Assembly (NCBI RefSeq): GCF_006539925.1 | Contig: NZ_BJNY01000001.1 | Span: 248,001 to 312,000 of the forward strand | Length of the DNA stretch: 64,000 nucleotides | Reading direction: 5' to 3' | Origin: Glutamicibacter uratoxydans | GTDB taxonomy: Bacteria; Actinomycetota; Actinomycetes; Actinomycetales; Micrococcaceae | Part shown: piece after piece, positions 1-64,000 of the stretch | How the letters are laid out: every line of letters starts with the position of its first letter | Position numbering within the stretch: position 1 is the first letter of the stretch | Translations under genes and position numbers: made by a program | The notes under the pieces: generated by a model | Seen by the model: only the letters and a program-made list of their open reading frames with translations | Told to the model about the DNA's origin: nothing | Database searches by the model: none

Positions 1-36
1 GTGTAGCGAATAAAACAGACATCGCGGAGGGAAAAC

Positions 37-384
37 ATGAGCGATCGCAGCCTACGAGGCATGCGCCTGGGTGCACAGAGCATGGAATCTGAGGCAGGTG
101 TGGAGCCGGCTGCCCGTCAGCGCGTCGAATACCGTACCGAGGACGGCGAGGCCGTCTTCATCGTCTTTGCTGCAGAAGCAGAAATTCCTGCCACCTGGCA
201 CACCAAGACCGGCAAGGAAGCCAAGCTGGTGCACGGCGAGGCTAAGGCCGAGGAAGCAGCCAGCGAGAAGCCGGTGCGCACCCATTGGGACATGTTGCTT
301 GAACGTCGTTCCGAAGAAGAACTCGAAAAGATCTTGGCTGACCGCCTGACTCAGCTTCGCGCTTCGCGCGGCGAAGCAGTCTAG
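37..384 (+). CDS. rbpA: RNA polymerase-binding protein RbpA
   Basis: RbpA binds RNA polymerase and primary sigma factors and stabilises the open promoter complex; it is restricted to Actinobacteria. The 115-residue product has the usual length. Residues about 25-70 form the small beta-rich core domain, 70-80 a charged linker, and 81-112 the helical sigma-interaction domain, marked by the conserved stretch RTHWDMLLERRS. No cysteines are present, so this is the type without the zinc site. The ATG follows a strong ribosome site, GGAGGG at 26-31. A strong hairpin terminator follows the stop. The promoter lies outside or at the edge of the window. Confidence 0.96.
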   Translation: MSDRSLRGMRLGAQSMESEAGVEPAARQRVEYRTEDGEAVFIVFAAEAEIPATWHTKTGKEAKLVHGEAKAEEAASEKPVRTHWDMLLERRSEEELEKILADRLTQLRASRGEAV

Positions 385-398
385 CGCAGCAAGACGCA

Positions 399-434
399 AG
401 CGTCCGCGGCTACCTTCTGGTGGCCGCGGACGCT
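399..434 (+). terminator. Intrinsic terminator of rbpA
   Basis: Arms 399-414 and 419-434 pair as a GC-rich 16-bp stem with one G-U pair and a 4-base loop, followed by a T-containing run (CTTGTTT). Confidence 0.8.
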
Positions 435-459
435 CTTGTTTAATAACGGTGATAAAAAT

Positions 460-499
460 GCTGCGCGGCCCGTGGAAACCAGTTCCAGGACCGCGCAGC
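460..499 (-). terminator. Intrinsic terminator of ppm1
   Basis: GCTGCGCGG (460-468) pairs with CCGCGCAGC (491-499). Read leftward the stem is followed by ATTTTTATC. It ends ppm1, which is convergent with rbpA. Confidence 0.75.
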
Positions 500-512
500 A
501 GAAAAGTTCAGG

Positions 513-1241
513 CTACTTCTTGCCGGTGAGCTTCTTCCAGCGGGCGCCCAAGCCCCACCGGGTGACATTCCACATTGCTTCAACAACAATGTTGCCGCTC
601 ATCTTCGATGCGCCCAGTTCGCGCTCGACGAAGGTTACAGGGACCTCAACGATGCGCTTGCCCATCATGGCGACGCGGAAGGTCATATCCACCTGGAAGC
701 CATAGCCGCGCGATTCGATGTCGTCGAAGTTGATTGCTTCAAGGGTCTCGCGCTTGAACGCGCGGTAGCCGGCGGTGATGTCCCGCAGGGGCAGGCCCAG
801 CAGGGTCCGCGAGTAGAAGGAGCCGCCGCGCGAGATGATCTTGCGGATCAGCGGCCAGTTCACCACTTCACCGCCCTTGACCCAGCGGGAGCCGATGACA
901 AGGTCTGCGCCGGCTGCGCTGGCTTCCAGCAGGCGTGGAAGCTGTTCTGGCATATGCGAGCCGTCGGCGTCCATCTCCACCAAGACGTCGTAGTCCTTGG
1001 CCAGGGCCCACTCGAAGCCCGCAATGTAGGCGGCGCCCAGCCCGTCCTTGCCGGTGCGGTGCAGCACGTGGATGTTGCTGTCCTCGGCGGCCATCTTGTC
1101 CGCCAGCTCGCCGGTTCCGTCCGGTGAGTTGTCGTCGACGATCAGGACATCCGAATCTGGAACCGAAGTCCGGAGCCTTCCGACGGTCAGCGGCAGCGAT
1201 TCCAATTCGTTGTAAGTCGGAATGATCGTAATGACGCGCAC
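513..1241 (-). CDS. ppm1: Polyprenol monophosphomannose synthase, GT2 domain only
   Basis: Transfers mannose from GDP-mannose to polyprenyl phosphate on the cytoplasmic face, making the lipid-linked donor for lipomannan glycosyltransferases. The 242-residue protein is a GT2 fold of dolichyl-phosphate-mannose-synthase type: nucleotide-binding strand at 3-8, VDDNSPDGT at 35-43, and metal-binding DAD at 91-93. No membrane segment and no fused acyltransferase domain are visible, unlike the two-domain Ppm1 of M. tuberculosis. I chose the GTG at 1241 because GAAAGG precedes it by 9 bases and homology begins there; an upstream in-frame ATG at 1460 would add an unconvincing leader. MptB, a user of the product, lies at 62-64 kb. 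Confidence 0.88.
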   Translation of the reverse strand: MRVITIIPTYNELESLPLTVGRLRTSVPDSDVLIVDDNSPDGTGELADKMAAEDSNIHVLHRTGKDGLGAAYIAGFEWALAKDYDVLVEMDADGSHMPEQLPRLLEASAAGADLVIGSRWVKGGEVVNWPLIRKIISRGGSFYSRTLLGLPLRDITAGYRAFKRETLEAINFDDIESRGYGFQVDMTFRVAMMGKRIVEVPVTFVERELGASKMSGNIVVEAMWNVTRWGLGARWKKLTGKK

Positions 1242-1631
1242 TCGGCGGTACCTTTCTTCATAGACAGCATCGGCGGGCCCAAGGTTCAATGGCGGGAAAA
1301 TGAACAGTTTCCGACCTTGGATTAAATGAAGCCCAATCTCAAAGTATACGCAACCGACGGGGCCTGATCTTTCACGGACACAGCCAAACGCAACGATCCC
1401 CAGTGACTTCGGCCCTATTCCGGATGATCTGAAATCATACGAAATGTTATCTAAGGTCACTGGGGATCGTTATTCACTTGCGTCGTTTCAAACACAATGC
1501 GAGGTGCATCACGAAGAGGCGCTTAGTACAGCCTAATGCTTGACCCACCTGCTCTGTCAACCAGTTCATGACCAGAACCTTCATCGAGAATCTGCAGGTC
1601 AATTACTTGATTCGGATTCCTCGGCGGATTG
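1242..1631. other. 390-bp intergenic region between ppm1 and the amidohydrolase gene
   Basis: No convincing gene. It holds an 80-bp inverted-repeat unit (1392-1471) and, on the minus strand, a possible -10 hexamer TATACT at 1348-1343 about 100 bases before the ppm1 start. A 36-codon minus-strand frame at 1474-1584 has no ribosome site and no recognisable product. Confidence 0.5.
1392..1471. repeat. Perfect 16-bp inverted repeat bounding an 80-bp unit
   Basis: AACGATCCCCAGTGAC (1392-1407) is exactly inverted at 1456-1471. The 48-base interior contains a smaller inverted repeat, ATGAT-ctgaa-ATCAT. There is no T-run in either direction, so it is not an ordinary terminator. It could be a regulatory cruciform, a two-site operator or a MITE-like remnant; no flanking target duplication is visible. 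Confidence 0.6.
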
Positions 1632-3242
1632 CTACACGGTGCGGATGGAAGCAGGATCCAAACGGTCGAACAGAATATTACCGTCGCGTACGGTGCGCAG
1701 GCAGTTTGGGATATGCTCATCGACGACTGGGAGCATCGGGGTGCCAGCACGGGCATCGGTGCTCCACGAGCTGATTCTCACATCCGGAGTCTGCACGGCC
1801 AGCTCGGAGGCGCTCCAGATGGCGAAGGTCGCAGCCGCTCCGATCACCAGCTGTCCCGCGGTGGGGTTCATCTGGCCCATCGCGCGGTAGGTCGAACGAG
1901 TCTGGGCCAGGAATGCCGCCCGCGCAGAGATCCGCGCTTCAGGGCTGGACATGTTCATGGCCGCGCGGACAATCTTCCACCCGTCGACTTCGGTCACCGG
2001 GGCGTCGGAGCCCAGCACCAGCGGAACTCCGGAGGACAGCATGGCCGAGAGGTTGTTCATCCCTGCGGCGCGCTGGCCCAGCCGGGCCTCGTACATGCCC
2101 TGCTCGCCGCCCCACTGGGCGTCGAACTGCGGCTGCATCGAAACCATGATCGAATACTGCAACAGGCGCTGACGGCTTGCATCGTCCACCATTTCAGCAT
2201 GCTCAATGCGGTGGCGGCACATCTGCAGCTTGGCCACGCCGATCTGTTCGGCGGCAGCATCGAACGCGTCGAGCAGCAGGTCCAATGCGCCGTCGCCGAT
2301 GACGTGGAACGCCGCCTGGATGCCCTGCTGGCTGCAGGAGACCAGATGGGCGGTGATCTGCTCCTCGCTCAGGTACAGCTGTCCGCGGTTGCCTGCATCG
2401 TCGGCATAGTCCTCGCGTAGGTACGCAGTGCGGCTACCCAGCGAGCCGTCGACCCGCAGGTCGCCGCCTAGGCCGAGGATGCGTCCGGCCGGGAAGCTGG
2501 CCACAAGGTCTTTGGCCTGTTCGCCGTCGGCGGCCAGTTCGCCCCAGAAAGCGTAGACCTGAGGCAGGGAAGCATCATCGGCTGCCAGCAGCGCATCAAG
2601 CGCCTCGCGTCCTTCAAGCTGCGGAGCCGCCATTTCCACGACGGTTCCGAATCCGCGCTGCGCATAGTGCCGCAATGCCAGCTGCTGGTAGTCGGTGCCC
2701 TCTGGGTTGGCGGCGGCGAGTGCCGCGCGTACCTGGTCGTGCTCGGTCCCGCGGACCTGGCCGGAAGCGATGTGCCCCAGGCCCAACTGCACCAGCAGCT
2801 GGGAGTTGACCAGCGCGCTGTGCACGTCGCGGCGCACCAGGTAGTAGCCCCTGCCGCCGGCAGCCTCGGTCAGCTCCGCTTCGCTGGGCAGCTCGGCCCG
2901 GTCCCAGGCGCTCTCGTCCCAGCCCTGGGCGGTGACAAAGCCCTCGGTGCCTGCGGCGCGGGCGGCGACCAGTTCCAGCAGGGCGCCGGCGCTGCCGGCC
3001 GCGGAGAGGTCCGCCCCTGACAGGGCGCGGCCCAGCGCGGCCAGGTGGGTGTGGGATTCGACGAAAGCGGGAGTGATCAGTGCGCCGTTCAGGTCGATGA
3101 CCTGGTCGGCGGTTTCAGCATGGCGCTCTGCCGCTTCTTCGCCGCCAAGCCAGGCGACGGTGTCCCCGTCAATGACGATTGCGGTGGCGAAGGGGTCTGC
3201 CGAGGAATAGACAGAGCCGTTGTGGTACAGCGTTTTTGCCAT
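1632..3242 (-). CDS. YtcJ-type metal-dependent amidohydrolase
   Basis: A 536-residue member of the amidohydrolase superfamily (amidohydrolase_3, YtcJ/Nfd-like); the natural substrate of most such proteins is unknown. The N-terminal beta-sandwich piece with NGSVYSS leads into the metal-binding HTH motif at 64-66. Further metal or catalytic positions are visible in FHVIGDGALD, HRIEHAEMVD and GSDAPV. The last third returns to the sandwich domain. ATG at 3242 has GGAAG 7 bases upstream. It lies leftward of helY, with about 70 bp between. No signal peptide is present, so it is cytoplasmic. Confidence 0.85.
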   Translation of the reverse strand: MAKTLYHNGSVYSSADPFATAIVIDGDTVAWLGGEEAAERHAETADQVIDLNGALITPAFVESHTHLAALGRALSGADLSAAGSAGALLELVAARAAGTEGFVTAQGWDESAWDRAELPSEAELTEAAGGRGYYLVRRDVHSALVNSQLLVQLGLGHIASGQVRGTEHDQVRAALAAANPEGTDYQQLALRHYAQRGFGTVVEMAAPQLEGREALDALLAADDASLPQVYAFWGELAADGEQAKDLVASFPAGRILGLGGDLRVDGSLGSRTAYLREDYADDAGNRGQLYLSEEQITAHLVSCSQQGIQAAFHVIGDGALDLLLDAFDAAAEQIGVAKLQMCRHRIEHAEMVDDASRQRLLQYSIMVSMQPQFDAQWGGEQGMYEARLGQRAAGMNNLSAMLSSGVPLVLGSDAPVTEVDGWKIVRAAMNMSSPEARISARAAFLAQTRSTYRAMGQMNPTAGQLVIGAAATFAIWSASELAVQTPDVRISSWSTDARAGTPMLPVVDEHIPNCLRTVRDGNILFDRLDPASIRTV

Positions 3243-3312
3243 GAGCTAACTTCCTTTTCTTGTCATACGCCCTACGGTGGCCCGGGCGTAGGATGTCAGG
3301 CGCGGCTAGGTG

Positions 3313-6147
3313 TTAGTCGAGCACGTTGGAGTAGGCGATGACGCCTCGCTTGACGAGGTCCATCGCCTGGTATGAGTTGCGCACCAGTCGCGGCGGCAGG
3401 TCGGTGTTCTTGGCGAACTGGTCCAGGGTGTCGATGACCTGCTTGGCCCAGCGGACAAAGTCGCCCGGCGCCAGGTCGGTGCCGCGCAGGGCGCTGTTCA
3501 GGCTGGAGCCGCGGGCCCACTTGTACATCGGCCAGATCAGCCCGGACTCCGGCGGGGCCGTCGGCTCCAGGCTGGCGGCTTCTTCGGCGTCCGACAACTT
3601 GCCCCAGATGTTGATGGTCTTGTTCCAGATCTCAGACACCTTCTGGGTCGGCATGTTCGGATCCGGGCGGTCGTAGTCCCTGCGGCCCTGGTACACGAGG
3701 AAGGCTACCACTGCGCAGAGCTCTTCAGCCTTGAGGCTTGTCAGCATGCCGGTTTCCAGCACCTGGCTGGAGAGCAGGTCCCGTTCGCCGTAGATGCGGC
3801 GCAGCCGCCGCCCGGCATCGGTGATGGTGAACTCTTCGGTCTTCTCATCCGAGTGCAGGTAGCCGAACTGTTCCAGCACATTGCAGATGCGGTCGAATTG
3901 GGTGGCGATGGAGTTGGTCCGTCCGCGGATCTGCCGGCGGGCCTTGTCAGCGCTTTTCTTCAGTTTCCAGTAGCGGTCAGCCCAGCGCATGTGTGCGTCC
4001 TTTTCGGAGCAGGCATGGCAGGGGTGGTCCTGCAGGGCAAGGCGCAGTTCCTGGATCTGTCGTTCAAAGGTGTCGCTGCCCGAGTAGTCGAAGCTCTGTG
4101 CGTCCTGGCGCGGCGGGCGGTGGTCGTAGATCGCGTTGCGCAGCGAGGAGGCGAGGTCGCGCCGCTCTTTGGGCGTCTGGCCGGTGAATCCCTTGGGGAT
4201 GCGGATGCGCGAAACGATCTGCAGCGGCCCGTTGAGGTCTTCTGCAGACAGCCTACGCAGCTGGCCTTCCTCGGTCAGCACGGTGTGGCGCGGGTTGTAC
4301 AGGGCGGTGTCCAGGGCGATGATCACTGCCCGGCCGAAGCGCCGCCCGCCGGGCAGGTCGACGACGTCGCCGCGGATCACCGACTGCAGGGAGCGTTCGG
4401 CGGCGGATCGGCGGTGGTGTTTGCGCTGCTTCGCTGCGGTCTTCTCCAACGCGGCGAGTTCCCGCTGCAGCTTCAGGTATTCGGCGAAGTCGCCGAGGTG
4501 GCATTCCATTGACTTGGCGTACCCGGCCAGCGATTCCTCCTTGGAGCGCACTTCCCTGGCCATGCCGACCACTGAACGGTCGGCCTGGTACTGGGCGAAG
4601 GAACTTTCCAGAATCTGGCGGGTCTGTTCGCGGCCGAACTGCGCCAGCAGATTGGTGGACATGTTGTAGGTAGGTCGGAAGGAGGAATTCAGCGGGTAGG
4701 TACGGCGGGAGGCCAAGCCTGCCAGCGATTCCGGTTCCATGTCCGGGTTCCACAGGACGATCGAATGGCCTTCGACGTCGATGCCGCGGCGGCCTGCTCG
4801 GCCGGTGAGCTGGGTGTACTCCCCCGAAGAAATCTGGACGTGCGATTCGCCGTTGAACTTGACCAGCTTTTCCAAAACGACCGAACGGGCAGGCATGTTC
4901 ACGCCCAAGGCCAAGGTCTCGGTCGCAAAAACCACCTTGACCAGATTACGCGCGAAGAGGTCCTCGACGATCTCCTTGAAGATCGGCAGCAGTCCTGCAT
5001 GGTGTGAAGCAAAGCCGCGGGTCAGCCCGTCGCGCCAGCTCCAAAACTCAAGGACGTCCAGGTCCTCGTTGGGGATCCGATAGGCTACCTCGTCAAGCGC
5101 CTGGGCGATTTCCGCAGCTTCCTCATTGGTAGTCAGGCGGAGATCTGCCATGGCGCACTGCTGGACTGCCATGTCGCAGCCCTTGCGCGAGAAGATGAAG
5201 AAAATTGCGGGAAGCAGCCCCGCCTTGTCGAGTTTGGCAATGACCGACGAGCGGCTGACGCGCTGGCCTACGCGCGGCGCCCGGGATGCTCCCCGGTAGC
5301 CGCGTGCGTTGCGGTTTCGGGCTACCCTGCCGCCGGGACTCTGGCTGCGGACCAGCTTGCGCAGCTCGGGGTTGACGCTGGCCTTGACGTCGCCGTCGGC
5401 TACTTTGTCGAATGCCACATCCTCGGCAAAGAGGTCGACAAGATTAGGGCCGACCATCACGTGCTGGAATAGCGGCACGGGACGGACCTCGGAAACGATG
5501 ATGTCGGTGTTGCCGCGAACGGTATCCAGCCAGCCGCCGAACTCTTCGGCATTTGAGACGGTTGCCGAAAGCGAGATGATCTGCACATTGGAAGGAAGGT
5601 GGATAATCACTTCCTCCCACACAGCTCCGCGGAACTTATCCGCCAAGTAGTGCACTTCGTCCATGATGACGTAGCCCAAGCCATCGAGGGTCTGCGAGTC
5701 TGCATACAGCATATTGCGCAGCACCTCGGTGGTCATCACAACGATCTGCGCCTCGGAGTTGATCGAGGTATCCCCCGTGAGCAGGCCGACCTTGCTCGAG
5801 CCGTACTGCTTGACCAGATCAGAATACTTCTGGTTGCTCAACGCCTTGATCGGCGTCGTATAGAAGGCTTTGCGGTTCTCCCGGATGGCTTGGAAAATCG
5901 CATACTCTCCAACCACGGTCTTGCCTGCACCGGTAGGTGCGGCGACGAGCACGCTATTGCCGACAGCTACCCTTCTGCAAGCTTCGCTCTGGAATTCATC
6001 GAGGTCGAAGGAAATGCTTGCCCGGAAATCCGGCAGGTGCGTACCCACCTCGATCTGGCGTGCTTTGGCATTAGCGTAGTTTTCCGCAGCGGAACTCACT
6101 TGAGTACGTTCACTTTCTGGTGCGGTTTTCTGAGCACCGAAGAGCAA
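3313..6147 (-). CDS. helY: DEVH-box RNA helicase, HelY/Ski2-like
   Basis: A 944-residue superfamily 2 helicase of the Ski2/Mtr4 group, probably acting in RNA turnover or processing. Visible motifs are Walker A APTGAGKT at 70-77, DEVH at 163-166, LSATVSN, and motif VI QLTGRAGRRGID, followed by a long C-terminal helical region. In many Actinobacteria this gene sits directly after pafB-pafC-tatA-tatC, as here, so it probably belongs to that transcript. The start is uncertain: TTG at 6147 has no clear ribosome site, and an in-frame GTG at 6099 would still leave the whole helicase core. Confidence 0.9.
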   Translation of the reverse strand: MLFGAQKTAPESERTQVSSAAENYANAKARQIEVGTHLPDFRASISFDLDEFQSEACRRVAVGNSVLVAAPTGAGKTVVGEYAIFQAIRENRKAFYTTPIKALSNQKYSDLVKQYGSSKVGLLTGDTSINSEAQIVVMTTEVLRNMLYADSQTLDGLGYVIMDEVHYLADKFRGAVWEEVIIHLPSNVQIISLSATVSNAEEFGGWLDTVRGNTDIIVSEVRPVPLFQHVMVGPNLVDLFAEDVAFDKVADGDVKASVNPELRKLVRSQSPGGRVARNRNARGYRGASRAPRVGQRVSRSSVIAKLDKAGLLPAIFFIFSRKGCDMAVQQCAMADLRLTTNEEAAEIAQALDEVAYRIPNEDLDVLEFWSWRDGLTRGFASHHAGLLPIFKEIVEDLFARNLVKVVFATETLALGVNMPARSVVLEKLVKFNGESHVQISSGEYTQLTGRAGRRGIDVEGHSIVLWNPDMEPESLAGLASRRTYPLNSSFRPTYNMSTNLLAQFGREQTRQILESSFAQYQADRSVVGMAREVRSKEESLAGYAKSMECHLGDFAEYLKLQRELAALEKTAAKQRKHHRRSAAERSLQSVIRGDVVDLPGGRRFGRAVIIALDTALYNPRHTVLTEEGQLRRLSAEDLNGPLQIVSRIRIPKGFTGQTPKERRDLASSLRNAIYDHRPPRQDAQSFDYSGSDTFERQIQELRLALQDHPCHACSEKDAHMRWADRYWKLKKSADKARRQIRGRTNSIATQFDRICNVLEQFGYLHSDEKTEEFTITDAGRRLRRIYGERDLLSSQVLETGMLTSLKAEELCAVVAFLVYQGRRDYDRPDPNMPTQKVSEIWNKTINIWGKLSDAEEAASLEPTAPPESGLIWPMYKWARGSSLNSALRGTDLAPGDFVRWAKQVIDTLDQFAKNTDLPPRLVRNSYQAMDLVKRGVIAYSNVLD

Positions 6148-6176
6148 GAATTGAAAGCAACTTTGCGATTAGCTCG

Positions 6177-7043
6177 TCAGATTTGCGAGTTCGGATCGTC
6201 AATCTTCGAAGGAGCTTCAATATCGGTGGCTACGCCGCTGGCTAGACGTTCGTTTTCTGCGTCCTGGGCCTTCTGATTCTTGGCGCGCTTCTTGTCGTTC
6301 AAGTAGCAGAACAAGGTTGCTGCGGCGAAAGTCAGGAACAATGGACCGGCCAACGCGAACATGGTGATTGCATCGCCGCCCGGGGCTGCCATGGCCGCGA
6401 CCAAGGCAATCAAGAAGACGGTAATGCGCCAGTGCTTAAGGATGACCTTTGACGGCAGAATGCCGATCATGTTTAGGCCAACCATGAGGACCGGAACCAG
6501 CATTGCCAAGCCAAAGGCCAAGAGCAGCCGGAAGACAAACGGCAGGTAGCTGTCAATGGTGATATTAAGGTCTGAGTTATCAGGAGTGAGGCTGCTGAAG
6601 AACTTCAGTGCGAACGGCATGACGAAGTAGGCCATGGCGATGCCGAAAAGGAACAGCGGAACTGCGACGCCGGCGAAAGCCAGCGACATGCGACGCTCTT
6701 TTTTCTTCAAGCCCGGGACGATAAAGGCCCAGATTTGATAGATCCATACCGGCGACGAAATAATGAAGCCGATGAAGATTGCGACCTTGATCATGATGTC
6801 AAAGGGCGATAGGACACCGGTAAACATCACTGTGCCGCCAGCGTTGATCACCGGTGAGATGAGTATCTGCAGCAGCCAGTCATAGGCGAAGAATCCTGCG
6901 ACAGTACCGACTGCAAGCGCCAAAAGCGCTTTGAACAGTCGGTTGCGCGCCTCAACTAGATGCTCTTTAAGAGACATCCGGCCTTCGTCGTTTTTGACCC
7001 GCTTCTTTTTATTGCGCGGAGTCTTGTCTTTATTCTTTACCAC
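6177..7043 (-). CDS. tatC: Twin-arginine translocase subunit TatC
   Basis: TatC is the membrane receptor for twin-arginine signal peptides. The 288-residue protein has six hydrophobic segments beginning at about residue 37, preceded by a lysine-rich cytoplasmic tail and the conserved MSLKEHLVEARNR entry helix. The C-terminus is an acidic, polar tail. The start codon is GTG at 7043, only 8 bases after tatA, so the two are co-transcribed. A likely client is the TAXI binding protein encoded at 26.4-27.3 kb, which carries an SRRTVLKW signal. Confidence 0.95.
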   Translation of the reverse strand: MVKNKDKTPRNKKKRVKNDEGRMSLKEHLVEARNRLFKALLALAVGTVAGFFAYDWLLQILISPVINAGGTVMFTGVLSPFDIMIKVAIFIGFIISSPVWIYQIWAFIVPGLKKKERRMSLAFAGVAVPLFLFGIAMAYFVMPFALKFFSSLTPDNSDLNITIDSYLPFVFRLLLAFGLAMLVPVLMVGLNMIGILPSKVILKHWRITVFLIALVAAMAAPGGDAITMFALAGPLFLTFAAATLFCYLNDKKRAKNQKAQDAENERLASGVATDIEAPSKIDDPNSQI

Positions 7044-7051
7044 TGAAAAGG

Positions 7052-7285
7052 CTACTGGTTGTTCTTTTCTTCTGAGTTGTTCTTGTCGTCCGTGGACTTC
7101 TCATTCACGGTACCGTCGATAGTTTCCGACTTGGTATCGTCGTCCTTCATCTGACGAACTTCAGACTTGAAAATACGCAACGACTGACCCATCGATCGTG
7201 CAAGCCCTGGAAGTTTCGGAGCTCCGAAAAGCAGCAAGGCTAAAACGATAATGATGATCAGGTGCCATCCCTGCAATCCACCCAT
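7052..7285 (-). CDS. tatA: Twin-arginine translocase subunit TatA
   Basis: A 77-residue TatA with one N-terminal membrane helix (about 8-21), the [14 protein letters not shown] hinge and an amphipathic helix, then a highly charged Asp/Glu/Lys/Asn-rich tail. TatA oligomers form the protein-conducting element with TatC, encoded next. No separate tatB is seen here; many Gram-positives manage with TatA and TatC. Confidence 0.94.
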
Positions 7286-7318
7286 GAGGATTCCCTTCTT
7301 TTTGTCTTTAAGTCTACG

Positions 7319-7678
7319 TTAGAAAAGGCCCAAGTCGTGCATGTTCTGAGCCTGTCCGCGCTCTGCACGACGGGTGACTCTTCTTACCCTGCGCGCTTCG
7401 ATGCGCTCAAGTTTTCCCTTTTCACGCAATTTCTTGATCTTCTCCGGATTCGCATGCGTGGCAGCAGTACCATGCGGATAACGGCGGGCCACCGGAGCAT
7501 ACTCGACCACGGTACCGGGTTGAGAAAATTCATCACTGAGCTTCTCTGAAGCAGCTCCCAACGAATCCATAACGCCCATCCCCTGCCGGAACAGTCGGAT
7601 GCCCGAAAGAACCGCACAAAGCACAGCAGCCAACACGAGCACCGTCCATAACAGTGCCCAGAACCACCAAGGAAGCAT
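7319..7678 (-). CDS. Small membrane protein between pafBC and tatA
   Basis: 119 residues, function unknown. One N-terminal membrane helix (about 5-27) is followed by a cytoplasmic part that ends in a strongly basic Arg/Lys helix (about 80-108). It starts exactly where pafBC ends (stop at 7679), indicating translational coupling, and lies 33 bases before tatA. Position and single-span topology would fit an accessory factor of the Tat operon, but that is inference; similar small genes occur at this place in relatives. Confidence 0.75.
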   Translation of the reverse strand: MLPWWFWALLWTVLVLAAVLCAVLSGIRLFRQGMGVMDSLGAASEKLSDEFSQPGTVVEYAPVARRYPHGTAATHANPEKIKKLREKGKLERIEARRVRRVTRRAERGQAQNMHDLGLF

Positions 7679-9685
7679 TTATAAACCCTCATACATTCGG
7701 ATAGCTTGATCCAACCAATCGTTGACGCAACTACGCGTCGACTCGGGTGAGACTACTGCAATCTTACCGGCGTATCTGGAAACAAGCGGCGCAGGCACCA
7801 AGTCATAAGACAACTGGATCTGCGCCAGGTACCCGCTGCCGACCTTAGCGCTGGACCACTGTGTGGGGTGGAACGCTTCAATCGCCGGAAGTACCTCTTC
7901 ATCTACGAAAACTGTAGCCTGCAAATCCTCCGCAGAACCACGATACTGCAGGTCAAGCTCTTGATCATCAATGTGTCGCTGGCCCAGGTCAAAAGTTTCG
8001 TCGGTAAACCGCGCATCGAGAATCCTGTCGACTCGGAAGGTCAGAATGTCTTCTCTAGTGCGGCACCACGCTCGCAGGTATTGCACCGGACCGTCTTCAA
8101 CGAGCCTCAGCGGCTCAATGTCCCGAATCTTATGGCTGTTTGAACGAGCCGAGAAGTAATCGATGCTCAAGACGTTTCGTGTGCGGATCGCGTTGATGAG
8201 CTTCGACGGGATGTCGTTGCCCTGGACCTGGGACAGGGCAAATCCCAGAGCGCCGTTCCAACCTTCGAAACGGGCTACTGCCGCATTGATCTTCGAGAGC
8301 GCTGACTGCAGGATGTCCCGGTGTTCAAACTCCGGGATGCTTTCCAGCGCATTCAGGCCGCCAAGCACCGCGACAGCTTCCAGCGGGGCAAGCTTCTGCG
8401 GCGATGCAAGCAGCTCTGCATTGGAAATGGTGACGGTATCCGCATCGATGTCGCCGTCATTGACATTGATGAGCTCATCGTGCTGCCCATTGGGCACGCC
8501 GCACATCATGATCATCGCAAGCTCTTCGCGGACCTTTTCCACCGGCATCTGGTAGCGCCGCGAGAGTTCCTTGATCTCCACAACGCCCTGGGACACAACG
8601 TATTGGATCATGTCGATGTTGCGCAGTACCTGCGCAGCTGTGGTCCCTCGGCCTGTGGCCCGGTGGGCACGGAAATTAACGCCGTCCAGGACTTTCGGGT
8701 CAGCAAAGGCATCCTGGGCCCTTCGCGCGGTGGACAGCGCGTCCTTCACCTTGGATGCCAGCTCCTGCGGCTCCACAACCTTGACCGCCGGTCCGTAGGC
8801 GGCCAGTTCCGAGGCAAATGATTCAGTGTCCGAGTAGGCGACCTTGAACAGCTTGCCGCCCTGGTCCCCGCTGATTGACCTGACGATCAGCGGCGTACCG
8901 GCGTCGTCAAGAATCTTAATTGTTGCCAGGTGCCCGGGATTCTTTGAGTCAAAGTCGAGAAGCACCTGGGTCATGTTGAAGTCGGCCGGACGCCGCTGAT
9001 ATCCGCTGCTGCTTGGACCTTGGCGGCGGATGGTCGTCTTCAGATTGCCCTTGATGCGCGAGAGCCTGAACACCCTGCTGGCATTGCGCGTGTGGTCGAA
9101 CCCGGCGAAGTACCAGTTGCCAAAGCGCTGGCCGATCCCCCAGACGTCGACTTCGCGTTCCGATTCGACGCCCTGCGCGGTGGTGTACGTGAACTTGACG
9201 GTTTTCCGGTTGAACACCGCCAGGGCGCATTCGCGGAAGTTCGGTTCGTCCAAGGACAACCGAGGCAGCAGCGTCCCTGCGATCGGCGCGACGGTTGCTT
9301 CATCCAGTTCGCCGCCGGTGATGCGGGCAGCCGCTTTCAGGCCGAGTGCTTGCAGCTTGCTGTCTTTCCAGAGGCTTGCGGCCAAGGCAATGATTGCTGT
9401 TTCTGCAGCGGTGAATTCAATGGCTGGCAGGAACCAGTCGCTGGTATCAATGCTGTAGTAGATCGTCCCGTCAACGTCATCGGAGATCAGCCGCAGCCCG
9501 AACTCGTTGCGGATATCTTCACGAAGCCGCTCAACCGACTTTTCCTTCGCTGCGTCGCTTCCATCCGGTGTCAGATACTCGCCGATCATGGAGGAAGTGA
9601 ACTTCTTGGAAGTAGTTGCCAGCGCATAGATCAGACTGGTCAGCCGCTCAGCTTTGCTCGGGCCTGAAGATTGCTTTGTGCTCAC
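7679..9685 (-). CDS. pafBC: PafBC fusion, WYL-domain DNA-damage transcription activator
   Basis: PafB and PafC activate the LexA/RecA-independent DNA-damage response in mycobacteria, usually as two proteins. Here both are one 668-residue chain: a winged HTH plus WYL and C-terminal extension in residues 1 to about 330 (HTH around AERLTSLIYALATT; WYL around VDVWGIGQRFGNWYFAGFD), then a second HTH-WYL set from about 345 to the end (YVVSQGVVEIKELSRRY; RDIEPLRLVEDG). Fused PafBC is known from Arthrobacter. The start is GTG at 9685. It is followed without a gap by a small membrane gene, then tatA, tatC and helY. Confidence 0.93.
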   Translation of the reverse strand: MSTKQSSGPSKAERLTSLIYALATTSKKFTSSMIGEYLTPDGSDAAKEKSVERLREDIRNEFGLRLISDDVDGTIYYSIDTSDWFLPAIEFTAAETAIIALAASLWKDSKLQALGLKAAARITGGELDEATVAPIAGTLLPRLSLDEPNFRECALAVFNRKTVKFTYTTAQGVESEREVDVWGIGQRFGNWYFAGFDHTRNASRVFRLSRIKGNLKTTIRRQGPSSSGYQRRPADFNMTQVLLDFDSKNPGHLATIKILDDAGTPLIVRSISGDQGGKLFKVAYSDTESFASELAAYGPAVKVVEPQELASKVKDALSTARRAQDAFADPKVLDGVNFRAHRATGRGTTAAQVLRNIDMIQYVVSQGVVEIKELSRRYQMPVEKVREELAMIMMCGVPNGQHDELINVNDGDIDADTVTISNAELLASPQKLAPLEAVAVLGGLNALESIPEFEHRDILQSALSKINAAVARFEGWNGALGFALSQVQGNDIPSKLINAIRTRNVLSIDYFSARSNSHKIRDIEPLRLVEDGPVQYLRAWCRTREDILTFRVDRILDARFTDETFDLGQRHIDDQELDLQYRGSAEDLQATVFVDEEVLPAIEAFHPTQWSSAKVGSGYLAQIQLSYDLVPAPLVSRYAGKIAVVSPESTRSCVNDWLDQAIRMYEGL

Positions 9686-9727
9686 GACACCAGCCTAATC
9701 ATTTTTCTTAATTGTTGCTGATTCAAA

Positions 9728-9762
9728 ACAGCTGCGGCCCCGATTCTCGGGACCGCAGCTGT
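9728..9762 (-). terminator. Intrinsic terminator of the FKBP gene pair
   Basis: ACAGCTGCGG (9729-9738) pairs with CCGCAGCTGT (9753-9762), with a smaller CCCGA/TCGGG stem inside. Read leftward a T-run (TTTT) follows. It separates the FKBP genes from pafBC. Confidence 0.75.
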
Positions 9763-9781
9763 GTTGCTACCAATCAGGCTT

Positions 9782-10177
9782 TTACTTGGTGCCCATCAGG
9801 TCGACGACGAAGATCAACGCTTCGTTCGGAGCAATGGCTCCGGGGGCGCCGCGTTCGCCATAAGCCAAGTGCGATGGGATGTCCAGACGGCGGCGGCCGC
9901 CGACCTTCATACCCAGCAGGCCCTGGTCCCAGCCCTGGATGACCATGCCGACACCCACTGGGAAGTCGAGGGTCTGTCCGCGGCCCCAGGAGGAGTCGAA
10001 CTCTTCACCGGTGGACCAGGCGACGCCGACGTAGTGGGCCTGGACGGTGGTGCCTGGGGTGACCTCGGCGCCGGTGCCCTCAACGAGGTCGGTGATGACC
10101 AGTTCGGTTGGTGCGTCGGTGCCTGGGAAGTCGATTTCCGGCTTGGTGCGGTCGTAGTTGCGTTCTCCGAACGACAT
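9782..10177 (-). CDS. FKBP-type peptidyl-prolyl isomerase, cytoplasmic
   Basis: A 131-residue single-domain FKBP catalysing cis-trans isomerisation at proline. The whole fold is present: VTPGTTVQAHYVGV, GEEFDSSWGRG, a conserved GMVIQGWDQGLLGMKVGG core and IPSHLAYGERG. There is no signal peptide. The ATG at 10177 is preferred over the GTG at 10183 because AAAGG lies 8 bases before the ATG but too close to the GTG. It follows the lipoprotein FKBP gene after 34 bases, forming a pair downstream of pafA. Confidence 0.93.
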   Translation of the reverse strand: MSFGERNYDRTKPEIDFPGTDAPTELVITDLVEGTGAEVTPGTTVQAHYVGVAWSTGEEFDSSWGRGQTLDFPVGVGMVIQGWDQGLLGMKVGGRRRLDIPSHLAYGERGAPGAIAPNEALIFVVDLMGTK

Positions 10178-10211
10178 GTTCACGGCCTTTCGTTAGTCGT
10201 GTGTCAACCAG

Positions 10212-11150
10212 CTACTTGCTGGCTGGGGCTTCTACCTTGGTCAATTCTACGTAGAACACCAGGGTTCCGGTTGGGGACCCCTGCTGCGAGGTCTCTCCGT
10301 AGGCCAGGTCAGCCGGGATGGTCAGCATGACCTTCGAGCCTTCCTTCAGTCCGGTCATGCCCTGGGTCCAGCCCTTGATGACCTGGTTGAGGCTGAAGGT
10401 GGTCGGCTCCTTGTCGAAGTTGCCGTCGAACTTCTTGCCGTCGGCGTAGGTGACGCCCAGGTACTTGGCGGTGACCTTCGAGTCGGCGGTGGCCTCGGTG
10501 CCCTTGCCTTCTTCAAGCACGTCCACGACCAGGCCCTTTGGCGCCTCAACATCCTTCGGAATGTTGATGGTCGGCTGCTCGTCCTTGAAGCTGACGGTCG
10601 GCAGCTTGTTTTCCTTCTTCAGCTTGGCAACCTCGTCGTCCGACAGCTTGGTGCTGACCGGGGTGGTTCCCTCGATGTCGATCAGGATGATGCGCTCGGC
10701 GCGGGTGCCGGCTTCCGGCTTGCTGGTAGAGCCGTTGGCCTGCTGGGTTCCCTCGATGGCCGAGTAGGCAACCCAGTCGCCGACCTTGGAGTTGATCAGC
10801 GTTTCGTAGAGTTCTGGCATGGACTGCTTGAACTGGTCATCCAGGGTCATCGAGGTGGCTTCACCGGTGAAGTTTTCGTTGGTGAGCTTGCCGTCGATGG
10901 TCTTGTACAGCCCCGACTTGACCTTGATCGTGTCGCCGGGGTTGACCTCGGCGCCGTCGCCCTTGACGACGTTGACTGCTTCGTCCTTTTCCGTCAGGAA
11001 CGGGGTGTCGAAGGTGACCTCAGGTGCTGCGCTGGCATCCTTGCCTGGAGTGACCTTGATGTCGGAAAGAGAGCTGCTGCCGGAGGTCGAGCCACAGGCT
11101 GCCAAGGCGAGAATTGATGCGGTGGCGGCTGCTGCCATAACTTTGCGCAC
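10212..11150 (-). CDS. Lipoprotein with two FKBP domains, the first degenerate
   Basis: A 312-residue exported peptidyl-prolyl isomerase. The signal peptide ends in the lipobox LAAC (cysteine at residue 19), so it should be anchored outside the membrane. A first FKBP-like domain, about 45-150, keeps the general pattern (VNPGDTIKVKSGLYKT, NSKVGDWVAYS) but has lost the canonical active-site segment. A second, canonical FKBP domain at about 205-308 has NQVIKGWTQGMTGLKEGS and IPADLAYGE. It is encoded between pafA and the cytoplasmic FKBP. A role in folding exported proteins is inferred. Confidence 0.9.
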   Translation of the reverse strand: MRKVMAAAATASILALAACGSTSGSSSLSDIKVTPGKDASAAPEVTFDTPFLTEKDEAVNVVKGDGAEVNPGDTIKVKSGLYKTIDGKLTNENFTGEATSMTLDDQFKQSMPELYETLINSKVGDWVAYSAIEGTQQANGSTSKPEAGTRAERIILIDIEGTTPVSTKLSDDEVAKLKKENKLPTVSFKDEQPTINIPKDVEAPKGLVVDVLEEGKGTEATADSKVTAKYLGVTYADGKKFDGNFDKEPTTFSLNQVIKGWTQGMTGLKEGSKVMLTIPADLAYGETSQQGSPTGTLVFYVELTKVEAPASK

Positions 11151-11267
11151 GAATCTTCTTTCGTTCGTTTGAAATTACAAAACCAAATGGCGAACCAGCT
11201 TGTCAGCTGAACGCGCTTAAAGACCAGCCTAAAGCCAGATGCTGTGAAATTTCTTTCCGACAGCTCC

Positions 11268-12641
11268 CTAAACAGGCTTGCTCATGATTTCGATGAGTTC
11301 ATCCACCTGGTCGTTCTGTGTGGCAAACGGGTCCTTGCACAGCACCACGCCGCCCTGGCCTTCCTCGTATTTCATGTGGACCCAGTCGGCGCTGTAGCGG
11401 CGGCCTGTTGCGCGGGCTGCCTTGATGAACTTGCTGCGCACCACTGCCCTGGTGGTTTCCGGAGGGTTGAAGATCGCATCGCGGATCTGCGCGTCGCTGA
11501 CCACCGACGTCGCCAACCCGCGCTTGCGCAGCAGATGGAACAGCCCGCGCGACGGATCGATGTCGTGGTAGGTCAGGTTCAGCTGGGCCAGCCGGTGCGA
11601 GGAGAGCTCCAGAGAGTTCTTCTGGGCGTAGCCCAGCAGCAGCTTGCGCTTGATCGCCCAGTCGATGTCCTTGTCGATGGCGGAGAAGTTCTGGGCCTCG
11701 ATCGCGTTGAGCACCCTCTCCCACAGCTCGATGATCTGCTCGACGCGGTCATGGTGCGCGCCGTGCTTGGCGATGAACTGCTTGACCGAGTCAAGGAGCA
11801 CCCACTGGATCTGCAGCGCGGTGGGCTCGTCCCCGCCCATCAGGCGAACGACGGTCTGTCCGGTGAAGTCGTGGGAGATCTGGCGGATGGAGCGGATCGG
11901 GTTTTCCAGGCGCAGATCATGGTAGATCTCCCCTGATTCGATCAACCGCAGCACCAAATCGGTGGCGCCGATCTTCAGCAGCTGCGTGGTTTCGCTCATG
12001 GTCGAGTCGCCGACGATCACGTGCAGGCGGCGGTGGTATTCGGCGTCTGCGTGCGGTTCGTCGCGGGTGTTGATGATCGGGCGGGAACGGGTGGTCGCCG
12101 AGGAGACGCCCTCCCACATGTGATCGGCGCGCTGGGAGAAGACGAATTTGGTTTCTTCCCCGACCTGGACCAGGTTGCCGGCGCCGCACAGCAGCTGGCG
12201 GGTGACCAGGAAGGGAATAAGCATGTCTGCAAGGCGCTTGAATTCGATCTTGCGCGGGATCAGGTAGTTCTCATGGCATCCGTAGGAGTTTCCGGCGGAA
12301 TCCACGTTGTTCTTGAACATGAAGATCTTTCCTTCATGTCCTTCTTCCATCAGCTGGTCCTCTGCCTGGTCGACCAGGTCAAGCATGAGGGCTTCGCCGG
12401 CGCGGTCGTGCGCAATCAGCTGCAATAGCTGGTCGCACTCGGCTGTCGCGTACTCCGGATGCGATCCCACATCGAGATAAAGCCGCGAGCCGTTCTCCAG
12501 GAAGACGTTGGAGCTCCTGCCCCAGGCCACGATGGGCCGGAACAGGTGGCGTGCGGCGTCCTCGGGGGTCAGCCTGCGCCCATCGGATGGCACATAGTTC
12601 AGTCCGAATTCGGTTTCCAGACCGAAAATTCTGCGATCCAC
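11268..12641 (-). CDS. pafA: Pup--protein ligase PafA
   Basis: PafA uses ATP to join the C-terminal glutamate of Pup to lysines of target proteins, the actinobacterial counterpart of ubiquitylation. The 457-residue protein shows the carboxylate-amine ligase fold: GLETEFGL at 7-14 with metal-binding glutamates, the catalytic aspartate in LYLDVGSHPEY (D57), and FKNNVDSAGNSYGCHENYL. The start is GTG at 12641 with AGGGGAAG upstream. Only about 75 bases separate it from pup. In proteasome-bearing relatives prcB and prcA occupy that interval; here they are absent. Confidence 0.96.
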   Translation of the reverse strand: MDRRIFGLETEFGLNYVPSDGRRLTPEDAARHLFRPIVAWGRSSNVFLENGSRLYLDVGSHPEYATAECDQLLQLIAHDRAGEALMLDLVDQAEDQLMEEGHEGKIFMFKNNVDSAGNSYGCHENYLIPRKIEFKRLADMLIPFLVTRQLLCGAGNLVQVGEETKFVFSQRADHMWEGVSSATTRSRPIINTRDEPHADAEYHRRLHVIVGDSTMSETTQLLKIGATDLVLRLIESGEIYHDLRLENPIRSIRQISHDFTGQTVVRLMGGDEPTALQIQWVLLDSVKQFIAKHGAHHDRVEQIIELWERVLNAIEAQNFSAIDKDIDWAIKRKLLLGYAQKNSLELSSHRLAQLNLTYHDIDPSRGLFHLLRKRGLATSVVSDAQIRDAIFNPPETTRAVVRSKFIKAARATGRRYSADWVHMKYEEGQGGVVLCKDPFATQNDQVDELIEIMSKPV

Positions 12642-12715
12642 GCGAAGTTACTTCCCCTCAGCTCAGGCGCCGCAGCGGCGCCGTCTATTTAAATTTCTAG
12701 TGCAGCGAAGCCAGC

Positions 12716-12898
12716 TTACTGTCCGCCCTTTTGCACGAAGCCGCGCACGAATTCCTCTGCATTCGATTCCAGAACCGAGTCGATCTCATCAAGCAGGTCG
12801 TCGACTCCTGCCGACTGCCCGGTGGTGTTGACCTGGATCTGCTCGGCGGCGTCCTGGGTTTCGCTCTGGCGGCGAGCCGAGAAGCTTTCCTGTGTCAT
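12716..12898 (-). CDS. pup: Prokaryotic ubiquitin-like protein Pup
   Basis: A 60-residue, largely disordered and acidic modifier. The C-terminus is GGQ, so the terminal glutamine must be deamidated by Dop before PafA can attach it. The helical ARC-binding region lies at about 30-54 (DDLLDEIDSVLE). A good ribosome site, AGGAG, lies 6 bases before the ATG. It sits between dop and pafA, so the attachment, activation and removal functions are encoded together. Confidence 0.96.
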   Translation of the reverse strand: MTQESFSARRQSETQDAAEQIQVNTTGQSAGVDDLLDEIDSVLESNAEEFVRGFVQKGGQ

Positions 12899-12962
12899 TT
12901 TCTACTCCTGACCTTGGCGGTGCATCGTCCTGCGCACCTGTGCTGATTCAATTCTGCGCGTT

Positions 12963-14576
12963 CTACGCGCGGCGCGCCAACTGGTCGATGAACTCATCGA
13001 TTTCCAGCTGCGCGTCAAAGAGCTCACCGACGTCGCGGCGGGTTCCATCCAACGGCTCTGGCAGGAAGATCCGGCTGATCTTCCTGGCGCCGGGCACCGA
13101 GAAGGACAGCGCGTCCCAGTTCGCGGCGACCACATAGGGGGCATAGCGCTGCAGCGTCTTTCCCCGCAGATAGGCCCTGGTGTCCTCCGGCGGTTCGGTG
13201 ACCGCACGGTTGATTTCTTCCTGGCTGAAAATCGTCTGAATAGCGCCGCGGGCCGCCAGCCGGTAGTACAGCCCCTTGTCTTGGCGCAGGTCGGCCCATT
13301 GCAGATCCAGCATGCCCACGCGTGGATCATCCAGGCTCAGGTTGTGCCGCTGGGCAAAGGAGGTGATCAGCTTGTACTTGGCGATCCAGTCGATCTGGTC
13401 GGCCGCCAGCAGCGGATCGCGTTCGAGCAGGTCGAGGACCTGTGCCCAGCGCTCAAGGATCTCAGCGGTGTCAGGATCATCGTGCCCCTGCCACTGGCAG
13501 TAGTCCTGTGCCGCACTCAAGTACTCGCGCTGGATTTCGATGGCTGTCAGCTTGCGCCCGTCGCGCAGCCGCACTGCGGTTTTCAAGCTCGGGTCATGGC
13601 TGATCTGCTGCAGCGCAGCTACCGGGTCGCCGAGCTCCAGCTTCGGCGCGGCACCTGCTTCAATCAAGCTCAGCACCAGATTGGTGGTGCCCACCCGCAG
13701 CAGGGTTGAAATCTGCCCCAGGTTCGCGTCGCCGATGATCACGTGGAGCCGGCGGTACTTGTCCCAGTTCGAATGCGGCTCGTCGCGGGTGTTAATGATC
13801 GGGCGGTTGACCGTGGTCTCCAGGCCCACTTCGGCTTCGAAGAAGTCGGCGCGCTGGGAGATCTGGAATTCCTTGCGCTGGCCGAGCATGCCCTTGCCCA
13901 CCCGGCCCGCACCGCAGAAGATCTGGCGGGTGGCGAAGAACGGCGTGAGCCCCTGCACCAGGGACGAGAATTCCACAGAACGCGGCACCAGATAGTTTTC
14001 GTGGGCGCCGTAGGACACCGATTTGTTGTCGGTGTTGTTCTTGTACATCAGCAGTTCCCCACTGCCCAGGCGTGCGGCCGTGTCCATGGCGCGGCGCATC
14101 ACTTCATCACCTGCCTGGTCCCACAGCACTGCCGCGCGCGGAGTGGTGGACTCGGGGCTCGAATACTCCGGGTGAGCGTGGTCGACGTACAGGCGCGCGC
14201 CATTGCCCAGCACCATGTTCATCACCACGTCCGTGGAGTCCTTCTCCTGGTAGAGCGTGGAGCCGACGCGGGCGTCGTTGCCGTCCAGCGCCACCGACTC
14301 CGCGGTCCAGATGCCGGCATCCACCTCGGGTTCGACGTCGGTCAGCTGCGTGGGGTGGGCCTGGTCGCGGGCCACGGTGAAGCCGCGGGCATCCTGCAGA
14401 GGGGACTCATCGGCGTAGTCCCAGCGGGCGCCGCGCACCTGCGAATTGGTTTCCGCAACCAGCTGCGCGTAGGAGTCCACGACCTGTGCGGAAAGCACCG
14501 TCGCATTGGCCTTGGGCATGGACGGGCGGATGATGCCGTATTCGGTCTCCAGGCCGACCAGCCGACGGGCGCTCAC
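12963..14576 (-). CDS. dop: Pup deamidase/depupylase Dop
   Basis: Dop converts the C-terminal glutamine of Pup to glutamate and also removes Pup from substrates. The 537-residue protein is homologous to PafA but longer; an insertion at about 41-90, the Dop loop, distinguishes it. GLETEYGI is at 8-15 and the nucleophilic aspartate is in YVDHAHPEY (D132). The GTG start overlaps the arc stop by four bases (GTGA), so the two are translationally coupled. Confidence 0.96.
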
Positions 14577-16252
14577 TTGGCCGCCTTCTGGCTGACCAGC
14601 GAACGGATATTGCTGATGCGCTCGCCCTTGCGCCCGGAGATGCGGGCCCAGTCATCCGGGTTGGTGGTGTTCGGCATGTCCTCGTGCTCGGCAAATTCCT
14701 CGCGCACCGCCCGTAGCAGGTACTCCTGCTTCAGGCCTCGTTCACCGGTGGTGATCAGGGCCTTGATGGCGTGCTTCTTGGCGCGGTCCACCACGTTGTG
14801 GATGACGGCGCCGGAGGCGAAGTCCTTGAAGTACAGGATTTCGGAGTGGCCGTTGACGTAGGTGACTTCCAGGAATTCATTGATCTCGTCCGTGGAGTAC
14901 ATGGCCTGCACGGCGGCTTCGATCAGCCTGTTCACGGTAGCCTGCGCATTGGCGTCCTGGGCCAGTTCACTCTCGTGGATCGGAAGTTCAGTGGTCAAGT
15001 ACTTGCTGAAGATCTCCACCGCGCCGTCGGCATCCGGACGGCGGATCTTGATCTTCACGTCCAGGCGGCCTGGGCGCAGGATGGCAGGGTCGATCATGTC
15101 CTCGCGGTTCGACGCGCCGATCACAATCACATTGTCCAGGCGCTCCACGCCGTCGATCTCCGCCAGCAGCTGCGGGACGATGGTGGTTTCCACGTCGGAG
15201 GATACGCCGGTGCCGCGGGTGCGGAACAGCGACTCCATCTCGTCGAAGAAGACGACCACTGGATCGCCGTGCAGCGCCTTTTCACGGGCGCGGGCGAAGA
15301 TCAGGCGGATGTGGCGTTCGGTTTCTCCCACGTACTTGTCCAGCAGCTCCGGACCCTTGATGTTCAGGAAGTAGCTGCGCGTGCTTTCTCCCCCGGCCTT
15401 GGCGGTGGCCCGCTGGGCCAGGGAATGCGCCACGGCCTTGGCGATCAGCGTCTTGCCGCAGCCCGGAGGGCCGTAGAGCAGAATGCCCTTCGGAGCGCTC
15501 AGGCCGTGTTCGCGGTAGAGCTCCGGGTGAGAGAACGGAAGTTCAACCGAATCCTTGATGGCTTCGATCTGCGAATTCAGGCCACCGATGTCCGAGTAGG
15601 CAATGTCCGGAACTTCTTCGAGCACCAGCGACTGCATGTCGGTCAGCTGCACGCGCTTGATGCCGAGCCCGGTCTTCGTGTCGATGGTCAGCTGGTCGCC
15701 CACGCGCAGGTGCTCCTCGCGCAGCGGCTGGGCCAGGGTAATCACGCGCTGGTCGTCGGCGCGGGCCATCACCACCGCCTGGTGGTCTTCGAGCAGCTCC
15801 TTAACCGTCACCAGCTCGCCGGTTTCCTCATAGCCCAGCGCGGCGATAACCACCAGCGCCTCATTGAGCAGCACCTGCTGGCCGACGTGCAGCTTGTCGA
15901 AGTCAAGCAGCGGGCTGACGCCCACGCGCATCTTCCGCCCGGAATACACCACATCCACCGCCTGGATGGCGGTCGATTCGATGGCGGTGCCGGGCTGCGG
16001 GTGGCGGCGCGGGTGCTTGGCAATGATGGTGCCGTAGCTGAAGGGCGCGTCGCCGTCTTTTTCCAGGGCCGACTTGAGCCCGATGATCTGTTCGCGGGTG
16101 GTTTCCAGCAGTGCTACCAGACGCTGGTTGTTGCCGCTGATGCTCGCCAGCTGCTTGTCGAGATTCCTATTCTTGTCACGCAGCACGTTGACCTGTCGCT
16201 CGGTCATCTGCAAACGTTCAGCCATTTGCTGCGCTTCGAAGCTTTCGCTCAC
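14573..16252 (-). CDS. arc: AAA ATPase forming ring-shaped complexes (ARC/Mpa)
   Basis: ARC is the hexameric unfoldase that recognises Pup through its N-terminal coiled coils and feeds substrates to the 20S proteasome. The 559-residue protein has a coiled coil (about 8-62), tandem OB domains (about 70-205), Walker A GPPGCGKT at 261-268, Walker B VVFFDE at 333-338, and a C-terminal AAA lid. The last residues are [10 protein letters not shown]; the GQYL-type tail that opens the proteasome gate in Mpa is missing. The start is GTG at 16252 after GGGAG. It is first in the arc-dop-pup-pafA run. Confidence 0.95.
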
Positions 16253-16382
16253 GTTGTTCTCCCAACATTTAACTAGCAGGCAGGCGGTTGATCAGCGCGT
16301 GCTGCCTCGATCCACCGGCGCCGCCCCGCGCCGCAGCGCAAAGAAGCACAGGTGGGAACCTGCAATTCCATAGTACGGAAAA

Positions 16383-16411
16383 TGACCCTGCAACGCGTGT
16401 CAACAGGGTCA
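16383..16411 (-). terminator. Hairpin after trmI, before arc
   Basis: TGACCCTG (16383-16390) pairs with CAGGGTCA (16404-16411); leftward the stem is followed by TTTTCC. It probably ends the HAD-protease-trmI transcript. Part of the loop, TTGACA, could alternatively serve as a -35 box for arc, but no -10 lies at the right distance. Confidence 0.5.
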
Positions 16412-16421
16412 CATGTCCGAT

Positions 16422-16444
16422 TATTGAGACGTTTTATCTCAATA
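16422..16444. promoter_or_regulatory. HAIR-like inverted repeat upstream of arc
   Basis: TATTGAGA-N7-TCTCAATA is a perfect 8-bp inverted repeat with a 7-base spacer. It preserves the TTGAG-N9-CTCAA core and spacing of the HspR operator (CTTGAGT-N7-ACTCAAG) but differs at the inner T/A and outer C/G pairs. It lies 170 bp before the arc start, just past the trmI stop. Confidence 0.4.
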
Positions 16445-16468
16445 TCTGGTCACTTGATGATGCGGGGG

Positions 16469-17542
16469 CTAGTTTTCTTCGCTTCCCTGGGCATCCTCGT
16501 GGGCGGCGCGGACGCGCACCGACTGGTTCGCGTCGCGGGCGGCCCGGCGCAACTTCTTGTCCGACAGCCCGCGCTCGCCCAGCGCCTGCGCGGTCCACTC
16601 GTTTTCATCGTGGTCCCGGGTCCAGGCGCTCAGGTCCTCGGCCGAGTAGCCGTGCTCCTTGATGCGCTTGGCCTTGGGAATCCCGTCCTGCGCGTCGGCC
16701 AAGCGGCGGGTAGTGATCAGGAATGCGGTGTGCGCGACCATGCGGTGGTCCGGGCGCACTGCCAGGCCGTCGACGTGCCAGCCGCGCAGCAGGGTCTCGA
16801 AGCACTCCGGCTCGGTGAACTGGCCCGAAGCGCGGATCGCTTCCACCACGCGCGACATCTGGGTCACCGAAGAGACGTAGTTGGTCCATACGCCGCCCGG
16901 AGCCAGGACGGTGGCTACTGCATCCAGGCATTCCCACGGGCTGAGCATGTCCAGCACCACGCGGTCGATGCTGCCGGGCTCTTCCAGCTCGACAACCTTG
17001 TCCTGGAAGTCGCCGATGGAGATCTGCCATGCCGGGTGCTCGCCGCCGAAGACCGTGGAGACGTTGCCCCGGGCGATGTCCGCGAATTCTTCACGGCGTT
17101 CGAAGGAATGCAGGTAGCCGGCGTCCCCCACCGCACGAAGCAGCGAAATGGACAGCGCGCCGGAGCCGACGCCTGCTTCCACCACGCGGGCGCCGGGGTA
17201 GATGTCGCCGAACTGGACGATCTGCGCGGCATCCTTCGGGTAGACCACGGTGGCGCCACGGGGCATGGAAAGCACGAAGTCCTTGGCCAGCGGACGCAGC
17301 GCCTGGTAGCGGAAGCCGTCGACATTCTCGATGACCGAGCCCTCGGGCAGGCCGATGATGTCTTCATGAGGCAGCACGCCCTTGTGGGTGTGGAACTCGC
17401 CGCCCTCCTGCAGGGTGATCGTGTTGATGCGGCGTTTTTCGTCGGTCAGCTGCACGCGGTCTCCCACGCGGAACGGGCCGCGTCGGGCGTCGGCGCCGTG
17501 CGGCGCCGCTGTGCTCTGCTGTGGTTCAGGCGTCTGGCTCAC
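16469..17542 (-). CDS. trmI: tRNA (adenine-58-N1)-methyltransferase TrmI
   Basis: Methylates A58 in the T-loop of tRNAs using S-adenosylmethionine. The 357-residue protein has an N-terminal beta-barrel (about 22-75) and a Rossmann methyltransferase domain with the SAM-binding VVEAGVGSGALS at 120-131. The C-terminus is a charged extension. The start is GTG at 17542 after AAGGACG. Its location next to arc and downstream of the site-2 protease is conserved in many Actinobacteria. Confidence 0.92.
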   Translation of the reverse strand: MSQTPEPQQSTAAPHGADARRGPFRVGDRVQLTDEKRRINTITLQEGGEFHTHKGVLPHEDIIGLPEGSVIENVDGFRYQALRPLAKDFVLSMPRGATVVYPKDAAQIVQFGDIYPGARVVEAGVGSGALSISLLRAVGDAGYLHSFERREEFADIARGNVSTVFGGEHPAWQISIGDFQDKVVELEEPGSIDRVVLDMLSPWECLDAVATVLAPGGVWTNYVSSVTQMSRVVEAIRASGQFTEPECFETLLRGWHVDGLAVRPDHRMVAHTAFLITTRRLADAQDGIPKAKRIKEHGYSAEDLSAWTRDHDENEWTAQALGERGLSDKKLRRAARDANQSVRVRAAHEDAQGSEEN

Positions 17543-17575
17543 TATTAGTCGTCCTTTGATCTGTTCTTGAATCAG

Positions 17576-18703
17576 TTAGTTCTTGCGGCCTATTACCGCA
17601 TTGATGATGTCTTGCTGGTGCAGGATTCCCACCACGACCCCGCGGCTGGAAATCACCGCATACTCTGCTGTGGGCACGCTGGCCAGGTAGTCGATCAGCT
17701 CCCTGCCGTCGGAGTCTTCGGCAACCACGGCCCCCTGCCCCAGGGCCCGTGAAACCGCCAAGGCCGGAACGCCGCTGGCGTGCTGGGGATCCACGCGGGC
17801 GATGGCCTGCTCGTCAATGACGCCCACCGGCATGCCGCGCGGGTCCACCAGGACAATCTGGCCCCCGCGCTCGCTGCGGCGGATGAAGACGTCGGCCACC
17901 GTCGCCTGGGACACCATGGCGCTGGCAGGCTGCATCAGATCGGATGCCACCACCTTGGGAAGGTTCAGCATCATCTTCGAGTGGGCAATCAGCTGCGTGG
18001 TGGCCTGCCACATGAAGATTGCCACCATCGCGCCGACCACGGCGGTGATGATTTCAACGTTTTGGCCGGTGGCGTAGGGCCAAATGACAAAGTAGACAAC
18101 CACTGCCACAGCGATGGCGCGGCCCACCCACGCCGAGGCGATGGTGCCCTTGAACTGGGATCCGGTCGCCTTCCAGACCGCGGACTCGACTAGACGGCCG
18201 CCGTCCAGCGGAAGCCCGGGCAGGGCGTTGAAGGCTCCGAGCAGCAGGTTCGCGTAGATGAAGAAGTTCAGCAGCAGGCTCAGGTAGATGTTCAGGTCCA
18301 GTGCGTGGAGCAGCCCCCAGCCGATGCCAGCCAGGACAAAGTTGGAAACCGGTCCAGCCAAAGCCACCCAGAGCGATGCGCCCGGGGTGGCCTTGAAGGA
18401 GCCGAACTGGGTGTGACCGCCCATCAGCGTCAAAACAATGTGCGCGTCAGGCCACTTGAAGGCGCGGGCGACCATGGCGTGGGCGACCTCGTGGACCAGC
18501 ACGGCGACGGCAATGGCCACGGCGCAGGCAAAGCCGAGCATGAACGCAGAGGTTGCCGGCACCAGCGCACTCTGGGAAAGCTGGGTTCCCATCGAAATGG
18601 TGATCACCGCAGTGATGATGAACCAGGAGCTGGAGAGGTAGACGGGGACGCCGCCTATGGTTCCCAGCTTAATACCGGGTGCTTTTTCAGTTGTTTCGCT
18701 CAC
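17576..18703 (-). CDS. Site-2 protease family M50 metalloprotease with CBS domains
   Basis: A 375-residue intramembrane zinc protease. The HEVAH motif sits inside a membrane helix at about 71-75, and the second active-site motif, LPGLPLDGG, at about 160-170. At least six hydrophobic segments form the core, followed by two CBS-like repeats from about 240 that could sense nucleotides. The GTG at 18703 is preferred: it overlaps the upstream HAD stop (GTGA) and AGG lies 8 bases before it. Its substrate is unknown; known family members cleave anti-sigma factors. Confidence 0.88.
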   Translation of the reverse strand: MSETTEKAPGIKLGTIGGVPVYLSSSWFIITAVITISMGTQLSQSALVPATSAFMLGFACAVAIAVAVLVHEVAHAMVARAFKWPDAHIVLTLMGGHTQFGSFKATPGASLWVALAGPVSNFVLAGIGWGLLHALDLNIYLSLLLNFFIYANLLLGAFNALPGLPLDGGRLVESAVWKATGSQFKGTIASAWVGRAIAVAVVVYFVIWPYATGQNVEIITAVVGAMVAIFMWQATTQLIAHSKMMLNLPKVVASDLMQPASAMVSQATVADVFIRRSERGGQIVLVDPRGMPVGVIDEQAIARVDPQHASGVPALAVSRALGQGAVVAEDSDGRELIDYLASVPTAEYAVISSRGVVVGILHQQDIINAVIGRKN

Positions 18704-19413
18704 GCATCTACCTGTACTAACCACTCGGACATGAGTTCAATATTAACGTTTTCCAGGCCGTCCACCCGACGCCAGGCACCGATGCCGGGATCAGTCGCGT
18801 TGGGAACCAGCACCGCGTGCAGCTGTGCGGCGCTGGCCGCGCGGATGCCGGGATCTGAATCCTCGAAACCAATGCAATAGGCCGGGTCAAGTTCTGCTCC
18901 AACATGCTGAGAGAGCAGCCGCAGCCCCTTCAGGTAGGGTTCCGGATTAGGCTTGCCGCGCTCAACCTCTTCGCCGGTCACGGTTGCCTGGAAGGTGCCC
19001 TGGGGAATCCGCTCAAGCAGGTCGCTGACCACACTGCGTTCGGACATGGTGACCAGCGCCTGGGGAATTCCCGCCTCGTTCAGCGCCGACAGAAGTTCCC
19101 TGGCGCCCGGACGCCACGGAATATGTTGGCGCACCCCGCTGGCCACCCGTTCGCTGAGCCAGTCGATGATTTCGCGGACGGAGAGCTTCACACCGGCTTC
19201 CTGCAGCACCCTGGCCCCGTCGGGCAGCGCGCAGCCGACCAGTGCATGGGCCTGCTCATCGGACCAGCGTCCGCCGTGGACCGCCACCAATTCCGCCTCC
19301 GCTGCGATCCAATACGGTTCGGTATCGATCAGCGTGCCGTCCATGTCCCAGAGAACAGCTTGTATGGGATGCGGGCGGCTATTTGTGTCAAAGGCAAAAC
19401 TGGTGCTTGGCAT
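18700..19413 (-). CDS. HAD-superfamily phosphatase, beta-phosphoglucomutase-like subgroup
   Basis: 237 residues with the aspartate nucleophile and acid/base pair in DMDGTL (23-28), a helical cap of subclass I, the TMSERS motif II region, and EDSDPGIRAA as the metal-binding motif IV. The substrate cannot be told from sequence; sugar phosphates are typical. Its stop codon overlaps the start of the site-2 protease gene, so it leads the HAD-protease-trmI transcription unit, divergent from the PAC2 gene. Confidence 0.88.
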   Translation of the reverse strand: MPSTSFAFDTNSRPHPIQAVLWDMDGTLIDTEPYWIAAEAELVAVHGGRWSDEQAHALVGCALPDGARVLQEAGVKLSVREIIDWLSERVASGVRQHIPWRPGARELLSALNEAGIPQALVTMSERSVVSDLLERIPQGTFQATVTGEEVERGKPNPEPYLKGLRLLSQHVGAELDPAYCIGFEDSDPGIRAASAAQLHAVLVPNATDPGIGAWRRVDGLENVNIELMSEWLVQVDA

Positions 19414-19507
19414 GAGTCCATTCTAGATGGAAGAGTGGGTCTAAGCTGATTCGGCGCAGCCGCGCGAACCTGCTGAAAATATGTCCTGTATCGCTAAGGA
19501 GTCGTCA

Positions 19508-20416
19508 GTGGCCAGCGAGTATCACGCGCCGACGTTCGATGGATTCATCGCGCAAAGCGAACACGCCCAGCGGCCGTCAATCCTCTTGGCGGCCTTCGAA
19601 GGCTGGAACGATGCCGGGTCCGCCGCCAGCGACGCGGTGCGCCGAATTCTGCGGGCCACCCAGGCGCAGCACATCGCGAGCATTGGGCTCGATGACTTCT
19701 ACGACTACCAATTCACCCGCCCCACCACGAAGCTCACCCCGAACGGCCGAATTGTTCAGTGGCCGAAGACCGACATGTACAAGGTGGAGCTGCCCCAGGC
19801 CGCCGCTGATCTGGTGGTGGTGCTCGGCGTCGAGCCGACTTTCCGCTGGCAGTCATTCTGCGCCCAGATCATCGAGCTGGCCAAGGACCAGCAGGTGCAG
19901 CTGGCCTTGACGGCTGGCTCGCTGCTGGCCGACGTCCCGCACACCCGGCCGGTGCCAACGATTTTCACCAGCGACAACCCCAGCCTGCAGGACTACCTGA
20001 AGGTGCAGGCCTCGACCTACGAGGGACCCACCGGCATCCCCTCGGTACTCGGCCTGGAGCTGGAAGCCGCTGGGATTCCCACCGCGTCACTGTGGGCCCA
20101 GCTGTCCCACTATGTGGCCCAGGCTCCCAGCCCGCGCGTGGAGCTGGCGCTGGTCGAGGTGATGGAGGAGCTGCTCCCGCTGGCTATCCCCACCGACCAG
20201 CTGCGCGAGGACGCCCAGGCCTGGCGCCATGGCGTCGATGAGCTGACAGCCTCGGACCCGGATGTCGCCAAGTACGTGAAGCAGCTCGAAGAGGCCACCG
20301 ATGCCAGCGAGCTTCCCGAAGCCAGCGGAGAAACCATCGCCCGGGAATTCGAACGCTACCTGCGCCGCCGCGGCCGCTACCGCTCGGACGGGCAGGGGCC
20401 CGACTTCGAGATCTGA
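19508..20416 (+). CDS. PAC2 family protein
   Basis: 302 residues belonging to the PAC2 (proteasome assembly chaperone 2) superfamily, with the signature AFEGWNDAGSAASDA near the N-terminus and the C-terminal acidic helix LEEATDASELPEASGETIAREFERYLRRRG. The bacterial function is not established. The GTG at 19508 is chosen because AAGGAG precedes it by 7 bases; an ATG at 19481 has no ribosome site. It lies immediately beyond the pupylation and trmI block, divergent from the HAD gene. Confidence 0.85.
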   Translation: MASEYHAPTFDGFIAQSEHAQRPSILLAAFEGWNDAGSAASDAVRRILRATQAQHIASIGLDDFYDYQFTRPTTKLTPNGRIVQWPKTDMYKVELPQAAADLVVVLGVEPTFRWQSFCAQIIELAKDQQVQLALTAGSLLADVPHTRPVPTIFTSDNPSLQDYLKVQASTYEGPTGIPSVLGLELEAAGIPTASLWAQLSHYVAQAPSPRVELALVEVMEELLPLAIPTDQLREDAQAWRHGVDELTASDPDVAKYVKQLEEATDASELPEASGETIAREFERYLRRRGRYRSDGQGPDFEI

Positions 20417-20459
20417 AATCTCAAAGCCCGGCCCCTGATACGGCGTGCTCGCGCCGACG

Positions 20460-21725
20460 CTACTGCAGCTTCAAGCCCAGCAGGGCGTCAAAAGCGTTCA
20501 GCAGCAGCTCGCTGCCTTCGCCGCTGCCTTCAGCCTCGGTCGCCGCCCACTGGTCAATTGCTTCCAGCGCTGCCGGGGCATTGAGGTCGTCGGCCATCCG
20601 GGCGCGGATGCGGGTGATCAGCGCGGTGGCTTCGGCCAGGCCGGTGCCCACAATGCGCTCGCGCCAGGCGGCAATGCGCTGCTGCGCCTGTTCGAGCAGC
20701 TCGCCGCTCCAGAACCATTCGCTGCGGTAGTGCTGGGAAAGCAGCACGGCGCGGACCGCCACCGGCTCGACGCCCTGCTGGCGCAGCTTGGAAACAAGCA
20801 CCAGGTTGCCCAGCGACTTGCTCATCTTTTCACCGTCCAGGCCGACCATGCCGGTGTGGACATAGGCCTGCGCCAGGGCTTTGCCGTCGACGGCGGCGGC
20901 ATGCGATGCGGAGAATTCGTGGTGCGGGAAGATCAGGTCCGATCCGCCGCCCTGCACGGTGAAGGGTGCAGGCAGGGTCTTGCGGGCAATCACCGAGCAT
21001 TCAATGTGCCATCCCGGGCGTCCAGCGCCCAATTTGCCGCCGTCCCAGGAAGGTTCGGATGCCCTGGCGGCACGCCACAGCAGCGGATCCAGGGCATCGC
21101 GCTTTCCAGCGCGCTGCGGGTCGCCTCCGCGTTCGGCGAAGAAGCCGAGCATGGTTTCGCGGTCATAGCCGGATACCGATCCGAGCTTCCAAGCATCGTT
21201 CTGCGCGCCGAGCGCGTCGAAGTAGATGTCTCCTTCGACGCCGTCTTCGCCGGCAGGCACGCGGTAGGCAAGATCCGCTTCCAGCAGCTGCTCGACCACA
21301 GGCACCAGCCAGTCGATGGATTCCACGGCTCCGACGTAGTGGTGCGGCGGAATAACGTTCAGCGCTTCCATATCACTGCGGAACAGCTGGACCTGGTCCT
21401 CGGCAAGGTCGCGCCAGTCCACCCCGGTGGCTTCCGCGCGCTCAAGCAGCGGGTCGTCCACGTCGGTGACGTTCTGGGTGTAGGTGACCGTGCGTCCGTT
21501 GTCCAGCCAGGTGCGGTGCAGCAGGTCGAAGGCTACATAGGTGGCCGCGTGCCCCATGTGGGTGGCATCGTAGGGAGTAATGCCGCAGACATAAAGGCTA
21601 GCCGGAGCATTGGCTTTATCTGCTGGAGCAGTGGCTCGGGTGGCTCTCGAAGAGGTGTCGAAGACCTCCAGGATCGGTGCGGAGCCCACAATATGCGGTA
21701 CTTCCGGAGATTTCCACGCGTGCAC
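20460..21725 (-). CDS. mshC: Mycothiol biosynthesis cysteine ligase MshC
   Basis: MshC joins cysteine to glucosaminyl-inositol with ATP, the third enzymatic step of mycothiol assembly. The 421-residue protein resembles cysteinyl-tRNA synthetase: zinc-ligand C47 in VCGIT, the HIGH-like HMGH at 56-59, and [10 protein letters not shown] near 290. It is shorter than a CysS because the anticodon-binding domain is missing. The start is GTG at 21725 with AAAGGA upstream. It is convergent with the PAC2 gene and separated from uppP by a terminator. Confidence 0.94.
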
Positions 21726-21807
21726 TTAAGTACGTCCTTTCGCAGATGCGATGATTTTGTTCCTTTAACTCCAAGCTTGGGGTGGCTTGGAATATTCCCG
21801 TTAACAG

Positions 21808-21841
21808 CAAAGTGTCCGTGGGAAAGTTCACGGACACTTTG
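21808..21841 (-). terminator. Intrinsic terminator of uppP
   Basis: CAAAGTGTCCGTG (21808-21820) pairs exactly with CACGGACACTTTG (21829-21841) around an 8-base loop. It directly follows the uppP stop read leftward. Confidence 0.75.
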
Positions 21842-21852
21842 CAGAGGCAAAT

Positions 21853-22677
21853 TTAGGCGTTGATCAGACCGAAGCCCAATGCGACGAAGAGGATGAAGCC
21901 CAGCAGGATGCGGTACCAGACGAAGAACCTGTAGGAGTGTGTGGACACGTACTTCAGGAACCAGCCAACCATCAAGAATCCAACGACGAAGGCTACGGCC
22001 GTTGCGACGCCGGTCTGGGCCAAGGTGTAGACACCCGGCTCGGAGAAGGACTTGACCAGCTTGTAGAGCCCCGAGAGGAACACCGCCGGGATCGCCAGCA
22101 GGAATGAATAGCGGGCCGCGGCTTCACGGGTGTATCCCATGAGCAGGCCGGCGGTAATGGTTCCGCCCGAGCGGGAGACGCCCGGGATCAGGGCCAGGGC
22201 CTGGGCGAAGCCGTAGAGGATGCCGTGTTTGACGGTCAGGTCCTCCAGCTTGCGGGTCTGCTTTCCGTACTGGTCAGCGATGGCCAGAATCAGGCCGAAG
22301 ACCACCAACATGGTTGCCACAATCCACAGCGAGCGGAAGTTCGTGTCGATGTAGTCTTCCAGCAGCAGACCGAGAATGCCGATCGGAACGGAACCGAGGA
22401 TGATCATCCAGCCCATCTTGGCGTCTGGATCCGAATGCGGAACCTTGCCCACGATGGCTTTGCACCAGGCGCCGATGATTCTCACGATGTCGCGCCAGAA
22501 GAATACGATCACTGCCGTCTCGGTACCAAGCTGGGTAATGGCGGTAAACGCCGCCCCTGGATCCTGGGCGTTCGGCAGTAATTCGCCAACGATGCGCAGG
22601 TGTGCTGAGGACGAGATCGGGAGGAACTCTGTCAGGCCTTGGATCAGGCCGAGGAAAGCTGCTTCAAACCAATTCAC
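21853..22677 (-). CDS. uppP: Undecaprenyl-diphosphatase UppP
   Basis: Dephosphorylates undecaprenyl diphosphate to recycle the lipid carrier for peptidoglycan and other wall polymers. The 274-residue membrane protein shows both family motifs: [13 protein letters not shown] at about 14-26 and PGVSRSGGT near 170, plus about eight hydrophobic segments. The start is GTG at 22677. Confidence 0.94.
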
Positions 22678-22756
22678 ACACTGACATTACTTCACGTTCA
22701 GGTTCTACGACGCACCAAAAACACCATGACGGCTAAAAATCAGCCCGTGGTCGTAG

Positions 22757-22966
22757 TCACTGGTCGTTATTGGGTATTGTGAAGGGCAAAAGTTCAGAAT
22801 ACTGTTCGTACAACGCATCTTCGTAGTCTTCGAAGGCATCGGCCAGCGAACCAAATGCCGCGTCAACTGCGGCATCAGCCGCTCCCCTGCTTTGAGAAAC
22901 GACGGCGAGATGTTGTTCCAAATGCGCAATCAGCGTCCGCAGGGCGTAGCTCGGATCAGTACTCAT
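22757..22966 (-). CDS. Small hypothetical protein, 69 residues
   Basis: Predicted to be helical and acidic, with no known domain. The chosen ATG at 22966 starts MSTDPS; a TTG at 22981 would add five residues. It is divergent from the DUF5703 gene with 44 bases between. Composition matches its neighbours. The ribosome site is weak, so the gene is plausible rather than certain. Confidence 0.55.
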   Translation of the reverse strand: MSTDPSYALRTLIAHLEQHLAVVSQSRGAADAAVDAAFGSLADAFEDYEDALYEQYSELLPFTIPNNDQ

Positions 22967-23010
22967 GGACTCACGGTACAACCGAATCTTTCATTTCGAT
23001 AGGGGGTTCA

Positions 23011-23253
23011 ATGCTTCAGGAACTCATCAAGGCTCCGCTTCACCAGGAAAACGATACTCGATTCGAGTACATGATCATTACATCTTTTCCGGGTGAACCG
23101 AAGCATGTCGCCCGCGCAGCGCTGCGCGAACATGCAGACAACGGCAAATGGGAGCTGGTCCGCACCTGCCGCTATGAGGGCGGCGCCTATAAATACTGGC
23201 TTCGCCGCCGGGTCATGCGGGTGAAAAGCACACTGGAAATAGTTGACGTCTAG
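23011..23253 (+). CDS. DUF5703 family protein
   Basis: 80 residues matching the actinobacterial DUF5703 pattern: an FEYMIITSF strand, an EHADNGKWEL turn and the basic KYWLRRRVMR strand. Function unknown; the fold should be a compact alpha-beta protein. The ATG at 23011 follows AGGGGG by 4 bases. The next gene begins 10 bases after its stop, so both are probably in one transcript. Confidence 0.78.
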   Translation: MLQELIKAPLHQENDTRFEYMIITSFPGEPKHVARAALREHADNGKWELVRTCRYEGGAYKYWLRRRVMRVKSTLEIVDV

Positions 23254-23263
23254 TCAGGGGCAA

Positions 23264-23842
23264 ATGGACCAGTTCGCTGCCGCGCCGCTCACGGCGCCAA
23301 ATATCGATGCCGGACCATATCGTCTGCGTGAATTTTCGCTTGCCGATGCACCGCTAATTTCGCGCGCGGGTGCAGATCCGCTGATTCCCTTGATTACCAC
23401 GGTGCCGGTTGACGGCACGGCAGAAGACCATGCCGCGTTCATCCTGCGGCAGCAGCAACGGCTGCGGGACGGCACAGGCTACTCTCTGGCCATCGCCGAC
23501 GCAGCCACTAACCACGCTGTGGGCCAGATCGGACTGTGGCTGCAAAACCAGGACAACGGCATTGCCTCCATCGGATACTGGGTTGATCCAGAGCAGAGGC
23601 GGCGGGGAATAGCCGCTCATGCGTTGGTCGCACTGTCCACCTGGGGCCTGTCGCTTCCACAAATCCACCGGCTGGAACTGTACGTCGAACCGTGGAACGA
23701 AGGATCTTGGCGCACCGCCGAAGCTTGCGGTTTCCAACGTGAAGGACTGCTTCGCAGTTTCCGGACTATCGGAGGGCAGCGCCGGGACCTTTACATGTAC
23801 TCGCTGCTGCCCTCCGGTCTGCCATTGGTTTCAGCTGTCTAG
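23264..23842 (+). CDS. GNAT N-acetyltransferase, RimJ/RimL type
   Basis: 192 residues of the GNAT fold. The acetyl-CoA-binding loop is visible in PEQRRRGIAAHA, with a preceding strand ASIGYWV and the C-terminal LELYVEPWNEGSWRTAEACG typical of RimJ/RimL-like enzymes that acetylate protein N-termini or small amines. The ATG at 23264 follows AGGGG. Its end overlaps the convergent acyl-CoA dehydrogenase gene by four bases, leaving no room for a separate terminator. Confidence 0.85.
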   Translation: MDQFAAAPLTAPNIDAGPYRLREFSLADAPLISRAGADPLIPLITTVPVDGTAEDHAAFILRQQQRLRDGTGYSLAIADAATNHAVGQIGLWLQNQDNGIASIGYWVDPEQRRRGIAAHALVALSTWGLSLPQIHRLELYVEPWNEGSWRTAEACGFQREGLLRSFRTIGGQRRDLYMYSLLPSGLPLVSAV

Positions 23843-25002
23843 TCGTCCAACGGCCCGACTAGCCAGCTGGCCACCGTGTTGGCGGCAGATGCCGCATTTG
23901 ACGGGTGGTACCAGCTGGCCTGGACATCGCGGTAGAGCCGCTCGAATTCGCTGCCTCTGAAGTACGCACCTCCGCCAAGTAATTGGCCAGCCGACTGGAC
24001 GTTGTCCCGTGCGGTGTCTCCGGCAAGGGTTCTGAAGGTTACCAAGCGGGGGAACCATTCGGCGCCGTGGTCCACCAGTTCGTCGAGGTCTCGGCTCACC
24101 GATCGCTGCAGTGCGTCAAGGGCGATCATCCGCATTGCGGCGTCGGCGAGAATGCCCCTGGCCCGAACATCCTGCGAGTACTTGCTGCCGTCCTGATGGC
24201 TGCGCTTGTTCATGGCGTCTGCACCCAGGGCAACTGCGCGTTCTGCAATGCCCGCATAAACGCTTGCGGTCAGTGTGAGGAATGATGCGAAAATTCCGAA
24301 GATCAACAGGTCCGCAGTGGGTCCTACGGGCAGCCTGCTGTGAACCCACGCTGCCGGAGCGAGCGCTGAACGAAGCTTGGTTGTGTGCGATTGGCTTGCA
24401 CGCATTCCCAAGGTGTTCCAGTCCCCCAGTGATTCAACTCCCTCGCCCTTGGCCACGAAGCCATGGACCAGCTCGTCGGTATCTTGGTCCTTGCCGAAGA
24501 CCCCCAAGCGGGTAAACGCGGGAGACAACGAAGTGAAAATCTTGGTCCCGGTAAAAATTACCGACCCGTCCGACTGAGTTTGCGCAGTGGTCTTCGAATC
24601 GAAAAGCACCGCGTCATTGCCCGGCTCCGAAATGCCGAAGGCCATAACCTCTCCCTCGGCGATCCACTGGGAAACCATATCCAGGCGGTGGTCGCCTCGC
24701 GCCACCAGCAAGTAGGCAACACCGGACCACACCTGATGCATGTTCACAGCCAAGGCGGTGGCCGGCGCGGCGGTAGCCAGCCTGCGCTGCGCCAAGGCCA
24801 GCTGTTCAAAGGACCATCCAAGTCCTCCTTGGTCCTGGGGAAGCAATGCCTTGAGATAGCCAAGCTCAACCAGCTCCTGGAAGTCTTCATGCGCAAAGCT
24901 GTTGGCCTCGTCGTAGCCGCCAGCGCGTTTCCTGAATCGCTCCAGCAGCTCATCACTGAGCACAGATTCAATAGACAATTCGGTTAATCCTTTCACTGCC
25001 AT
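23839..25002 (-). CDS. Acyl-CoA dehydrogenase family flavoprotein
   Basis: 387 residues with the three-domain acyl-CoA dehydrogenase layout: N-terminal helices to about 110, a beta-domain with FGISEPGND and GTKIFTSLSP, and a C-terminal helical bundle. The usual catalytic glutamate is not obvious, so it may be one of the relatives acting on non-acyl-CoA substrates. It lies 17 bases after the M20 peptidase gene, suggesting one operon. The start is uncertain: ATG at 25002 has a poor ribosome site, while a TTG a few codons later follows AAAGGA at a good distance. Confidence 0.8.
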   Translation of the reverse strand: MAVKGLTELSIESVLSDELLERFRKRAGGYDEANSFAHEDFQELVELGYLKALLPQDQGGLGWSFEQLALAQRRLATAAPATALAVNMHQVWSGVAYLLVARGDHRLDMVSQWIAEGEVMAFGISEPGNDAVLFDSKTTAQTQSDGSVIFTGTKIFTSLSPAFTRLGVFGKDQDTDELVHGFVAKGEGVESLGDWNTLGMRASQSHTTKLRSALAPAAWVHSRLPVGPTADLLIFGIFASFLTLTASVYAGIAERAVALGADAMNKRSHQDGSKYSQDVRARGILADAAMRMIALDALQRSVSRDLDELVDHGAEWFPRLVTFRTLAGDTARDNVQSAGQLLGGGAYFRGSEFERLYRDVQASWYHPSNAASAANTVASWLVGPLDD

Positions 25003-25018
25003 GTCACTTTTGAAGTTC

Positions 25019-26335
25019 TTAGTAGCTGCGCAGCAGCTTTTCCAGTACGCGCACGCCGAACTTAATGGAGTCCACGGGGACTTTCTCATCGACACCGTGG
25101 AACATGCCAGTGAAGTCGAGATCGGCCGGCAGCTGCAGGGGTGCGAACCCGTAGCCGGTGATGCCAAGCTGTGCCAGCGCCTTGTTGTCGGTGCCGCCGG
25201 AAAGCATATACGGAAGCACCACCGCTTCTGGATCTTCAGACAGCAGTGCTTGAACCATGGAATCGACAAGCGCTCCGGCAAACGGAACCTCCAGCGAAAG
25301 CTGCTCGTGAACCATGCTCAATTCAATGTGCTCTCCGGCCAGTTCCTTGATTTTCTGGACAGTGGCCGCATGTTCCTCGGGCAGTGTCCGGCAGTCAATC
25401 AGCGCTTCTGCCTGTCCGGGGATGACATTGTGTTTGTATCCTGCGTCGAGAACCGAAGGGTTCGCGGTGTTCTGCAGCGTGGCGCCGACAAATCGCGAGA
25501 CACTTCCCATGGCATGCAGCAGCGGAGCTGGATCCTGCTCGTCGAAGGACAGCCCGGTCATTTCTGCGACGCTTTCCAGCAGGGCGCGAGTGGTCTTCGT
25601 GTAGGACAACGGCCACTGGTGCTCCCCGATTCTGCCGACGGCAGATGCCAGACGGGTCACCGGATTTTCGGTGTTGATCTGCGACCCATGTCCTGCAGTG
25701 CCTCGTGCGGTCAGCTTCATCCAGGCAATGCCCTTCTCAGCTGTTTGAAGCATGTAGGCGCGTTTTCCGTTGATCTCAACAGAAAAACCGCCGACCTCGC
25801 TGATCGCTTCTGATGCTCCGGCAAATACTTCCGGATGATGCTCCACCATCCATTCGGCGCCATATTCACCCCCGGCTTCCTCGTCGGCAAAGAAGGCGAG
25901 GATCAGGTCCCGAGGAACCTCGATCCCCTCGCGCACGATGTGCCTGGCTGCCGCGAGGATCATGGCGTCCATATTCTTCATGTCCACCGCACCACGGCCC
26001 CAGATCATGCCGTCAATGATCTCGCCGCCGAAGGGGTCGACGCTCCAGTCCTCTTTGATGGCGGGCACCACATCCAAATGGCCGTGCACGATCAGTGCCG
26101 GAAGCGAGGAATCGCTCCCGGGGATCCGCACTATGACATTCGCCCGGCCGGGTGCAGATTCGTAGATCTTTGGCGACAGGCCCACTTCCTCAAGGAGTGC
26201 AACCACATACTTTGCCGCTTCGATCTCGCCATTGCCTTGGTTGTTGCCGAAGTTGGATGTGTCCATCTGAATCAGCCGCTGGCAAATCTCAACTGCTTCG
26301 TTTTCCATCTGTTCCAGCGCGTGAGCCATTTCCAT
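25019..26335 (-). CDS. M20 family metallopeptidase
   Basis: 438 residues of the ArgE/DapE/carboxypeptidase clan. Zinc and catalytic residues are visible in VHGHLDVVP, GRGAVDMKN and FADEEAGGEYG, followed by the dimerisation domain (about 190-300) and a closing C-terminal lobe. Such enzymes hydrolyse dipeptides or N-acyl amino acids. AAGGA lies 9 bases before the ATG at 26335. It is 44 bases from the TAXI gene with no hairpin between, so it may be co-transcribed with the two-component and TAXI genes. Confidence 0.87.
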   Translation of the reverse strand: MEMAHALEQMENEAVEICQRLIQMDTSNFGNNQGNGEIEAAKYVVALLEEVGLSPKIYESAPGRANVIVRIPGSDSSLPALIVHGHLDVVPAIKEDWSVDPFGGEIIDGMIWGRGAVDMKNMDAMILAAARHIVREGIEVPRDLILAFFADEEAGGEYGAEWMVEHHPEVFAGASEAISEVGGFSVEINGKRAYMLQTAEKGIAWMKLTARGTAGHGSQINTENPVTRLASAVGRIGEHQWPLSYTKTTRALLESVAEMTGLSFDEQDPAPLLHAMGSVSRFVGATLQNTANPSVLDAGYKHNVIPGQAEALIDCRTLPEEHAATVQKIKELAGEHIELSMVHEQLSLEVPFAGALVDSMVQALLSEDPEAVVLPYMLSGGTDNKALAQLGITGYGFAPLQLPADLDFTGMFHGVDEKVPVDSIKFGVRVLEKLLRSY

Positions 26336-26379
26336 TGATCAGCGTCCTTTTTCGAAGATGCACATGTTTGTTCTCAACC

Positions 26380-27348
26380 TTAGCCGTGCAGCTGCCGATA
26401 AGCGGTTCTGGCACCAGGATGCAGCGGCTGCCCTGCGGTGCTGATCAGCGATTGCGGGCTCAGGAACTGCATGCCGGCTGTTTGTTCCGGGATCAGTTCC
26501 TGCGCATGTTCCACCAGCATGCGGACAATTCTTCCTACTAGATCTTCGTCCAGGCTTTCGGACGCCATCAGCAGATTGGCAACGCCGATGCTTGAAGCCT
26601 CCGGAACTCGGGGGTAGGTGCCGCCGGGGATCGTCACGTGGTCGTACAGTCCTGGATAGCTTCTGCGCAAAGACTGGAGCACGTCGTTGAGATTCATCAG
26701 CCGCAGGTCGACGTGCCGGGCGAGCTCCGCGACTCCACGTACCGGCATGCCACCGAAAAGGAAGAGCGCATCAATGTCGCCGCTTTTCAAGGCCTCCAAT
26801 CCATCGGCATAGCCGAGTTTGACTTCTTCCGGCGGCCTGGCGGCGGTGGGCAGCCCGGCCGCTTTGAGGATCCTTTGCCCTGTCACCCAGGTCCCGGACC
26901 CTGCCGCTCCAGTTCCGATGCGGCGTCCAGCCAGATCATCAAGTGTGAAGATTCTGGACTCGGCACGGGAAATGCAGTGGAAGTAGTTTTGGTACACCCT
27001 GCCCAGGGCCACCGGCTTGCTGCCATGGCCATCCTGGCGATACTGCGCGACGGTGTCCGCCAATGCCAATGACAACTGGGCGTCGCCGCTGGCCAGCATA
27101 TTCAGGTTCTGCACGCTCGCTTCAGTGGCGATGGCCCGTGAAGTTTTCGCGATTCCGTGACGAACGAGAGCCAGCGACAATAGGGTCGCGAATTCAAAAT
27201 AGACTCCACCTTCTTCACCTGCCGCGATGTTCAGTTCGTCCGCTGAATGGGCGCTGCATCCGCCGAAGGCAACAGGAGCGGCCACAGCAAGCGGCAGTCC
27301 CAGCGACCATTTGAGCACGGTCCTTCGGGACAGTTTCGAGCTACTCAT
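26380..27348 (-). CDS. TAXI family solute-binding lipoprotein
   Basis: 322 residues of the TAXI group of TRAP-type binding proteins. The N-terminus has a twin-arginine motif SRRTVLKW, a hydrophobic stretch and a lipobox FGGC, so export by Tat and lipid anchoring are likely. The family core GEEGGVYFEFATLL and GAAGSGTWVTG follow. The ATG at 27348 is chosen for GGGAG upstream and overlaps the kinase gene by eight bases. No TRAP membrane subunit is present nearby, suggesting a sensory rather than transport role; known TAXI proteins bind glutamate or dicarboxylates. Confidence 0.88.
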   Translation of the reverse strand: MSSSKLSRRTVLKWSLGLPLAVAAPVAFGGCSAHSADELNIAAGEEGGVYFEFATLLSLALVRHGIAKTSRAIATEASVQNLNMLASGDAQLSLALADTVAQYRQDGHGSKPVALGRVYQNYFHCISRAESRIFTLDDLAGRRIGTGAAGSGTWVTGQRILKAAGLPTAARPPEEVKLGYADGLEALKSGDIDALFLFGGMPVRGVAELARHVDLRLMNLNDVLQSLRRSYPGLYDHVTIPGGTYPRVPEASSIGVANLLMASESLDEDLVGRIVRMLVEHAQELIPEQTAGMQFLSPQSLISTAGQPLHPGARTAYRQLHG

Positions 27349-28780
27349 CGTTTGCTCCCGCCGCAACAGACGCTTGGCCCCGTGGAAGCTGCAGGGCTGC
27401 GCGCAGTCCTCCGCCAACAGCATTCTCGACGCTCAGCGTTCCCTTATTCGCCTTGGCCAAACTCTGAACGATAGCCATGCCAAGTCCTGTGCCCGCGATC
27501 TGCCCGGCTGGCTCGGCTCTCCAGTACCTTCGCGAGACCAGGGCAAGGTCTGGCTCGGGCAGGCCCTTCCCGTGATCGCGAATCGCAATTTCTACGGTTC
27601 GAGAAGCAGCCGTCAATTCAAGTTCTATGGGAGCGCCGGCGGCATATTTCAGTGCGTTCGAGATCAGTTCTTCAAGCATCATTTGAAGTTCATATTCATT
27701 GCATTCAACGTAGATTTCGTCGGGCTCTTGCTGTGGAATCTTGAGCAGCAGCGGCGTCTTGAGCTGAGCCGCCCGAGCGGTATGCCGCTCGATCTCATCT
27801 CTCAGCATGGCCGCCGCTGGCAACGAAGCCGTCTGCGTTTCTACAGTCTGTGCGTTGGAATACGAGTTTGCTTCCGACACCCGATGCTCGGCGCTGGCCA
27901 GAAGCAGCACAGAATCAATCAAGTTTTCCATCCTCCGCAGCTCTTTCTCGACTGCTGCGACTTCGCCGCTGAGAGCCTGTGCTCCCAAGCGCATCTTCAG
28001 CAGATCCACGCGCAGCCTCAATGCGGCGATGGGATTGCGCAGCTGGTGGGAAGTCTCAGCGATCAGTTCCCGCTGCTGCTCCAAGCTGTCGGTGACCGAC
28101 TGCGCCATCTGGCCAAAGGAGCGCGACAGCGCCCTCAGCTCGGGCGGGCCGGCTGCCTGCAGCGGGCGGGGCTTCTGGGTGCGAGCCAATTCAGAAACTG
28201 CCCGGATCAGCTGCTGGACGGGCCGCAATACCCAGGTTGAAAGGCGGTCAGCCAAAAGCAGCAGTCCAGCGCAGGCGCTGAGCGTCGCGATGACAACAAT
28301 TGACCAGCCGCGCAGGATGGTGCTTCGAGCCGGCTCCAGATTGGCTTGCAGAATCACGGAGCCAAGTACTTGTGTTGCGTCTCCAAACGGCCTGGCAAGC
28401 ACTGCCGTAGAGCTGCTGAATGGGCTGATGTCCTGAAGTTCGGTCTGTTCCAGATTGATGCTCGCATCCCGCATGGCGGTGCTCACCACCGGATCGAGCG
28501 GATCGATATTCCCCGAGGACAGCTGTCTTCCGCCGATGTTGATGATCAGGCCTTCATTGAACAGTTCGCTATAGGTGTCCATCTCCAGCTGAAGCGCGCC
28601 GATATCCAAGGGATCGTTGTCGAAGCTTGCCAACTGGACGAATCGGTTCATTGCGGCAAGCCTGGAAAGCTGAACGTCCTGGGTAGTCGTGCTGCTGATG
28701 CTGCGCAGCAGCAAGACCGACAAAATTACCGCAATAAAGCACAGCAAGGCGCCTAGGACGGCCAAGACGCGCAATCTCAT
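27341..28780 (-). CDS. Sensor histidine kinase
   Basis: 479 residues. Two membrane helices (about 4-28 and 155-182) flank an extracytoplasmic domain of about 125 residues. HAMP follows, then the H-box AETSHQLRNPIAAL, N-box ELISNALKYA, IRDHGKGLP and GTGLGMAIV, all intact, so it should be an active kinase. It overlaps the response-regulator gene by four bases (ATGA) and the TAXI gene by eight. The arrangement resembles TctD-TctE, where a solute-binding protein reports to the kinase. Confidence 0.92.
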   Translation of the reverse strand: MRLRVLAVLGALLCFIAVILSVLLLRSISSTTTQDVQLSRLAAMNRFVQLASFDNDPLDIGALQLEMDTYSELFNEGLIINIGGRQLSSGNIDPLDPVVSTAMRDASINLEQTELQDISPFSSSTAVLARPFGDATQVLGSVILQANLEPARSTILRGWSIVVIATLSACAGLLLLADRLSTWVLRPVQQLIRAVSELARTQKPRPLQAAGPPELRALSRSFGQMAQSVTDSLEQQRELIAETSHQLRNPIAALRLRVDLLKMRLGAQALSGEVAAVEKELRRMENLIDSVLLLASAEHRVSEANSYSNAQTVETQTASLPAAAMLRDEIERHTARAAQLKTPLLLKIPQQEPDEIYVECNEYELQMMLEELISNALKYAAGAPIELELTAASRTVEIAIRDHGKGLPEPDLALVSRRYWRAEPAGQIAGTGLGMAIVQSLAKANKGTLSVENAVGGGLRAALQLPRGQASVAAGANDE

Positions 28781-29442
28781 GGGCTGGGAACTTCTAGACG
28801 GTAGCCGACGCCTCGAACGTTGATGATCATCCCGGGGGTCTCAAGCTTCGACCGCAGGCCGGTGAGGTGGACATCCAGCGACCTGGAAACCGCGACGAAT
28901 GCGTCGCCCCACAGCGAATCCAGAATCTGTTCGCGAGTCACCACAGATCCTGCATGTCGCGCCAAGAGGGTGAGCAGATCAAATTCTTTGGCAGTGAGCC
29001 CGAGGCTGCGTTCCTTGATGAATGCTTCACGCTTGTCGACGTCGATGCGCAATTGCCCCAGCTGCAGGTTGTTTGCGTCTTCGGTTTGCACCAGTGCCCG
29101 GCGGGCCACCGCTTCGATCCGCGCCATCAGAACTGCCAGGCCGATGGGCTTAATCAGGTAGTCGTCGGCGCCGAGGCGCAGACCGCGCACAACACTGCGT
29201 TCATCGTTTCGGGCGGTCAAGATGATCACCGGCGCATCGGTCACCAGACGCAGCTTGCGCAGCACCTCAAGCCCGTCAAGATCTGGAAGCCCAAGATCCA
29301 AAAGGATCATTTGGGCCGCCTGATGCTGGAGCAGTGCATCCGCTCCGCGCGCAACCCGGAACGCCTGGTGTCCAGAAGCCGTTACCGCATCCACCAGGGC
29401 GCCTGCCACTGCGTCATCATCTTCAATGATCATGAGCTGCAC
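28777..29442 (-). CDS. OmpR/PhoB-family response regulator
   Basis: 221 residues: receiver domain with acidic pocket IIEDDD and the phospho-acceptor aspartate in LLDLGLPDLDG, then a winged-helix DNA-binding domain from about 125 (LTAKEFDLLTLLARH; DVHLTGLRSKL). The start is GTG at 29442. It is first in the leftward unit and divergent from the Nramp-like gene across 254 bp, so it probably acts on that intergenic region. Confidence 0.93.
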   Translation of the reverse strand: MQLMIIEDDDAVAGALVDAVTASGHQAFRVARGADALLQHQAAQMILLDLGLPDLDGLEVLRKLRLVTDAPVIILTARNDERSVVRGLRLGADDYLIKPIGLAVLMARIEAVARRALVQTEDANNLQLGQLRIDVDKREAFIKERSLGLTAKEFDLLTLLARHAGSVVTREQILDSLWGDAFVAVSRSLDVHLTGLRSKLETPGMIINVRGVGYRLEVPSP

Positions 29443-29696
29443 GAGTACATCCTTGGTTTTCCGGGGCCTTCATCGAACTAACGCTAACAGTCTAATAGTC
29501 CTAGTCTTCAGTGTTTCTCGCACTTACCTAAGACAGTGTTAGTTCTCCGCACCGGGCTTGGAAGTAATGCACGTCACCCATAGATTCGAAGGAGTACTTG
29601 CCCCGCGCCCTGCTCGATGACGAGCCAGCCGGCCGGGAGAATATATGGCGGCTCTGCGAAGGATGCCTGCCAAACTCGCATCGTGGAGGATGGAAA

Positions 29697-30977
29697 ATGT
29701 CTGAGACAACTCAGCAGCTCAATGTTGACAGGGACGGGGGCCGGCCTCCGAAGTGGAAGATTGTCGGCCCCGGCCTTGTGGTGGCGGCAACCGGTGTTGG
29801 CGCAGCCGATATGGTTGCGACTCTCGTTGCCGGCAGCCAGTACGGCTACGCGCTTCTGTGGGCGGTGATTCTCGGCGTTATCCTGAAAATCGTGCTCGTT
29901 GAGGGCGCCGGACGCTACACCTTGGCCACCGGGAAGACGATTTTCGAGGGCTGGAAGACCCTGGGCCCTTGGACTACCTGGTACTTCGGCCCCTACATCA
30001 TCATCTGGGGCTTCGTGTATGGCGCCACCGCAATGAGCTCCGCCGCCATGCCGTTGGCGGCGCTGTTCCCTGCACTGGATCTGAAGATCTGGGCTGTCAT
30101 CATGGGCCTGTTAGGCTTCGTGCTGGTCTGGTTTGGAAAGTACAACTTCTTCGAGAAGATCACCGCAGTGCTCGTGGGCATCATGTTCGTCACCGTGGTC
30201 GGCTTGGCGTTCATCGCCGTGCCCAATATCCCCGAGATGTTCAAGGGCCTGATCCCGATGATCCCCGAAGGCGGCGTGGTCTACACCCTGGCGCTGGCCG
30301 GCGGCGTGGGCGGAACCATCACCTTGGCGGCCTATGGATACTGGCTGCGTGAAAAGGGCTGGTACACCCCGAAGTGGATGCGCGTGATGCGCATTGACAA
30401 CACCATGGCCTATGTCATGACCGGTATTTTTGTGATCGCGATGCTGATCGTCGGCGCCGAAGTGGTGCGCGCCGCCGGCGTTGCCATCTCCGGCGGCGAC
30501 AAGGGCCTGCTGGAGCTCGCCGATGTGCTGCGCGAGCGCTACGGAGTTGTGGTCGGCAATGGATTCCTGGTTGGCTTCTGGGCCGCCTCCTTCTCCTCGA
30601 TCATCGGCGTGTGGAATGGCGTGTCATTGATGTTTGCCGACTTCTGGGGCCATATGCGCAAGAAGCCTGCCAACCATCCGGACACCATGACCGGCGGAAA
30701 GTACTTCAAGTTCTATGTCCTGTGGCTGACTTTCCCACCAATGGTGTTGTTCCTGCTGGACAAGCCGATCGCACTGATCCTGGCCTACGGCGTACTGGGT
30801 GCATTGTTCATGCCGTTCCTGGCAGTCACATTGCTTGGACTGCTTAATGGTCGTCGCATTCCGAAGGAATGGGCCAACCGCCTGCATACAAACATCGCGC
30901 TGGCCATCACCGCGATCCTGTTCATCATTCTCGGCGGGCAGCAGCTGTGGAAGGCAGTGGCGCCGTTGTTCGCCTAA
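29697..30977 (+). CDS. Nramp-fold transporter lacking metal-site motifs
   Basis: 426 residues with about eleven membrane helices and clear overall Nramp similarity. The canonical helix-1 DPGN is replaced by GVGAADM, and the helix-6 MPH motif by GGVGGT, so manganese or iron transport should not be assumed. B. subtilis YcsG, an Nramp homologue in the 5-oxoproline operon, shows that such proteins can be tied to organic substrates. The ATG at 29697 has GGAGG 7 bases upstream. It is divergent from the two-component-TAXI unit and ends in a strong terminator. Confidence 0.85.
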   Translation: MSETTQQLNVDRDGGRPPKWKIVGPGLVVAATGVGAADMVATLVAGSQYGYALLWAVILGVILKIVLVEGAGRYTLATGKTIFEGWKTLGPWTTWYFGPYIIIWGFVYGATAMSSAAMPLAALFPALDLKIWAVIMGLLGFVLVWFGKYNFFEKITAVLVGIMFVTVVGLAFIAVPNIPEMFKGLIPMIPEGGVVYTLALAGGVGGTITLAAYGYWLREKGWYTPKWMRVMRIDNTMAYVMTGIFVIAMLIVGAEVVRAAGVAISGGDKGLLELADVLRERYGVVVGNGFLVGFWAASFSSIIGVWNGVSLMFADFWGHMRKKPANHPDTMTGGKYFKFYVLWLTFPPMVLFLLDKPIALILAYGVLGALFMPFLAVTLLGLLNGRRIPKEWANRLHTNIALAITAILFIILGGQQLWKAVAPLFA

Positions 30978-30997
30978 CTAAATTTCATAAGTCAGAG

Positions 30998-31050
30998 GAA
31001 CGGCAGCCGGCTTCCACACCAAACGAGTGGAAACCGGCTGCCGTTCTTTT
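30998..31050 (+). terminator. Intrinsic terminator of the Nramp-like gene
   Basis: Arms 30998-31017 and 31027-31046 pair over 20 bases with one mismatch, followed by TTTT. Confidence 0.88.
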
Positions 31051-31090
31051 GCGATTTTCCAGCGGGATGAAAGCCGACGAAAATGAGATC

Positions 31091-31726
31091 ATGCAGATTC
31101 AACGAATTGGTATTCTCGGAGCCGGGCGGGCAGGCACCGCGCTGGCGCGAGTGGCCGCACTGTGCGGAATCGACGTCAACATTGCCTCTACTCGGACGCC
31201 CCAAATGATGAAGTACCATCTGGCCCAATATGCACCGCAGGCCCGGGCCGTATCTGCCGAAGAGATTGCTTCCGGAGTTGATGCAGTAGTTCTAATGGTG
31301 CCCCAAGAGGAACTGGATGACGTTGACGCAGAGTCGTTCGGTCAGAGCATTCTGATTGACGCCACCAACCGTTGGCAGGAAGAACCGCTGCCGCAGTGGT
31401 TCGAAGAAGGTCTAGCCTCAGGCTTATCCAGCAGCGAAGTCATTGCGCTGCGCTTCTCCCCCGCCCGCGTGGTCAAGGCGTTCAATCACATCAGCCATTG
31501 GGATCTGGACGCTGACCGCACTGCGAGGACTTCCGGACAACGCGCCTTGGCCGTCGCTTCGGATGATAGCGCTGCGGCTGAGCTCGTTGCGGAGTTGACC
31601 AAACGGTTGGGTTTCAGACCCCTCGTTTTGCGGTCGCTAAAGGCAGGAAGAATCTTGGAACCTGGCGGCCCGGTGTTCAACGAGGTTTTGGGCTACGAGG
31701 AACTTGAGCGTTTAACACGGACGTAG
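31091..31726 (+). CDS. NAD(P)-binding oxidoreductase, F420:NADP reductase-like
   Basis: 211 residues with an N-terminal Rossmann motif, GILGAGRAGTALARVA, and VVLMVPQEE in the second half, matching the NADP oxidoreductase/F420-dependent family. KAFNHISHWDLD and a C-terminal LEPGGPVFNEV complete the fold. The actual cofactor and substrate are unknown. ATG at 31091 is chosen by homology; the ribosome site is weak and an ATG at 31067 is an alternative. Confidence 0.75.
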   Translation: MQIQRIGILGAGRAGTALARVAALCGIDVNIASTRTPQMMKYHLAQYAPQARAVSAEEIASGVDAVVLMVPQEELDDVDAESFGQSILIDATNRWQEEPLPQWFEEGLASGLSSSEVIALRFSPARVVKAFNHISHWDLDADRTARTSGQRALAVASDDSAAAELVAELTKRLGFRPLVLRSLKAGRILEPGGPVFNEVLGYEELERLTRT

Positions 31727-31828
31727 ATGCAATTGGTTATCGTCTAGATTGCAACTTCCCAGGTTTCCATTGTCCGGCGTTTCGATATTCTGTGGCCCGC
31801 CTCCCAAGACATCAACGGAATCTTCCTT

Positions 31829-31868
31829 AAATTCTGTGAGGCTGAACAAAATTCTGTGACACTGAACA
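31829..31868. repeat. Tandem direct repeat, two 20-bp units
   Basis: AAATTCTGTGAGGCTGAACA (31829-31848) is followed directly by AAATTCTGTGACACTGAACA (31849-31868), 18 of 20 bases identical. A period of 20 bp is close to two helical turns, as in arrays of protein-binding sites. It could also be the end of a decayed mobile element. Confidence 0.7.
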
Positions 31869-31964
31869 CGAAAATCAAGAAAAAATGTGCGTAACTACTA
31901 ATCAACCTCCAATTTTCCGCGTAATCTCGGGAAAAATGCCCTCGATCCATCCAGTGGCAGCCGA

Positions 31965-31994
31965 TTGGTATTCGAGAGAATCCGATGGTAAAGT
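31965..31994 (+). promoter_or_regulatory. Candidate promoter of tRNA-Leu
   Basis: TTGGTA (31965-31970) and TAAAGT (31989-31994) are separated by 18 bases; transcription would start about 38 bases before the tRNA. Confidence 0.4.
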
Positions 31995-32038
31995 TTTACT
32001 TCGTTGCCAGCGATAACAACGCGAACAACAAACAACCT

Positions 32039-32123
32039 GCGCGGGTGGCGGAATAGGTAGACGCGCCAGCTTGAGGTGCTGGTCCTCGCTTAGAGGGTAG
32101 GGGTTCAAGTCCCCTTTCGCGCA
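32039..32123 (+). tRNA. tRNA-Leu (anticodon GAG)
   Basis: An 85-base cloverleaf of class II with a long variable arm. The acceptor arms GCGCGGG and TTCGCGC pair with two G-U pairs. The anticodon stem CCAGC/GCTGG encloses TTGAGGT, giving anticodon GAG for CUC and CUU codons. The T-arm is GGGGTTCAAGTCCCC. CCA is not encoded. A terminator follows at 32129. Confidence 0.95.
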
Positions 32124-32128
32124 CAGGT

Positions 32129-32164
32129 AAACCCCTGATTGACTAGAGTCTTTCAGGGGTTTTT
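32129..32164 (+). terminator. Intrinsic terminator after tRNA-Leu
   Basis: AAACCCCTGA (32129-32138) pairs with TCAGGGGTTT (32153-32162), ending in a run of five T. Confidence 0.88.
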
Positions 32165-32335
32165 GCTATCTGAATCTAAAAGGTCGAGAGGCAGACCTAG
32201 CTCATGCGCCTGTGGGTGGTTGAAGCTGAAATTCCCCCTAGGACGCAAGAGGGCTCCACTGGTTCCGAATTGGTAGCATCAAATAGGGCTGAACAAGCCG
32301 CCATAGCCAACAGTTTCAATTTCTTCGGAGCTTCG

Positions 32336-33526
32336 ATGCGAATCGCCATGCTTTCCCTCCACACCTCCCCCATGCAGCAGCCTGGATCTGGTGATGCAGG
32401 GGGCATGAATGTTTACATTCAAAACCTCTCCTTTGCCCTCGGAGCCTTGGGCCATGAAGTGCACATGGTGACTCGCAGCGCTGGACCAACAGAGTCGCAG
32501 CAAGTTGCCGAAGGCGTATGGATGCACCATGTCCAGGTCGCCGCAAACCAGAATTTGAGCAAGGAGCAGCTGCCGCAGATCATCGATCCTGCAGCTGCCG
32601 CCATCGCCGAGCATCTGCAGGGAATCAAGATTGACGTCATCCATGCACATTATTGGCTGTCAGGCATGGTGGGGCTCCAGCTCGCAACAGTGTTCCATGC
32701 ACCGTTGATCGTTTCGATGCATACTTCGGCCGCAGCTAAAGAGCATGAATCAGGCATCGCCGAGCCAGCACTGCGCAAGGACGCTGAAACCCTGCTGCTC
32801 AACCAGGCCAACAGAATTGTCGCTAATACGCCGGTGGAATCCTCGCAATTGCAAAAGTTCTACGGCGTAGACAAGTCGAATCTCGACGTCGTCCTTCCGG
32901 GCGTAAATCATCGAGTATTCCACCCGGATCAGGACAAGCTCTGCAGGCCGCTGGGCGCAGATGACCTGCATCTGGTGTATGCCGGAAGGCTCCAGCCGCT
33001 GAAGGGTGCGCACCTGCTGCTCAAAGCCGTCGGAGCAGCCCGCAGGCAACATCCGGAACTGAGGATCACCGCATCCCTGTTCGGTGCGGCTTCCGGCAGC
33101 GCCGACTACGACCTCGATCAGCTCTGCGAGCGTGAAGGGATCGAAGACGTGGTGCGCTTCTTCGGTCCCCAGGAGCCTGCACAGTTGGCAGCAGTCTTCG
33201 CGAATGCCGATGTCGTTGCCGTGCCTTCGCTGTCTGAAACTTTCGGCTTGGTAGCTGCCGAGGCCCAGGCCTGCGGTACGCCGGTCATTGCCAATGCAGT
33301 GGGCGGGCTGAGCTATGCCGTGAACGATGGAGCATCCGGCTGGCTCATCCCGGAGCCAAATTCTTCATTGTGGGCGCAGAAGCTTATTCACTTGGCACAG
33401 CATCCGGAAATCGTGACTCAAGCAGGACATGATGCGCTTGAGCATTCGGGCGCTTTCACTTGGGAGCGTGCGGCGGTGGAGACTTTGGCCAGCTACCGGA
33501 TTTCCCAATCTGCGCTGCTCGGCTAA
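32336..33526 (+). CDS. mshA: D-inositol-3-phosphate glycosyltransferase MshA
   Basis: First enzyme of mycothiol synthesis: it transfers N-acetylglucosamine to 1-L-inositol 1-phosphate. The 396-residue GT4 protein shows SGDAGGMNVYI near the N-terminus, HAHYWLSG, SMHTSAAAKE, LVYAGRLQPLKG at the start of the C-terminal domain, and the donor-binding ETFGLVAAEAQACGTPV. The ATG at 32336 has GGAG 6 bases upstream. An upstream in-frame ATG at 32204 would add an unrelated leader. Confidence 0.93.
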   Translation: MRIAMLSLHTSPMQQPGSGDAGGMNVYIQNLSFALGALGHEVHMVTRSAGPTESQQVAEGVWMHHVQVAANQNLSKEQLPQIIDPAAAAIAEHLQGIKIDVIHAHYWLSGMVGLQLATVFHAPLIVSMHTSAAAKEHESGIAEPALRKDAETLLLNQANRIVANTPVESSQLQKFYGVDKSNLDVVLPGVNHRVFHPDQDKLCRPLGADDLHLVYAGRLQPLKGAHLLLKAVGAARRQHPELRITASLFGAASGSADYDLDQLCEREGIEDVVRFFGPQEPAQLAAVFANADVVAVPSLSETFGLVAAEAQACGTPVIANAVGGLSYAVNDGASGWLIPEPNSSLWAQKLIHLAQHPEIVTQAGHDALEHSGAFTWERAAVETLASYRISQSALLG

Positions 33527-33703
33527 TTAGCAGGTGAAGTCCTTTAACCCGCCAATCAGCATTCAAATCAGATCCATAACTAGCGGTGATAGCGTGGATT
33601 GTGAAGGCTGGCGTCCAGCCTTTGCCGCTTCGTATTTCCCGCCGTGCCGCCATTTCGATACAGGTGGCGTATGGCGACGAATAGCAATAACGAAAGAACA
33701 TCA

Positions 33704-34195
33704 ATGAGTTCAAGCTTCAATTCAACACTGTCGAACTCACCAGCAGCTCCAGAACCGGTGCCCAATGCCGTCAAGGCAGGAGTGGCCATAGGCTTCTTCT
33801 GCATTGTCGCCGGCGGATTAGTTTCCGCCGTGACCGGACCTTTGGATTTGGCCAAGGGCAGCTGGACTGCGGCCTATCTGGTTCTCGTGGCAGGACTCGT
33901 CCAGTACGTTATTTCCATGCAGGAGCGCTTCCTCCAAGCACCGGCGCGCAACAATTCGTCCCTGTGGGCTAGAACGCTGTTGTGGACCGGCGGAAACATC
34001 ATGGTCCTTACCGGCGCACTCCTGGAGTTCCAGGCGCTTATTCTCATCGGCGGTCTCGCCTTGATTGCAGTGCTGGTCCTGGCTCTGCTGCACACCAAGG
34101 GCGCGAAACGCGCCGGGCTGGCGTGGTGCGCTCGCATCATCTATCTGGTCGTGATCCTCAGCGTGCCCGTAGGACTATTCCTCGCCCAGCGCTAA
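33704..34195 (+). CDS. Four-helix integral membrane protein, unknown function
   Basis: 163 residues: a polar Ser/Pro-rich N-terminal tail, then four hydrophobic segments separated by short loops, the last pair near the C-terminus. No recognised motif. ATG at 33704 follows GAAAG; an ATG at 33671 after AGGTGG is equally possible and would add eleven residues. It is convergent with htdX and shares its strong bidirectional terminator. Confidence 0.7.
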   Translation: MSSSFNSTLSNSPAAPEPVPNAVKAGVAIGFFCIVAGGLVSAVTGPLDLAKGSWTAAYLVLVAGLVQYVISMQERFLQAPARNNSSLWARTLLWTGGNIMVLTGALLEFQALILIGGLALIAVLVLALLHTKGAKRAGLAWCARIIYLVVILSVPVGLFLAQR

Positions 34196-34202
34196 CAGCT
34201 GA

Positions 34203-34251
34203 GGCAAAGCAAAAGGTGGATCGTTCTGAACGATCCACCTTTTGCTTTGCC
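34203..34251. terminator. Bidirectional terminator, 23-bp perfect stem
   Basis: Arms 34203-34225 and 34229-34251 pair without mismatch around a 3-base loop; A-runs and T-runs inside the stem make it suitable for both directions. It separates the membrane protein gene from htdX. Confidence 0.9.
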
Positions 34252-34258
34252 ATCAGGA

Positions 34259-35113
34259 TTAGTTGCGCTTGAGTCCCAGGTCAAAGTGCGGCTTGCCCTT
34301 GCGGGCATTCCATGCCTGGACCCGATAGCCGTCCGGCTGGGCGTCGAAAGCCAAATCCACCGAGGCGGGCAGCACGACCGGCGTCTTGAATTCGATATTC
34401 CATTCGTAGGAACCGCTCGACGGCTCGATTCCACTCAGGGCGCGCGCCGCTAGGTAGATGCCGTGGGCAATCGCCCGGGGCATGCCCAGCGCCTTGGCAC
34501 TGAGCCCGGAGAGGTGGATCGGGTTGTAGTCACCGGAAATTGCAGCCCAGCGGCGCCCGGTCCCAGCATCAAGCTTCCACGAAGCCGTGCGCAGCGGGGC
34601 TGCGAATGCTTCATGGGCTTTCTTCACCGGCTCTTCGCCGCGCAGCTTGACTCCCTTGGCTAAGAAGGTGCTGCGAAGTTCCATCCGGTTCTGGCCGTTG
34701 ACCACGATCAGCACCACCAGGTCGCAGGTTGCCCCCTTGTCATGGGCCCGCAGATTCTCGCTCTTGACCTCGATGTCGAAGGCCTCGTCTTCCTTGAGCG
34801 GTTCATCTACGCGGACCGAGTTGCTCAAGTGGATCATGCCCAGCAGCGGCAGCGGAAAATCCGGGCGCAGCATCAGCGACATGGCCAGCGGAAACGCCAG
34901 AGTGTGCACATACAGGCTGGGCAGCACGCCGTTCATTGGCGCGCCGACGGCCCGGCGGAACTCGCTGAGCTTGGCCGGATCCGCCATGGCGCTTTGATAG
35001 ACCAGCACGGTTTCCGGCAGCACCGGGTCCTTGGGCTTGCGCCCCAGGGTTGTGACTGCCTTGGCATAGATCGACCCCATGCTCGGGATCTGCGTTACGA
35101 GCTCTGCCCCCAC
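34259..35113 (-). CDS. htdX: MaoC-like 3-hydroxyacyl dehydratase (HtdX-like)
   Basis: 284 residues with two hot-dog halves. The C-terminal half carries the hydratase motif region SGDYNPIHLS with catalytic Asp and His, followed by the AIAHGIYLAARAL helix. It should interconvert (R)-3-hydroxyacyl and 2-enoyl thioesters. The start is GTG at 35113, directly after the fabG4 stop. The order fadA2-fabG4-htdX matches Rv0243-Rv0242c-Rv0241c of M. tuberculosis, which supports the name. Confidence 0.85.
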   Translation of the reverse strand: MGAELVTQIPSMGSIYAKAVTTLGRKPKDPVLPETVLVYQSAMADPAKLSEFRRAVGAPMNGVLPSLYVHTLAFPLAMSLMLRPDFPLPLLGMIHLSNSVRVDEPLKEDEAFDIEVKSENLRAHDKGATCDLVVLIVVNGQNRMELRSTFLAKGVKLRGEEPVKKAHEAFAAPLRTASWKLDAGTGRRWAAISGDYNPIHLSGLSAKALGMPRAIAHGIYLAARALSGIEPSSGSYEWNIEFKTPVVLPASVDLAFDAQPDGYRVQAWNARKGKPHFDLGLKRN

Positions 35114-36451
35114 CTAGGCTCCCACCAACGACTGTCCGCATACGCGCAGCACCTGGCCGTTCAGGCCTGCCGCGGCATCAGAGCTGAGGAAGGCAATGGC
35201 TTCTGCCACGTCTTCGGGCAGGCCGCCCTGCATCAGCGACGGCAGCACCATGCGTGCCACGGTGCGCGTGCCCAGCGGGATCTTAGCTGTCATCTCGGTT
35301 TCGATGAACCCCGGGGCCACGGCCGCGATGGAGCCTCCGGCTGCGGCAAACAGCTTGGCCGATGAATGCACCATGCCGATCACCCCGCCCTTGGATGCGG
35401 CGTAGTTTGTCTGGCCGCGATTGCCCGCGATGCCTGAGGTCGAGGCCAGCGACACGATGCGCAGTCCGGGCAGCTTGGCCGCCAGGAAGATCTCATTCAT
35501 GCGCAGCTGCGAGGCGATATTCACTGCGATCACCGAATCCCAGCGAGTCTCGTCCATGTTCGCCAGCAGCTTGTCGCGCGTGATGCCGGCGTTGTGCACC
35601 ACGATGTCCAGGGAACCGTGGCGCTTGATTGCATGGTCGATGATCTGCTGTCCGGCATCCTTGGCGGTGACATCCAGCTGAAGGGTCGTCGCGCCGATCT
35701 CATTGGCGACGGCGGCCAGCGATTCGCCGGCCTGCGGCATGTCCACCACAACCACCTGGGCGCCGTCGCGGGCCAGGGTGCGGGAAATTGCCGCGCCGAT
35801 GCCGCGGGCTGCGCCGGTGACTACTGCCACCTTGCCTGCCAGTGGCTTGTGGAAGTCTTCCGGCAGCTCGCCGTCGGTGGTCTTCACCGTGAGGAACTGG
35901 CCGTCGACATAGGCGCTGCGGCCGGAGAGGAAGAAGTTCAGCGCGCCAATGGCACTCGGGCTGGTGATTTCGGTGCCTTCCTGCAGCACGATGCCGTTGG
36001 CGGTGGCGCCGCCGCGCATCTCGCGGCCCAGCGAGCGGATGGCTCCGTCAATGCCCTGGCGCACCGCAGCCACGGCCGGCTTGTCGCTGTCCAGTGCCTG
36101 GCGCGAAAACGAGACGACACGGGCGCCTGGCACCAGGTTGCGCAGTGCCTTGCCGGCGGCGAGCATCAGCGGGGAAAGCTGCTCCGGGTGGGTCAACTCG
36201 TCGAGCAGCAGGATGATGCCGCCGAGCTTGGTGTCCCCCGCATCGTGGCGGCGGACGTCCAGATCCCAGGAGATCAGCGTGTCGCTGAGCTGCTGTGCCT
36301 TGGGCGACTGGCCCAGGACCAGCACCGGGCCGGGAAGCAGCGGGGTGTCGGCCCCATAGCGGCGCAGGCGCGGAGGGCGGGGCAAGCCGAGAAGTTTTGC
36401 TAGTTTCTTGGTGAATCCGGTGTTGACCAGTTCCATGTACTTGTCTGCCAT
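35114..36451 (-). CDS. fabG4: High-molecular-weight 3-oxoacyl reductase (FabG4-like)
   Basis: 445 residues, about twice the size of ordinary FabG. The N-terminal flavodoxin-like half (about 1-190) is inactive; the C-terminal SDR half has VTGAARGIGAAIS, NAGITRD, the catalytic YAASKGG, and ends in LRVCGQSLVGA. It reduces 3-oxoacyl thioesters, with NADH in the mycobacterial homologue. The ATG at 36451 overlaps the thiolase stop by one base (TAATG) with GGAGG upstream, so it is coupled with the genes on both sides. Confidence 0.88.
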   Translation of the reverse strand: MADKYMELVNTGFTKKLAKLLGLPRPPRLRRYGADTPLLPGPVLVLGQSPKAQQLSDTLISWDLDVRRHDAGDTKLGGIILLLDELTHPEQLSPLMLAAGKALRNLVPGARVVSFSRQALDSDKPAVAAVRQGIDGAIRSLGREMRGGATANGIVLQEGTEITSPSAIGALNFFLSGRSAYVDGQFLTVKTTDGELPEDFHKPLAGKVAVVTGAARGIGAAISRTLARDGAQVVVVDMPQAGESLAAVANEIGATTLQLDVTAKDAGQQIIDHAIKRHGSLDIVVHNAGITRDKLLANMDETRWDSVIAVNIASQLRMNEIFLAAKLPGLRIVSLASTSGIAGNRGQTNYAASKGGVIGMVHSSAKLFAAAGGSIAAVAPGFIETEMTAKIPLGTRTVARMVLPSLMQGGLPEDVAEAIAFLSSDAAAGLNGQVLRVCGQSLVGA

Positions 36452-37746
36452 TAGTTGCGTGCCTCCAAGATCGCTACGACTCCCTGGCCGCCAGCAGCGC
36501 AAACCGAAATCAGTGCGCGGCCCGAACCCTTTTCATGCAGCATCTTTGCGGTGCTTGCAATGATGCGTCCGCCGGTGGCGGCGAATGGGTGTCCGGCAGC
36601 CAGCGACGAACCGTTGACGTTGAGCTTGCTGCGGTCGATCGCACCCAGCGGTGCGTCCAATCCCAGCTTCTCACGGCAGAACTCTTCATCCTCCCAAGCC
36701 TTGAGCGTGGCGAGCACGGTTCCTGCAAATGCTTCGTGGATCTCGTAGAAGTCGAAGTCCTGCAGGCTCAGGTTGTTGCGCTTGAGCAGGCGCGCGGTGG
36801 CGTAGGCAGGAGCCATGAGCAGGCCCTCAGCACCGTGGACAAAATCAACAGCACCGGCCTCAAAGTCGACGAAATTCGCTAGCATCGGCAGGTCGTTGTC
36901 CTTGGCGTACTCTTCGCTGCCCAGCAGCACAGCGGAGGCGCCGTCGGTCAGCGGGGTGGAGTTGCCGGCGGTCATGGTGGCCGCGTCGCCCAGGTTCTTG
37001 CCGAAGGCAGGCTTGAGCTTGCCCAGCTTCTCCATGGTGGAGTCCGCGCGCAGGTTGTTGTCCTTGGACAGGCCGTTGAACGGGGTGATCAGGTCGTTGA
37101 AGAAGCCGCGGTCGTAGGCGGCGGCAAGATTCTTGTGGCTGGCCAGGGCCAGTTCGTCCTGCGCCTGGCGGGTGATGCCCCAGGCCTTGGTGGTGATGGC
37201 CTGGTGGTCGCCCATGGACAGGCCGGTGCGCGGCTCGCCGGTGCCCGGAGCGCTGGGTGCCAGGTGGGCAGGGCGGATCTTCGCCAGGGCTGCGAGCTTG
37301 GCCTTGGTGGTGCGGGCGCGGGAAAGCTCGAGCAGGATGCCGCGCAGCGCTTCGGAGACTGCGATTGGCGCATCCGAGGTGGTGTCCACGCCGCCGCCGA
37401 TGGCGGATTCCAGCTGGCCCAGCTTGATCTTGTTGGCCAGCGAGCCAATGGCCTCCATGCCGGTGGCGCAGGCCATCTGCACGTCGTAGGCGGGGGTCGC
37501 GGCATCCAGCGAGCTGCCCAGAACGCATTCGCGGATCAGGTTGAAGTCCTTGGAATGCTTGAGCACCGCGCCGCCGGAGACCGCGCCGATGCGCTGGCCC
37601 TGCAGGCCGAAGCGGGCCACCAGGCCTTCGAGCGCTGCGGTGAACATGTCTTGGTTGGAGGCGTTGACGTAGGCGGTGTTGGAACGGGCGAAGGGAATTC
37701 GGTTTCCACCGATGATCACTGCATTGCGCACTGCGGGCTGGCTCAT
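36451..37746 (-). CDS. fadA2: Acetyl-CoA C-acetyltransferase (FadA2-like thiolase)
   Basis: 431 residues of the thiolase family. The nucleophilic cysteine is in VQMACATGMEA, the histidine in GHPFAATGGR, and the second cysteine in SVCAAGGQG. It cleaves or forms acetoacyl-CoA in beta-oxidation or the reverse. It is the first gene of the leftward lipid operon, divergent from the tetR-type regulator across 66 bases. Confidence 0.9.
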   Translation of the reverse strand: MSQPAVRNAVIIGGNRIPFARSNTAYVNASNQDMFTAALEGLVARFGLQGQRIGAVSGGAVLKHSKDFNLIRECVLGSSLDAATPAYDVQMACATGMEAIGSLANKIKLGQLESAIGGGVDTTSDAPIAVSEALRGILLELSRARTTKAKLAALAKIRPAHLAPSAPGTGEPRTGLSMGDHQAITTKAWGITRQAQDELALASHKNLAAAYDRGFFNDLITPFNGLSKDNNLRADSTMEKLGKLKPAFGKNLGDAATMTAGNSTPLTDGASAVLLGSEEYAKDNDLPMLANFVDFEAGAVDFVHGAEGLLMAPAYATARLLKRNNLSLQDFDFYEIHEAFAGTVLATLKAWEDEEFCREKLGLDAPLGAIDRSKLNVNGSSLAAGHPFAATGGRIIASTAKMLHEKGSGRALISVCAAGGQGVVAILEARN

Positions 37747-37812
37747 CTTGCTATGACTCCTGAAAAGAATTCGCTGTGAGAAGTATTACTGTAACCAAGA
37801 GTACATGATACT

Positions 37813-38505
37813 GTGAGTAACGTGAACAAGCTCACTGAAGATTTCGACACGGCAACCGATGGCCGTGCGGCGCGCTGGGAAGCCCACCGCACCGCACGCA
37901 ACCAGGAACTGCTGAAGCTGGCCCGCAAGGCCGTGCACAAGCTTGGCCCCCAGGTTTCGATGGAAGAGATCGCCAACCACGCGAAGACTTCCAAACCCGT
38001 GTACTACAGGTACTTCGGTGACAAGGAAGGGCTGCGCCAGGCACTGGGCGCCATGGTCATCAACGACTTCCGCCGCCGCGTGATCGCCGCAGGACTGGCC
38101 AAGGACGACGAGGCCAGCGCGCTGCATGCGATGGTCACCGCTTATCTGGAATTGGCCGCCAACAGCCCGAACCTGTACTTCTTCGTCACCGCCGTTCGCC
38201 CCGAAGCGGCCTTCGGAGCAGCGGCGGGAGCCAAGGCGATCCAAGACGAATCAGTCGGCGCGCTGAACGACTTCTTCGAGGAAGTCACCGGGCTGATCAG
38301 CGAGCGGATCACCAGGCTCTACGCCGCCAACGCCTCCAGCGCAGCGATCAACCTCTGGCCGCGCGCCGCATTGGGCATGGTCCGAGCCGCCGGCGAACAG
38401 TGGCTGCGCCAGCCAGACACCGAGGCCAAGCCGAGCCTTGAGCAGCTGGCCAATGAACTCACCAGCTGGCTTGCCTATGGCATCGCCGCCACCCCCAAAG
38501 CTTAG
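37813..38505 (+). CDS. TetR-family transcriptional regulator
   Basis: 230 residues. The N-terminal HTH shows MEEIANHAKTSKPVYYRYF, preceded by a helix, and the rest is the helical ligand-binding domain. GTG at 37813 is used. Placed between the thiolase operon and the acyl-CoA oxidase gene, it probably represses one or both in response to an acyl-CoA; mycobacterial FadR-like TetR proteins give the precedent. Confidence 0.87.
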   Translation: MSNVNKLTEDFDTATDGRAARWEAHRTARNQELLKLARKAVHKLGPQVSMEEIANHAKTSKPVYYRYFGDKEGLRQALGAMVINDFRRRVIAAGLAKDDEASALHAMVTAYLELAANSPNLYFFVTAVRPEAAFGAAAGAKAIQDESVGALNDFFEEVTGLISERITRLYAANASSAAINLWPRAALGMVRAAGEQWLRQPDTEAKPSLEQLANELTSWLAYGIAATPKA

Positions 38506-38541
38506 AAACAACAATTTACGCAGTGATTGAAAGGTAAAGAC

Positions 38542-40563
38542 ATGAGTGAGAACCGCATCGACGTCAACGCCCTGTCGGAGCAGCTGCTCGGCCCCTACGC
38601 CGAAATCCGCAAGGCCTCCCGTGCCCGCGCCGCACGTCCCGAACTGCAGCGCGACCCGCTGCTGGGCATGGACGAGCACCGCGAACGCGTGCTGAACCAG
38701 CTGAGCATCCTGGTCGACGAACAGGCCGTCCAGCGCGCCTTCCCGAAGAAGTTCGGCGGCCATGACGACCACGGCGGATCGCTGGCGGCCTTTGAGGAGC
38801 TCGTCGCGGCCGACCCTTCGCTGCAGATCAAGGCCGGCGTGCAGTGGGGCCTGTTCGCAGGCGCCGTGCTGCATCTGGGCACCGAAGAGCACCACGCCAA
38901 GTGGCTCCCGGCCGCCATGAGCCTGGAAACCCCCGGCGCCTTCGCCATGACCGAGATCGGCCACGGCTCCGACGTGGCGGCGGTGGCCACCACCGCCACC
39001 TACGACGAGGCCACCGAAGAATTCGTCATCCACACCCCGTTCAAGGCCGCCTGGAAGGAATTCCTGGGCAATGCGGCGCTGCACGGCAAGGCTGCCACCG
39101 TCTTCGCCCAGCTGATCACCAAGGGCGTCAACCACGGCGTGCACTGCTTCTATGTCCCGATCCGCGACGAGGAAGGCAACTTCCTTGAGGGCGTGGGCGG
39201 CGAAGACGACGGATTGAAGGGCGGATTGAACGGCATCGACAACGGCCGCCTGCACTTCACCAACGTCCGCGTCCCGCGCACCAACCTGCTCAACCGCTAC
39301 GGCAACGTGGCGGCCGACGGCAGCTACTCCTCCCCGATCGCCTCCCCTGGCCGCCGCTTCTTCACAATGCTCGGCACCCTGGTCCAGGGACGCGTCTCGC
39401 TGGACGGCGCCAGCACCAACGCCTCGAAGATCGCCCTGCAGATCGCCATCACCTACGGCAACCAGCGCCGCCAGTTCAACAGCACCTCAGACACCGAAGA
39501 GACCACGCTGCTCGACTACCAGCGCCACCAGCGCCGCCTGATCACCCGGCTGGCCCGCACCTACGCCGCCTCCTTCGCCCACGACGAACTGCTAGACAAG
39601 TTCGACGCGGTCTTCTCTGGACGCGAAGACACCGACGAGGACCGCCAGGACCTAGAAACCCTCGCCGCAGCGCTGAAGCCGCTGAGCACCTGGGATGCGC
39701 TGGATACCCTGCAGGAAGCCCGCGAAGCTTGCGGCGGTTCCGGCTTCATCGCCAAGAACCGCTTCACCCAGCTGTACCAGGACCTCGACATCTACGTCAC
39801 CTTCGAAGGCGACAACAATGTGCTGCTGCAGCTGGTGGGCAAGCGCCTGCTGACCGACTACGCATCCGAGTTCCGCAAGCTGGATACCGGCGCCATGGCC
39901 CGCTATGTTGCCAAGCAGGTCGGCACCACCGCACTGAACCGCTTCGGCCTGCGCAGCGCCGGCCAGGCATTCGCCGATGTCTCCGATGAACGCAAGAGCG
40001 CCAACTTCTTCAAGGATCCCGCCAACCAGCGGGCGCTGCTGACCGACCGCATCAACGCCAAGGTGGCAGAAGTCGCCAACGCGCTGCGCGCGGCCGGCAA
40101 GAACCCTGCCAAGGCCGCCGCCGCATTCAATGAGAATCAGGATCTGCTGATCTCCGCCGCGCGCGACCACGGCCAGTTGCTGCGCTGGGAAGCCTTCACC
40201 GCCGCCCTGGAAAAAGCTGCCGACGAGCCAACCCGCGAGGTCTTGACCTGGCTGCGCGATGTCTTCGCCCTGACAGTGATCGAAGACGACCTCGGCTGGT
40301 ACCTGGCCAATGGCCGCCTGTCCATGCAGCGCGCCCGCACCCTGCCGGAGTACATCAACCGCCTGCTGGCTCGACTGCGTCCTCATGCCCAGGATCTGGT
40401 GGATGCCTTCGGCTACACGCAGGACCACCTGCGCGCTGACATCTCTTCGGGCGGCGAAGCCGAACGCCAGGACGAGGCAATGGAATACTTCCGCAAGCTG
40501 CGCGCCAGCGACAACGCCCCAATCAGCGAGAAGTCGCTGAAGAAGGCCAAGTCCCGCGCCTAG
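38542..40563 (+). CDS. Acyl-CoA oxidase/dehydrogenase, large type
   Basis: 673 residues with an acyl-CoA oxidase layout: N-terminal helical domain, FAD-binding beta-domain with FAMTEIGHGSDVA, a long helical C-terminal extension and the flavin/adenine-binding YVTFEGDNNVLLQL. The carboxylate base is likely the glutamate in that last motif. It should introduce the 2,3 double bond in beta-oxidation, with oxygen or a flavoprotein as acceptor. ATG at 38542 follows AAAGG by 7 bases. It is 36 bases from the tetR gene, so both share a transcript. Confidence 0.9.
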   Translation: MSENRIDVNALSEQLLGPYAEIRKASRARAARPELQRDPLLGMDEHRERVLNQLSILVDEQAVQRAFPKKFGGHDDHGGSLAAFEELVAADPSLQIKAGVQWGLFAGAVLHLGTEEHHAKWLPAAMSLETPGAFAMTEIGHGSDVAAVATTATYDEATEEFVIHTPFKAAWKEFLGNAALHGKAATVFAQLITKGVNHGVHCFYVPIRDEEGNFLEGVGGEDDGLKGGLNGIDNGRLHFTNVRVPRTNLLNRYGNVAADGSYSSPIASPGRRFFTMLGTLVQGRVSLDGASTNASKIALQIAITYGNQRRQFNSTSDTEETTLLDYQRHQRRLITRLARTYAASFAHDELLDKFDAVFSGREDTDEDRQDLETLAAALKPLSTWDALDTLQEAREACGGSGFIAKNRFTQLYQDLDIYVTFEGDNNVLLQLVGKRLLTDYASEFRKLDTGAMARYVAKQVGTTALNRFGLRSAGQAFADVSDERKSANFFKDPANQRALLTDRINAKVAEVANALRAAGKNPAKAAAAFNENQDLLISAARDHGQLLRWEAFTAALEKAADEPTREVLTWLRDVFALTVIEDDLGWYLANGRLSMQRARTLPEYINRLLARLRPHAQDLVDAFGYTQDHLRADISSGGEAERQDEAMEYFRKLRASDNAPISEKSLKKAKSRA

Positions 40564-40576
40564 GCGCTGCCAGCGG

Positions 40577-40620
40577 CTGGGGTGCGTGCATCGACTCGAT
40601 GCGCGCACCCCCAGCTGTTT
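40577..40620 (+). terminator. Intrinsic terminator of the acyl-CoA oxidase gene
   Basis: A stem of about 18 bases (40577-40594 with 40596-40614, slightly imperfect), followed by CTGTTTT. Confidence 0.82.
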
Positions 40621-40660
40621 TAACTTGACTTGCAATTACAGTTCACATTGAAAGATAGCC

Positions 40661-40921
40661 GTGTTCAAGAATTCCAAGCGAATCGCGGCTTCTGCCGGCG
40701 TGACTGCACTGCTCGCGGCAAATCTCTTAGTCGGAGCTCCTGCGCAGGCTGGCGGCTGGACAGAGCAGGTGTTCAAAGACAAACTGGTCTGCCAAGTGAA
40801 TTTAACGACTCGGGTTATGGCCATTTCTGCCACTGTCCACACAGCGGTCGTCGTACGCAATTGCCAATGGGGCAACAGCTTCGGCGGCAATGGATACGTC
40901 CTTGAGGTCCGGAAGCCCTAA
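40661..40921 (+). CDS. Small secreted protein with one cysteine pair
   Basis: 86 residues. A classical signal peptide (SKRIAASAGVTALLAANLLVG) ends near APAQA-GG, giving a mature product of about 54 residues with two cysteines that could form a disulfide (LVCQVN and VRNCQW). The mature part is beta-rich, with no recognised family. The start is GTG at 40661 without a strong ribosome site. A perfect hairpin follows. A secreted peptide with a structural, toxin-like or inhibitor role is possible; nothing in the sequence decides. Confidence 0.65.
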   Translation: MFKNSKRIAASAGVTALLAANLLVGAPAQAGGWTEQVFKDKLVCQVNLTTRVMAISATVHTAVVVRNCQWGNSFGGNGYVLEVRKP

Positions 40922-40939
40922 GTCCAAAGAACTTGCCTG

Positions 40940-40973
40940 CAGCGTGTCTCGCCAAATTTGGCGGGGCGCGCTG
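40940..40973. terminator. 17-bp hairpin between convergent genes
   Basis: Arms 40940-40956 and 40957-40973 pair completely in plus-strand RNA if three G-U pairs are allowed. There is no T-run, so termination strength is uncertain. Confidence 0.55.
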
Positions 40974-40994
40974 TCATGCCCCAGGAGTACGCAG

Positions 40995-41444
40995 CTACAG
41001 CCGGTCACCGTCGATCCGCTGTGCCAATGCCACGATGATTCCCTCGGGCCCACGTACATAGGCCATCTTCCAGACGCCTTCGTGTTCTCCCACTCCCCCA
41101 ATCAGTGAATGTCCCTGTTCGCTCAGAACATCCAGAAGCGCTTCGAGATCCTCGACCTCAAAAGCGAGCGAACGCAGTCCAGGGTCATTGGCCATCAAGT
41201 CAGGATGAATGGAACCCCCAGTTGGTCTTTCGAAGCTTGAAAGCTCGATCCCGACATCCGTTCCGGGGATGCCAAGCATGACAATAGACGTTTTGGAATG
41301 GGGAATCCCGCAGACAGTGTCGAGAAACTCTCCTTCAAATCCGTCCATCCTGCCTTGGACCTCAAGCCCCAAAAGCTCAAAAAACCTGATCATTTCATCG
41401 AGGTCCAAAACCGTCACACCGACATGGTCCAGGCGTTTGACCAT
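40995..41444 (-). CDS. VOC-family (glyoxalase/epimerase-like) protein
   Basis: 149 residues with two beta-alpha-beta-beta-beta units of the vicinal-oxygen-chelate fold: RLDHVGVTVLDLDE at the start, and a second unit with RSLAFEVEDLEALLD and the metal-ligand glutamate in PEGIIVALAQ. The resemblance to methylmalonyl-CoA epimerase or glyoxalase is general. ATG at 41444 is chosen over 41450 because GGTGAG lies 6 bases before it. It is divergent from the GNAT gene. Confidence 0.8.
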   Translation of the reverse strand: MVKRLDHVGVTVLDLDEMIRFFELLGLEVQGRMDGFEGEFLDTVCGIPHSKTSIVMLGIPGTDVGIELSSFERPTGGSIHPDLMANDPGLRSLAFEVEDLEALLDVLSEQGHSLIGGVGEHEGVWKMAYVRGPEGIIVALAQRIDGDRL

Positions 41445-41563
41445 TGGCATCTCACCGCTCCTTGCGCATAATTGGTTTCCTATTGCCGCTGCCCCGGATG
41501 CTACGCCGAGGTTGGCCGTAGCAACAGTGCATTGACGGGAAATGAAGGGAAGCAACGGTCCGC

Positions 41564-42115
41564 ATGAAGATCCAAGTGCGCCCAGCAGAGGCGGAAAACT
41601 GGCCGGATGTCCTAGAAGTTTTCGGCTCCACCGGCGATCCATCGTGGTGCAAATGCCAGTACTTCATCGATGAACAGTGGAATCAAGGAGCGGCGGCGAA
41701 TGAAGCAGCGCTGGAAGAACAGGTGTGTTCCGACGGTGTTCCGGCAGGACTGATCGCCTACGCGGACGATCAGCCAGCAGGATGGCTTCAGGTAGGCCCC
41801 GCTGCACGTTTTCCGCGCTTCAAACCTCGTGGCCACCTTGTAGATTCTGGCGTATGGGTTGCCACCTGCTTTGTGGTCAAAGAAGGATTTCGCCGTCGCA
41901 GAATTGCCGCGTCTCTGCTGGAGGCCGCTGTAGAACACGCCCAAAGCAACGGTGCACGGGTGCTTAGGGCACGGCCCACGGATACCTCCATCACCGCCAA
42001 AGACAGTGCCGGACTCTTCACAGGAGTGCTCAGCACCTTTACTAATCTGGGCTTCCAGATCTTGAATAAGAATCGCAGTCTGACACTGGTGGAGCTCGAC
42101 CTTCGCGACGCGTAG
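41564..42115 (+). CDS. GNAT-family acetyltransferase
   Basis: 183 residues. The acetyl-CoA-binding segment is CFVVKEGFRRRRIAASLLEA, with the preceding VWVATCFVV strand. The N-terminus contains WCKCQYF, a cysteine pair seen in a subgroup of GNATs of unknown substrate. It faces a HAD pseudogene remnant on the other strand. Confidence 0.82.
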   Translation: MKIQVRPAEAENWPDVLEVFGSTGDPSWCKCQYFIDEQWNQGAAANEAALEEQVCSDGVPAGLIAYADDQPAGWLQVGPAARFPRFKPRGHLVDSGVWVATCFVVKEGFRRRRIAASLLEAAVEHAQSNGARVLRARPTDTSITAKDSAGLFTGVLSTFTNLGFQILNKNRSLTLVELDLRDA

Positions 42116-42172
42116 TGCAATCGGCTCTAGGGCCAAGTCCGTTGATCAAACCAGGCTCTGCGAGCAGTTCAA

Positions 42173-42343
42173 TCAGCCGCAGTAGCCGCCGAGCCGGTCG
42201 ACTCCCAACGCATGCAGCGAACTGGTGCGCCACTGGTTCTCTTCGCCGCCACGGTCGAGATGCAGCGCCTACAGCCCGGCAGCTTTGGCTCCAAGATAAT
42301 CAGCCTCACAGTTATCACCGACGTACAGCGTGCTGGATGCCCC
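42173..42343 (-). pseudogene. HAD hydrolase C-terminal remnant with in-frame stop
   Basis: Read leftward from 42343, the frame gives TLYVGDNCEADYLGAKAAGL, then a TAG at codon 25, then ALHLDRGGEENQWRTSSLHA and a final TGA. VGDN-EADYLGA-AAGL is the motif IV region of HAD-superfamily phosphatases. Everything before motif IV is missing; a VOC gene starts 11 bases away. No start codon or ribosome site is present, so this is a decayed 3' fragment. Confidence 0.8.
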
Positions 42344-42354
42344 TCATGGGAAAA

Positions 42355-42744
42355 CTACCGCTCCGCTACCGCAAGGAATTCCAGCCGATTGCCAAATGGA
42401 TCTTTGGCATGAAAACGGCTGTAGCCCTCGAAGGTGAACTCCTCTTTCCAGCTCACCTCCATATTCAGCCGCTGAATGCGCTCGGCCATGGCGTCGAGCT
42501 CGGCCCGGCTGTTCAGGACGAAAGCCGGGTGCGCCTTTGCCGAAGCCGTGAAACCGTCCTCCACTCCCAAATGGATCTCGACGCGGTCGCCGCTCCCTGC
42601 AGGCGAGCGGAACCAGCACCCGCCCCGCGGAGCAAGCGCAGGCGGCTTCGGAACTTCCTCCAGCCCCAAGCCCTCTTGATAAAAGTTGCGCGCGGCGTCT
42701 TCTTCGCCTCGATGCATGGACAGCTGTACGTGGTGAAGTTGCAT
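42355..42744 (-). CDS. VOC-family protein, single short unit
   Basis: 129 residues of the glyoxalase/bleomycin-resistance type: MQLHHVQLSMHRGEED, FYQEGLGL, then GGCWFRSP and EFTFEGYSRFHAKDPFGNRLEFL, the last ending in the usual metal-ligand glutamate. The ATG at 42744 has GGGAG about 7 bases upstream. It abuts the HAD remnant downstream. Confidence 0.8.
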   Translation of the reverse strand: MQLHHVQLSMHRGEEDAARNFYQEGLGLEEVPKPPALAPRGGCWFRSPAGSGDRVEIHLGVEDGFTASAKAHPAFVLNSRAELDAMAERIQRLNMEVSWKEEFTFEGYSRFHAKDPFGNRLEFLAVAER

Positions 42745-42804
42745 GTGATTCTCCCGTCGGCTGATTACTCTGAACACTATCTCTGGGGCTACAGCGCATA
42801 GACA

Positions 42805-42838
42805 AAGGCCACGAATTCTCGCCTGAATTCGCGGCCTT
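42805..42838 (-). terminator. Hairpin terminator of the duplicated-domain gene
   Basis: AAGGCC-A-CGAATTC (42805-42818) pairs with GAATTCG-C-GGCCTT (42825-42838), 13 pairs with one mismatch. It follows the stop of the gene at 42849. Confidence 0.65.
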
Positions 42839-42848
42839 CGCTATGAAT

Positions 42849-43406
42849 CTAGCTTTCTGGATCGTCCCACGAGCGCTTGGCTGGAACGGGTGCGATATGC
42901 GCTCCGTTGGCGGCGATCAGCTTGATCTCCAGCAACCGGTCGGCGTTGCCGTTCTGGTCGTGGATGAGCCAAGGACCAACCATCAGATAGGCAGAATCGT
43001 CATCCGACTCGGTGACGACGCCGGTAATGAGGAAATCGCCATAAGGCTCCTGGCTGAAGCTGGCAGCTACCAGATCGCCGTGTTTCAGTTCTCCCGCTTC
43101 GATGTCGACCGCAGTGAATTCGCCGTCGAATTCGGCAGGAAATGCTCGCACATCCTTGTCTGGCTGGCGCTGGATTACTTCTTCGCCATCGGAACCCTTG
43201 GCCTTCTTTGCAGCCGCCGCCGCATTCAAACCACCGACCATCAGGTCATCCAGCACCGTGGCGTGGGCAGTGCCGGTCACCAAAAAGTTTCCGTAGCGAA
43301 CAGTTTTGTAGAGGACCGAAATAATATCGGAGGCAGCCACCGTACCGAATGCAGCCTTCATACCCGCGACATCGCGCTTCGACGGTCCCTTGATGAATGT
43401 ATCCAT
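42849..43406 (-). CDS. Protein with two internal repeats, function unknown
   Basis: 185 residues with no recognised family. Two similar blocks are visible: YGNFLVTGTAHATVLDDLMVGG near residue 40 and YGDFLITGVVTESDDDSAYLMVGP near 120, each preceded by a short polar strand. This points to duplication of a small beta-rich domain. The middle is an Ala/Lys-rich linker (AAAAAKKAKG). There is no signal or membrane segment. It is divergent from pepN. Confidence 0.7.
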   Translation of the reverse strand: MDTFIKGPSKRDVAGMKAAFGTVAASDIISVLYKTVRYGNFLVTGTAHATVLDDLMVGGLNAAAAAKKAKGSDGEEVIQRQPDKDVRAFPAEFDGEFTAVDIEAGELKHGDLVAASFSQEPYGDFLITGVVTESDDDSAYLMVGPWLIHDQNGNADRLLEIKLIAANGAHIAPVPAKRSWDDPES

Positions 43407-43490
43407 TGCCTGCTCTCCTGCTTTTCGTCGTCCGTGCTAGTCTCCAAGCCTATTCGAGAAGAAATCTTCCTCCCAATTCGCGTCTGCCAT

Positions 43491-43504
43491 GGCGGATATC
43501 CGCC
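43491..43504. promoter_or_regulatory. Perfect 14-bp palindrome upstream of pepN
   Basis: GGCGGATATCCGCC lies in the divergent interval between the duplicated-domain gene and pepN, 60 bases before the pepN start. It could be an operator. A second inverted repeat, AGACT-N9-AGTCT, follows at 43517-43535. Confidence 0.35.
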
Positions 43505-43563
43505 GAGGAGATAAAAAGACTGAATCAAATAGTCTCAAACATTCGTTTCACAGCTAAGCTGGG

Positions 43564-46209
43564 ATGGTGGACACACTAGAACGCTATGCACCGAATGAAA
43601 ATCTCCGGCGAGATGAAGCCGCCCTGCGCGCTGCCGACATCACCTGGCACTTTGCCGAGGTACAGCTGGACCTGTCGAACGCCGCCGATCAGGATGCCAC
43701 GAGCTATCCATCGGTGACGACCTTGAATTTCAGTTCTGCCTCCGGCCAGACCTTCTTGGACTTCATTCATGAGTCGGTGCAGGAAGTTCTGGTCAACGGC
43801 AGCCCCATCGACCTGAACGAAGCGGTCCTCGACTCCCGCATCTACCTGACCGGACTGCTCACCGACACGGCCAACACCGTGCGCGTCACAGGCCGGGCAA
43901 TCTACTCCCGCTCCGGAGAGGGCCTGCACCGCTTCGTCGATCCGCAGGACGGCGAGACCTACCTCTACACCCAGTTCGAGCCATCCGAGGCGCGCCGCGT
44001 CTTCGCCTGCTTTGAACAGCCGGACCTGAAGACCAGCTACCGCTTTACCCTGACCGGCCCATCGGCATGGCATCTTGCCAGCAACCAGCCGATCGTGGAC
44101 GAGGTCTTCCACGAGAACGGCACCAAGACCGTCGTCTGCTCCCCCACCCCGAAAATTTCCAGCTACATCACCGCGGTGCTAGCAGGCCCGTACCATGTGG
44201 TGCGCGGCGAGCACGTGCAGGAACTGGCCGACGGCGAAGAGCTGGTCATCGACATGGCTGCCACCTGCCGCGCCTCGCTGGCCGAGCACTTCGACAGCGA
44301 AGAGATCCTTGAACTGACCAGCCGCGGCCTGAGCTACTTCCACGAGTTATTCGACTACCCGTACCCATGGGGCAAGTATGATTCAGCCTTCGTGCCGGAA
44401 TACAACTTGGGCGCCATGGAGAACCCGGGTCTGGTGACCTTCACCGAGCGCTATGTCTTCACCTCGCATGCCACCGAAGCGCAGCATGAGCAGCGCGCGA
44501 ACACCATCATGCACGAGATGGCCCACATGTGGTTCGGCGACCTGGTCACCATGAAGTGGTGGGACGACTTGTGGCTCAAGGAATCCTTCGCCGACTACAT
44601 CGGCACCCTGGCCAACGATGTGGCCACCGACTTCACCACCGCGTGGACCACCTTCGCGGCCCGCCGCAAGGCCTGGGCCTATGTGGCCGACCAGATGCCG
44701 ACAACCCACCCGATCGTGGCAGACATCCCCGACCTGCTGGCGGCCGACCAGAACTTCGACGGCATCACCTATGCCAAGGGCGCCAGCGTGCTCAAGCAGC
44801 TGGCGGCCTTCGTGGGCGAGGAAGCCTTCCGGGATGCCGCGCGCGCCTACTTCCGCAAGCACGCCTATGGCAACACCTCCCTGGACGACTTCCTGCAGGC
44901 GCTGGAAACTGCCAGCGGACGCGATATGAGCCAGTGGGCCGACGCCTGGCTGAAGACCAGCGGCGTGCCGAAGCTGCGCGTCGACTACACGACGGACGAG
45001 ACAGGAACCATCACCGAGGCCTCCCTGGTGCAGTTCGGCACCGACCCGATCACCGGCGAAGCGATCCTGCGCCCGCATGTGCTCAGCGTCGGCGCCTATG
45101 AACTGGCCGAGGGCAAGCTGGCCCGCACCGAGGTTGCCTCCGTGGAGCTGACCGGCGAAAGCATTTCGCTGGACTTCTTGGTGGGCAAGCCGGTTCCTGC
45201 CCTGATCCTGCCCAATGACGGCGATGAAACCTACGCCGTTATCGAATTCGATCCGGCATCCCGCGCCACCTTGCTGGGCAGCCTCTCCGGCCTGACCGAT
45301 TCCCTGCCGCGCGCCACCTGCTGGGCCTCGCTGTGGGACGCGGTGCGTTCGGCCACGCTGGATGCGCAGAGCTACATCGGCGCCATCCTGGACCACGCCC
45401 ACACCGTCAGCGATGCCGGCGTGTTCACCGTCCTCACCGACCAGCTGCTGCACAGCATCTCGTTCTATGCGGCTCCGGAACTGCGTGAACAGCTGCGCCT
45501 GCGCGCCTCCTCGGTGCTGACCGGCTGGCTGGCCCAGTTCGAGGCCGGCAGCGACCAGCAGATGACAACCGCACGCGCACTGGCCCGTCTGGCACGCGCC
45601 GGTGTTGCCAGCGAGGTCATCGACGCGTTCATCGCCGGCGAGAACTCCTACCAGGTTCCGGTGGATGAGCAGCTGCTCTGGGATTCCTACATCGCCCTGG
45701 CGGCCTCCGGCCGCTTGGACGAGGCGGCCCGGGCGGGCATGCACGAAGCCGCCAAGGCCAATCCGACCAGCGTTGCGCAGAATGCTGTGCGCACCGCAAT
45801 GGCCGCCCTGCCCGACGCCCAGGTCAAGGAGCAGGCTTTTGACACCGTGCTGATGGCCCGCGACGAGCACGGCTCGCTGTCCAATGACGCGCTGTCGGCT
45901 ACCGCCGCCGGGTTCACCATGGGTTCGGCCGCGCTGCTCTCCGGCTTCGAGGAGCGCTACTGGGCGGCGATCCTGCCGGTCTTCGAGACCATGAGCATGG
46001 AGTTCGCGACCCGCGTGATCCGCGGACTGTACCCGCAGGCCCAGGATCTGGAAGGCTCCGCCGAGGACAACAAGGCACTGAACGCTGCCAACACCTGGCT
46101 TGAACGCCATGAGGGGGCGCCGGGCGCACTCAAGCGCATCATGCTTGAGGAACGCGCTTCGCTGCAGCGTTCGCTCGCGGCCCAGGCGCACAGCCGCAAC
46201 AGCCGCTAA
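43564..46209 (+). CDS. pepN: Aminopeptidase N (M1 family)
   Basis: 881 residues, the usual size. The GAMEN exopeptidase motif is at LGAMENPGL and the zinc site is HEMAHMWFGDLVTMKWWDDLWLKE cut here as HEMAH and the downstream glutamate in LKESFADY. The C-terminal half is the ERAP1-like helical domain. It removes N-terminal residues from peptides in the cytoplasm. The start is ATG at 43564, or GTG one codon later. A terminator follows the stop. Confidence 0.95.
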   Translation: MVDTLERYAPNENLRRDEAALRAADITWHFAEVQLDLSNAADQDATSYPSVTTLNFSSASGQTFLDFIHESVQEVLVNGSPIDLNEAVLDSRIYLTGLLTDTANTVRVTGRAIYSRSGEGLHRFVDPQDGETYLYTQFEPSEARRVFACFEQPDLKTSYRFTLTGPSAWHLASNQPIVDEVFHENGTKTVVCSPTPKISSYITAVLAGPYHVVRGEHVQELADGEELVIDMAATCRASLAEHFDSEEILELTSRGLSYFHELFDYPYPWGKYDSAFVPEYNLGAMENPGLVTFTERYVFTSHATEAQHEQRANTIMHEMAHMWFGDLVTMKWWDDLWLKESFADYIGTLANDVATDFTTAWTTFAARRKAWAYVADQMPTTHPIVADIPDLLAADQNFDGITYAKGASVLKQLAAFVGEEAFRDAARAYFRKHAYGNTSLDDFLQALETASGRDMSQWADAWLKTSGVPKLRVDYTTDETGTITEASLVQFGTDPITGEAILRPHVLSVGAYELAEGKLARTEVASVELTGESISLDFLVGKPVPALILPNDGDETYAVIEFDPASRATLLGSLSGLTDSLPRATCWASLWDAVRSATLDAQSYIGAILDHAHTVSDAGVFTVLTDQLLHSISFYAAPELREQLRLRASSVLTGWLAQFEAGSDQQMTTARALARLARAGVASEVIDAFIAGENSYQVPVDEQLLWDSYIALAASGRLDEAARAGMHEAAKANPTSVAQNAVRTAMAALPDAQVKEQAFDTVLMARDEHGSLSNDALSATAAGFTMGSAALLSGFEERYWAAILPVFETMSMEFATRVIRGLYPQAQDLEGSAEDNKALNAANTWLERHEGAPGALKRIMLEERASLQRSLAAQAHSRNSR

Positions 46210-46220
46210 GCCCAGACAAG

Positions 46221-46256
46221 AAATGCTCTGCCTCCAACGCTGGGGGCAGAGCATTT
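46221..46256 (+). terminator. Intrinsic terminator of pepN
   Basis: AAATGCTCTGCC (46221-46232) pairs with GGCAGAGCATTT (46245-46256), ending in five T. It may also serve the convergent lipoate ligase gene. Confidence 0.88.
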
Positions 46257-46273
46257 TTCTGTTTTATGTGTGG

Positions 46274-47329
46274 CTATGGGACGCGGGCGGTCCATTCTTC
46301 GGTGTCGAACTTCTTCTGAGCCAAAGCGCGGGCCTCGGCGCGTGCTTCCTCGTCCAGATCGACGCGCGTTGCACCGGTGCGTTCGGCGAAGGTCTGCATC
46401 ATCACCTCGATGATCTCGATGCGCCCAAGCTCGGTCTGCGATTTGAGCGGATCAACGCGCTTGACCGCCGAAGTGATCCCTTTGTCTGAAATCTTTTCGC
46501 GCCCAATGCGCAGCACCCGGGTCATCTTTTCTGCGTCGATATCGTAGCTCATGGTCACGTGATGCAGCATGGCTCCGTTGGCCAACCGCTTCTGTGCTGC
46601 GCCGCCGATTTTCCCGGCGTCGGTGGCAATGTCGTTCAGCGGCTTGTAGTGGGCGTGGATTCCGGTTTTTGCCAGCGCCTGCATGACCCACTCGTCGAGG
46701 AACGGGTAGGAATCAGCAAAGCTCATGCCGTCGACCAGTGATTCCGGTGCGTATAGCGAGTAGGTGATGCAGTTGCCGGCTTCCATGAACATGGCTCCGC
46801 CTCCGGAGATCCGGCGGACGACCTTGATGCCGTAATGCTCTGCCTGTTCCATGTCCACTTCATTCTTCAAGGACTGAAAGGAGCCGATTACTACGGCGCT
46901 CTCATCCCAATCCCAGAAGCGGATGGTCGGCTTGCGTGTGCCCTTGGCGATCTGGCGGGTCAATACTTCATCCAGGGCGACCTGCTCGGCCACCGGGATG
47001 ATCTGCGGGCCGAGGATTTCCCATTCGTGGTCTTCCCACTTCGTCGCATGGCCCAGGGCACGGCGGACAACGCGGGCTACCGCATCAGCGTCGAAGCCGA
47101 ACATGACTGCGCCCTCGCGCAGGTTCTTGGTGACCGCATCGCGGATCGTGGAGTGGGTTGCATCGGTGGGTAGCCCGGTAATGGCCGCATTCAGGTCTTC
47201 CAGCGCGTCATCTGGTTCAAGGAAGAAGTCCCCGTTCAGCGACGCCTGGGTAATCACCCCGTTCTCAGCCTCAAGATCTACTACGACTAATTTGCCACCG
47301 ACTACCTTGTATTCACCGTGATGCGTCAT
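46274..47329 (-). CDS. Lipoate--protein ligase family, accessory domain first
   Basis: 351 residues. Residues about 1-90 match the small accessory domain normally at the C-terminus of LplA (YKVVGGKLVVVD, GDFFLEPDDALEDL). The catalytic biotin/lipoate ligase domain follows from about 100, with RRISGGGAMFMEAGN and the lysine in DAGKIGGAAQKRL. The order is reversed relative to E. coli LplA. The usual histidine after GGGA is replaced by methionine (GGGAMFM). It should activate lipoate and attach it to E2 or H protein lysines. Confidence 0.85.
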   Translation of the reverse strand: MTHHGEYKVVGGKLVVVDLEAENGVITQASLNGDFFLEPDDALEDLNAAITGLPTDATHSTIRDAVTKNLREGAVMFGFDADAVARVVRRALGHATKWEDHEWEILGPQIIPVAEQVALDEVLTRQIAKGTRKPTIRFWDWDESAVVIGSFQSLKNEVDMEQAEHYGIKVVRRISGGGAMFMEAGNCITYSLYAPESLVDGMSFADSYPFLDEWVMQALAKTGIHAHYKPLNDIATDAGKIGGAAQKRLANGAMLHHVTMSYDIDAEKMTRVLRIGREKISDKGITSAVKRVDPLKSQTELGRIEIIEVMMQTFAERTGATRVDLDEEARAEARALAQKKFDTEEWTARVP

Positions 47330-47390
47330 GACTTTATTCTAGCCCGGGCCCTGCAGAGCGATGCTGTGACAGTGCTTGCTTAAAGAAGCA

Positions 47391-47424
47391 GCGGCGTGCC
47401 GCCACCGAAGTGGAGACACGCCGC
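47391..47424 (-). terminator. Hairpin after rpmE2
   Basis: GCGGCGTG (47391-47398) pairs with CACGCCGC (47417-47424); leftward TGCTTCTTT follows. Confidence 0.6.
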
Positions 47425-47447
47425 GAAAGCTTGCTAGGAGCGAAGAA

Positions 47448-47705
47448 TTACTTCTTGCCGCCGAAGCCCTTGAAGCGGGCGTTGAAGCGCTCGACACGAC
47501 CAGCGGTGTCCATGATGCGCTGCTTGCCGGTGTAGAACGGGTGCGATGCAGCCGAGATTTCGACGTCGATCACTGGGTAGGTGTTGCCGTCTTCCCACTC
47601 GATGGTCTTGTCCGAAGTTGCGGTCGAACGGGTCAGGATCTTTTCGCCGGAAGCCAGGTCGTTGAAGACAACTGGACCGTACTGTGGATGAATATCAGCC
47701 TTCAT
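47448..47705 (-). CDS. rpmE2: 50S ribosomal protein L31 type B
   Basis: 85 residues. The product starts [14 protein letters not shown] and contains [19 protein letters not shown], the type B signature, without the CxxC zinc ribbon of type A L31. Such zinc-free paralogues are often induced when zinc is scarce. The upstream 143 bp show no recognisable Zur box. It has its own hairpin, so it is monocistronic. Confidence 0.94.
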
Positions 47706-47848
47706 AGCTTTACACCTTATTGTTTATGGCCACTGGATTTTGCCAGCAGCTACGTACTCGGAAAATTGCGCCTGCAGCAACCGGTCACATGGACCAGAAC
47801 ACACAGACATTCCATCCTATCAAAAACATGCGGATTGCATGAAACGAC

Positions 47849-48694
47849 TTAGCGTGGCGAAGAGCACAAATGCCAGAAGGCAATGGCGCTGGCAGCCCCC
47901 ACGTTCAGGGAGTCGACATTGCGGTACATCGGGATAATGACCGTCTGATCCACCGCTTCCAAGGCAGCCGAGGTGACGCCGCGTCCCTCATTACCTAGGA
48001 TCATCGCCACCTTTTCGCCCGCGGAAATCTCGACGTCGGACAGCGGAACCGCATCATCAGTCAATTCCATGGCAAGCATTCGATATCCGTGGCTTTTGAG
48101 CGTGGCAAGATCTTCTGGCCAAGAATTCAAGCGCACCCAGGGCAGGTCAAAGACGGTGCCCATGGAGACTCTTGCACTGCGTCGGTACCAGGGGTCAACG
48201 CACTTCGGCGTGATCAGCACCGCGTCGACTCCCAGCCCGGAAGCCGAGCGGATGATGGCACCCAGATTGGTATGGTCGGCGATGTCTTCCAAGATGGCAA
48301 TGCGCGAGCTGGCAGCCAGCACCTGCTCCAGGTCCAGCGGTTCCGGGCGGTTCATCGCAGCCATGGCGCCGCGGTGCAGATGAAAACCCACCAGGTTTTC
48401 TAGCTGCCGGTCGTCCCCGACGAAGATGGGGGCGTCCGGGAACCTGTTGAACTCGTCAACAAGCTGACCCAGATGCTTTTCAGCCAGCAGGAAGCTGCGC
48501 GGCTGGTGTCCGGCGTTGATCGCGCGCTGCACCACCTTGGTGCTTTCAGCGATATACAGCCCGTTTTCCACGTCGGTGCGCATGCGCAGATGGGCTTCGG
48601 AGAGCCTGAGGTATTCATCCAGACGCGAATCCTCAAGGTCTGCTACCTGCAGGATCCGTTCCGGGTTGAAAATGGTGTCCACTGGCTCAGGCAC
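47849..48694 (-). CDS. SpoU/TrmH-family RNA 2'-O-methyltransferase
   Basis: 281 residues with an N-terminal L30e-like substrate-binding domain and the SPOUT knot: motif 1 LEDIADHTNLGAIIRSA, motif 2 AMILGNEGRGV and motif 3 IPMYRNVDSLNVGAASAI. The target nucleotide in rRNA or tRNA is not decided. It overlaps the TauE/SafE gene by eight bases, so they share a transcript. Confidence 0.9.
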   Translation of the reverse strand: MPEPVDTIFNPERILQVADLEDSRLDEYLRLSEAHLRMRTDVENGLYIAESTKVVQRAINAGHQPRSFLLAEKHLGQLVDEFNRFPDAPIFVGDDRQLENLVGFHLHRGAMAAMNRPEPLDLEQVLAASSRIAILEDIADHTNLGAIIRSASGLGVDAVLITPKCVDPWYRRSARVSMGTVFDLPWVRLNSWPEDLATLKSHGYRMLAMELTDDAVPLSDVEISAGEKVAMILGNEGRGVTSAALEAVDQTVIIPMYRNVDSLNVGAASAIAFWHLCSSPR

Positions 48695-49493
48695 TTGGCA
48701 TCAGCTTGTACAGCATGTTGGCCAGCGCGATGAGGCCGAGGATGACGATGACTGTGCGCAGCCAGCCCGGCGAAAGTTTTCGGCCGATCTTGGCGCCGAT
48801 GAACCCGCCGATCAGCGAGCCCACTGCAATCAGCAGCACGATGATCCAGTGGATGCGCTCCGGAGCGATGAACAGGTACATAACCGCTGCAACCAGGTTC
48901 ACGATCAGCGAGAGGATCACCTTGATCGCGTTCGACTGCTGCAGCGAAGCCTGCAAGAAGACGCCGAACACCGCCATGAGCAGCACGCCCTGGGCCGCGG
49001 TGAAGTAGCCGCCGTACACGCCGATGACGAACACCAGAATGTACAGGATCAGCGGAACCTTCGCCTTGTCCGCGTCATCCGGGTCGGTGCTTCCGCATTC
49101 TGCCTGCCTGGTCTTGGCCCATTTGGCGAGCCGAGGCTGGAAGATCACCAGCACCAGTGCGCAAACCAGCAGGATCGGGGCGACGACCCCGAATACCGAA
49201 TCAGGCAGATTCAGCAGCAGCAGCGAGCCGATCAGGCCGCCGGCAAGGGAGACCGGCACCAGCTTGAGCAGCGTGCGCTTGACACTGGCAGCTTCGCGCC
49301 GGTATCCCCAGGCTCCGGAGAATCCACCTGCGACCAAACCCATGGCGTTGGATACCACCGCGTTGACCGGGGCAATTCCCAGCGCCACCAGGATGGGGAA
49401 AGTGACCAGGGTGCCGGAGCCGACAACGGTGTTAATAGTTCCAGCCCAGAGTCCGCCGAGGAAGACGAGGGCTTCACGCCAGAATTCGATCAC
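48687..49493 (-). CDS. TauE/SafE-family sulfite or sulfonate exporter-like protein
   Basis: 268 residues with about eight hydrophobic helices and the family pattern GGLWAGTINTVVGSGTLVTFP in two parts (the first half and, weaker, GGYFTAAQGVLLMAVFG in the second). The family moves sulfite, sulfoacetate or other anions, but many members are uncharacterised. It is followed without a gap by the SpoU gene. Confidence 0.87.
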   Translation of the reverse strand: MIEFWREALVFLGGLWAGTINTVVGSGTLVTFPILVALGIAPVNAVVSNAMGLVAGGFSGAWGYRREAASVKRTLLKLVPVSLAGGLIGSLLLLNLPDSVFGVVAPILLVCALVLVIFQPRLAKWAKTRQAECGSTDPDDADKAKVPLILYILVFVIGVYGGYFTAAQGVLLMAVFGVFLQASLQQSNAIKVILSLIVNLVAAVMYLFIAPERIHWIIVLLIAVGSLIGGFIGAKIGRKLSPGWLRTVIVILGLIALANMLYKLMPSA

Positions 49494-49527
49494 TATTCGA
49501 TACTTTCCTTAGAGTTGTCGCAGTTTC

Positions 49528-50313
49528 CTAGTTGCGGGCGAAGGCTGAGAAGCGTCCGTTTTCACTGCGCAGCGCCAACGGCATGCCATAGGTTGCTTCA
49601 AGGTTTTCTTCGGTGAGGGTCTTCTCGATCTCGCCAGCGGCTACTACCTGTCCGTCGCGCATCATCAAGATGTGCGTGAACCCGGCGGGAACTTCTTCCA
49701 GGTGATGAGTCACCAGCACCAGGGCCGGAGCATACTCGTCGGCGGCCAGCTCGCTGAGCTTGGCCACGAGGGTTTCGCGCCCTGCAAGGTCAAGACCTGC
49801 CGCAGGTTCGTCGAGGATCAACAGTTCAGGGTCGGTCATCAGCGAACGGGCAATCAATACGCGCTTGCGCTCGCCTTCGGAGAGCTTGTCGAACGACTGG
49901 TTCATGAAGGTCGACATGCCCCATTCGTGGAGCAGGCCGAAGGCGCGGCGCTCGTCGAGCTTCTCGTACTTTTCGCGCCAGCGCCCGGTCATGCCATAGG
50001 CTGCGGTCAGCACCACGTTCAGTGCGGTCTCGCGGCCTGGAATTGAATTCGCCACCAGTGCAGAACTCAAGCCGATCAGCGGACGCAGTTCGAAAACGTC
50101 CACTCGTCCCATGGTCTCGCCCAGAATCTGCGCAGTTCCGCGGGTGGGGTGCAAGCGAGCCGCTGCAATGTTCATTAGGGTTGATTTGCCGGCCCCGTTG
50201 GGACCCAGCACGATCCACCGCTCGCCTTCGTTAACCTCCCAGGAAACGTCCTTTAGCAGGTCTTTACGTCCGCGCACCACGCTGACATCGTTGAAAGATA
50301 GCACTTCGCTCAT
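49528..50313 (-). CDS. ABC transporter ATP-binding protein (ModF/YlmA-like)
   Basis: 261 residues of a single nucleotide-binding domain: Walker A GPNGAGKST, signature LSEGERKRV, Walker B LLILDEPAAGLD and H-loop LVTHHLEE. No permease gene is adjacent, so the partner is unknown; similar orphan ATPases resemble ModF. The ATG at 50313 is chosen where homology starts; the ribosome site is weak. Confidence 0.83.
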   Translation of the reverse strand: MSEVLSFNDVSVVRGRKDLLKDVSWEVNEGERWIVLGPNGAGKSTLMNIAAARLHPTRGTAQILGETMGRVDVFELRPLIGLSSALVANSIPGRETALNVVLTAAYGMTGRWREKYEKLDERRAFGLLHEWGMSTFMNQSFDKLSEGERKRVLIARSLMTDPELLILDEPAAGLDLAGRETLVAKLSELAADEYAPALVLVTHHLEEVPAGFTHILMMRDGQVVAAGEIEKTLTEENLEATYGMPLALRSENGRFSAFARN

Positions 50314-50435
50314 GGTATTTAAGCCTAGACTTTTGACCCCTGATTCACTAATTGACACCACATTATGAGTCGCATCAACCCCGCTGGCGCCCGTCATGTT
50401 TGGTAGCACAGCAGCGTAAACGAGAAGATGTACCC

Positions 50436-51356
50436 ATGGCCTCAACCCTTGTTTTTGTTTCCCGCCCGTCGCTGCCCGCAAGCATTTTCGAGTCTCTGCT
50501 GGACAGCTCCGCAGTGCAGCAGCTGCTGGTCGCCGGCGCCCAGTTCACCATCCAGCGCAGCTCGGACCGTCTGGTGGCCAAGGCTCCGGCAAGGGATGCC
50601 GACACCCAGATCCTGTCGCAGGAGGCACGCGAGGCAGTGGCTGCCATGGCTGCCGCCGGCACCTTGAACGAGTCAGATATCTGCGCCGCTGTCATCGATG
50701 CCTCTCTGGCGCAGGCCCCGCAGCTTTTGCTGGTCATGGACGTGGATTCAACCCTCATCAAGCAAGAGGTCATCGAGCTGCTCGCCGCCCATGCGGGCCG
50801 CGAGGCAGAGGTCGCCGCGGTCACCGAAGCGGCGATGCGCGGAGAACTGGACTTCGCACAGTCGTTGATTCAACGCGTAGCCACGCTCAAGGACCTGCCT
50901 GCTAGCGTGCTTGCTGAAGTCGGCGAACGAATCATCTTCTCCGACGGCGCCCGCGAACTGGTGCAACGCTTCCACGCCGCAGGGCACAAGGTCGGCGTGG
51001 TCTCCGGCGGGTTCCAGCAAATCCTCGACCCCTTGGCTGCCGAGCTGAACCTCGACCATGCACTGGCCAATACCTTGGGCATGAGCGACGGAGTATTGGA
51101 CGGCACGGTCCATGGCGACATCGTCGACCGCAGCACCAAGGAAAAAATGCTCCGCGCCTGGTCCGAAGAGCATAGAATTCCCATGCATGCGACCATCGCC
51201 GCCGGAGACGGAGCCAATGACCTGGACATGGTCACCGCAGCGGCGCTAGGCGTCGCTTTCAATGCCAAGCCGGCGCTGCGGGAGCAGGCAGATGCACAGA
51301 TTAATTTCTCACGTTTGGATGTCATCGCCGACCTAGTCCTCAATGATTTGAGCTAG
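50436..51356 (+). CDS. serB: Phosphoserine phosphatase SerB
   Basis: 306 residues. Catalyses the last step of serine synthesis. HAD motif I is VMDVDSTLIK, motif II VSGGFQQI, motif III the lysine in STKEKM, and motif IV GDGANDLDMV. The N-terminal 100 residues are a divergent regulatory region. ATG at 50436 follows GAGAAG; a frame-open ATG at 50352 has no ribosome site. Divergent from the ABC gene. Confidence 0.92.
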   Translation: MASTLVFVSRPSLPASIFESLLDSSAVQQLLVAGAQFTIQRSSDRLVAKAPARDADTQILSQEAREAVAAMAAAGTLNESDICAAVIDASLAQAPQLLLVMDVDSTLIKQEVIELLAAHAGREAEVAAVTEAAMRGELDFAQSLIQRVATLKDLPASVLAEVGERIIFSDGARELVQRFHAAGHKVGVVSGGFQQILDPLAAELNLDHALANTLGMSDGVLDGTVHGDIVDRSTKEKMLRAWSEEHRIPMHATIAAGDGANDLDMVTAAALGVAFNAKPALREQADAQINFSRLDVIADLVLNDLS

Positions 51357-51518
51357 ATGAATTCCAACAACTAGATAACGATTCGATCGTTTGGGCCGTT
51401 CCTGCATTTTCTCAGTTGTTCAAGCGGATAGTATTTCAACTGACGCTATCTTTGACCCTGACGGGAGTCTGGTCATGGCGCCATCAACTGACCGCTTGTT
51501 GAAAGAGTCAATAGTCCT

Positions 51519-53270
51519 GTGCAGAACCCGAAACCAGATAGCTCGTCGACTGGGTCGAATCCCTATTCGCCGAGCCCCTCTCCAGAAAAGCGAAAGCCAA
51601 AGAACAGCGCCAAGCCGTGGATTATCACCGGTTCCTGCGTTGTAGCTCTCGCCGCCGCATATTTCGGAGGGGCTGCCTACGTCAGCTCTCAGGTGCCGCA
51701 GAACGCGGCCATCGCCGGGGTCAACATTGGGTCCATGAGCCAGGATCAGGCCCGCCAGGCACTTCAGGAGCAGGTAATTCCCCTGCTGGACAAGCCCATC
51801 GAGGCAGTCGTCAACGGCAAGAGCTATGACATTGATCCGGCACAGGCAGGATTGAGCCTGAACGTGGACAAGACCGTCGAGGACCTCACCGGCTTTGAAG
51901 TCAATCCGGTGCGACTCTACGAAAAGCTCACCGGAGACATGACTGCCGCGGCCGCCATCGACGTTGACCACGACAAGCTGAAGTCGGCACTGGAAGATCT
52001 TGCCAAGAAGACCGACAGCAGCGTCAAGGAAGGCGCCATTACCTTCAAGGACGGCAAGGCGGCATTGGACAAGCCTGTCGACGGCGTGGCGCTTGACATC
52101 GATGCCTCGGCGTCGGAGATTTCTGAAAATTGGAAGATTGCCGGTCCTGCCATCGAACTGCCAGCTGACGTCGCCAAGCCGAAGGTCTCCGAAGAGAAGT
52201 TGCAGGACTTCTACGACGGCGAGGTGGTGTCGCTGCTCAAGGGTGATGTGACCCTGGTATCTGGCGACAAAACTGCGTCAATATCCCCCGCATCCATTGC
52301 CGCGGCGGCAAAGTTTGAGATCAAGGACGATGCCCCGAGCATCAGCCTCGACGACGAAAAGCTCTACAAAGCCGCCACGAAGAATTCAGATCTTTCCAGC
52401 ACCGCCAAAGATGCCAAGATCGTATTGAAGAACGGCAAGCCGACGATCCAGGATTCCGTCAAGGGCGTCTCCCTTGAAACCAAGGATCTGGGAGCCAAGG
52501 TCCTGGCCGCCAGCCAGAGCGAAGAGCGCAAGGCCGAGGTTGCCATGACCGAGTCGGAAGCCGACTTCAGCACCGCCGATGCCGAAAAGCTGGGGATCAA
52601 GGAAGAAATCGTCGACTTCTCCACCCCGTACCCGACCTATGACACCGTCCGCACCAAGAACCTGCGCGCCGGTGCGGCCAGGGTCAATGGGATCATCGTC
52701 AAGCCGGGCGAACGCTTCTCCCTGCTGCAGGCACTGGGCCCCATCACCACTGCCAACGGCTACTACTCTTCGGGCGTCGTGGAGAACGGCTTCAGCGCCG
52801 AGGCTGTGGGCGGCGGACTGTCGCAGATTTCCACCCAGATGTACAACGTCGGCTTCTTGGCCGGCTACGACGACATCACCCACAAGCCGCATTCACGCTG
52901 GTTCGACCGCTACCCTGCAGGCCGCGAAGCGACCCTGTGGGAAGGCCAGGTGGACATGATCTGGGAGAACAACACTCCCTACGGCGTCATGATTCAGGCC
53001 TGGGTTTCCGGCGACCGGGTCCACACCCGGTTGTGGTCGACAAAGTACTGGAAGGTCACCCAGGATTCCTCGGGCAAGTACAACCAGACCAACCCGACCA
53101 CCGTGCACAACAAGGCCAAGCAGTGCATCTCCGAGTCCGGCGGAAAGAAGGGCTTCACGATCGACGTTACGCGCTACCGCGAGACGGTCGACGGCTCGAA
53201 GAAGCTTCCGGCCGAAACGAAGACCTGGACCTACAGCCCATGGAACAAGATCGTCTGCGATAACAAGTAA
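51519..53270 (+). CDS. VanW-family protein with peptidoglycan-binding repeats
   Basis: 583 residues: a cytoplasmic Pro/Ser/Lys tail, one membrane helix at about 34-57, then repeated PG_binding_4-type domains (about 65-340, with AGVNIGSMSQDQARQAL at the start), and a C-terminal VanW domain containing FSLLQALGP and GGGLSQISTQMYN. It should be anchored outward and act on or bind the wall; the exact role of VanW is unknown. The start is GTG at 51519. A terminator follows. Confidence 0.88.
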   Translation: MQNPKPDSSSTGSNPYSPSPSPEKRKPKNSAKPWIITGSCVVALAAAYFGGAAYVSSQVPQNAAIAGVNIGSMSQDQARQALQEQVIPLLDKPIEAVVNGKSYDIDPAQAGLSLNVDKTVEDLTGFEVNPVRLYEKLTGDMTAAAAIDVDHDKLKSALEDLAKKTDSSVKEGAITFKDGKAALDKPVDGVALDIDASASEISENWKIAGPAIELPADVAKPKVSEEKLQDFYDGEVVSLLKGDVTLVSGDKTASISPASIAAAAKFEIKDDAPSISLDDEKLYKAATKNSDLSSTAKDAKIVLKNGKPTIQDSVKGVSLETKDLGAKVLAASQSEERKAEVAMTESEADFSTADAEKLGIKEEIVDFSTPYPTYDTVRTKNLRAGAARVNGIIVKPGERFSLLQALGPITTANGYYSSGVVENGFSAEAVGGGLSQISTQMYNVGFLAGYDDITHKPHSRWFDRYPAGREATLWEGQVDMIWENNTPYGVMIQAWVSGDRVHTRLWSTKYWKVTQDSSGKYNQTNPTTVHNKAKQCISESGGKKGFTIDVTRYRETVDGSKKLPAETKTWTYSPWNKIVCDNK

Positions 53271-53279
53271 TATCTCCAG

Positions 53280-53326
53280 GCACAGCGAAGGCCCCCTCCA
53301 TTGTGGAAGGGGCCTTCGTGCTGTGC
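53280..53326. terminator. Strong bidirectional terminator between vanW-like and SDR genes
   Basis: Arms 53280-53300 and 53304-53326 pair almost completely (one extra base) around a short loop, separating convergent genes. Confidence 0.88.
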
Positions 53327-53334
53327 GCGGACTG

Positions 53335-54090
53335 CTACTTGCCAGCCTGCTTCAGGAAGTCCTCGGCGCCGCCGACGAGTTCGGTGTGGCCGGACTCCAC
53401 GTCGGCGAAGACCATCTTGGCAACCTCTGCGCCGAACTCCTCGACAGAGTACAGCTTGCCGGCAGCCTCGCGGCGGGCCTCGATGGCGCCTGGCTCAACG
53501 CGGTTCAGCAGCGTAGCGGTGATGGTTCCTTCGATCATGTCGCCGGAAACCACGACGAACTTGATGCCCTTCTCAGCCAGCTGCGGGATGAATTCGCGCA
53601 GCGCGTCCTCGCCAGCGCGCTTGGACTTGGCCACCGCGTCGTAGGCATCCATGGTGGATACCTCGTGGATGAAGTGGGCCTGGTGGCTGGTAACGAACAC
53701 GATGCGTCCGCCCTCGCTCAGCTTTGGCAGCGCCGCCTGGAGCATCGCTACCTGGGCATCGCGGTTCAAACGCAGAGCGTAGTTCTCGCCCAGGGTGGTC
53801 TCCATGCCGCCCGAAGCGTTCAGAACCAGCACGTCCAGCGAGCCGAAGTTCTCAATGGCCGCGTCGACCAGCGCCTGCGGGCCCTCGACGGTGGTCAGGT
53901 CGGCGCCGACGGCTACAGCCTTGCCGCCCTTTTCCTCGATCGCCGCAACGATCTTGTTCGCGCGCGGTGCCTTGGCACGGTAGTTGATCACTACGCCGAT
54001 GCCCTGCTCGGCCAGCAGCTGTGCGGTCACCGAGCCGATGCCTCGCGATGAACCGGTGACAATTGCGCCCTTGTATTCGCTCAACTTCAC
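53335..54090 (-). CDS. Short-chain dehydrogenase/reductase
   Basis: 251 residues. NAD(P) site VTGSSRGIGSV, NASGGME in place of the usual NAG, and DAYDAVAKSKRAG in the active-site region, where the expected YxxxK is shifted (YDAVAKSK). It might act on an oxidised acyl or aldehyde substrate; the family is too broad to say. The start is GTG at 54090 or TTG at 54084. It lies 75 bases beyond fabG, read leftward. Confidence 0.82.
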   Translation of the reverse strand: MKLSEYKGAIVTGSSRGIGSVTAQLLAEQGIGVVINYRAKAPRANKIVAAIEEKGGKAVAVGADLTTVEGPQALVDAAIENFGSLDVLVLNASGGMETTLGENYALRLNRDAQVAMLQAALPKLSEGGRIVFVTSHQAHFIHEVSTMDAYDAVAKSKRAGEDALREFIPQLAEKGIKFVVVSGDMIEGTITATLLNRVEPGAIEARREAAGKLYSVEEFGAEVAKMVFADVESGHTELVGGAEDFLKQAGK

Positions 54091-54165
54091 TTACTCCTTC
54101 TGTTGAAAATTGGGGCAGGCCGGCCTGTGGGCCAGCCCGCGTAAAGCCTGGTTCTTCGGGGCCCG

Positions 54166-54888
54166 TTAGTGGCCCATTCCCAATCCGCCGTCAACCGGGA
54201 TGACCGCGCCGGAGATGTAGGCGGCCTCGTCGCTGGCAACCCAGCGGACAACATTCGCTACCTCTTCAGGCTCGGCAAAACGGTTCGCAGGAATGGTGGA
54301 CAGGTAGTTTTTCTGGGTCTCCTCCGGGAGCACAGCGGTCATCTCGGTGTTGATGAATCCCGGGGCCACCACGTTGGCGGTGATTCCGCGCGAGCCCAGC
54401 TCGCGGGTCAGCGAACGGGCGATGCCGATCAAGCCGGACTTGGAGGCCGAGTAGTTGATCTGGCCCGGCGAGCCGTACAGCCCGACCACCGAAGAGATCA
54501 GCACGACGCGGCCGCGCTTGAGGCGCAGCATGCCCTTGGCGGCACGCTTGACCACGCGGAAGGCGCCGGTCAGGTTCGTATCGATCACCGAGGTGAAGTC
54601 GTCTTCGCTCATGCGCAGCAGCAGGGTGTCTTTTGTCACGCCCGCGTTGGCAACGATGACCTCGACCGGGCCATGCGCCGCTTCGACTTCTTTGAATGCC
54701 TCGTCGATGGACTGGGCATCGGTGACATCGGCCTTCACGCCCAGCAGCCCTTCGGGGACGTCGCCACTGCGGTAGGTAATTGCCACCTTGTCGCCGTTTG
54801 CTTCAAAGGCCCGGGCAATAGCCAAGCCGATTCCTCGATTGCCGCCGGTGACCAGGACGCTGCGGCCAGTCGATGATTCAGTAGTCAA
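54166..54888 (-). CDS. fabG: 3-oxoacyl-ACP reductase FabG
   Basis: 240 residues. VTGGNRGIGLAIA, NAGVTKDTLL, YSASKSGLIGIARS and GFINTEMTA are all typical of FabG in type II fatty acid synthesis. The TTG at 54888 is chosen: GGAG lies 7 bases before it, while an ATG at 54915 lacks a ribosome site. It leads the fabG-SDR pair, divergent from the DUF3099 gene across 218 bp. Confidence 0.9.
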   Translation of the reverse strand: MTTESSTGRSVLVTGGNRGIGLAIARAFEANGDKVAITYRSGDVPEGLLGVKADVTDAQSIDEAFKEVEAAHGPVEVIVANAGVTKDTLLLRMSEDDFTSVIDTNLTGAFRVVKRAAKGMLRLKRGRVVLISSVVGLYGSPGQINYSASKSGLIGIARSLTRELGSRGITANVVAPGFINTEMTAVLPEETQKNYLSTIPANRFAEPEEVANVVRWVASDEAAYISGAVIPVDGGLGMGH

Positions 54889-55106
54889 TGTAAATCTCCA
54901 TTCGTGCATCGCCATTCCTGCCGCCGCGGCCAGTGCCGGGCAGCCAAATCACGCGCACTTTACTTAGGTAAGTAGCTACTCCGTCATCAATCCTATTTGT
55001 TACCACCGGGTTTTACCGCTTCGACAAAGTGTAGAAATTCGATTCTTCAGGCCTTGAGTGAGATAATTAGAGCTGAACCTCCGTCCATGAAGCGAAGAAA
55101 CACTCG

Positions 55107-55562
55107 ATGTCTCAGCACCATGCGCACTCTGAGCCGAATGAACCTCAGGTGCACCGCATTACCGACGCTCGCGAATCGCATACCGCCGAGCGCGATGTCC
55201 GCATACGCAAATACACCATCACCATGACGATTCGCGTGATCTGCTTCATTTTGGCCTTCCTCGCAACCGGCTGGCTGCGCTGGGCGCTGCTGATCGGAGC
55301 GGTGTTCCTGCCATATGTCGCCGTGGTCATTGCCAACGGCGGTGCAGATCTTTCAAAGCGCGAACCGCCTGCCGAGTTCTACAAGCCCACCGAGGCGGCG
55401 CAGTTGAATCCCGGCGATCCCATGGAGCACCCGGCCAGCACCGAAGTGATCGACGGCTCGCTCGTCGAAGACAACGCCAACGGTTCGGATGCCGAAGACG
55501 CCGATGCACCGCGCGCCCAGAGCGATGACGACGGCAAGCCAAATGATTCGAAGGAGAGCTGA
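55107..55562 (+). CDS. DUF3099 family membrane protein
   Basis: 151 residues. An N-terminal His/Glu-rich tail, RKYTITMTIRVICF entering two membrane helices (about 40-58 and 62-78), and a long acidic cytoplasmic tail (about 85-151). The family is actinobacterial and of unknown function. Its stop is followed after two bases by the small Cys/His gene, so both are co-transcribed with SURF1. Confidence 0.85.
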   Translation: MSQHHAHSEPNEPQVHRITDARESHTAERDVRIRKYTITMTIRVICFILAFLATGWLRWALLIGAVFLPYVAVVIANGGADLSKREPPAEFYKPTEAAQLNPGDPMEHPASTEVIDGSLVEDNANGSDAEDADAPRAQSDDDGKPNDSKES

Positions 55563-55564
55563 CC

Positions 55565-55816
55565 ATGGATCTGCTCGGATCACTCGGCGGCCCGGCCCAG
55601 CCGCAGCCCGCACCCGTCCAATGCTCGCGCAAGGGCTGCAAGGCCCATGCCGACTTCCAGATTTTGTGGAACAACCCGAAGATCCACACCCCCGACCGCC
55701 GAAAGATCTGGCTCGCCTGCTCGGAACACCGCGAATGGCTTGAGACCTATCTCAAGGAGCGCCTGTTGTACAAGGAAACAGTCCCCTTCGAATCCATTCA
55801 AGGAGCCAGCGACTAG
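55565..55816 (+). CDS. Small conserved protein with a possible zinc site
   Basis: 83 residues. PVQCSRKGCKAHADF provides a cysteine pair, and LACSEHREWL a Cys-His pair, together a plausible zinc-binding C4H-like site. No known domain. It lies between DUF3099 and SURF1; its stop is directly next to the SURF1 start. A link with cytochrome oxidase assembly is possible through context only. Confidence 0.75.
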   Translation: MDLLGSLGGPAQPQPAPVQCSRKGCKAHADFQILWNNPKIHTPDRRKIWLACSEHREWLETYLKERLLYKETVPFESIQGASD

Positions 55817-56722
55817 ATGTATCGTTTTCTAGTTAGTTCACGGTGGCTCGGATGGCTGGCACTGGTCGCCGTTTTCGCCGTCGCCTGCGTGTCCTTGGGA
55901 AATTGGCAGTCGAACCGGCGCACCGAGGTCCTCGAAGGCATCAACCGCGTCAACCAGAACTACTTTGCCGCGCCGTTGAAGGGCCAAGAAGCCATCGGCT
56001 ACTTCGAGAATCTTCCCGAAGCAAAGACCTGGACCACGGTTGAATTGACCGGCCGCTATGCGGCGGATGACACCTTGGTGGTGCGCAACCGCATTAAGAG
56101 CGGCCAGCCTGGCTATGAGGTCTTGGTGCCATTCACCACCGGCGCAGGCGAAACGGTGCTCATCGACCGCGGTTACCTCCCGATCGGCAACAACGAACAC
56201 GGCCGGCCAGACGCTGTGCCGGCGGCGCCTGCCGGCGAAGTGACGCTCAAGGCAAGGCTCAAGCCCGGCGAAGTCCGCCTGGACCGAGGCGCACCCGACG
56301 GGCAGCTGGCAACGATCAACCTTGAAGATTTCAAAAATGCGACCGGGCAGCCTGTCGCCCAAGGCGCCTACGGCATCATGTACGAAGAAAGCCCTGCCCC
56401 GGCCGATGCACCGCAGCAGTTGGATCCGCCGGACATGGACGAGGGCCCGCACCTGTCCTATGAAATCCAGTGGTACATCTTCGGCGTCTTGGCCTTCGTA
56501 GGATTCTGGTATGCGGCACGCACCCAGAAGAAGATCAACGCTGAAGACGCCGCAGAATTGGCTGAGGCCCAGGCCATGGGCTTTGAGGAGCCGGTGCACA
56601 AGGTGCGCAAGGTCCGCCAGAAAGAGGCGAAGAAGTACCGCCGCGACGGTTCACTGACCGACGAAGCGATCGAGGACGCCATGTGGGAAGAGGAAAAGTC
56701 CTCATCCCACCCGGGCAGCTAG
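55817..56722 (+). CDS. SURF1-family cytochrome oxidase assembly protein
   Basis: 301 residues. The first membrane helix (about 9-27) is followed by the SURF1 extracytoplasmic core with GRYAADDTLVVRNRI, LIDRGYLP and DEGPHLSYEIQWYIFG leading into the second helix, then a charged C-terminal tail of about 65 residues. SURF1 proteins aid haem insertion into the aa3-type oxidase. It ends in a perfect hairpin. Confidence 0.92.
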   Translation: MYRFLVSSRWLGWLALVAVFAVACVSLGNWQSNRRTEVLEGINRVNQNYFAAPLKGQEAIGYFENLPEAKTWTTVELTGRYAADDTLVVRNRIKSGQPGYEVLVPFTTGAGETVLIDRGYLPIGNNEHGRPDAVPAAPAGEVTLKARLKPGEVRLDRGAPDGQLATINLEDFKNATGQPVAQGAYGIMYEESPAPADAPQQLDPPDMDEGPHLSYEIQWYIFGVLAFVGFWYAARTQKKINAEDAAELAEAQAMGFEEPVHKVRKVRQKEAKKYRRDGSLTDEAIEDAMWEEEKSSSHPGS

Positions 56723-56740
56723 TCCGCAGCAAATACGGTT

Positions 56741-56773
56741 GAAGCCGATGAACGCACCGCGTTCATCGGCTTC
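56741..56773 (+). terminator. Intrinsic terminator of the SURF1 operon
   Basis: GAAGCCGATGAACGC (56741-56755) pairs exactly with 56759-56773 around ACC, followed by ACTTTTTGG. Confidence 0.9.
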
Positions 56774-56783
56774 ACTTTTTGGC

Positions 56784-57242
56784 TCAGCTTCCCGCCCCAG
56801 GCTTCCAGCGGACTCCCCCGTCGCTGCAGGCTGTGGCCCCGGACAGCGATGAATCCGCACATCCCCCGTCCACCAACTGCCTGTTGCCCACCGGTTCCTC
56901 CAAATTCAGCTGGTAGGGCACCGTTTCGTTGTCTTGGCAGTCGTGGGGGCCGGCATCAATGGGTTCGACGCTCATGTTCACCACGATGCGTTCTTGCTCG
57001 TAGACAACCTGCGCATCGGCGACCTCGCCGGTGAACCCGTCCGCGCAGCCGGACCGCTGCACGCCGATGTCCAGTACCGTACTGTCAACGGTGACGGCGC
57101 CGGGGTCCATGAAAGCCCACAGCGCGTTTGGGGTCGGACCGTCATGCTCATTGCCCTGATTCGCCGCGCAGGCGCTCAGCGCACAGGCCGGAAGCAGCGC
57201 CAGCAGGAGCGCGCAGTGAACTTTCCTTCGGGCCCAGCGCAT
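56784..57242 (-). CDS. Small lipoprotein, unknown function
   Basis: 152 residues. The signal peptide ends in the lipobox ALSAC (cysteine at 25). The mature part is acidic, with several cysteines (SGCADG, HDCQDN, GGCADS, ATACSD), suggesting two or more disulfides. There is no recognised domain. It ends near the SURF1 terminator and has no partner gene. Confidence 0.75.
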   Translation of the reverse strand: MRWARRKVHCALLLALLPACALSACAANQGNEHDGPTPNALWAFMDPGAVTVDSTVLDIGVQRSGCADGFTGEVADAQVVYEQERIVVNMSVEPIDAGPHDCQDNETVPYQLNLEEPVGNRQLVDGGCADSSLSGATACSDGGVRWKPGAGS

Positions 57243-57302
57243 GCAGTCCTCGCTTCATCAATGAATGGCATCTTGGATCATCGTATCCCGCAGGCGCTAA
57301 AA

Positions 57303-57343
57303 AACACCGGCTGCCAAGGCAAAATCCCTTGGCAGCCGGTGTT
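57303..57343 (-). terminator. Intrinsic terminator of the ABC-F gene
   Basis: AACACCGGCTGCCAAGG (57303-57319) pairs exactly with 57327-57343 around a 7-base loop; leftward a T-run (TTTTTT) follows. Confidence 0.9.
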
Positions 57344-57359
57344 CTCGCAGAATTCTGGC

Positions 57360-58961
57360 CTAGGTCAGGCTGACCAATTCCAGATAGTCCTCGCTGAAGA
57401 GGTCCTCGTCGCCGTCCGGCAGGATGACCACGCGCTCGGGCTTCAGCGCCATGACGGCTCCCTCATCGTGCGACACCATGACCACTGCGCCCGGGAAGGT
57501 GGACAGTGCACCGAGCACCTCGGCGCGCGAGGCGGGGTCCAGGTTGTTGGTCGGTTCGTCGAGCAGCAGCACGTTCGCGCTGGAGGCAACGATGGTCGCC
57601 AGGGCCAGTCGGGTCTTCTCGCCGCCGGAGAGCACGCCGGCAGGCTTCTCCACGTCGTCGCCGACGAACAGGAAGGAACCGAGGATCGAACGCACATCCG
57701 CGTCGCCCAGGTGGTCAGGGGCATTGCGGCGCATATTGGCCAGCACGGTGGCCTCGGGATCCAGGGTGTCGTGCTCCTGCGCGAAGTAGCCGATCTTCAG
57801 CCCGTGGCCGGGGATGATGCTGCCGGTGTCAGGCTGCGAGACGCCTGCCAGCATGCGCAGTAGGGTGGTCTTGCCGGCGCCGTTCAGGCCGAGGATGACC
57901 ACCTTGGAGCCGCGGTCGATGGCTAGCGACACATCGGTGAAGATCTCCAGCGAGCCGTAGGCCTTGGACAGCCCTTCGGCCATGAGCGGGGTCTTGCCGC
58001 ACGGCGCCGGATCCGGGAAGCGCAGCGCCGCGACCTTGTCGCTGGCACGCTCCTCCTGCAGGCCCGAAAGCATGCGGTCCACGCGCTTGAGCATGGACTG
58101 CGCTGCGGAGGCACCAGAGGCGCGGGCCTTCATCTTGTTGGCCTGAGCCAGCAGCACCGAAGCCTTCTTCTCGATGTTGGCGCGTTCGCGCTTGCGGGCG
58201 CGCTCATCGGTTTCGCGCTGCACCTTGTAGCGCTTCCAGCTCATGTTGTAGACGTCCACCACTGCGCGGTTGGCGTCCAGGTAGAGCACCTTGTTCACGG
58301 TGGCATCCAACAACCCGGTGTCGTGGCTGATCATCAGCACGCCGCCGGCGTAGTTCTTGATGAAGTCGCGCAGCCAGATGATCGAGTCGGCGTCCAGGTG
58401 GTTGGTCGGCTCGTCAAGCAGCAGGGTTTCTGCATCCGAGTACAGGATGCGGGCCAGTTCCACTCGGCGGCGCTGGCCGCCGGAAAGGGTGCGCAGCGGC
58501 TGGTTCAGGATGCGCTCTGGCAAATCCAGGTTCGAGCAGATGGCGGCGGCTTCCGATTCTGCCGCGTAGCCACCGGCGGCGATGAACTCAGCTTCCAGGC
58601 GGTCATAGCGGCGCATGGCCTTGGCGGCGACTGCCGAGTCCTCGCTGGCCATGTCCTCGCGGGCCTTGGCCAGCTTGTTCAGCACCTCGTCCAAGCCGCG
58701 GGCTGCCAGGATGCGGTCGCGGGCCAGCTGTTCCATGTCCGGGGTCTTGGGGTCCTGCGGAAGGTACCCGATGGACCCCTTGTGGGTCACCTCGCCCACG
58801 GTCGGCTGCGACTCGCCGGCCAGCACCTTGGTCATGGTGGTCTTGCCAGCTCCGTTGCGGCCCACCAATCCGATTTTGTCGCCCTTGTCGATGCGGAAGT
58901 TCACTTCGTCCATCAGCAGGCGGGCGCCGACGCGTAGCTCAAGGTTGGCTACGGAAATCAT
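57360..58961 (-). CDS. ABC-F family ATPase
   Basis: 533 residues with two nucleotide-binding domains and no membrane part: first Walker A GRNGAGKT, LSGGQRRRV and LLLDEPTNHLD; a charged linker of about 90 residues (DERARKRERANIEKK); second Walker A GLNGAGKT, LSGGEKTRLA and LLLDEPTNNLD. ABC-F proteins act on ribosomes in translation or antibiotic protection. Which subgroup this is cannot be told here; the absence of an extended linker tip fits a housekeeping role. Monocistronic with its own terminator. Confidence 0.92.
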   Translation of the reverse strand: MISVANLELRVGARLLMDEVNFRIDKGDKIGLVGRNGAGKTTMTKVLAGESQPTVGEVTHKGSIGYLPQDPKTPDMEQLARDRILAARGLDEVLNKLAKAREDMASEDSAVAAKAMRRYDRLEAEFIAAGGYAAESEAAAICSNLDLPERILNQPLRTLSGGQRRRVELARILYSDAETLLLDEPTNHLDADSIIWLRDFIKNYAGGVLMISHDTGLLDATVNKVLYLDANRAVVDVYNMSWKRYKVQRETDERARKRERANIEKKASVLLAQANKMKARASGASAAQSMLKRVDRMLSGLQEERASDKVAALRFPDPAPCGKTPLMAEGLSKAYGSLEIFTDVSLAIDRGSKVVILGLNGAGKTTLLRMLAGVSQPDTGSIIPGHGLKIGYFAQEHDTLDPEATVLANMRRNAPDHLGDADVRSILGSFLFVGDDVEKPAGVLSGGEKTRLALATIVASSANVLLLDEPTNNLDPASRAEVLGALSTFPGAVVMVSHDEGAVMALKPERVVILPDGDEDLFSEDYLELVSLT

Positions 58962-59084
58962 GTGGTGGCCCTTTCACACGGGTGCAGATCAATCAGAGGT
59001 GCCCAAAAATGGGCAACTCATCTATCTTATCGGTGAAAACGGCGTTATGAAGAACACTGTGTTTGATTCGACAGCGCCGCAGGC

Positions 59085-60179
59085 TCACAGCTCGTGCTTG
59101 GACCGGTAGTCGTTCATCTGGATCAGCCGGCGGCGCAGCGAGCCCTGCCGGCGCAGGTCCGAGCCGCTGGTCTTCTCGATGTGGTCCTTGCCAAAACGCC
59201 ACAACAGCACATCGTCGAGCAGCCGGTCAGGTCCCGGAGAGTAGCGGTGGTCCAGCGCGGCGCGCACCTCGCGCACCACTTCCGCATCCAGCAGCCCCGC
59301 CAGCTGCCACGTCTGGTCGATGCCATGGGCGTCCAGCAGCTCGGCCGCCCAGGACCAGTCGTCGTCGCGCTTGCGGTCCACGTGCGGCAGCAGGGTCTGC
59401 CAAATTTCGCCGATCTTTTCGCCGCTGAGCTTTTCGGCTCCCGCACCGGATTCATCGTGGTATCCGTTGAGCCGGTGGTAGAGCTCGTCGATGTCGGTGA
59501 AGTAGTCTTCCACGGTTTCAAGCATGGCGGCGGTGGCGGTGAAGTGCCGGTCGATCTGCGGGTTCCAGGCCGCTTCGCCGGGGTGCTTGAAGCGGATGTC
59601 GTGTTCCATTTCGCTCCAGGCATGCTGCAAAATGGTGCGGATCTGCACCTCGAAGACAAAGTTGCCGCTGGGCACCACCGACTTGCCCAGTGCTTCCTGG
59701 AATTTGCGCACGGTGGGCTCATTGCGGGTCTTGAGCAGCAGGTGGCGCGAGGAGTAGCCGTAGGTGCCCGATTCCACCGAGCCGATGTCCTTCTCCCTGT
59801 CGCTGCGGCAGTCGAAGACTTCGCGATGGGACTTGATCAGGCTCGCCACCTGCTGGATCTCATGGGGAAGCATCACGATGATGCGCAGGCCCACCATGTC
59901 GTGCACTTCGCGCAGCGGGTTGGGAAATTCGAGCACCGGGGCGCTGTCGGGATTTTCCTGCAGCCGGCGGGAGGCCTTGGCCTGGAATGATTCCTTGGAC
60001 TTCACCCGCCCGGTGATGAACAAGGGCTGCACCTCGGCATGGGAGAAGAGGCGGCGGATCTTTGCCTTCATCGCCGAGAGCACGGTATTCAGCTCGCCGG
60101 TGACCTTGCCGTACTGGGCCACGGCGGCAGAGATCTGCTCAGAGAACTCATCGTCCTTGGCGCTCTTGGGTGAATCCAT
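59085..60179 (-). CDS. RelA/SpoT-domain protein, small alarmone synthetase-like
   Basis: 364 residues. The synthetase domain (about 50-230) shows GRVKSKESFQAK for GTP, DMVGLRIIV, GYSSRHLLLK and EVQIRTILQHAWSEMEHD, all expected for (p)ppGpp synthesis. There is no HD hydrolase, TGS or ACT domain. A C-terminal extension of about 130 residues is longer than in SAS1/SAS2 types. ATG at 60179 is chosen for GGAGG 9 bases upstream. Confidence 0.86.
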   Translation of the reverse strand: MDSPKSAKDDEFSEQISAAVAQYGKVTGELNTVLSAMKAKIRRLFSHAEVQPLFITGRVKSKESFQAKASRRLQENPDSAPVLEFPNPLREVHDMVGLRIIVMLPHEIQQVASLIKSHREVFDCRSDREKDIGSVESGTYGYSSRHLLLKTRNEPTVRKFQEALGKSVVPSGNFVFEVQIRTILQHAWSEMEHDIRFKHPGEAAWNPQIDRHFTATAAMLETVEDYFTDIDELYHRLNGYHDESGAGAEKLSGEKIGEIWQTLLPHVDRKRDDDWSWAAELLDAHGIDQTWQLAGLLDAEVVREVRAALDHRYSPGPDRLLDDVLLWRFGKDHIEKTSGSDLRRQGSLRRRLIQMNDYRSKHEL

Positions 60180-60234
60180 CTTCAGATGCCTCCTTCGACA
60201 GCACTGTGCGGTGCTCAACCGCTAAAAGAGCCGA

Positions 60235-60266
60235 GAAGGGGCGCGGCCCGCGGGCCGCGCCCCTTC
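60235..60266. terminator. 32-bp perfect palindrome
   Basis: GAAGGGGCGCGGCCCG (60235-60250) is followed at once by its exact reverse complement (60251-60266). It lies between the DUF2637 stop and the alarmone-synthetase start, so it probably ends the DUF2637 transcript; leftward a CTTTT run occurs eight bases on. Confidence 0.7.
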
Positions 60267-60314
60267 GGGATTGACTTTACGTGAGGCGACCCCCGTCATG
60301 GGGATCACGCAGGA

Positions 60315-61085
60315 TTATGGGCGGGTCAAGCGCTGCTTGGCCATGTCCTCGTACAGCGGGGTCTTGTCTTCGCTGCTGCTGACCGGCTTCTTGGCTTCTG
60401 GCGCCTGGGAGCCGCCGGACTTGATCGGGGTGACCTTCGAGTCATTGCGGGCCGCGGCCATAGCCTCGGCGCGGGCGCGGGCCAGGTCGTCCTGGTGCTC
60501 CTGCTCCAGCTGGGCGAAGCGCTCGTCCTCGGCGGTCTTCGCGTCGCTCAGCGCGGCGTTGTAGCCGTCGTCGTAGGCAACGCCGTACTTCTCGGCGTTC
60601 TCGCGCTCTTCGTCGTACTCCAGCTCGGCGCGCATCTTCGCGGCTTCGGACTTCTTCTGGTACATGTGCACGGTCAGGTGCGTGATGGCGAGAAGCACGA
60701 TCGGCGGCATGGCGGCCACCAGCGCGGAGACCAGCGGCGGCACACCGTTTTCAATGGAGTCCACGGTCAAGATCGCGTGCGTGGAGTTGGCGGCGGTGGA
60801 AACGATGGCGCCGAAGAACAGCAGCGACCAGGGGTAGACCATGGCACGGCGGTTGAAGCCATTGAGCGCGACAATGGCGACGGTGGCCGCCACGATCATG
60901 CCGTCGATGATGATCGGCCAGATCCAGGCGAGGCTGGAATCAATGCCCGAACGCTCAGCCAGGTCGGTCAACGCTGCGAACGAGAGGATGAATGCGCCGA
61001 TGGCGATGATGACTGTCGCGCCGACAGCGGTGCCAAGGACTGCCTTGTGCGGTTCGTTGGGGACTACTGGCTTGTTTTCTTCCAT
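60315..61085 (-). CDS. DUF2637-containing membrane protein with coiled-coil tail
   Basis: 256 residues: four membrane helices (about 15-125; for example the conserved LAWIWPIIIDGMIVA and TAANSTHAIL), then a Glu/Arg/Ala-rich coiled coil (about 130-215) and a polar Ser/Lys/Pro tail. DUF2637 proteins are common in Actinobacteria, often on mobile elements. The ATG at 61085 starts MEENKP; the longer upstream frame is not supported. Confidence 0.82.
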   Translation of the reverse strand: MEENKPVVPNEPHKAVLGTAVGATVIIAIGAFILSFAALTDLAERSGIDSSLAWIWPIIIDGMIVAATVAIVALNGFNRRAMVYPWSLLFFGAIVSTAANSTHAILTVDSIENGVPPLVSALVAAMPPIVLLAITHLTVHMYQKKSEAAKMRAELEYDEERENAEKYGVAYDDGYNAALSDAKTAEDERFAQLEQEHQDDLARARAEAMAAARNDSKVTPIKSGGSQAPEAKKPVSSSEDKTPLYEDMAKQRLTRP

Positions 61086-61219
61086 GCTGCGTTGCAGACC
61101 TTTACTCTCGTAAATATGGGGATGAACGGTTGACGCGAGTTGGGCCCTCCAGCGTTGTCCGAACACCAGGCACCAGATCTATTTTAGCCTCAGCGCCCGC
61201 ACTTGTGTGCAACGCGCTG

Positions 61220-62308
61220 CTATGAGCTTCGCCGGTCGGCGAAGCCTGTGGCGGTGAGCACACCTGCCAGGCCGCGGGTCTTGGGGACCATCAAGAAGCA
61301 CAGCGCGCTGGCCAGCGCGTAAAGGGCGGCGAACGCGCCGAGCCACGGCAGGTCCAGTGCTTCATTGAGGCTAGTGGAAATCTGGAAGAGGAAGGTGATG
61401 CCGCCAAAGCCGAGCACCGTACGCAGCAGGCTCCTCCAGGCGGGGACGAATTTGCGGTCCGCGGAGGTGATCTGGATCCAGGCGCAGCGCTGCCCCAGCG
61501 TCGCCCGCCCCGGCGCCAGCACCGGAATGACGAACACCGCTACCGCGACGATGGAAGGCAGCACGAAATTCAGGACCCGCGGGTCCACCTCATAGTCGCC
61601 CATGGTGGCAAACAGCTGCAGCACTGCGGCAAGCATGAACACCGAGACCCCGGCGAAGGAAGAGTCGAAGAAGTCTGCCAGCGCGCGACGGCGGCGGGTG
61701 ACGGGACGAGCCGGCGCATCAATGGCCCGCGGTTCGCGCGGTCCAGAGAGGAACGCGAAGATCGGAAGGTAAGCGATGACCGCGCCGAGCAGCGCGCCGA
61801 GGGTGTTCATCAGCAAATCGTCGACGTCGGCCACGCGGTAGGCGCAGCGGTACAGCCCCCACATGCCGGTGTACTGGGTCAGCTCGATGGCCAGGCTGGC
61901 GGCGAAGCCGAGCACGACGCCGGTGAAGATGTTTCCGCGCAGCCAGCGCACCGCCAGGATGCCCAGCGGCATGAACAGGATGATATTGAACAGCACCTGC
62001 CACAGCGTGGAGCCGGTCAGGAAGCTGCGCAGGCCATGCTCATAGGCCCTGGCAAAGTCGCCGACGAAGTGCCCCAGGTCCAGCTGCGTCGCCCGGCAGG
62101 TGAATTTCTGCGAGTCCGGCAGCGGCAGCATGGTGTAGCTGAACAGGCCGAACCCGTAGACCGCCGCGGCTATCGTGGTGATGGTCCTGCGCCAGGAAAG
62201 CCTGCCGTGCCGCCGGTACTGGATGGCCAGCAGGAACACCCCTGCCACGCCGAGGAAGAGGATGCTGCCGAGGATCGCGACGGCGCCGGGCCAGGTAACA
62301 CTGTTCAT
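61220..62308 (-). CDS. VanZ-RDD fusion membrane protein
   Basis: 362 residues. Residues about 1-185 form a VanZ-like domain (LFSYTMLPLPD, LFNIILFMPLGILAVRW, ELTQYTGMWGLYR, DVDDLLMNTLGALLG). Residues about 205-350 form an RDD domain (RRRRALADFFDSSFAG, TLGQRCAWIQITS). VanZ proteins are linked to glycopeptide tolerance and lipid modification; the fused RDD part is a frequent but uncharacterised partner. About eight membrane helices in total. Confidence 0.85.
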   Translation of the reverse strand: MNSVTWPGAVAILGSILFLGVAGVFLLAIQYRRHGRLSWRRTITTIAAAVYGFGLFSYTMLPLPDSQKFTCRATQLDLGHFVGDFARAYEHGLRSFLTGSTLWQVLFNIILFMPLGILAVRWLRGNIFTGVVLGFAASLAIELTQYTGMWGLYRCAYRVADVDDLLMNTLGALLGAVIAYLPIFAFLSGPREPRAIDAPARPVTRRRRALADFFDSSFAGVSVFMLAAVLQLFATMGDYEVDPRVLNFVLPSIVAVAVFVIPVLAPGRATLGQRCAWIQITSADRKFVPAWRSLLRTVLGFGGITFLFQISTSLNEALDLPWLGAFAALYALASALCFLMVPKTRGLAGVLTATGFADRRSS

Positions 62309-62366
62309 GTTCCCAATCTAAGTGCATCCAGCCAGGCTATTTCCATCGCCGGCGCTGTGAAATTCG

Positions 62367-63866
62367 TCAGTGCGATTTGGACTGCGGCTCCTGCTCCAGG
62401 CGCAGCACCCAGCGCACCCGAGTGTCGAAGCGGTACATCGCCAGCATCAATCCGATGATCAGCACCGCCGCGACCGCTTTGAGCAGCCACACGGTGTACC
62501 ACTGCTCGATGGAGAGCTGGTCGACATATACCGCAACCAAGATGGCGGAGGTCACCCAGATCATCAGGCGCTCCGAGCCGGCCGAGAGCTGTTTGGACAT
62601 GGCGAACAGCGCGATCAGCCACAGCACGTACCAGGGCTGGATCAGCGGCGAAAGCAGCACCACGGCGCTCAGCGCCCATGCGGAGAGGCGCAGCGGATTG
62701 GAGGTGTCCTTGGCCAGGGCGAACTTTGCCACCAGCGCCAGGGCCAGCAGCTGGAATGCCGTCACCACCACCTGCTGGGTCAGCGCGAAGGAGCCACCGA
62801 GCACCTGGGCGAGGTTTCCCAGGCTCCAGCCGAGCAGCCCTACCGGGGCGTAGGGGAAGGCGGCGTCTCCGGCGGTGAACATCGCCGGGAACCATCCGAA
62901 CCACAAATTGGTCACCGCTCCGATGATCAGCAGCCATAGGGCGCTGTAGCAGGTGATCTTCACCCAGTTCATGATTCGCTGGCGCATCGCGGCTTGGGCG
63001 CCGATCAGCGCCAGGCCGAGGAATGGCAGCAGCACCAGGACGATGGGCTTGATGGACACCGCCAGCGCGAGGGCCAGGGTAGCCCAGATCGGCTTTTTCT
63101 CATAGGCCAGCAGGAACGCCCAGAACACCCCGGCGATCATCAGCGCGTCATTGTGCACTCCTCCGACCATGGTCAGCAGGAACAGCGGATTTCCCACCAC
63201 TGCCCAGACGGCCCAGTGGGTGTTGTGGTTCAGCTTCGCGGCGAGCTTGACGGTAAAGAAATAGCAGCCGATGACGCCGATGACTGCAACAATGCGCAGC
63301 AGGCCAATGCCGATTTCCGGCACCCCGCCGGAGGCGACGTAGATCCATCGGGATAAAACTAAGAAGAACGGGCCGTAGGGCGACGGGGACTGGGCCCACA
63401 GCCCGTCCGCTCCCCCGTCGAACCAGCCGGGCAGCACTGAGATGCCGGAGGTGTACGGGGACTTTCCGGCCTCCAGCATCCGGCCCTGGGCCAGGTAGGA
63501 GTAGACGTCCCTGGAGAGAATCGGGTAGCTGAGCATCAGCGGAGCCGCCCACATGGCGATCAGCTTGCCCTGCTGCTTGGCGTCAAGGTCGGCCGAGCCG
63601 CCCACCCAGGGACGAGCCAGCAGCCAGGTGCGCATCAGCCAGACGATGCCTGCCGCCATGGCGGCAATGCATAACAGTACGCCGAACAAATCGGTGCGGA
63701 ACTGCACGAAGAAGCCGGAGCGCGCCAGCGCGGAGAGCTGGTTGCGCGGGAACCAGCCCACGCCCCAGGAGCCGAAAGCAATCAGGGCAGACGCGAAAAA
63801 CCCGTGCCAGGCCAGCGGGTGCAGCCCCAGCCGTCCAGTCAGACCCGGTTTGCCGCGGCGTTTCAC
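62367..63866 (-). CDS. mptB: Polyprenol-phosphomannose-dependent alpha-1,6-mannosyltransferase (MptB-like)
   Basis: 499 residues with about twelve membrane helices. SRDVYSYLAQGRMLEAGKSP is the conserved extracytoplasmic loop of the MptA/MptB GT-C family, with the catalytic aspartate in SRDVYSY. It would elongate the mannan core of lipomannan-type lipoglycans using the polyprenyl-phosphate mannose made by Ppm1. GTG at 63866 overlaps the preceding gene's TAG by one base, so translational coupling is likely; a GTG at 63902 is out of keeping with that. Confidence 0.88.
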   Translation of the reverse strand: MKRRGKPGLTGRLGLHPLAWHGFFASALIAFGSWGVGWFPRNQLSALARSGFFVQFRTDLFGVLLCIAAMAAGIVWLMRTWLLARPWVGGSADLDAKQQGKLIAMWAAPLMLSYPILSRDVYSYLAQGRMLEAGKSPYTSGISVLPGWFDGGADGLWAQSPSPYGPFFLVLSRWIYVASGGVPEIGIGLLRIVAVIGVIGCYFFTVKLAAKLNHNTHWAVWAVVGNPLFLLTMVGGVHNDALMIAGVFWAFLLAYEKKPIWATLALALAVSIKPIVLVLLPFLGLALIGAQAAMRQRIMNWVKITCYSALWLLIIGAVTNLWFGWFPAMFTAGDAAFPYAPVGLLGWSLGNLAQVLGGSFALTQQVVVTAFQLLALALVAKFALAKDTSNPLRLSAWALSAVVLLSPLIQPWYVLWLIALFAMSKQLSAGSERLMIWVTSAILVAVYVDQLSIEQWYTVWLLKAVAAVLIIGLMLAMYRFDTRVRWVLRLEQEPQSKSH

Positions 63867-64000
63867 TAGGCTTGCTTCTTGCGGTTGGAGAAGCTGCCCC
63901 ACTTTTCACGCACCCACTTAATGGAGAACAGCAGCTCGGGGATGATCCGGCGGGTCTTCGGATCAACGAACAGCAGGAACAGCAGGCACGCCGCAGAGAC
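63866..64000 (-). CDS. Cut gene at the window edge, C-terminal 44 residues
   Basis: Reading continues through the right edge. The visible end is a hydrophobic segment (AACLLFLLFVD) followed by a basic tail (KTRRIIPELLFSIKWVREKW to NRKKQA). The family cannot be identified from this piece. It is coupled with mptB, which suggests a membrane protein or glycosyltransferase of the same wall-polymer pathway. Confidence 0.7.
   Translation of the reverse strand, partial: VSAACLLFLLFVDPKTRRIIPELLFSIKWVREKWGSFSNRKKQA

Follow-up and report, generated by a model that had tools for sequence, protein, structure and literature searches.

Binding proteins act as kinase co-sensors in a few known cases (BctC–BctE and DctB–DctS), and DctB is a TRAP-type binding protein. 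Passages of PMC5812351 describe BctC of Bordetella pertussis as the binding protein of a secondary transporter, required for induction and in contact with the kinase BctE, and passages of PMC6978683 describe DctB–DctS–DctA of Bacillus subtilis as an accessory co-receptor and kinase for dicarboxylates. TAXI-GltS, also from B. pertussis, has a TAXI protein that works without a TRAP permease and whose gene overlaps that of its neighbour (excerpts of PMC12344293). In Streptomyces coelicolor the GluR–GluK pair (SCO5778/SCO5779) comprises an OmpR-type regulator and a kinase beside a divergent transporter operon. The DNA upstream of gluA is bound by GluR, and glutamate reportedly by GluK (passages of PMC10345050 and PMC9739842), the kinase alone doing so in biolayer interferometry according to a review excerpt. 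Sensing by GluR–GluK in Streptomyces has been attributed to the kinase, and the review passages make no mention of a TAXI neighbour; SCO5780, a guessed tag for the S. coelicolor TAXI gene, likewise matched no paper, which is weak evidence. A full-text search of the open-licence literature found no TAXI protein acting as a kinase co-sensor, and two of the papers matched name TAXI genes in tables only, while others lack the word TAXI.

The window analysed here, a stretch of 64,000 nucleotides from Glutamicibacter uratoxydans, contains one overlapping operon that encodes an OmpR-type regulator, a kinase with a HAMP domain and a solute-binding lipoprotein of the TAXI family (Table 1), and it is likely that the three form a sensing unit of the GluR–GluK type controlling a divergent Nramp-like permease. 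As in GluR–GluK, the regulator and HAMP kinase lie next to a transporter gene, but the probable target is Nramp-like and a gluABCD neighbour is absent, while the TAXI protein is a lipoprotein encoded in the same operon, unlike the Streptomyces-like TAXI proteins inspected (n = 6), which have a TM-like anchor and no lipobox. The eight-base overlap of kinase and TAXI genes described in the sequence-only reading is exact by coordinates. Gene order is identical in 8/8 relatives found by TAXI protein similarity and kinase-linked TAXI genes occur under 19 genus codes and 14 family codes (hand tally), so the layout is beyond chance.

Table 1. Features of the regulator–kinase–TAXI locus and its neighbours, in window positions.
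Feature	Position	Strand	Details and basis
M20 peptidase, downstream	25019..26335	-	Conserved neighbour in Glutamicibacter-type loci; profile, locus comparison
TAXI-family solute-binding lipoprotein, proposed dedicated co-sensor	26380..27348	-	ATG, 322 aa; profiles, model, PDB folds
Twin-arginine lipoprotein signal	27256..27348	-	Codons 1–31, RR at 8–9, Cys at 31; sequence, conservation
Kinase stop/TAXI start overlap	27341..27348	-	Exactly 8 bases, ATGAGTAG; sequence
HAMP-HisKA-HATPase sensor kinase, GluK-like	27341..28780	-	479 aa; ORF, Pfam profiles, model
Extracytoplasmic sensor domain of kinase	28331..28681	-	About residues 34–150, between two TM helices; hydropathy, model, signature
OmpR-type response regulator, GluR-like	28777..29442	-	GTG start; ORF and profile
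Conserved probable operator	29527..29543		CCTAAGACAGTGTTAGT, between regulator and Nramp-like gene; site comparison
Nramp-family transporter without metal-site signature, probable target gene	29697..30977	+	Profiles, motif comparison

The TAXI protein scores above the curated cut-offs of TIGR02122 TRAP_TAXI (180.9 bits, cut-off 84.35) and PF16868 NMT1_3 (152.6 bits, cut-off 27), its Pfam names at E ≤ 0.001 being NMT1_3, NMT1 and Phosphonate-bd, and with its TAXI fold it belongs to the TAXI solute-binding proteins. Judged by eye, its N-terminus MSSSKLSRRTVLKWSLGLPLAVAAPVAFGGC carries both the twin-arginine motif and the lipobox noted earlier, the latter as a lipobox-like FGGC, and R8, R9 and C31 are invariant in 9/9 Glutamicibacter-type sequences; a lipobox pattern occurs in none of 17 Streptomyces-like gluA-linked TAXI rows. 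The structure model (pLDDT 83.6) has its best PDB folds in 1us4/8u79 (T. thermophilus TAXI with L-glutamate), 4ddd, 9ibo and 8s4j, the closest solved folds being glutamate-bound TAXI proteins. Two residues weigh most in VcGluP, a Tyr and Gln93; the window protein keeps the Tyr, has Leu for Gln93 and departs also at the Glu125, Tyr200 and Met201 equivalents. Since the Gln93 equivalent is missing in 24/26 gluA-linked TAXI proteins too, glutamate binding is not readable from the pocket. The Glu125 position is D/E in 26/26 gluA-linked and 0/25 MHS/Nramp-linked TAXI proteins, a correlation amounting to just one or two independent contrasts. A ligand without an amino group, e.g. 2-oxoglutarate, would fit this substitution, although E125A costs VcGluP just 1.3-fold and Gln93 is lost in the gluA-linked and MHS/Nramp-linked groups alike.

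That no TRAP subunits lie near the TAXI gene agrees with the sequence-only reading, and a distant TRAP permease, named there as the finding that would speak against a sensory role, was sought across the genome with TIGR02123 and PF06808 without success. TIGR02123 gives no match at E ≤ 1e-3, and the sole PF06808 match (24.2 bits) is a CitMHS-family protein (300.7 bits). With no fused TRAP permease cognate to the TAXI protein found in the genome, its service as a TRAP subunit with a distant permease is rejected. TctA is present (508 bits) and belongs to another transporter family, which is not known to take TAXI proteins.

Of 132 places with TAXI genes, classed by a kinase within 2.5 kb and a regulator within 5 kb or by a TRAP permease within 4.5 kb, 58 adjoin a kinase gene at its 3' end, 62 have a TRAP permease alongside and 12 fit neither class. 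They come from a first survey with 118 places over the cut-off (up to five candidates scored per genome), from which 49 non-own places of the 50 lowest and 12 of the 68 higher were taken as 60 regions, two further higher places falling inside these, and from a second survey, of whose 62 new places 61 were taken, in another 60 regions (G451:C7 was left out); owing to this selective choice, proportions within the order do not reflect random sampling. One locus (L063) duplicates another (L006), a regulator is missing within reach of one kinase-linked row (L153), and in one place classed as TRAP (L109) a kinase lies 111 bp away. The gap between kinase and TAXI genes is at most 20 bp in 42 of the 58 places and at most 150 bp in 54, measured from longest-ORF coordinates, which exaggerate overlap; 27 of these TAXI genes are on the kinase strand and 31 convergent. 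Among 149 Micrococcaceae genomes the kinase sensor domain occurs in 28, with an adjacent TAXI gene in 28/28, and a kinase without one was not found. Distances between TAXI proteins and between sensor domains are correlated (rho 0.767; 0/999 shuffles as high).

In a tree from a quick search, without bootstrap, 58/59 kinase-linked rows (window included) fall in one 63-row set (SH-aLRT 91; L097 is outside), nested among TRAP-linked TAXI proteins. Such nesting would also be expected had a former TRAP cluster lost its permease and left the TAXI gene behind with no part in sensing, an origin we consider highly improbable in view of the invariable Micrococcaceae pairing, of adjacency kept in two orientations across the family codes, and of the Tyr45 and Ser75 equivalents, retained in 54/59 and 57/59 kinase-linked rows. 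With TAXI kept in both orientations while the transporter changes (see below), and always accompanying the kinase in Micrococcaceae, a co-sensor role is the reading best supported by these comparative data, as far as sequences can inform on it. The TctC/TctE-like partnership suggested earlier thereby stands as an analogy of mechanism. As a family assignment it does not: profiles identify TAXI, not TctC, and Pfam at E ≤ 0.001 names no TctE-type N-terminal domain in the kinase. BctC, which resembles the proposed role as a kinase co-sensor, is a TctC-family protein serving uptake and signalling, whereas the TAXI protein here has no permease of its own; DctB–DctS–DctA differs in its binding-protein and kinase families and in that its transporter belongs to the sensing unit, and TAXI-GltS in having a glutamate symporter as neighbour where the window has a kinase.

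The kinase has TM helices at residues 1–33 and 155–181 by hydropathy. Pfam at E ≤ 0.001 finds only HAMP, HisKA and HATPase domains, and a profile scan of six related kinases at E ≤ 1 finds no named sensor domain. The region between the helices carries a signature, Y-x-x-[LV]-[YF]-G-[EI] in 59 kinases, of which the window version is YSELFNE. We read its fold as possibly Cache/PDC-like from the order of elements in a model of mean pLDDT 70.8 and pTM 0.37, built on an alignment whose L006 row lacks its first residues; in a Foldseek search the best 50 rows comprise kinases, photoreceptor kinases among them. Kinase residue 76 is E in 21/25 MHS/Nramp loci and I or V in 26/26 gluA loci, and as it varies with the transporter the ligand may also be read by the kinase domain, weak evidence as the loci are related. 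Together with the reported glutamate binding by GluK itself, from which TAXI may be dispensable, this would suit a kinase that senses its ligand alone, TAXI being a modulator, such as a brake that occupies the kinase as long as no ligand is bound, or a scavenger buffering ligand in its vicinity. We hold this to be rather unlikely; a brake would explain why the kinase is never without TAXI in the 149 genomes, while a pure scavenger fails to. An apparent HK::TAXI fusion (817-aa frame, L067) was set aside, being from one draft genome in which a lost stop or an indel could give such a frame.

The transporter, in contrast to TAXI, is exchanged between triads: gluA-type ABC genes neighbour 26 of the 58 other kinase-linked places, MHS genes 12, Nramp-like genes 12 (besides the window) and a DAACS (DctA-like) gene one, and TRAP genes also occur (L046, L176). 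We use the gluABCD name on the strength of position and S. coelicolor reviews, profiles giving only a polar amino-acid ABC system. An Nramp-like gene adjoins the triad in 9/9 Glutamicibacter-type loci, which, with the precedent of a Bordetella TAXI protein working with the non-TRAP permease GltS (passages of PMC12344293), could make TAXI the binding protein of the adjacent secondary transporter, merely co-regulated with the kinase. Position would favour this in three triads, L091, where an Nramp-like gene follows TAXI on the same strand, and L047 and L101, with ABC genes on the TAXI side. In 48/51 triads with a named transporter, however, its genes are found next to the regulator, across the regulator–kinase pair from TAXI, and some transporters are self-supplied, the ABC system including a binding protein and the TRAP permeases a second TAXI. 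MHS and Nramp proteins are moreover not known to need binding proteins, and we regard such a partnership as quite improbable.

The divergent Nramp-like transporter gene, a likely regulatory target, did not feature in the sequence-only reading; an alternative TTG start at 29598 would lengthen its product. The protein matches PF01566 (125.7 bits against 29.8). The metal site is DxxN-A/CxxM in SLC11/NRAMP proteins, DxxN-AxxT in NRATs and DxxG-TxxA/T in NRMTs (passages of PMC8806188); this signature is absent from 13/13 triad-linked copies, a count that includes the window and one duplicate, and at these places they have GVGA[AG]D and GGVGGTIT. Metal sensing by the triad, as an Nramp neighbour might suggest, is disfavoured by this loss and by exchange of the gene with MHS and ABC genes, and we expect the permease to take up the organic acid that is sensed, not a metal. 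PxpT/YcsG offers a possible parallel as an Nramp-family protein tied to an organic acid, being required for growth on 5-oxoproline, a glutamate-derived organic acid (passages of PMC13274462), though YcsG is also reported as a Mn importer (passages of PMC10448178).

One 17-bp site precedes the Nramp-like gene in 9/9 Glutamicibacter-type loci and the MHS gene, which is unrelated, in 7/8 loci (6/7 Micrococcaceae MHS triads and L174). The 745 kb of triad loci hold 15 matches of at least 14/17, every one ahead of an Nramp-like or MHS gene, whereas 655 kb of TRAP loci hold none; in its own genome the tabulated site is the only one with at most two mismatches. Most of the distant triads have no match of at least 13 to this model, which was built from Glutamicibacter. 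One site ahead of two unrelated transporter genes makes the neighbouring transporter the probable target of the regulator.

The lipoprotein probably helps to sense glutamate-like acids and to switch on the adjacent uptake system. As to ligand class, kinase contact, sign of regulation and transport substrate, we infer that TAXI, anchored outside the membrane, would close around a C4–C5 acid of the glutamate family and, once ligand-bound, alter kinase activity via the small extracytoplasmic domain. Once phosphorylated, the regulator would bind the 17-bp site, which precedes both the Nramp-like gene and the regulator's own operon, turning on the permease, and the sensed acid would be imported.

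More tentatively, and with slightly less than even confidence, we suggest that TAXI proteins are obligate co-sensors of the GluK-type kinase class in Actinomycetota, Streptomyces GluR–GluK included, while the transporter is freely exchanged, one replacement being an Nramp clade without a metal site whose import substrate is a 2-oxo acid or an acid of the glutamate family; this would be the version in the window. If true, this would explain the permease-less TAXI genes of Actinomycetota, add an overlooked component to a cited glutamate-sensing system and help to trace what is carried by an Nramp-family clade that profiles call metal transporters. In one Streptomyces locus (L177, NZ_CP081497.1; genes assigned by profile), the regulator–kinase pair is flanked by gluABC-type genes on one side and on the other by a TAXI gene, the latter convergent with the kinase gene.

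The regulator, kinase and TAXI genes follow one another on the minus strand (table), with a 4-base overlap between regulator and kinase and, as the sequence-only reading had observed, an eight-base overlap between kinase and TAXI at ATGAGTAG. The TAXI protein lies above the cut-offs of both TIGR02122 and PF16868 and is similar to solved TAXI proteins; the top structure matches of its model (pLDDT 83.6) are 1us4 and 8u79 (T. thermophilus TAXI with L-glutamate). The Tat motif and lipobox noted earlier are borne out by a twin-arginine lipoprotein-like signal at the N-terminus, with R8, R9 and C31 invariant in 9/9 close relatives. In Glutamicibacter-type loci an M20 peptidase gene (window 25019-26335; >800 bits to the window's profile) lies 3' of TAXI, and transcription of the operon could possibly run on into it; among other triads (regulator, kinase and TAXI genes) only L152 has an M20 match at that place, a weak one (46 bits).

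Genes of the triad and the divergent transporter in the window
Feature	Position	Strand	Remarks
OmpR-type response regulator	28777-29442	-	GTG start
HAMP-HisKA-HATPase kinase	27341-28780	-	
TAXI-family solute-binding protein	26380-27348	-	
Nramp-family transporter	29697-30977	+	divergent from regulator; longer TTG start possible at 29598

The absence of TRAP subunits nearby, also noted earlier, extends to the genome from which the window comes (3.79 Mb in 49 contigs, 99.99% complete). A distant TRAP permease, named in the sequence-only reading as evidence that would refute it, was sought there with TIGR02123 and PF06808 and none was found. The fused permease profile TIGR02123 gave no match there at E<=1e-3, and the sole PF06808 match (24.2 bits) was rejected as a TRAP permease, the protein belonging to the CitMHS family (300.7 bits).

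A search with the TAXI protein located eight relatives, each a Glutamicibacter or Arthrobacter record, that share the window's gene order, an Nramp-like gene followed by divergent regulator, kinase, TAXI, M20 peptidase and acyl-CoA dehydrogenase genes. TIGR02122 profile searches of the order (396 genomes, 83 over cut-off) and the phylum (396 genomes, 50 over cut-off) supplied 120 further regions, the choice of rows within the order being skewed to low-scoring places. Of the 132 TAXI places that these regions and the eight relatives provide, counted as rows rather than independent events (L063 duplicates L006), 58 adjoin a kinase, 59 a TRAP permease, 3 both (L069, L109 and L111, assigned to TRAP) and 12 neither. 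Of these last (L054, L060, L066, L079, L084, L132, L137, L143, L145, L151, L157 and L162), some are at contig ends and others possibly have yet other partners. The kinase-linked places cover 19 genera and 14 families (survey codes, hand tally), and the kinase gene has TAXI at its 3' end in all 58, at a spacing of <=20 bp in 42 and <=150 bp in 54 (longest-ORF coordinates), on the same strand in 27 and convergent in 31. A regulator is within reach in 57, L153 being the exception.

At one place (L067:6051-8504, minus strand) a single open frame of 817 aa encodes HAMP, HisKA and HATPase_c followed by NMT1_3, which may be a natural fusion or reflect the loss of a stop; a twin-arginine/Cys segment between its kinase and TAXI parts could serve as an internal membrane anchor. 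Streptomyces-like kinase-linked TAXI proteins, such as L126:5064-6119, have an N-terminus rich in arginine with a TM-like stretch, LGLLLWWLLPLG, and lack the lipobox Cys (6 inspected), which may represent a different kind of membrane anchor.

The transporters beside the 58 kinase-linked places, assigned by similarity to seeds with which Pfam and NCBIfam agree, are gluA-type ABC systems (26), MHS (12), Nramp-like proteins (12) and a DctA-like symporter (1), with none of these at 7. The MHS seeds belong to metabolite:H+ symporter families, the best match being NF007710/PRK10406, which we take to be the KgtP model (460.5 bits, under the cut-off of 550), and the DctA-like seed matches C4-dicarboxylate transporter DctA (450.7 bits against a cut-off of 513). 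The ABC seeds (ABC_tran, SBP_bac_3, BPD_transp_1) point to polar amino acids, the name gluABCD being taken from reviews on S. coelicolor. In 48 of the 51 places with a named transporter it stands on the regulator side, away from TAXI, the others being L047, L091 and L101, where it is on the TAXI side. The neighbouring ABC systems possess their own binding protein, and the triads of L046 (among the 7) and L176 (Streptomyces sp. NBC_01207, NZ_CP108555.1) adjoin a TRAP permease with its own second TAXI gene; the TAXI protein that travels with the kinase is therefore not simply the transporter's binding protein. It appears that the transporter has been swapped between loci while TAXI was retained with the kinase.

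A quick IQ-TREE tree of 133 TAXI rows, with SH-aLRT as its only support measure, gathers 58 of 59 kinase-linked rows including the window into one set of 63 (support 91), together with 4 of the neither class and 1 TRAP row; the remaining kinase-linked row, L097, is placed elsewhere. The kinase-linked label changes 7 times on the tree against 43.6 with shuffled labels (0/500 shuffles as low), a contrast inflated by near-copies; the tree suggests one main origin. Kinase residues 1-180 match 28 of 149 Micrococcaceae genomes (E<=1e-6), and 28/28 carry a TAXI match on the kinase's contig, no more than about 2 kb away (tables compared by eye), so that none of the 149 has the kinase without TAXI. In a further 15 the TAXI matches are all weaker (<=138.5 bits) and no such kinase occurs; G871, a genome with the window's genus code, has neither. 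TAXI distances correlate with those of the kinase sensor domain (rho 0.767, 0/999 permutations as high), the pattern that joint inheritance would give. Common to the kinases is a sensor signature around Y70 (90%), Y/F74 and G75, the last being N in the window.

A co-sensor role for the TAXI protein, proposed from the sequence alone, remains the favoured explanation and is now better founded, given the 28/28 pairing and the exchange of transporters. The TctC/TctE-like partnership suggested with it holds as an analogy for this role; the protein itself is a TAXI lipoprotein going with the kinase and not one of the dual-use TctC type, and it may act on the kinase by delivery, as a brake or as a buffer. 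Binding-protein co-sensors are of a known kind, reported for BctC-BctE (PMC5812351) and DctB-DctS (PMC6978683). It is TAXI in that role for which a search of open-licence full text found no precedent, some papers naming TAXI genes only in tables.

The divergent Nramp-family transporter was absent from the sequence-only reading. Between it and the regulator lies CCTAAGAAAGTGTTAGT, conserved in 9/9 loci, with 16/17 positions in the window (29527-29543) and 14/17 in the weakest locus, L010. The window site is the sole match with <=2 mismatches in its genome; the 17 others with 3 mismatches (1 overlapping the window site on the opposite strand) are uninformative, since a reversed control pattern gives 57. 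The consensus, derived from Nramp-type loci, also stands ahead of the unrelated MHS gene in 6/7 Micrococcaceae MHS triads (L057, L058, L059, L067, L073 and L075; L062 has no match at >=13) and in an Arthrobacter sp. StoSoilB13 record (L174), lying in L058, L059 and L174 upstream of the MHS gene rather than between it and the regulator. All 15 matches of >=14/17 in 745 kb of triad loci are at such positions (9 Nramp-type rows including the duplicate, 6 MHS), and 655 kb of TRAP loci contain none; lowering the threshold to >=13 gives 18 against 3, although position is a better argument than count, as the two locus sets differ in composition. A majority of the distant triads (those of ABC type, and L082 and L091 of the Nramp type) have no match at >=13, and their sites must therefore differ. 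The transporter gene is probably the regulator's target.

The best studied cousin of the regulator-kinase pair is GluR-GluK of S. coelicolor, in which GluR is reported to bind ahead of gluA (PMC10345050) and GluK to bind glutamate and not glutamine (PMC9739842). In Streptomyces locus L177 the pair has gluABC-type genes on one side and on the other a TAXI gene in convergent orientation, an arrangement repeated in 17 loci of a large-genome code (g110), and the window triad is probably a GluR-GluK-type unit with the divergent transporter as target. Compared with the glutamate-binding VcGluP, the window TAXI pocket keeps Tyr45, whereas Gln93 is replaced by Leu, Glu125 by Asn and Tyr200-Met201 by Leu-Phe. 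Gln93, described as the most important residue of VcGluP (PMC11574862), is also absent in 24/26 gluA-linked TAXI proteins, an argument against a glutamate site of the VcGluP kind in that group as well. At the Glu125 position D/E occurs in 26/26 gluA-linked against 0/25 MHS/Nramp-linked proteins, and kinase residue 76 is I/V in 26/26 of the former and E in 21/25 of the latter; the ligand class may differ between the branches, though no more than 1-2 independent contrasts can be drawn from the tree.

NCBIfam labels the window Nramp protein a divalent metal transporter. Published signatures are DxxN-A/CxxM for NRAMPs, DxxN-AxxT for NRATs and DxxG-TxxA/T for NRMTs, the Asp being described as universal (PMC8806188); at the corresponding positions all 13 triad-linked copies (including the window and one duplicate) carry GVGA[AG]D and GGVGGTIT and so lack the metal signature by sequence. 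Within the family, PxpT of Corynebacterium glutamicum is reported to be needed for growth on 5-oxoproline (PMC13274462), and for YcsG of B. subtilis Mn import has been reported as well (PMC10448178). An organic substrate is plausible for the window protein because the metal signature is absent, PxpT sets a precedent and a second Nramp-family gene in the same genome neighbours a D-glutamate cyclase gene. At L178:3942-6044 (contig C5) that second gene lies 12 bp from the cyclase gene, which hints at glutamate or 5-oxoproline rather than metal transport.
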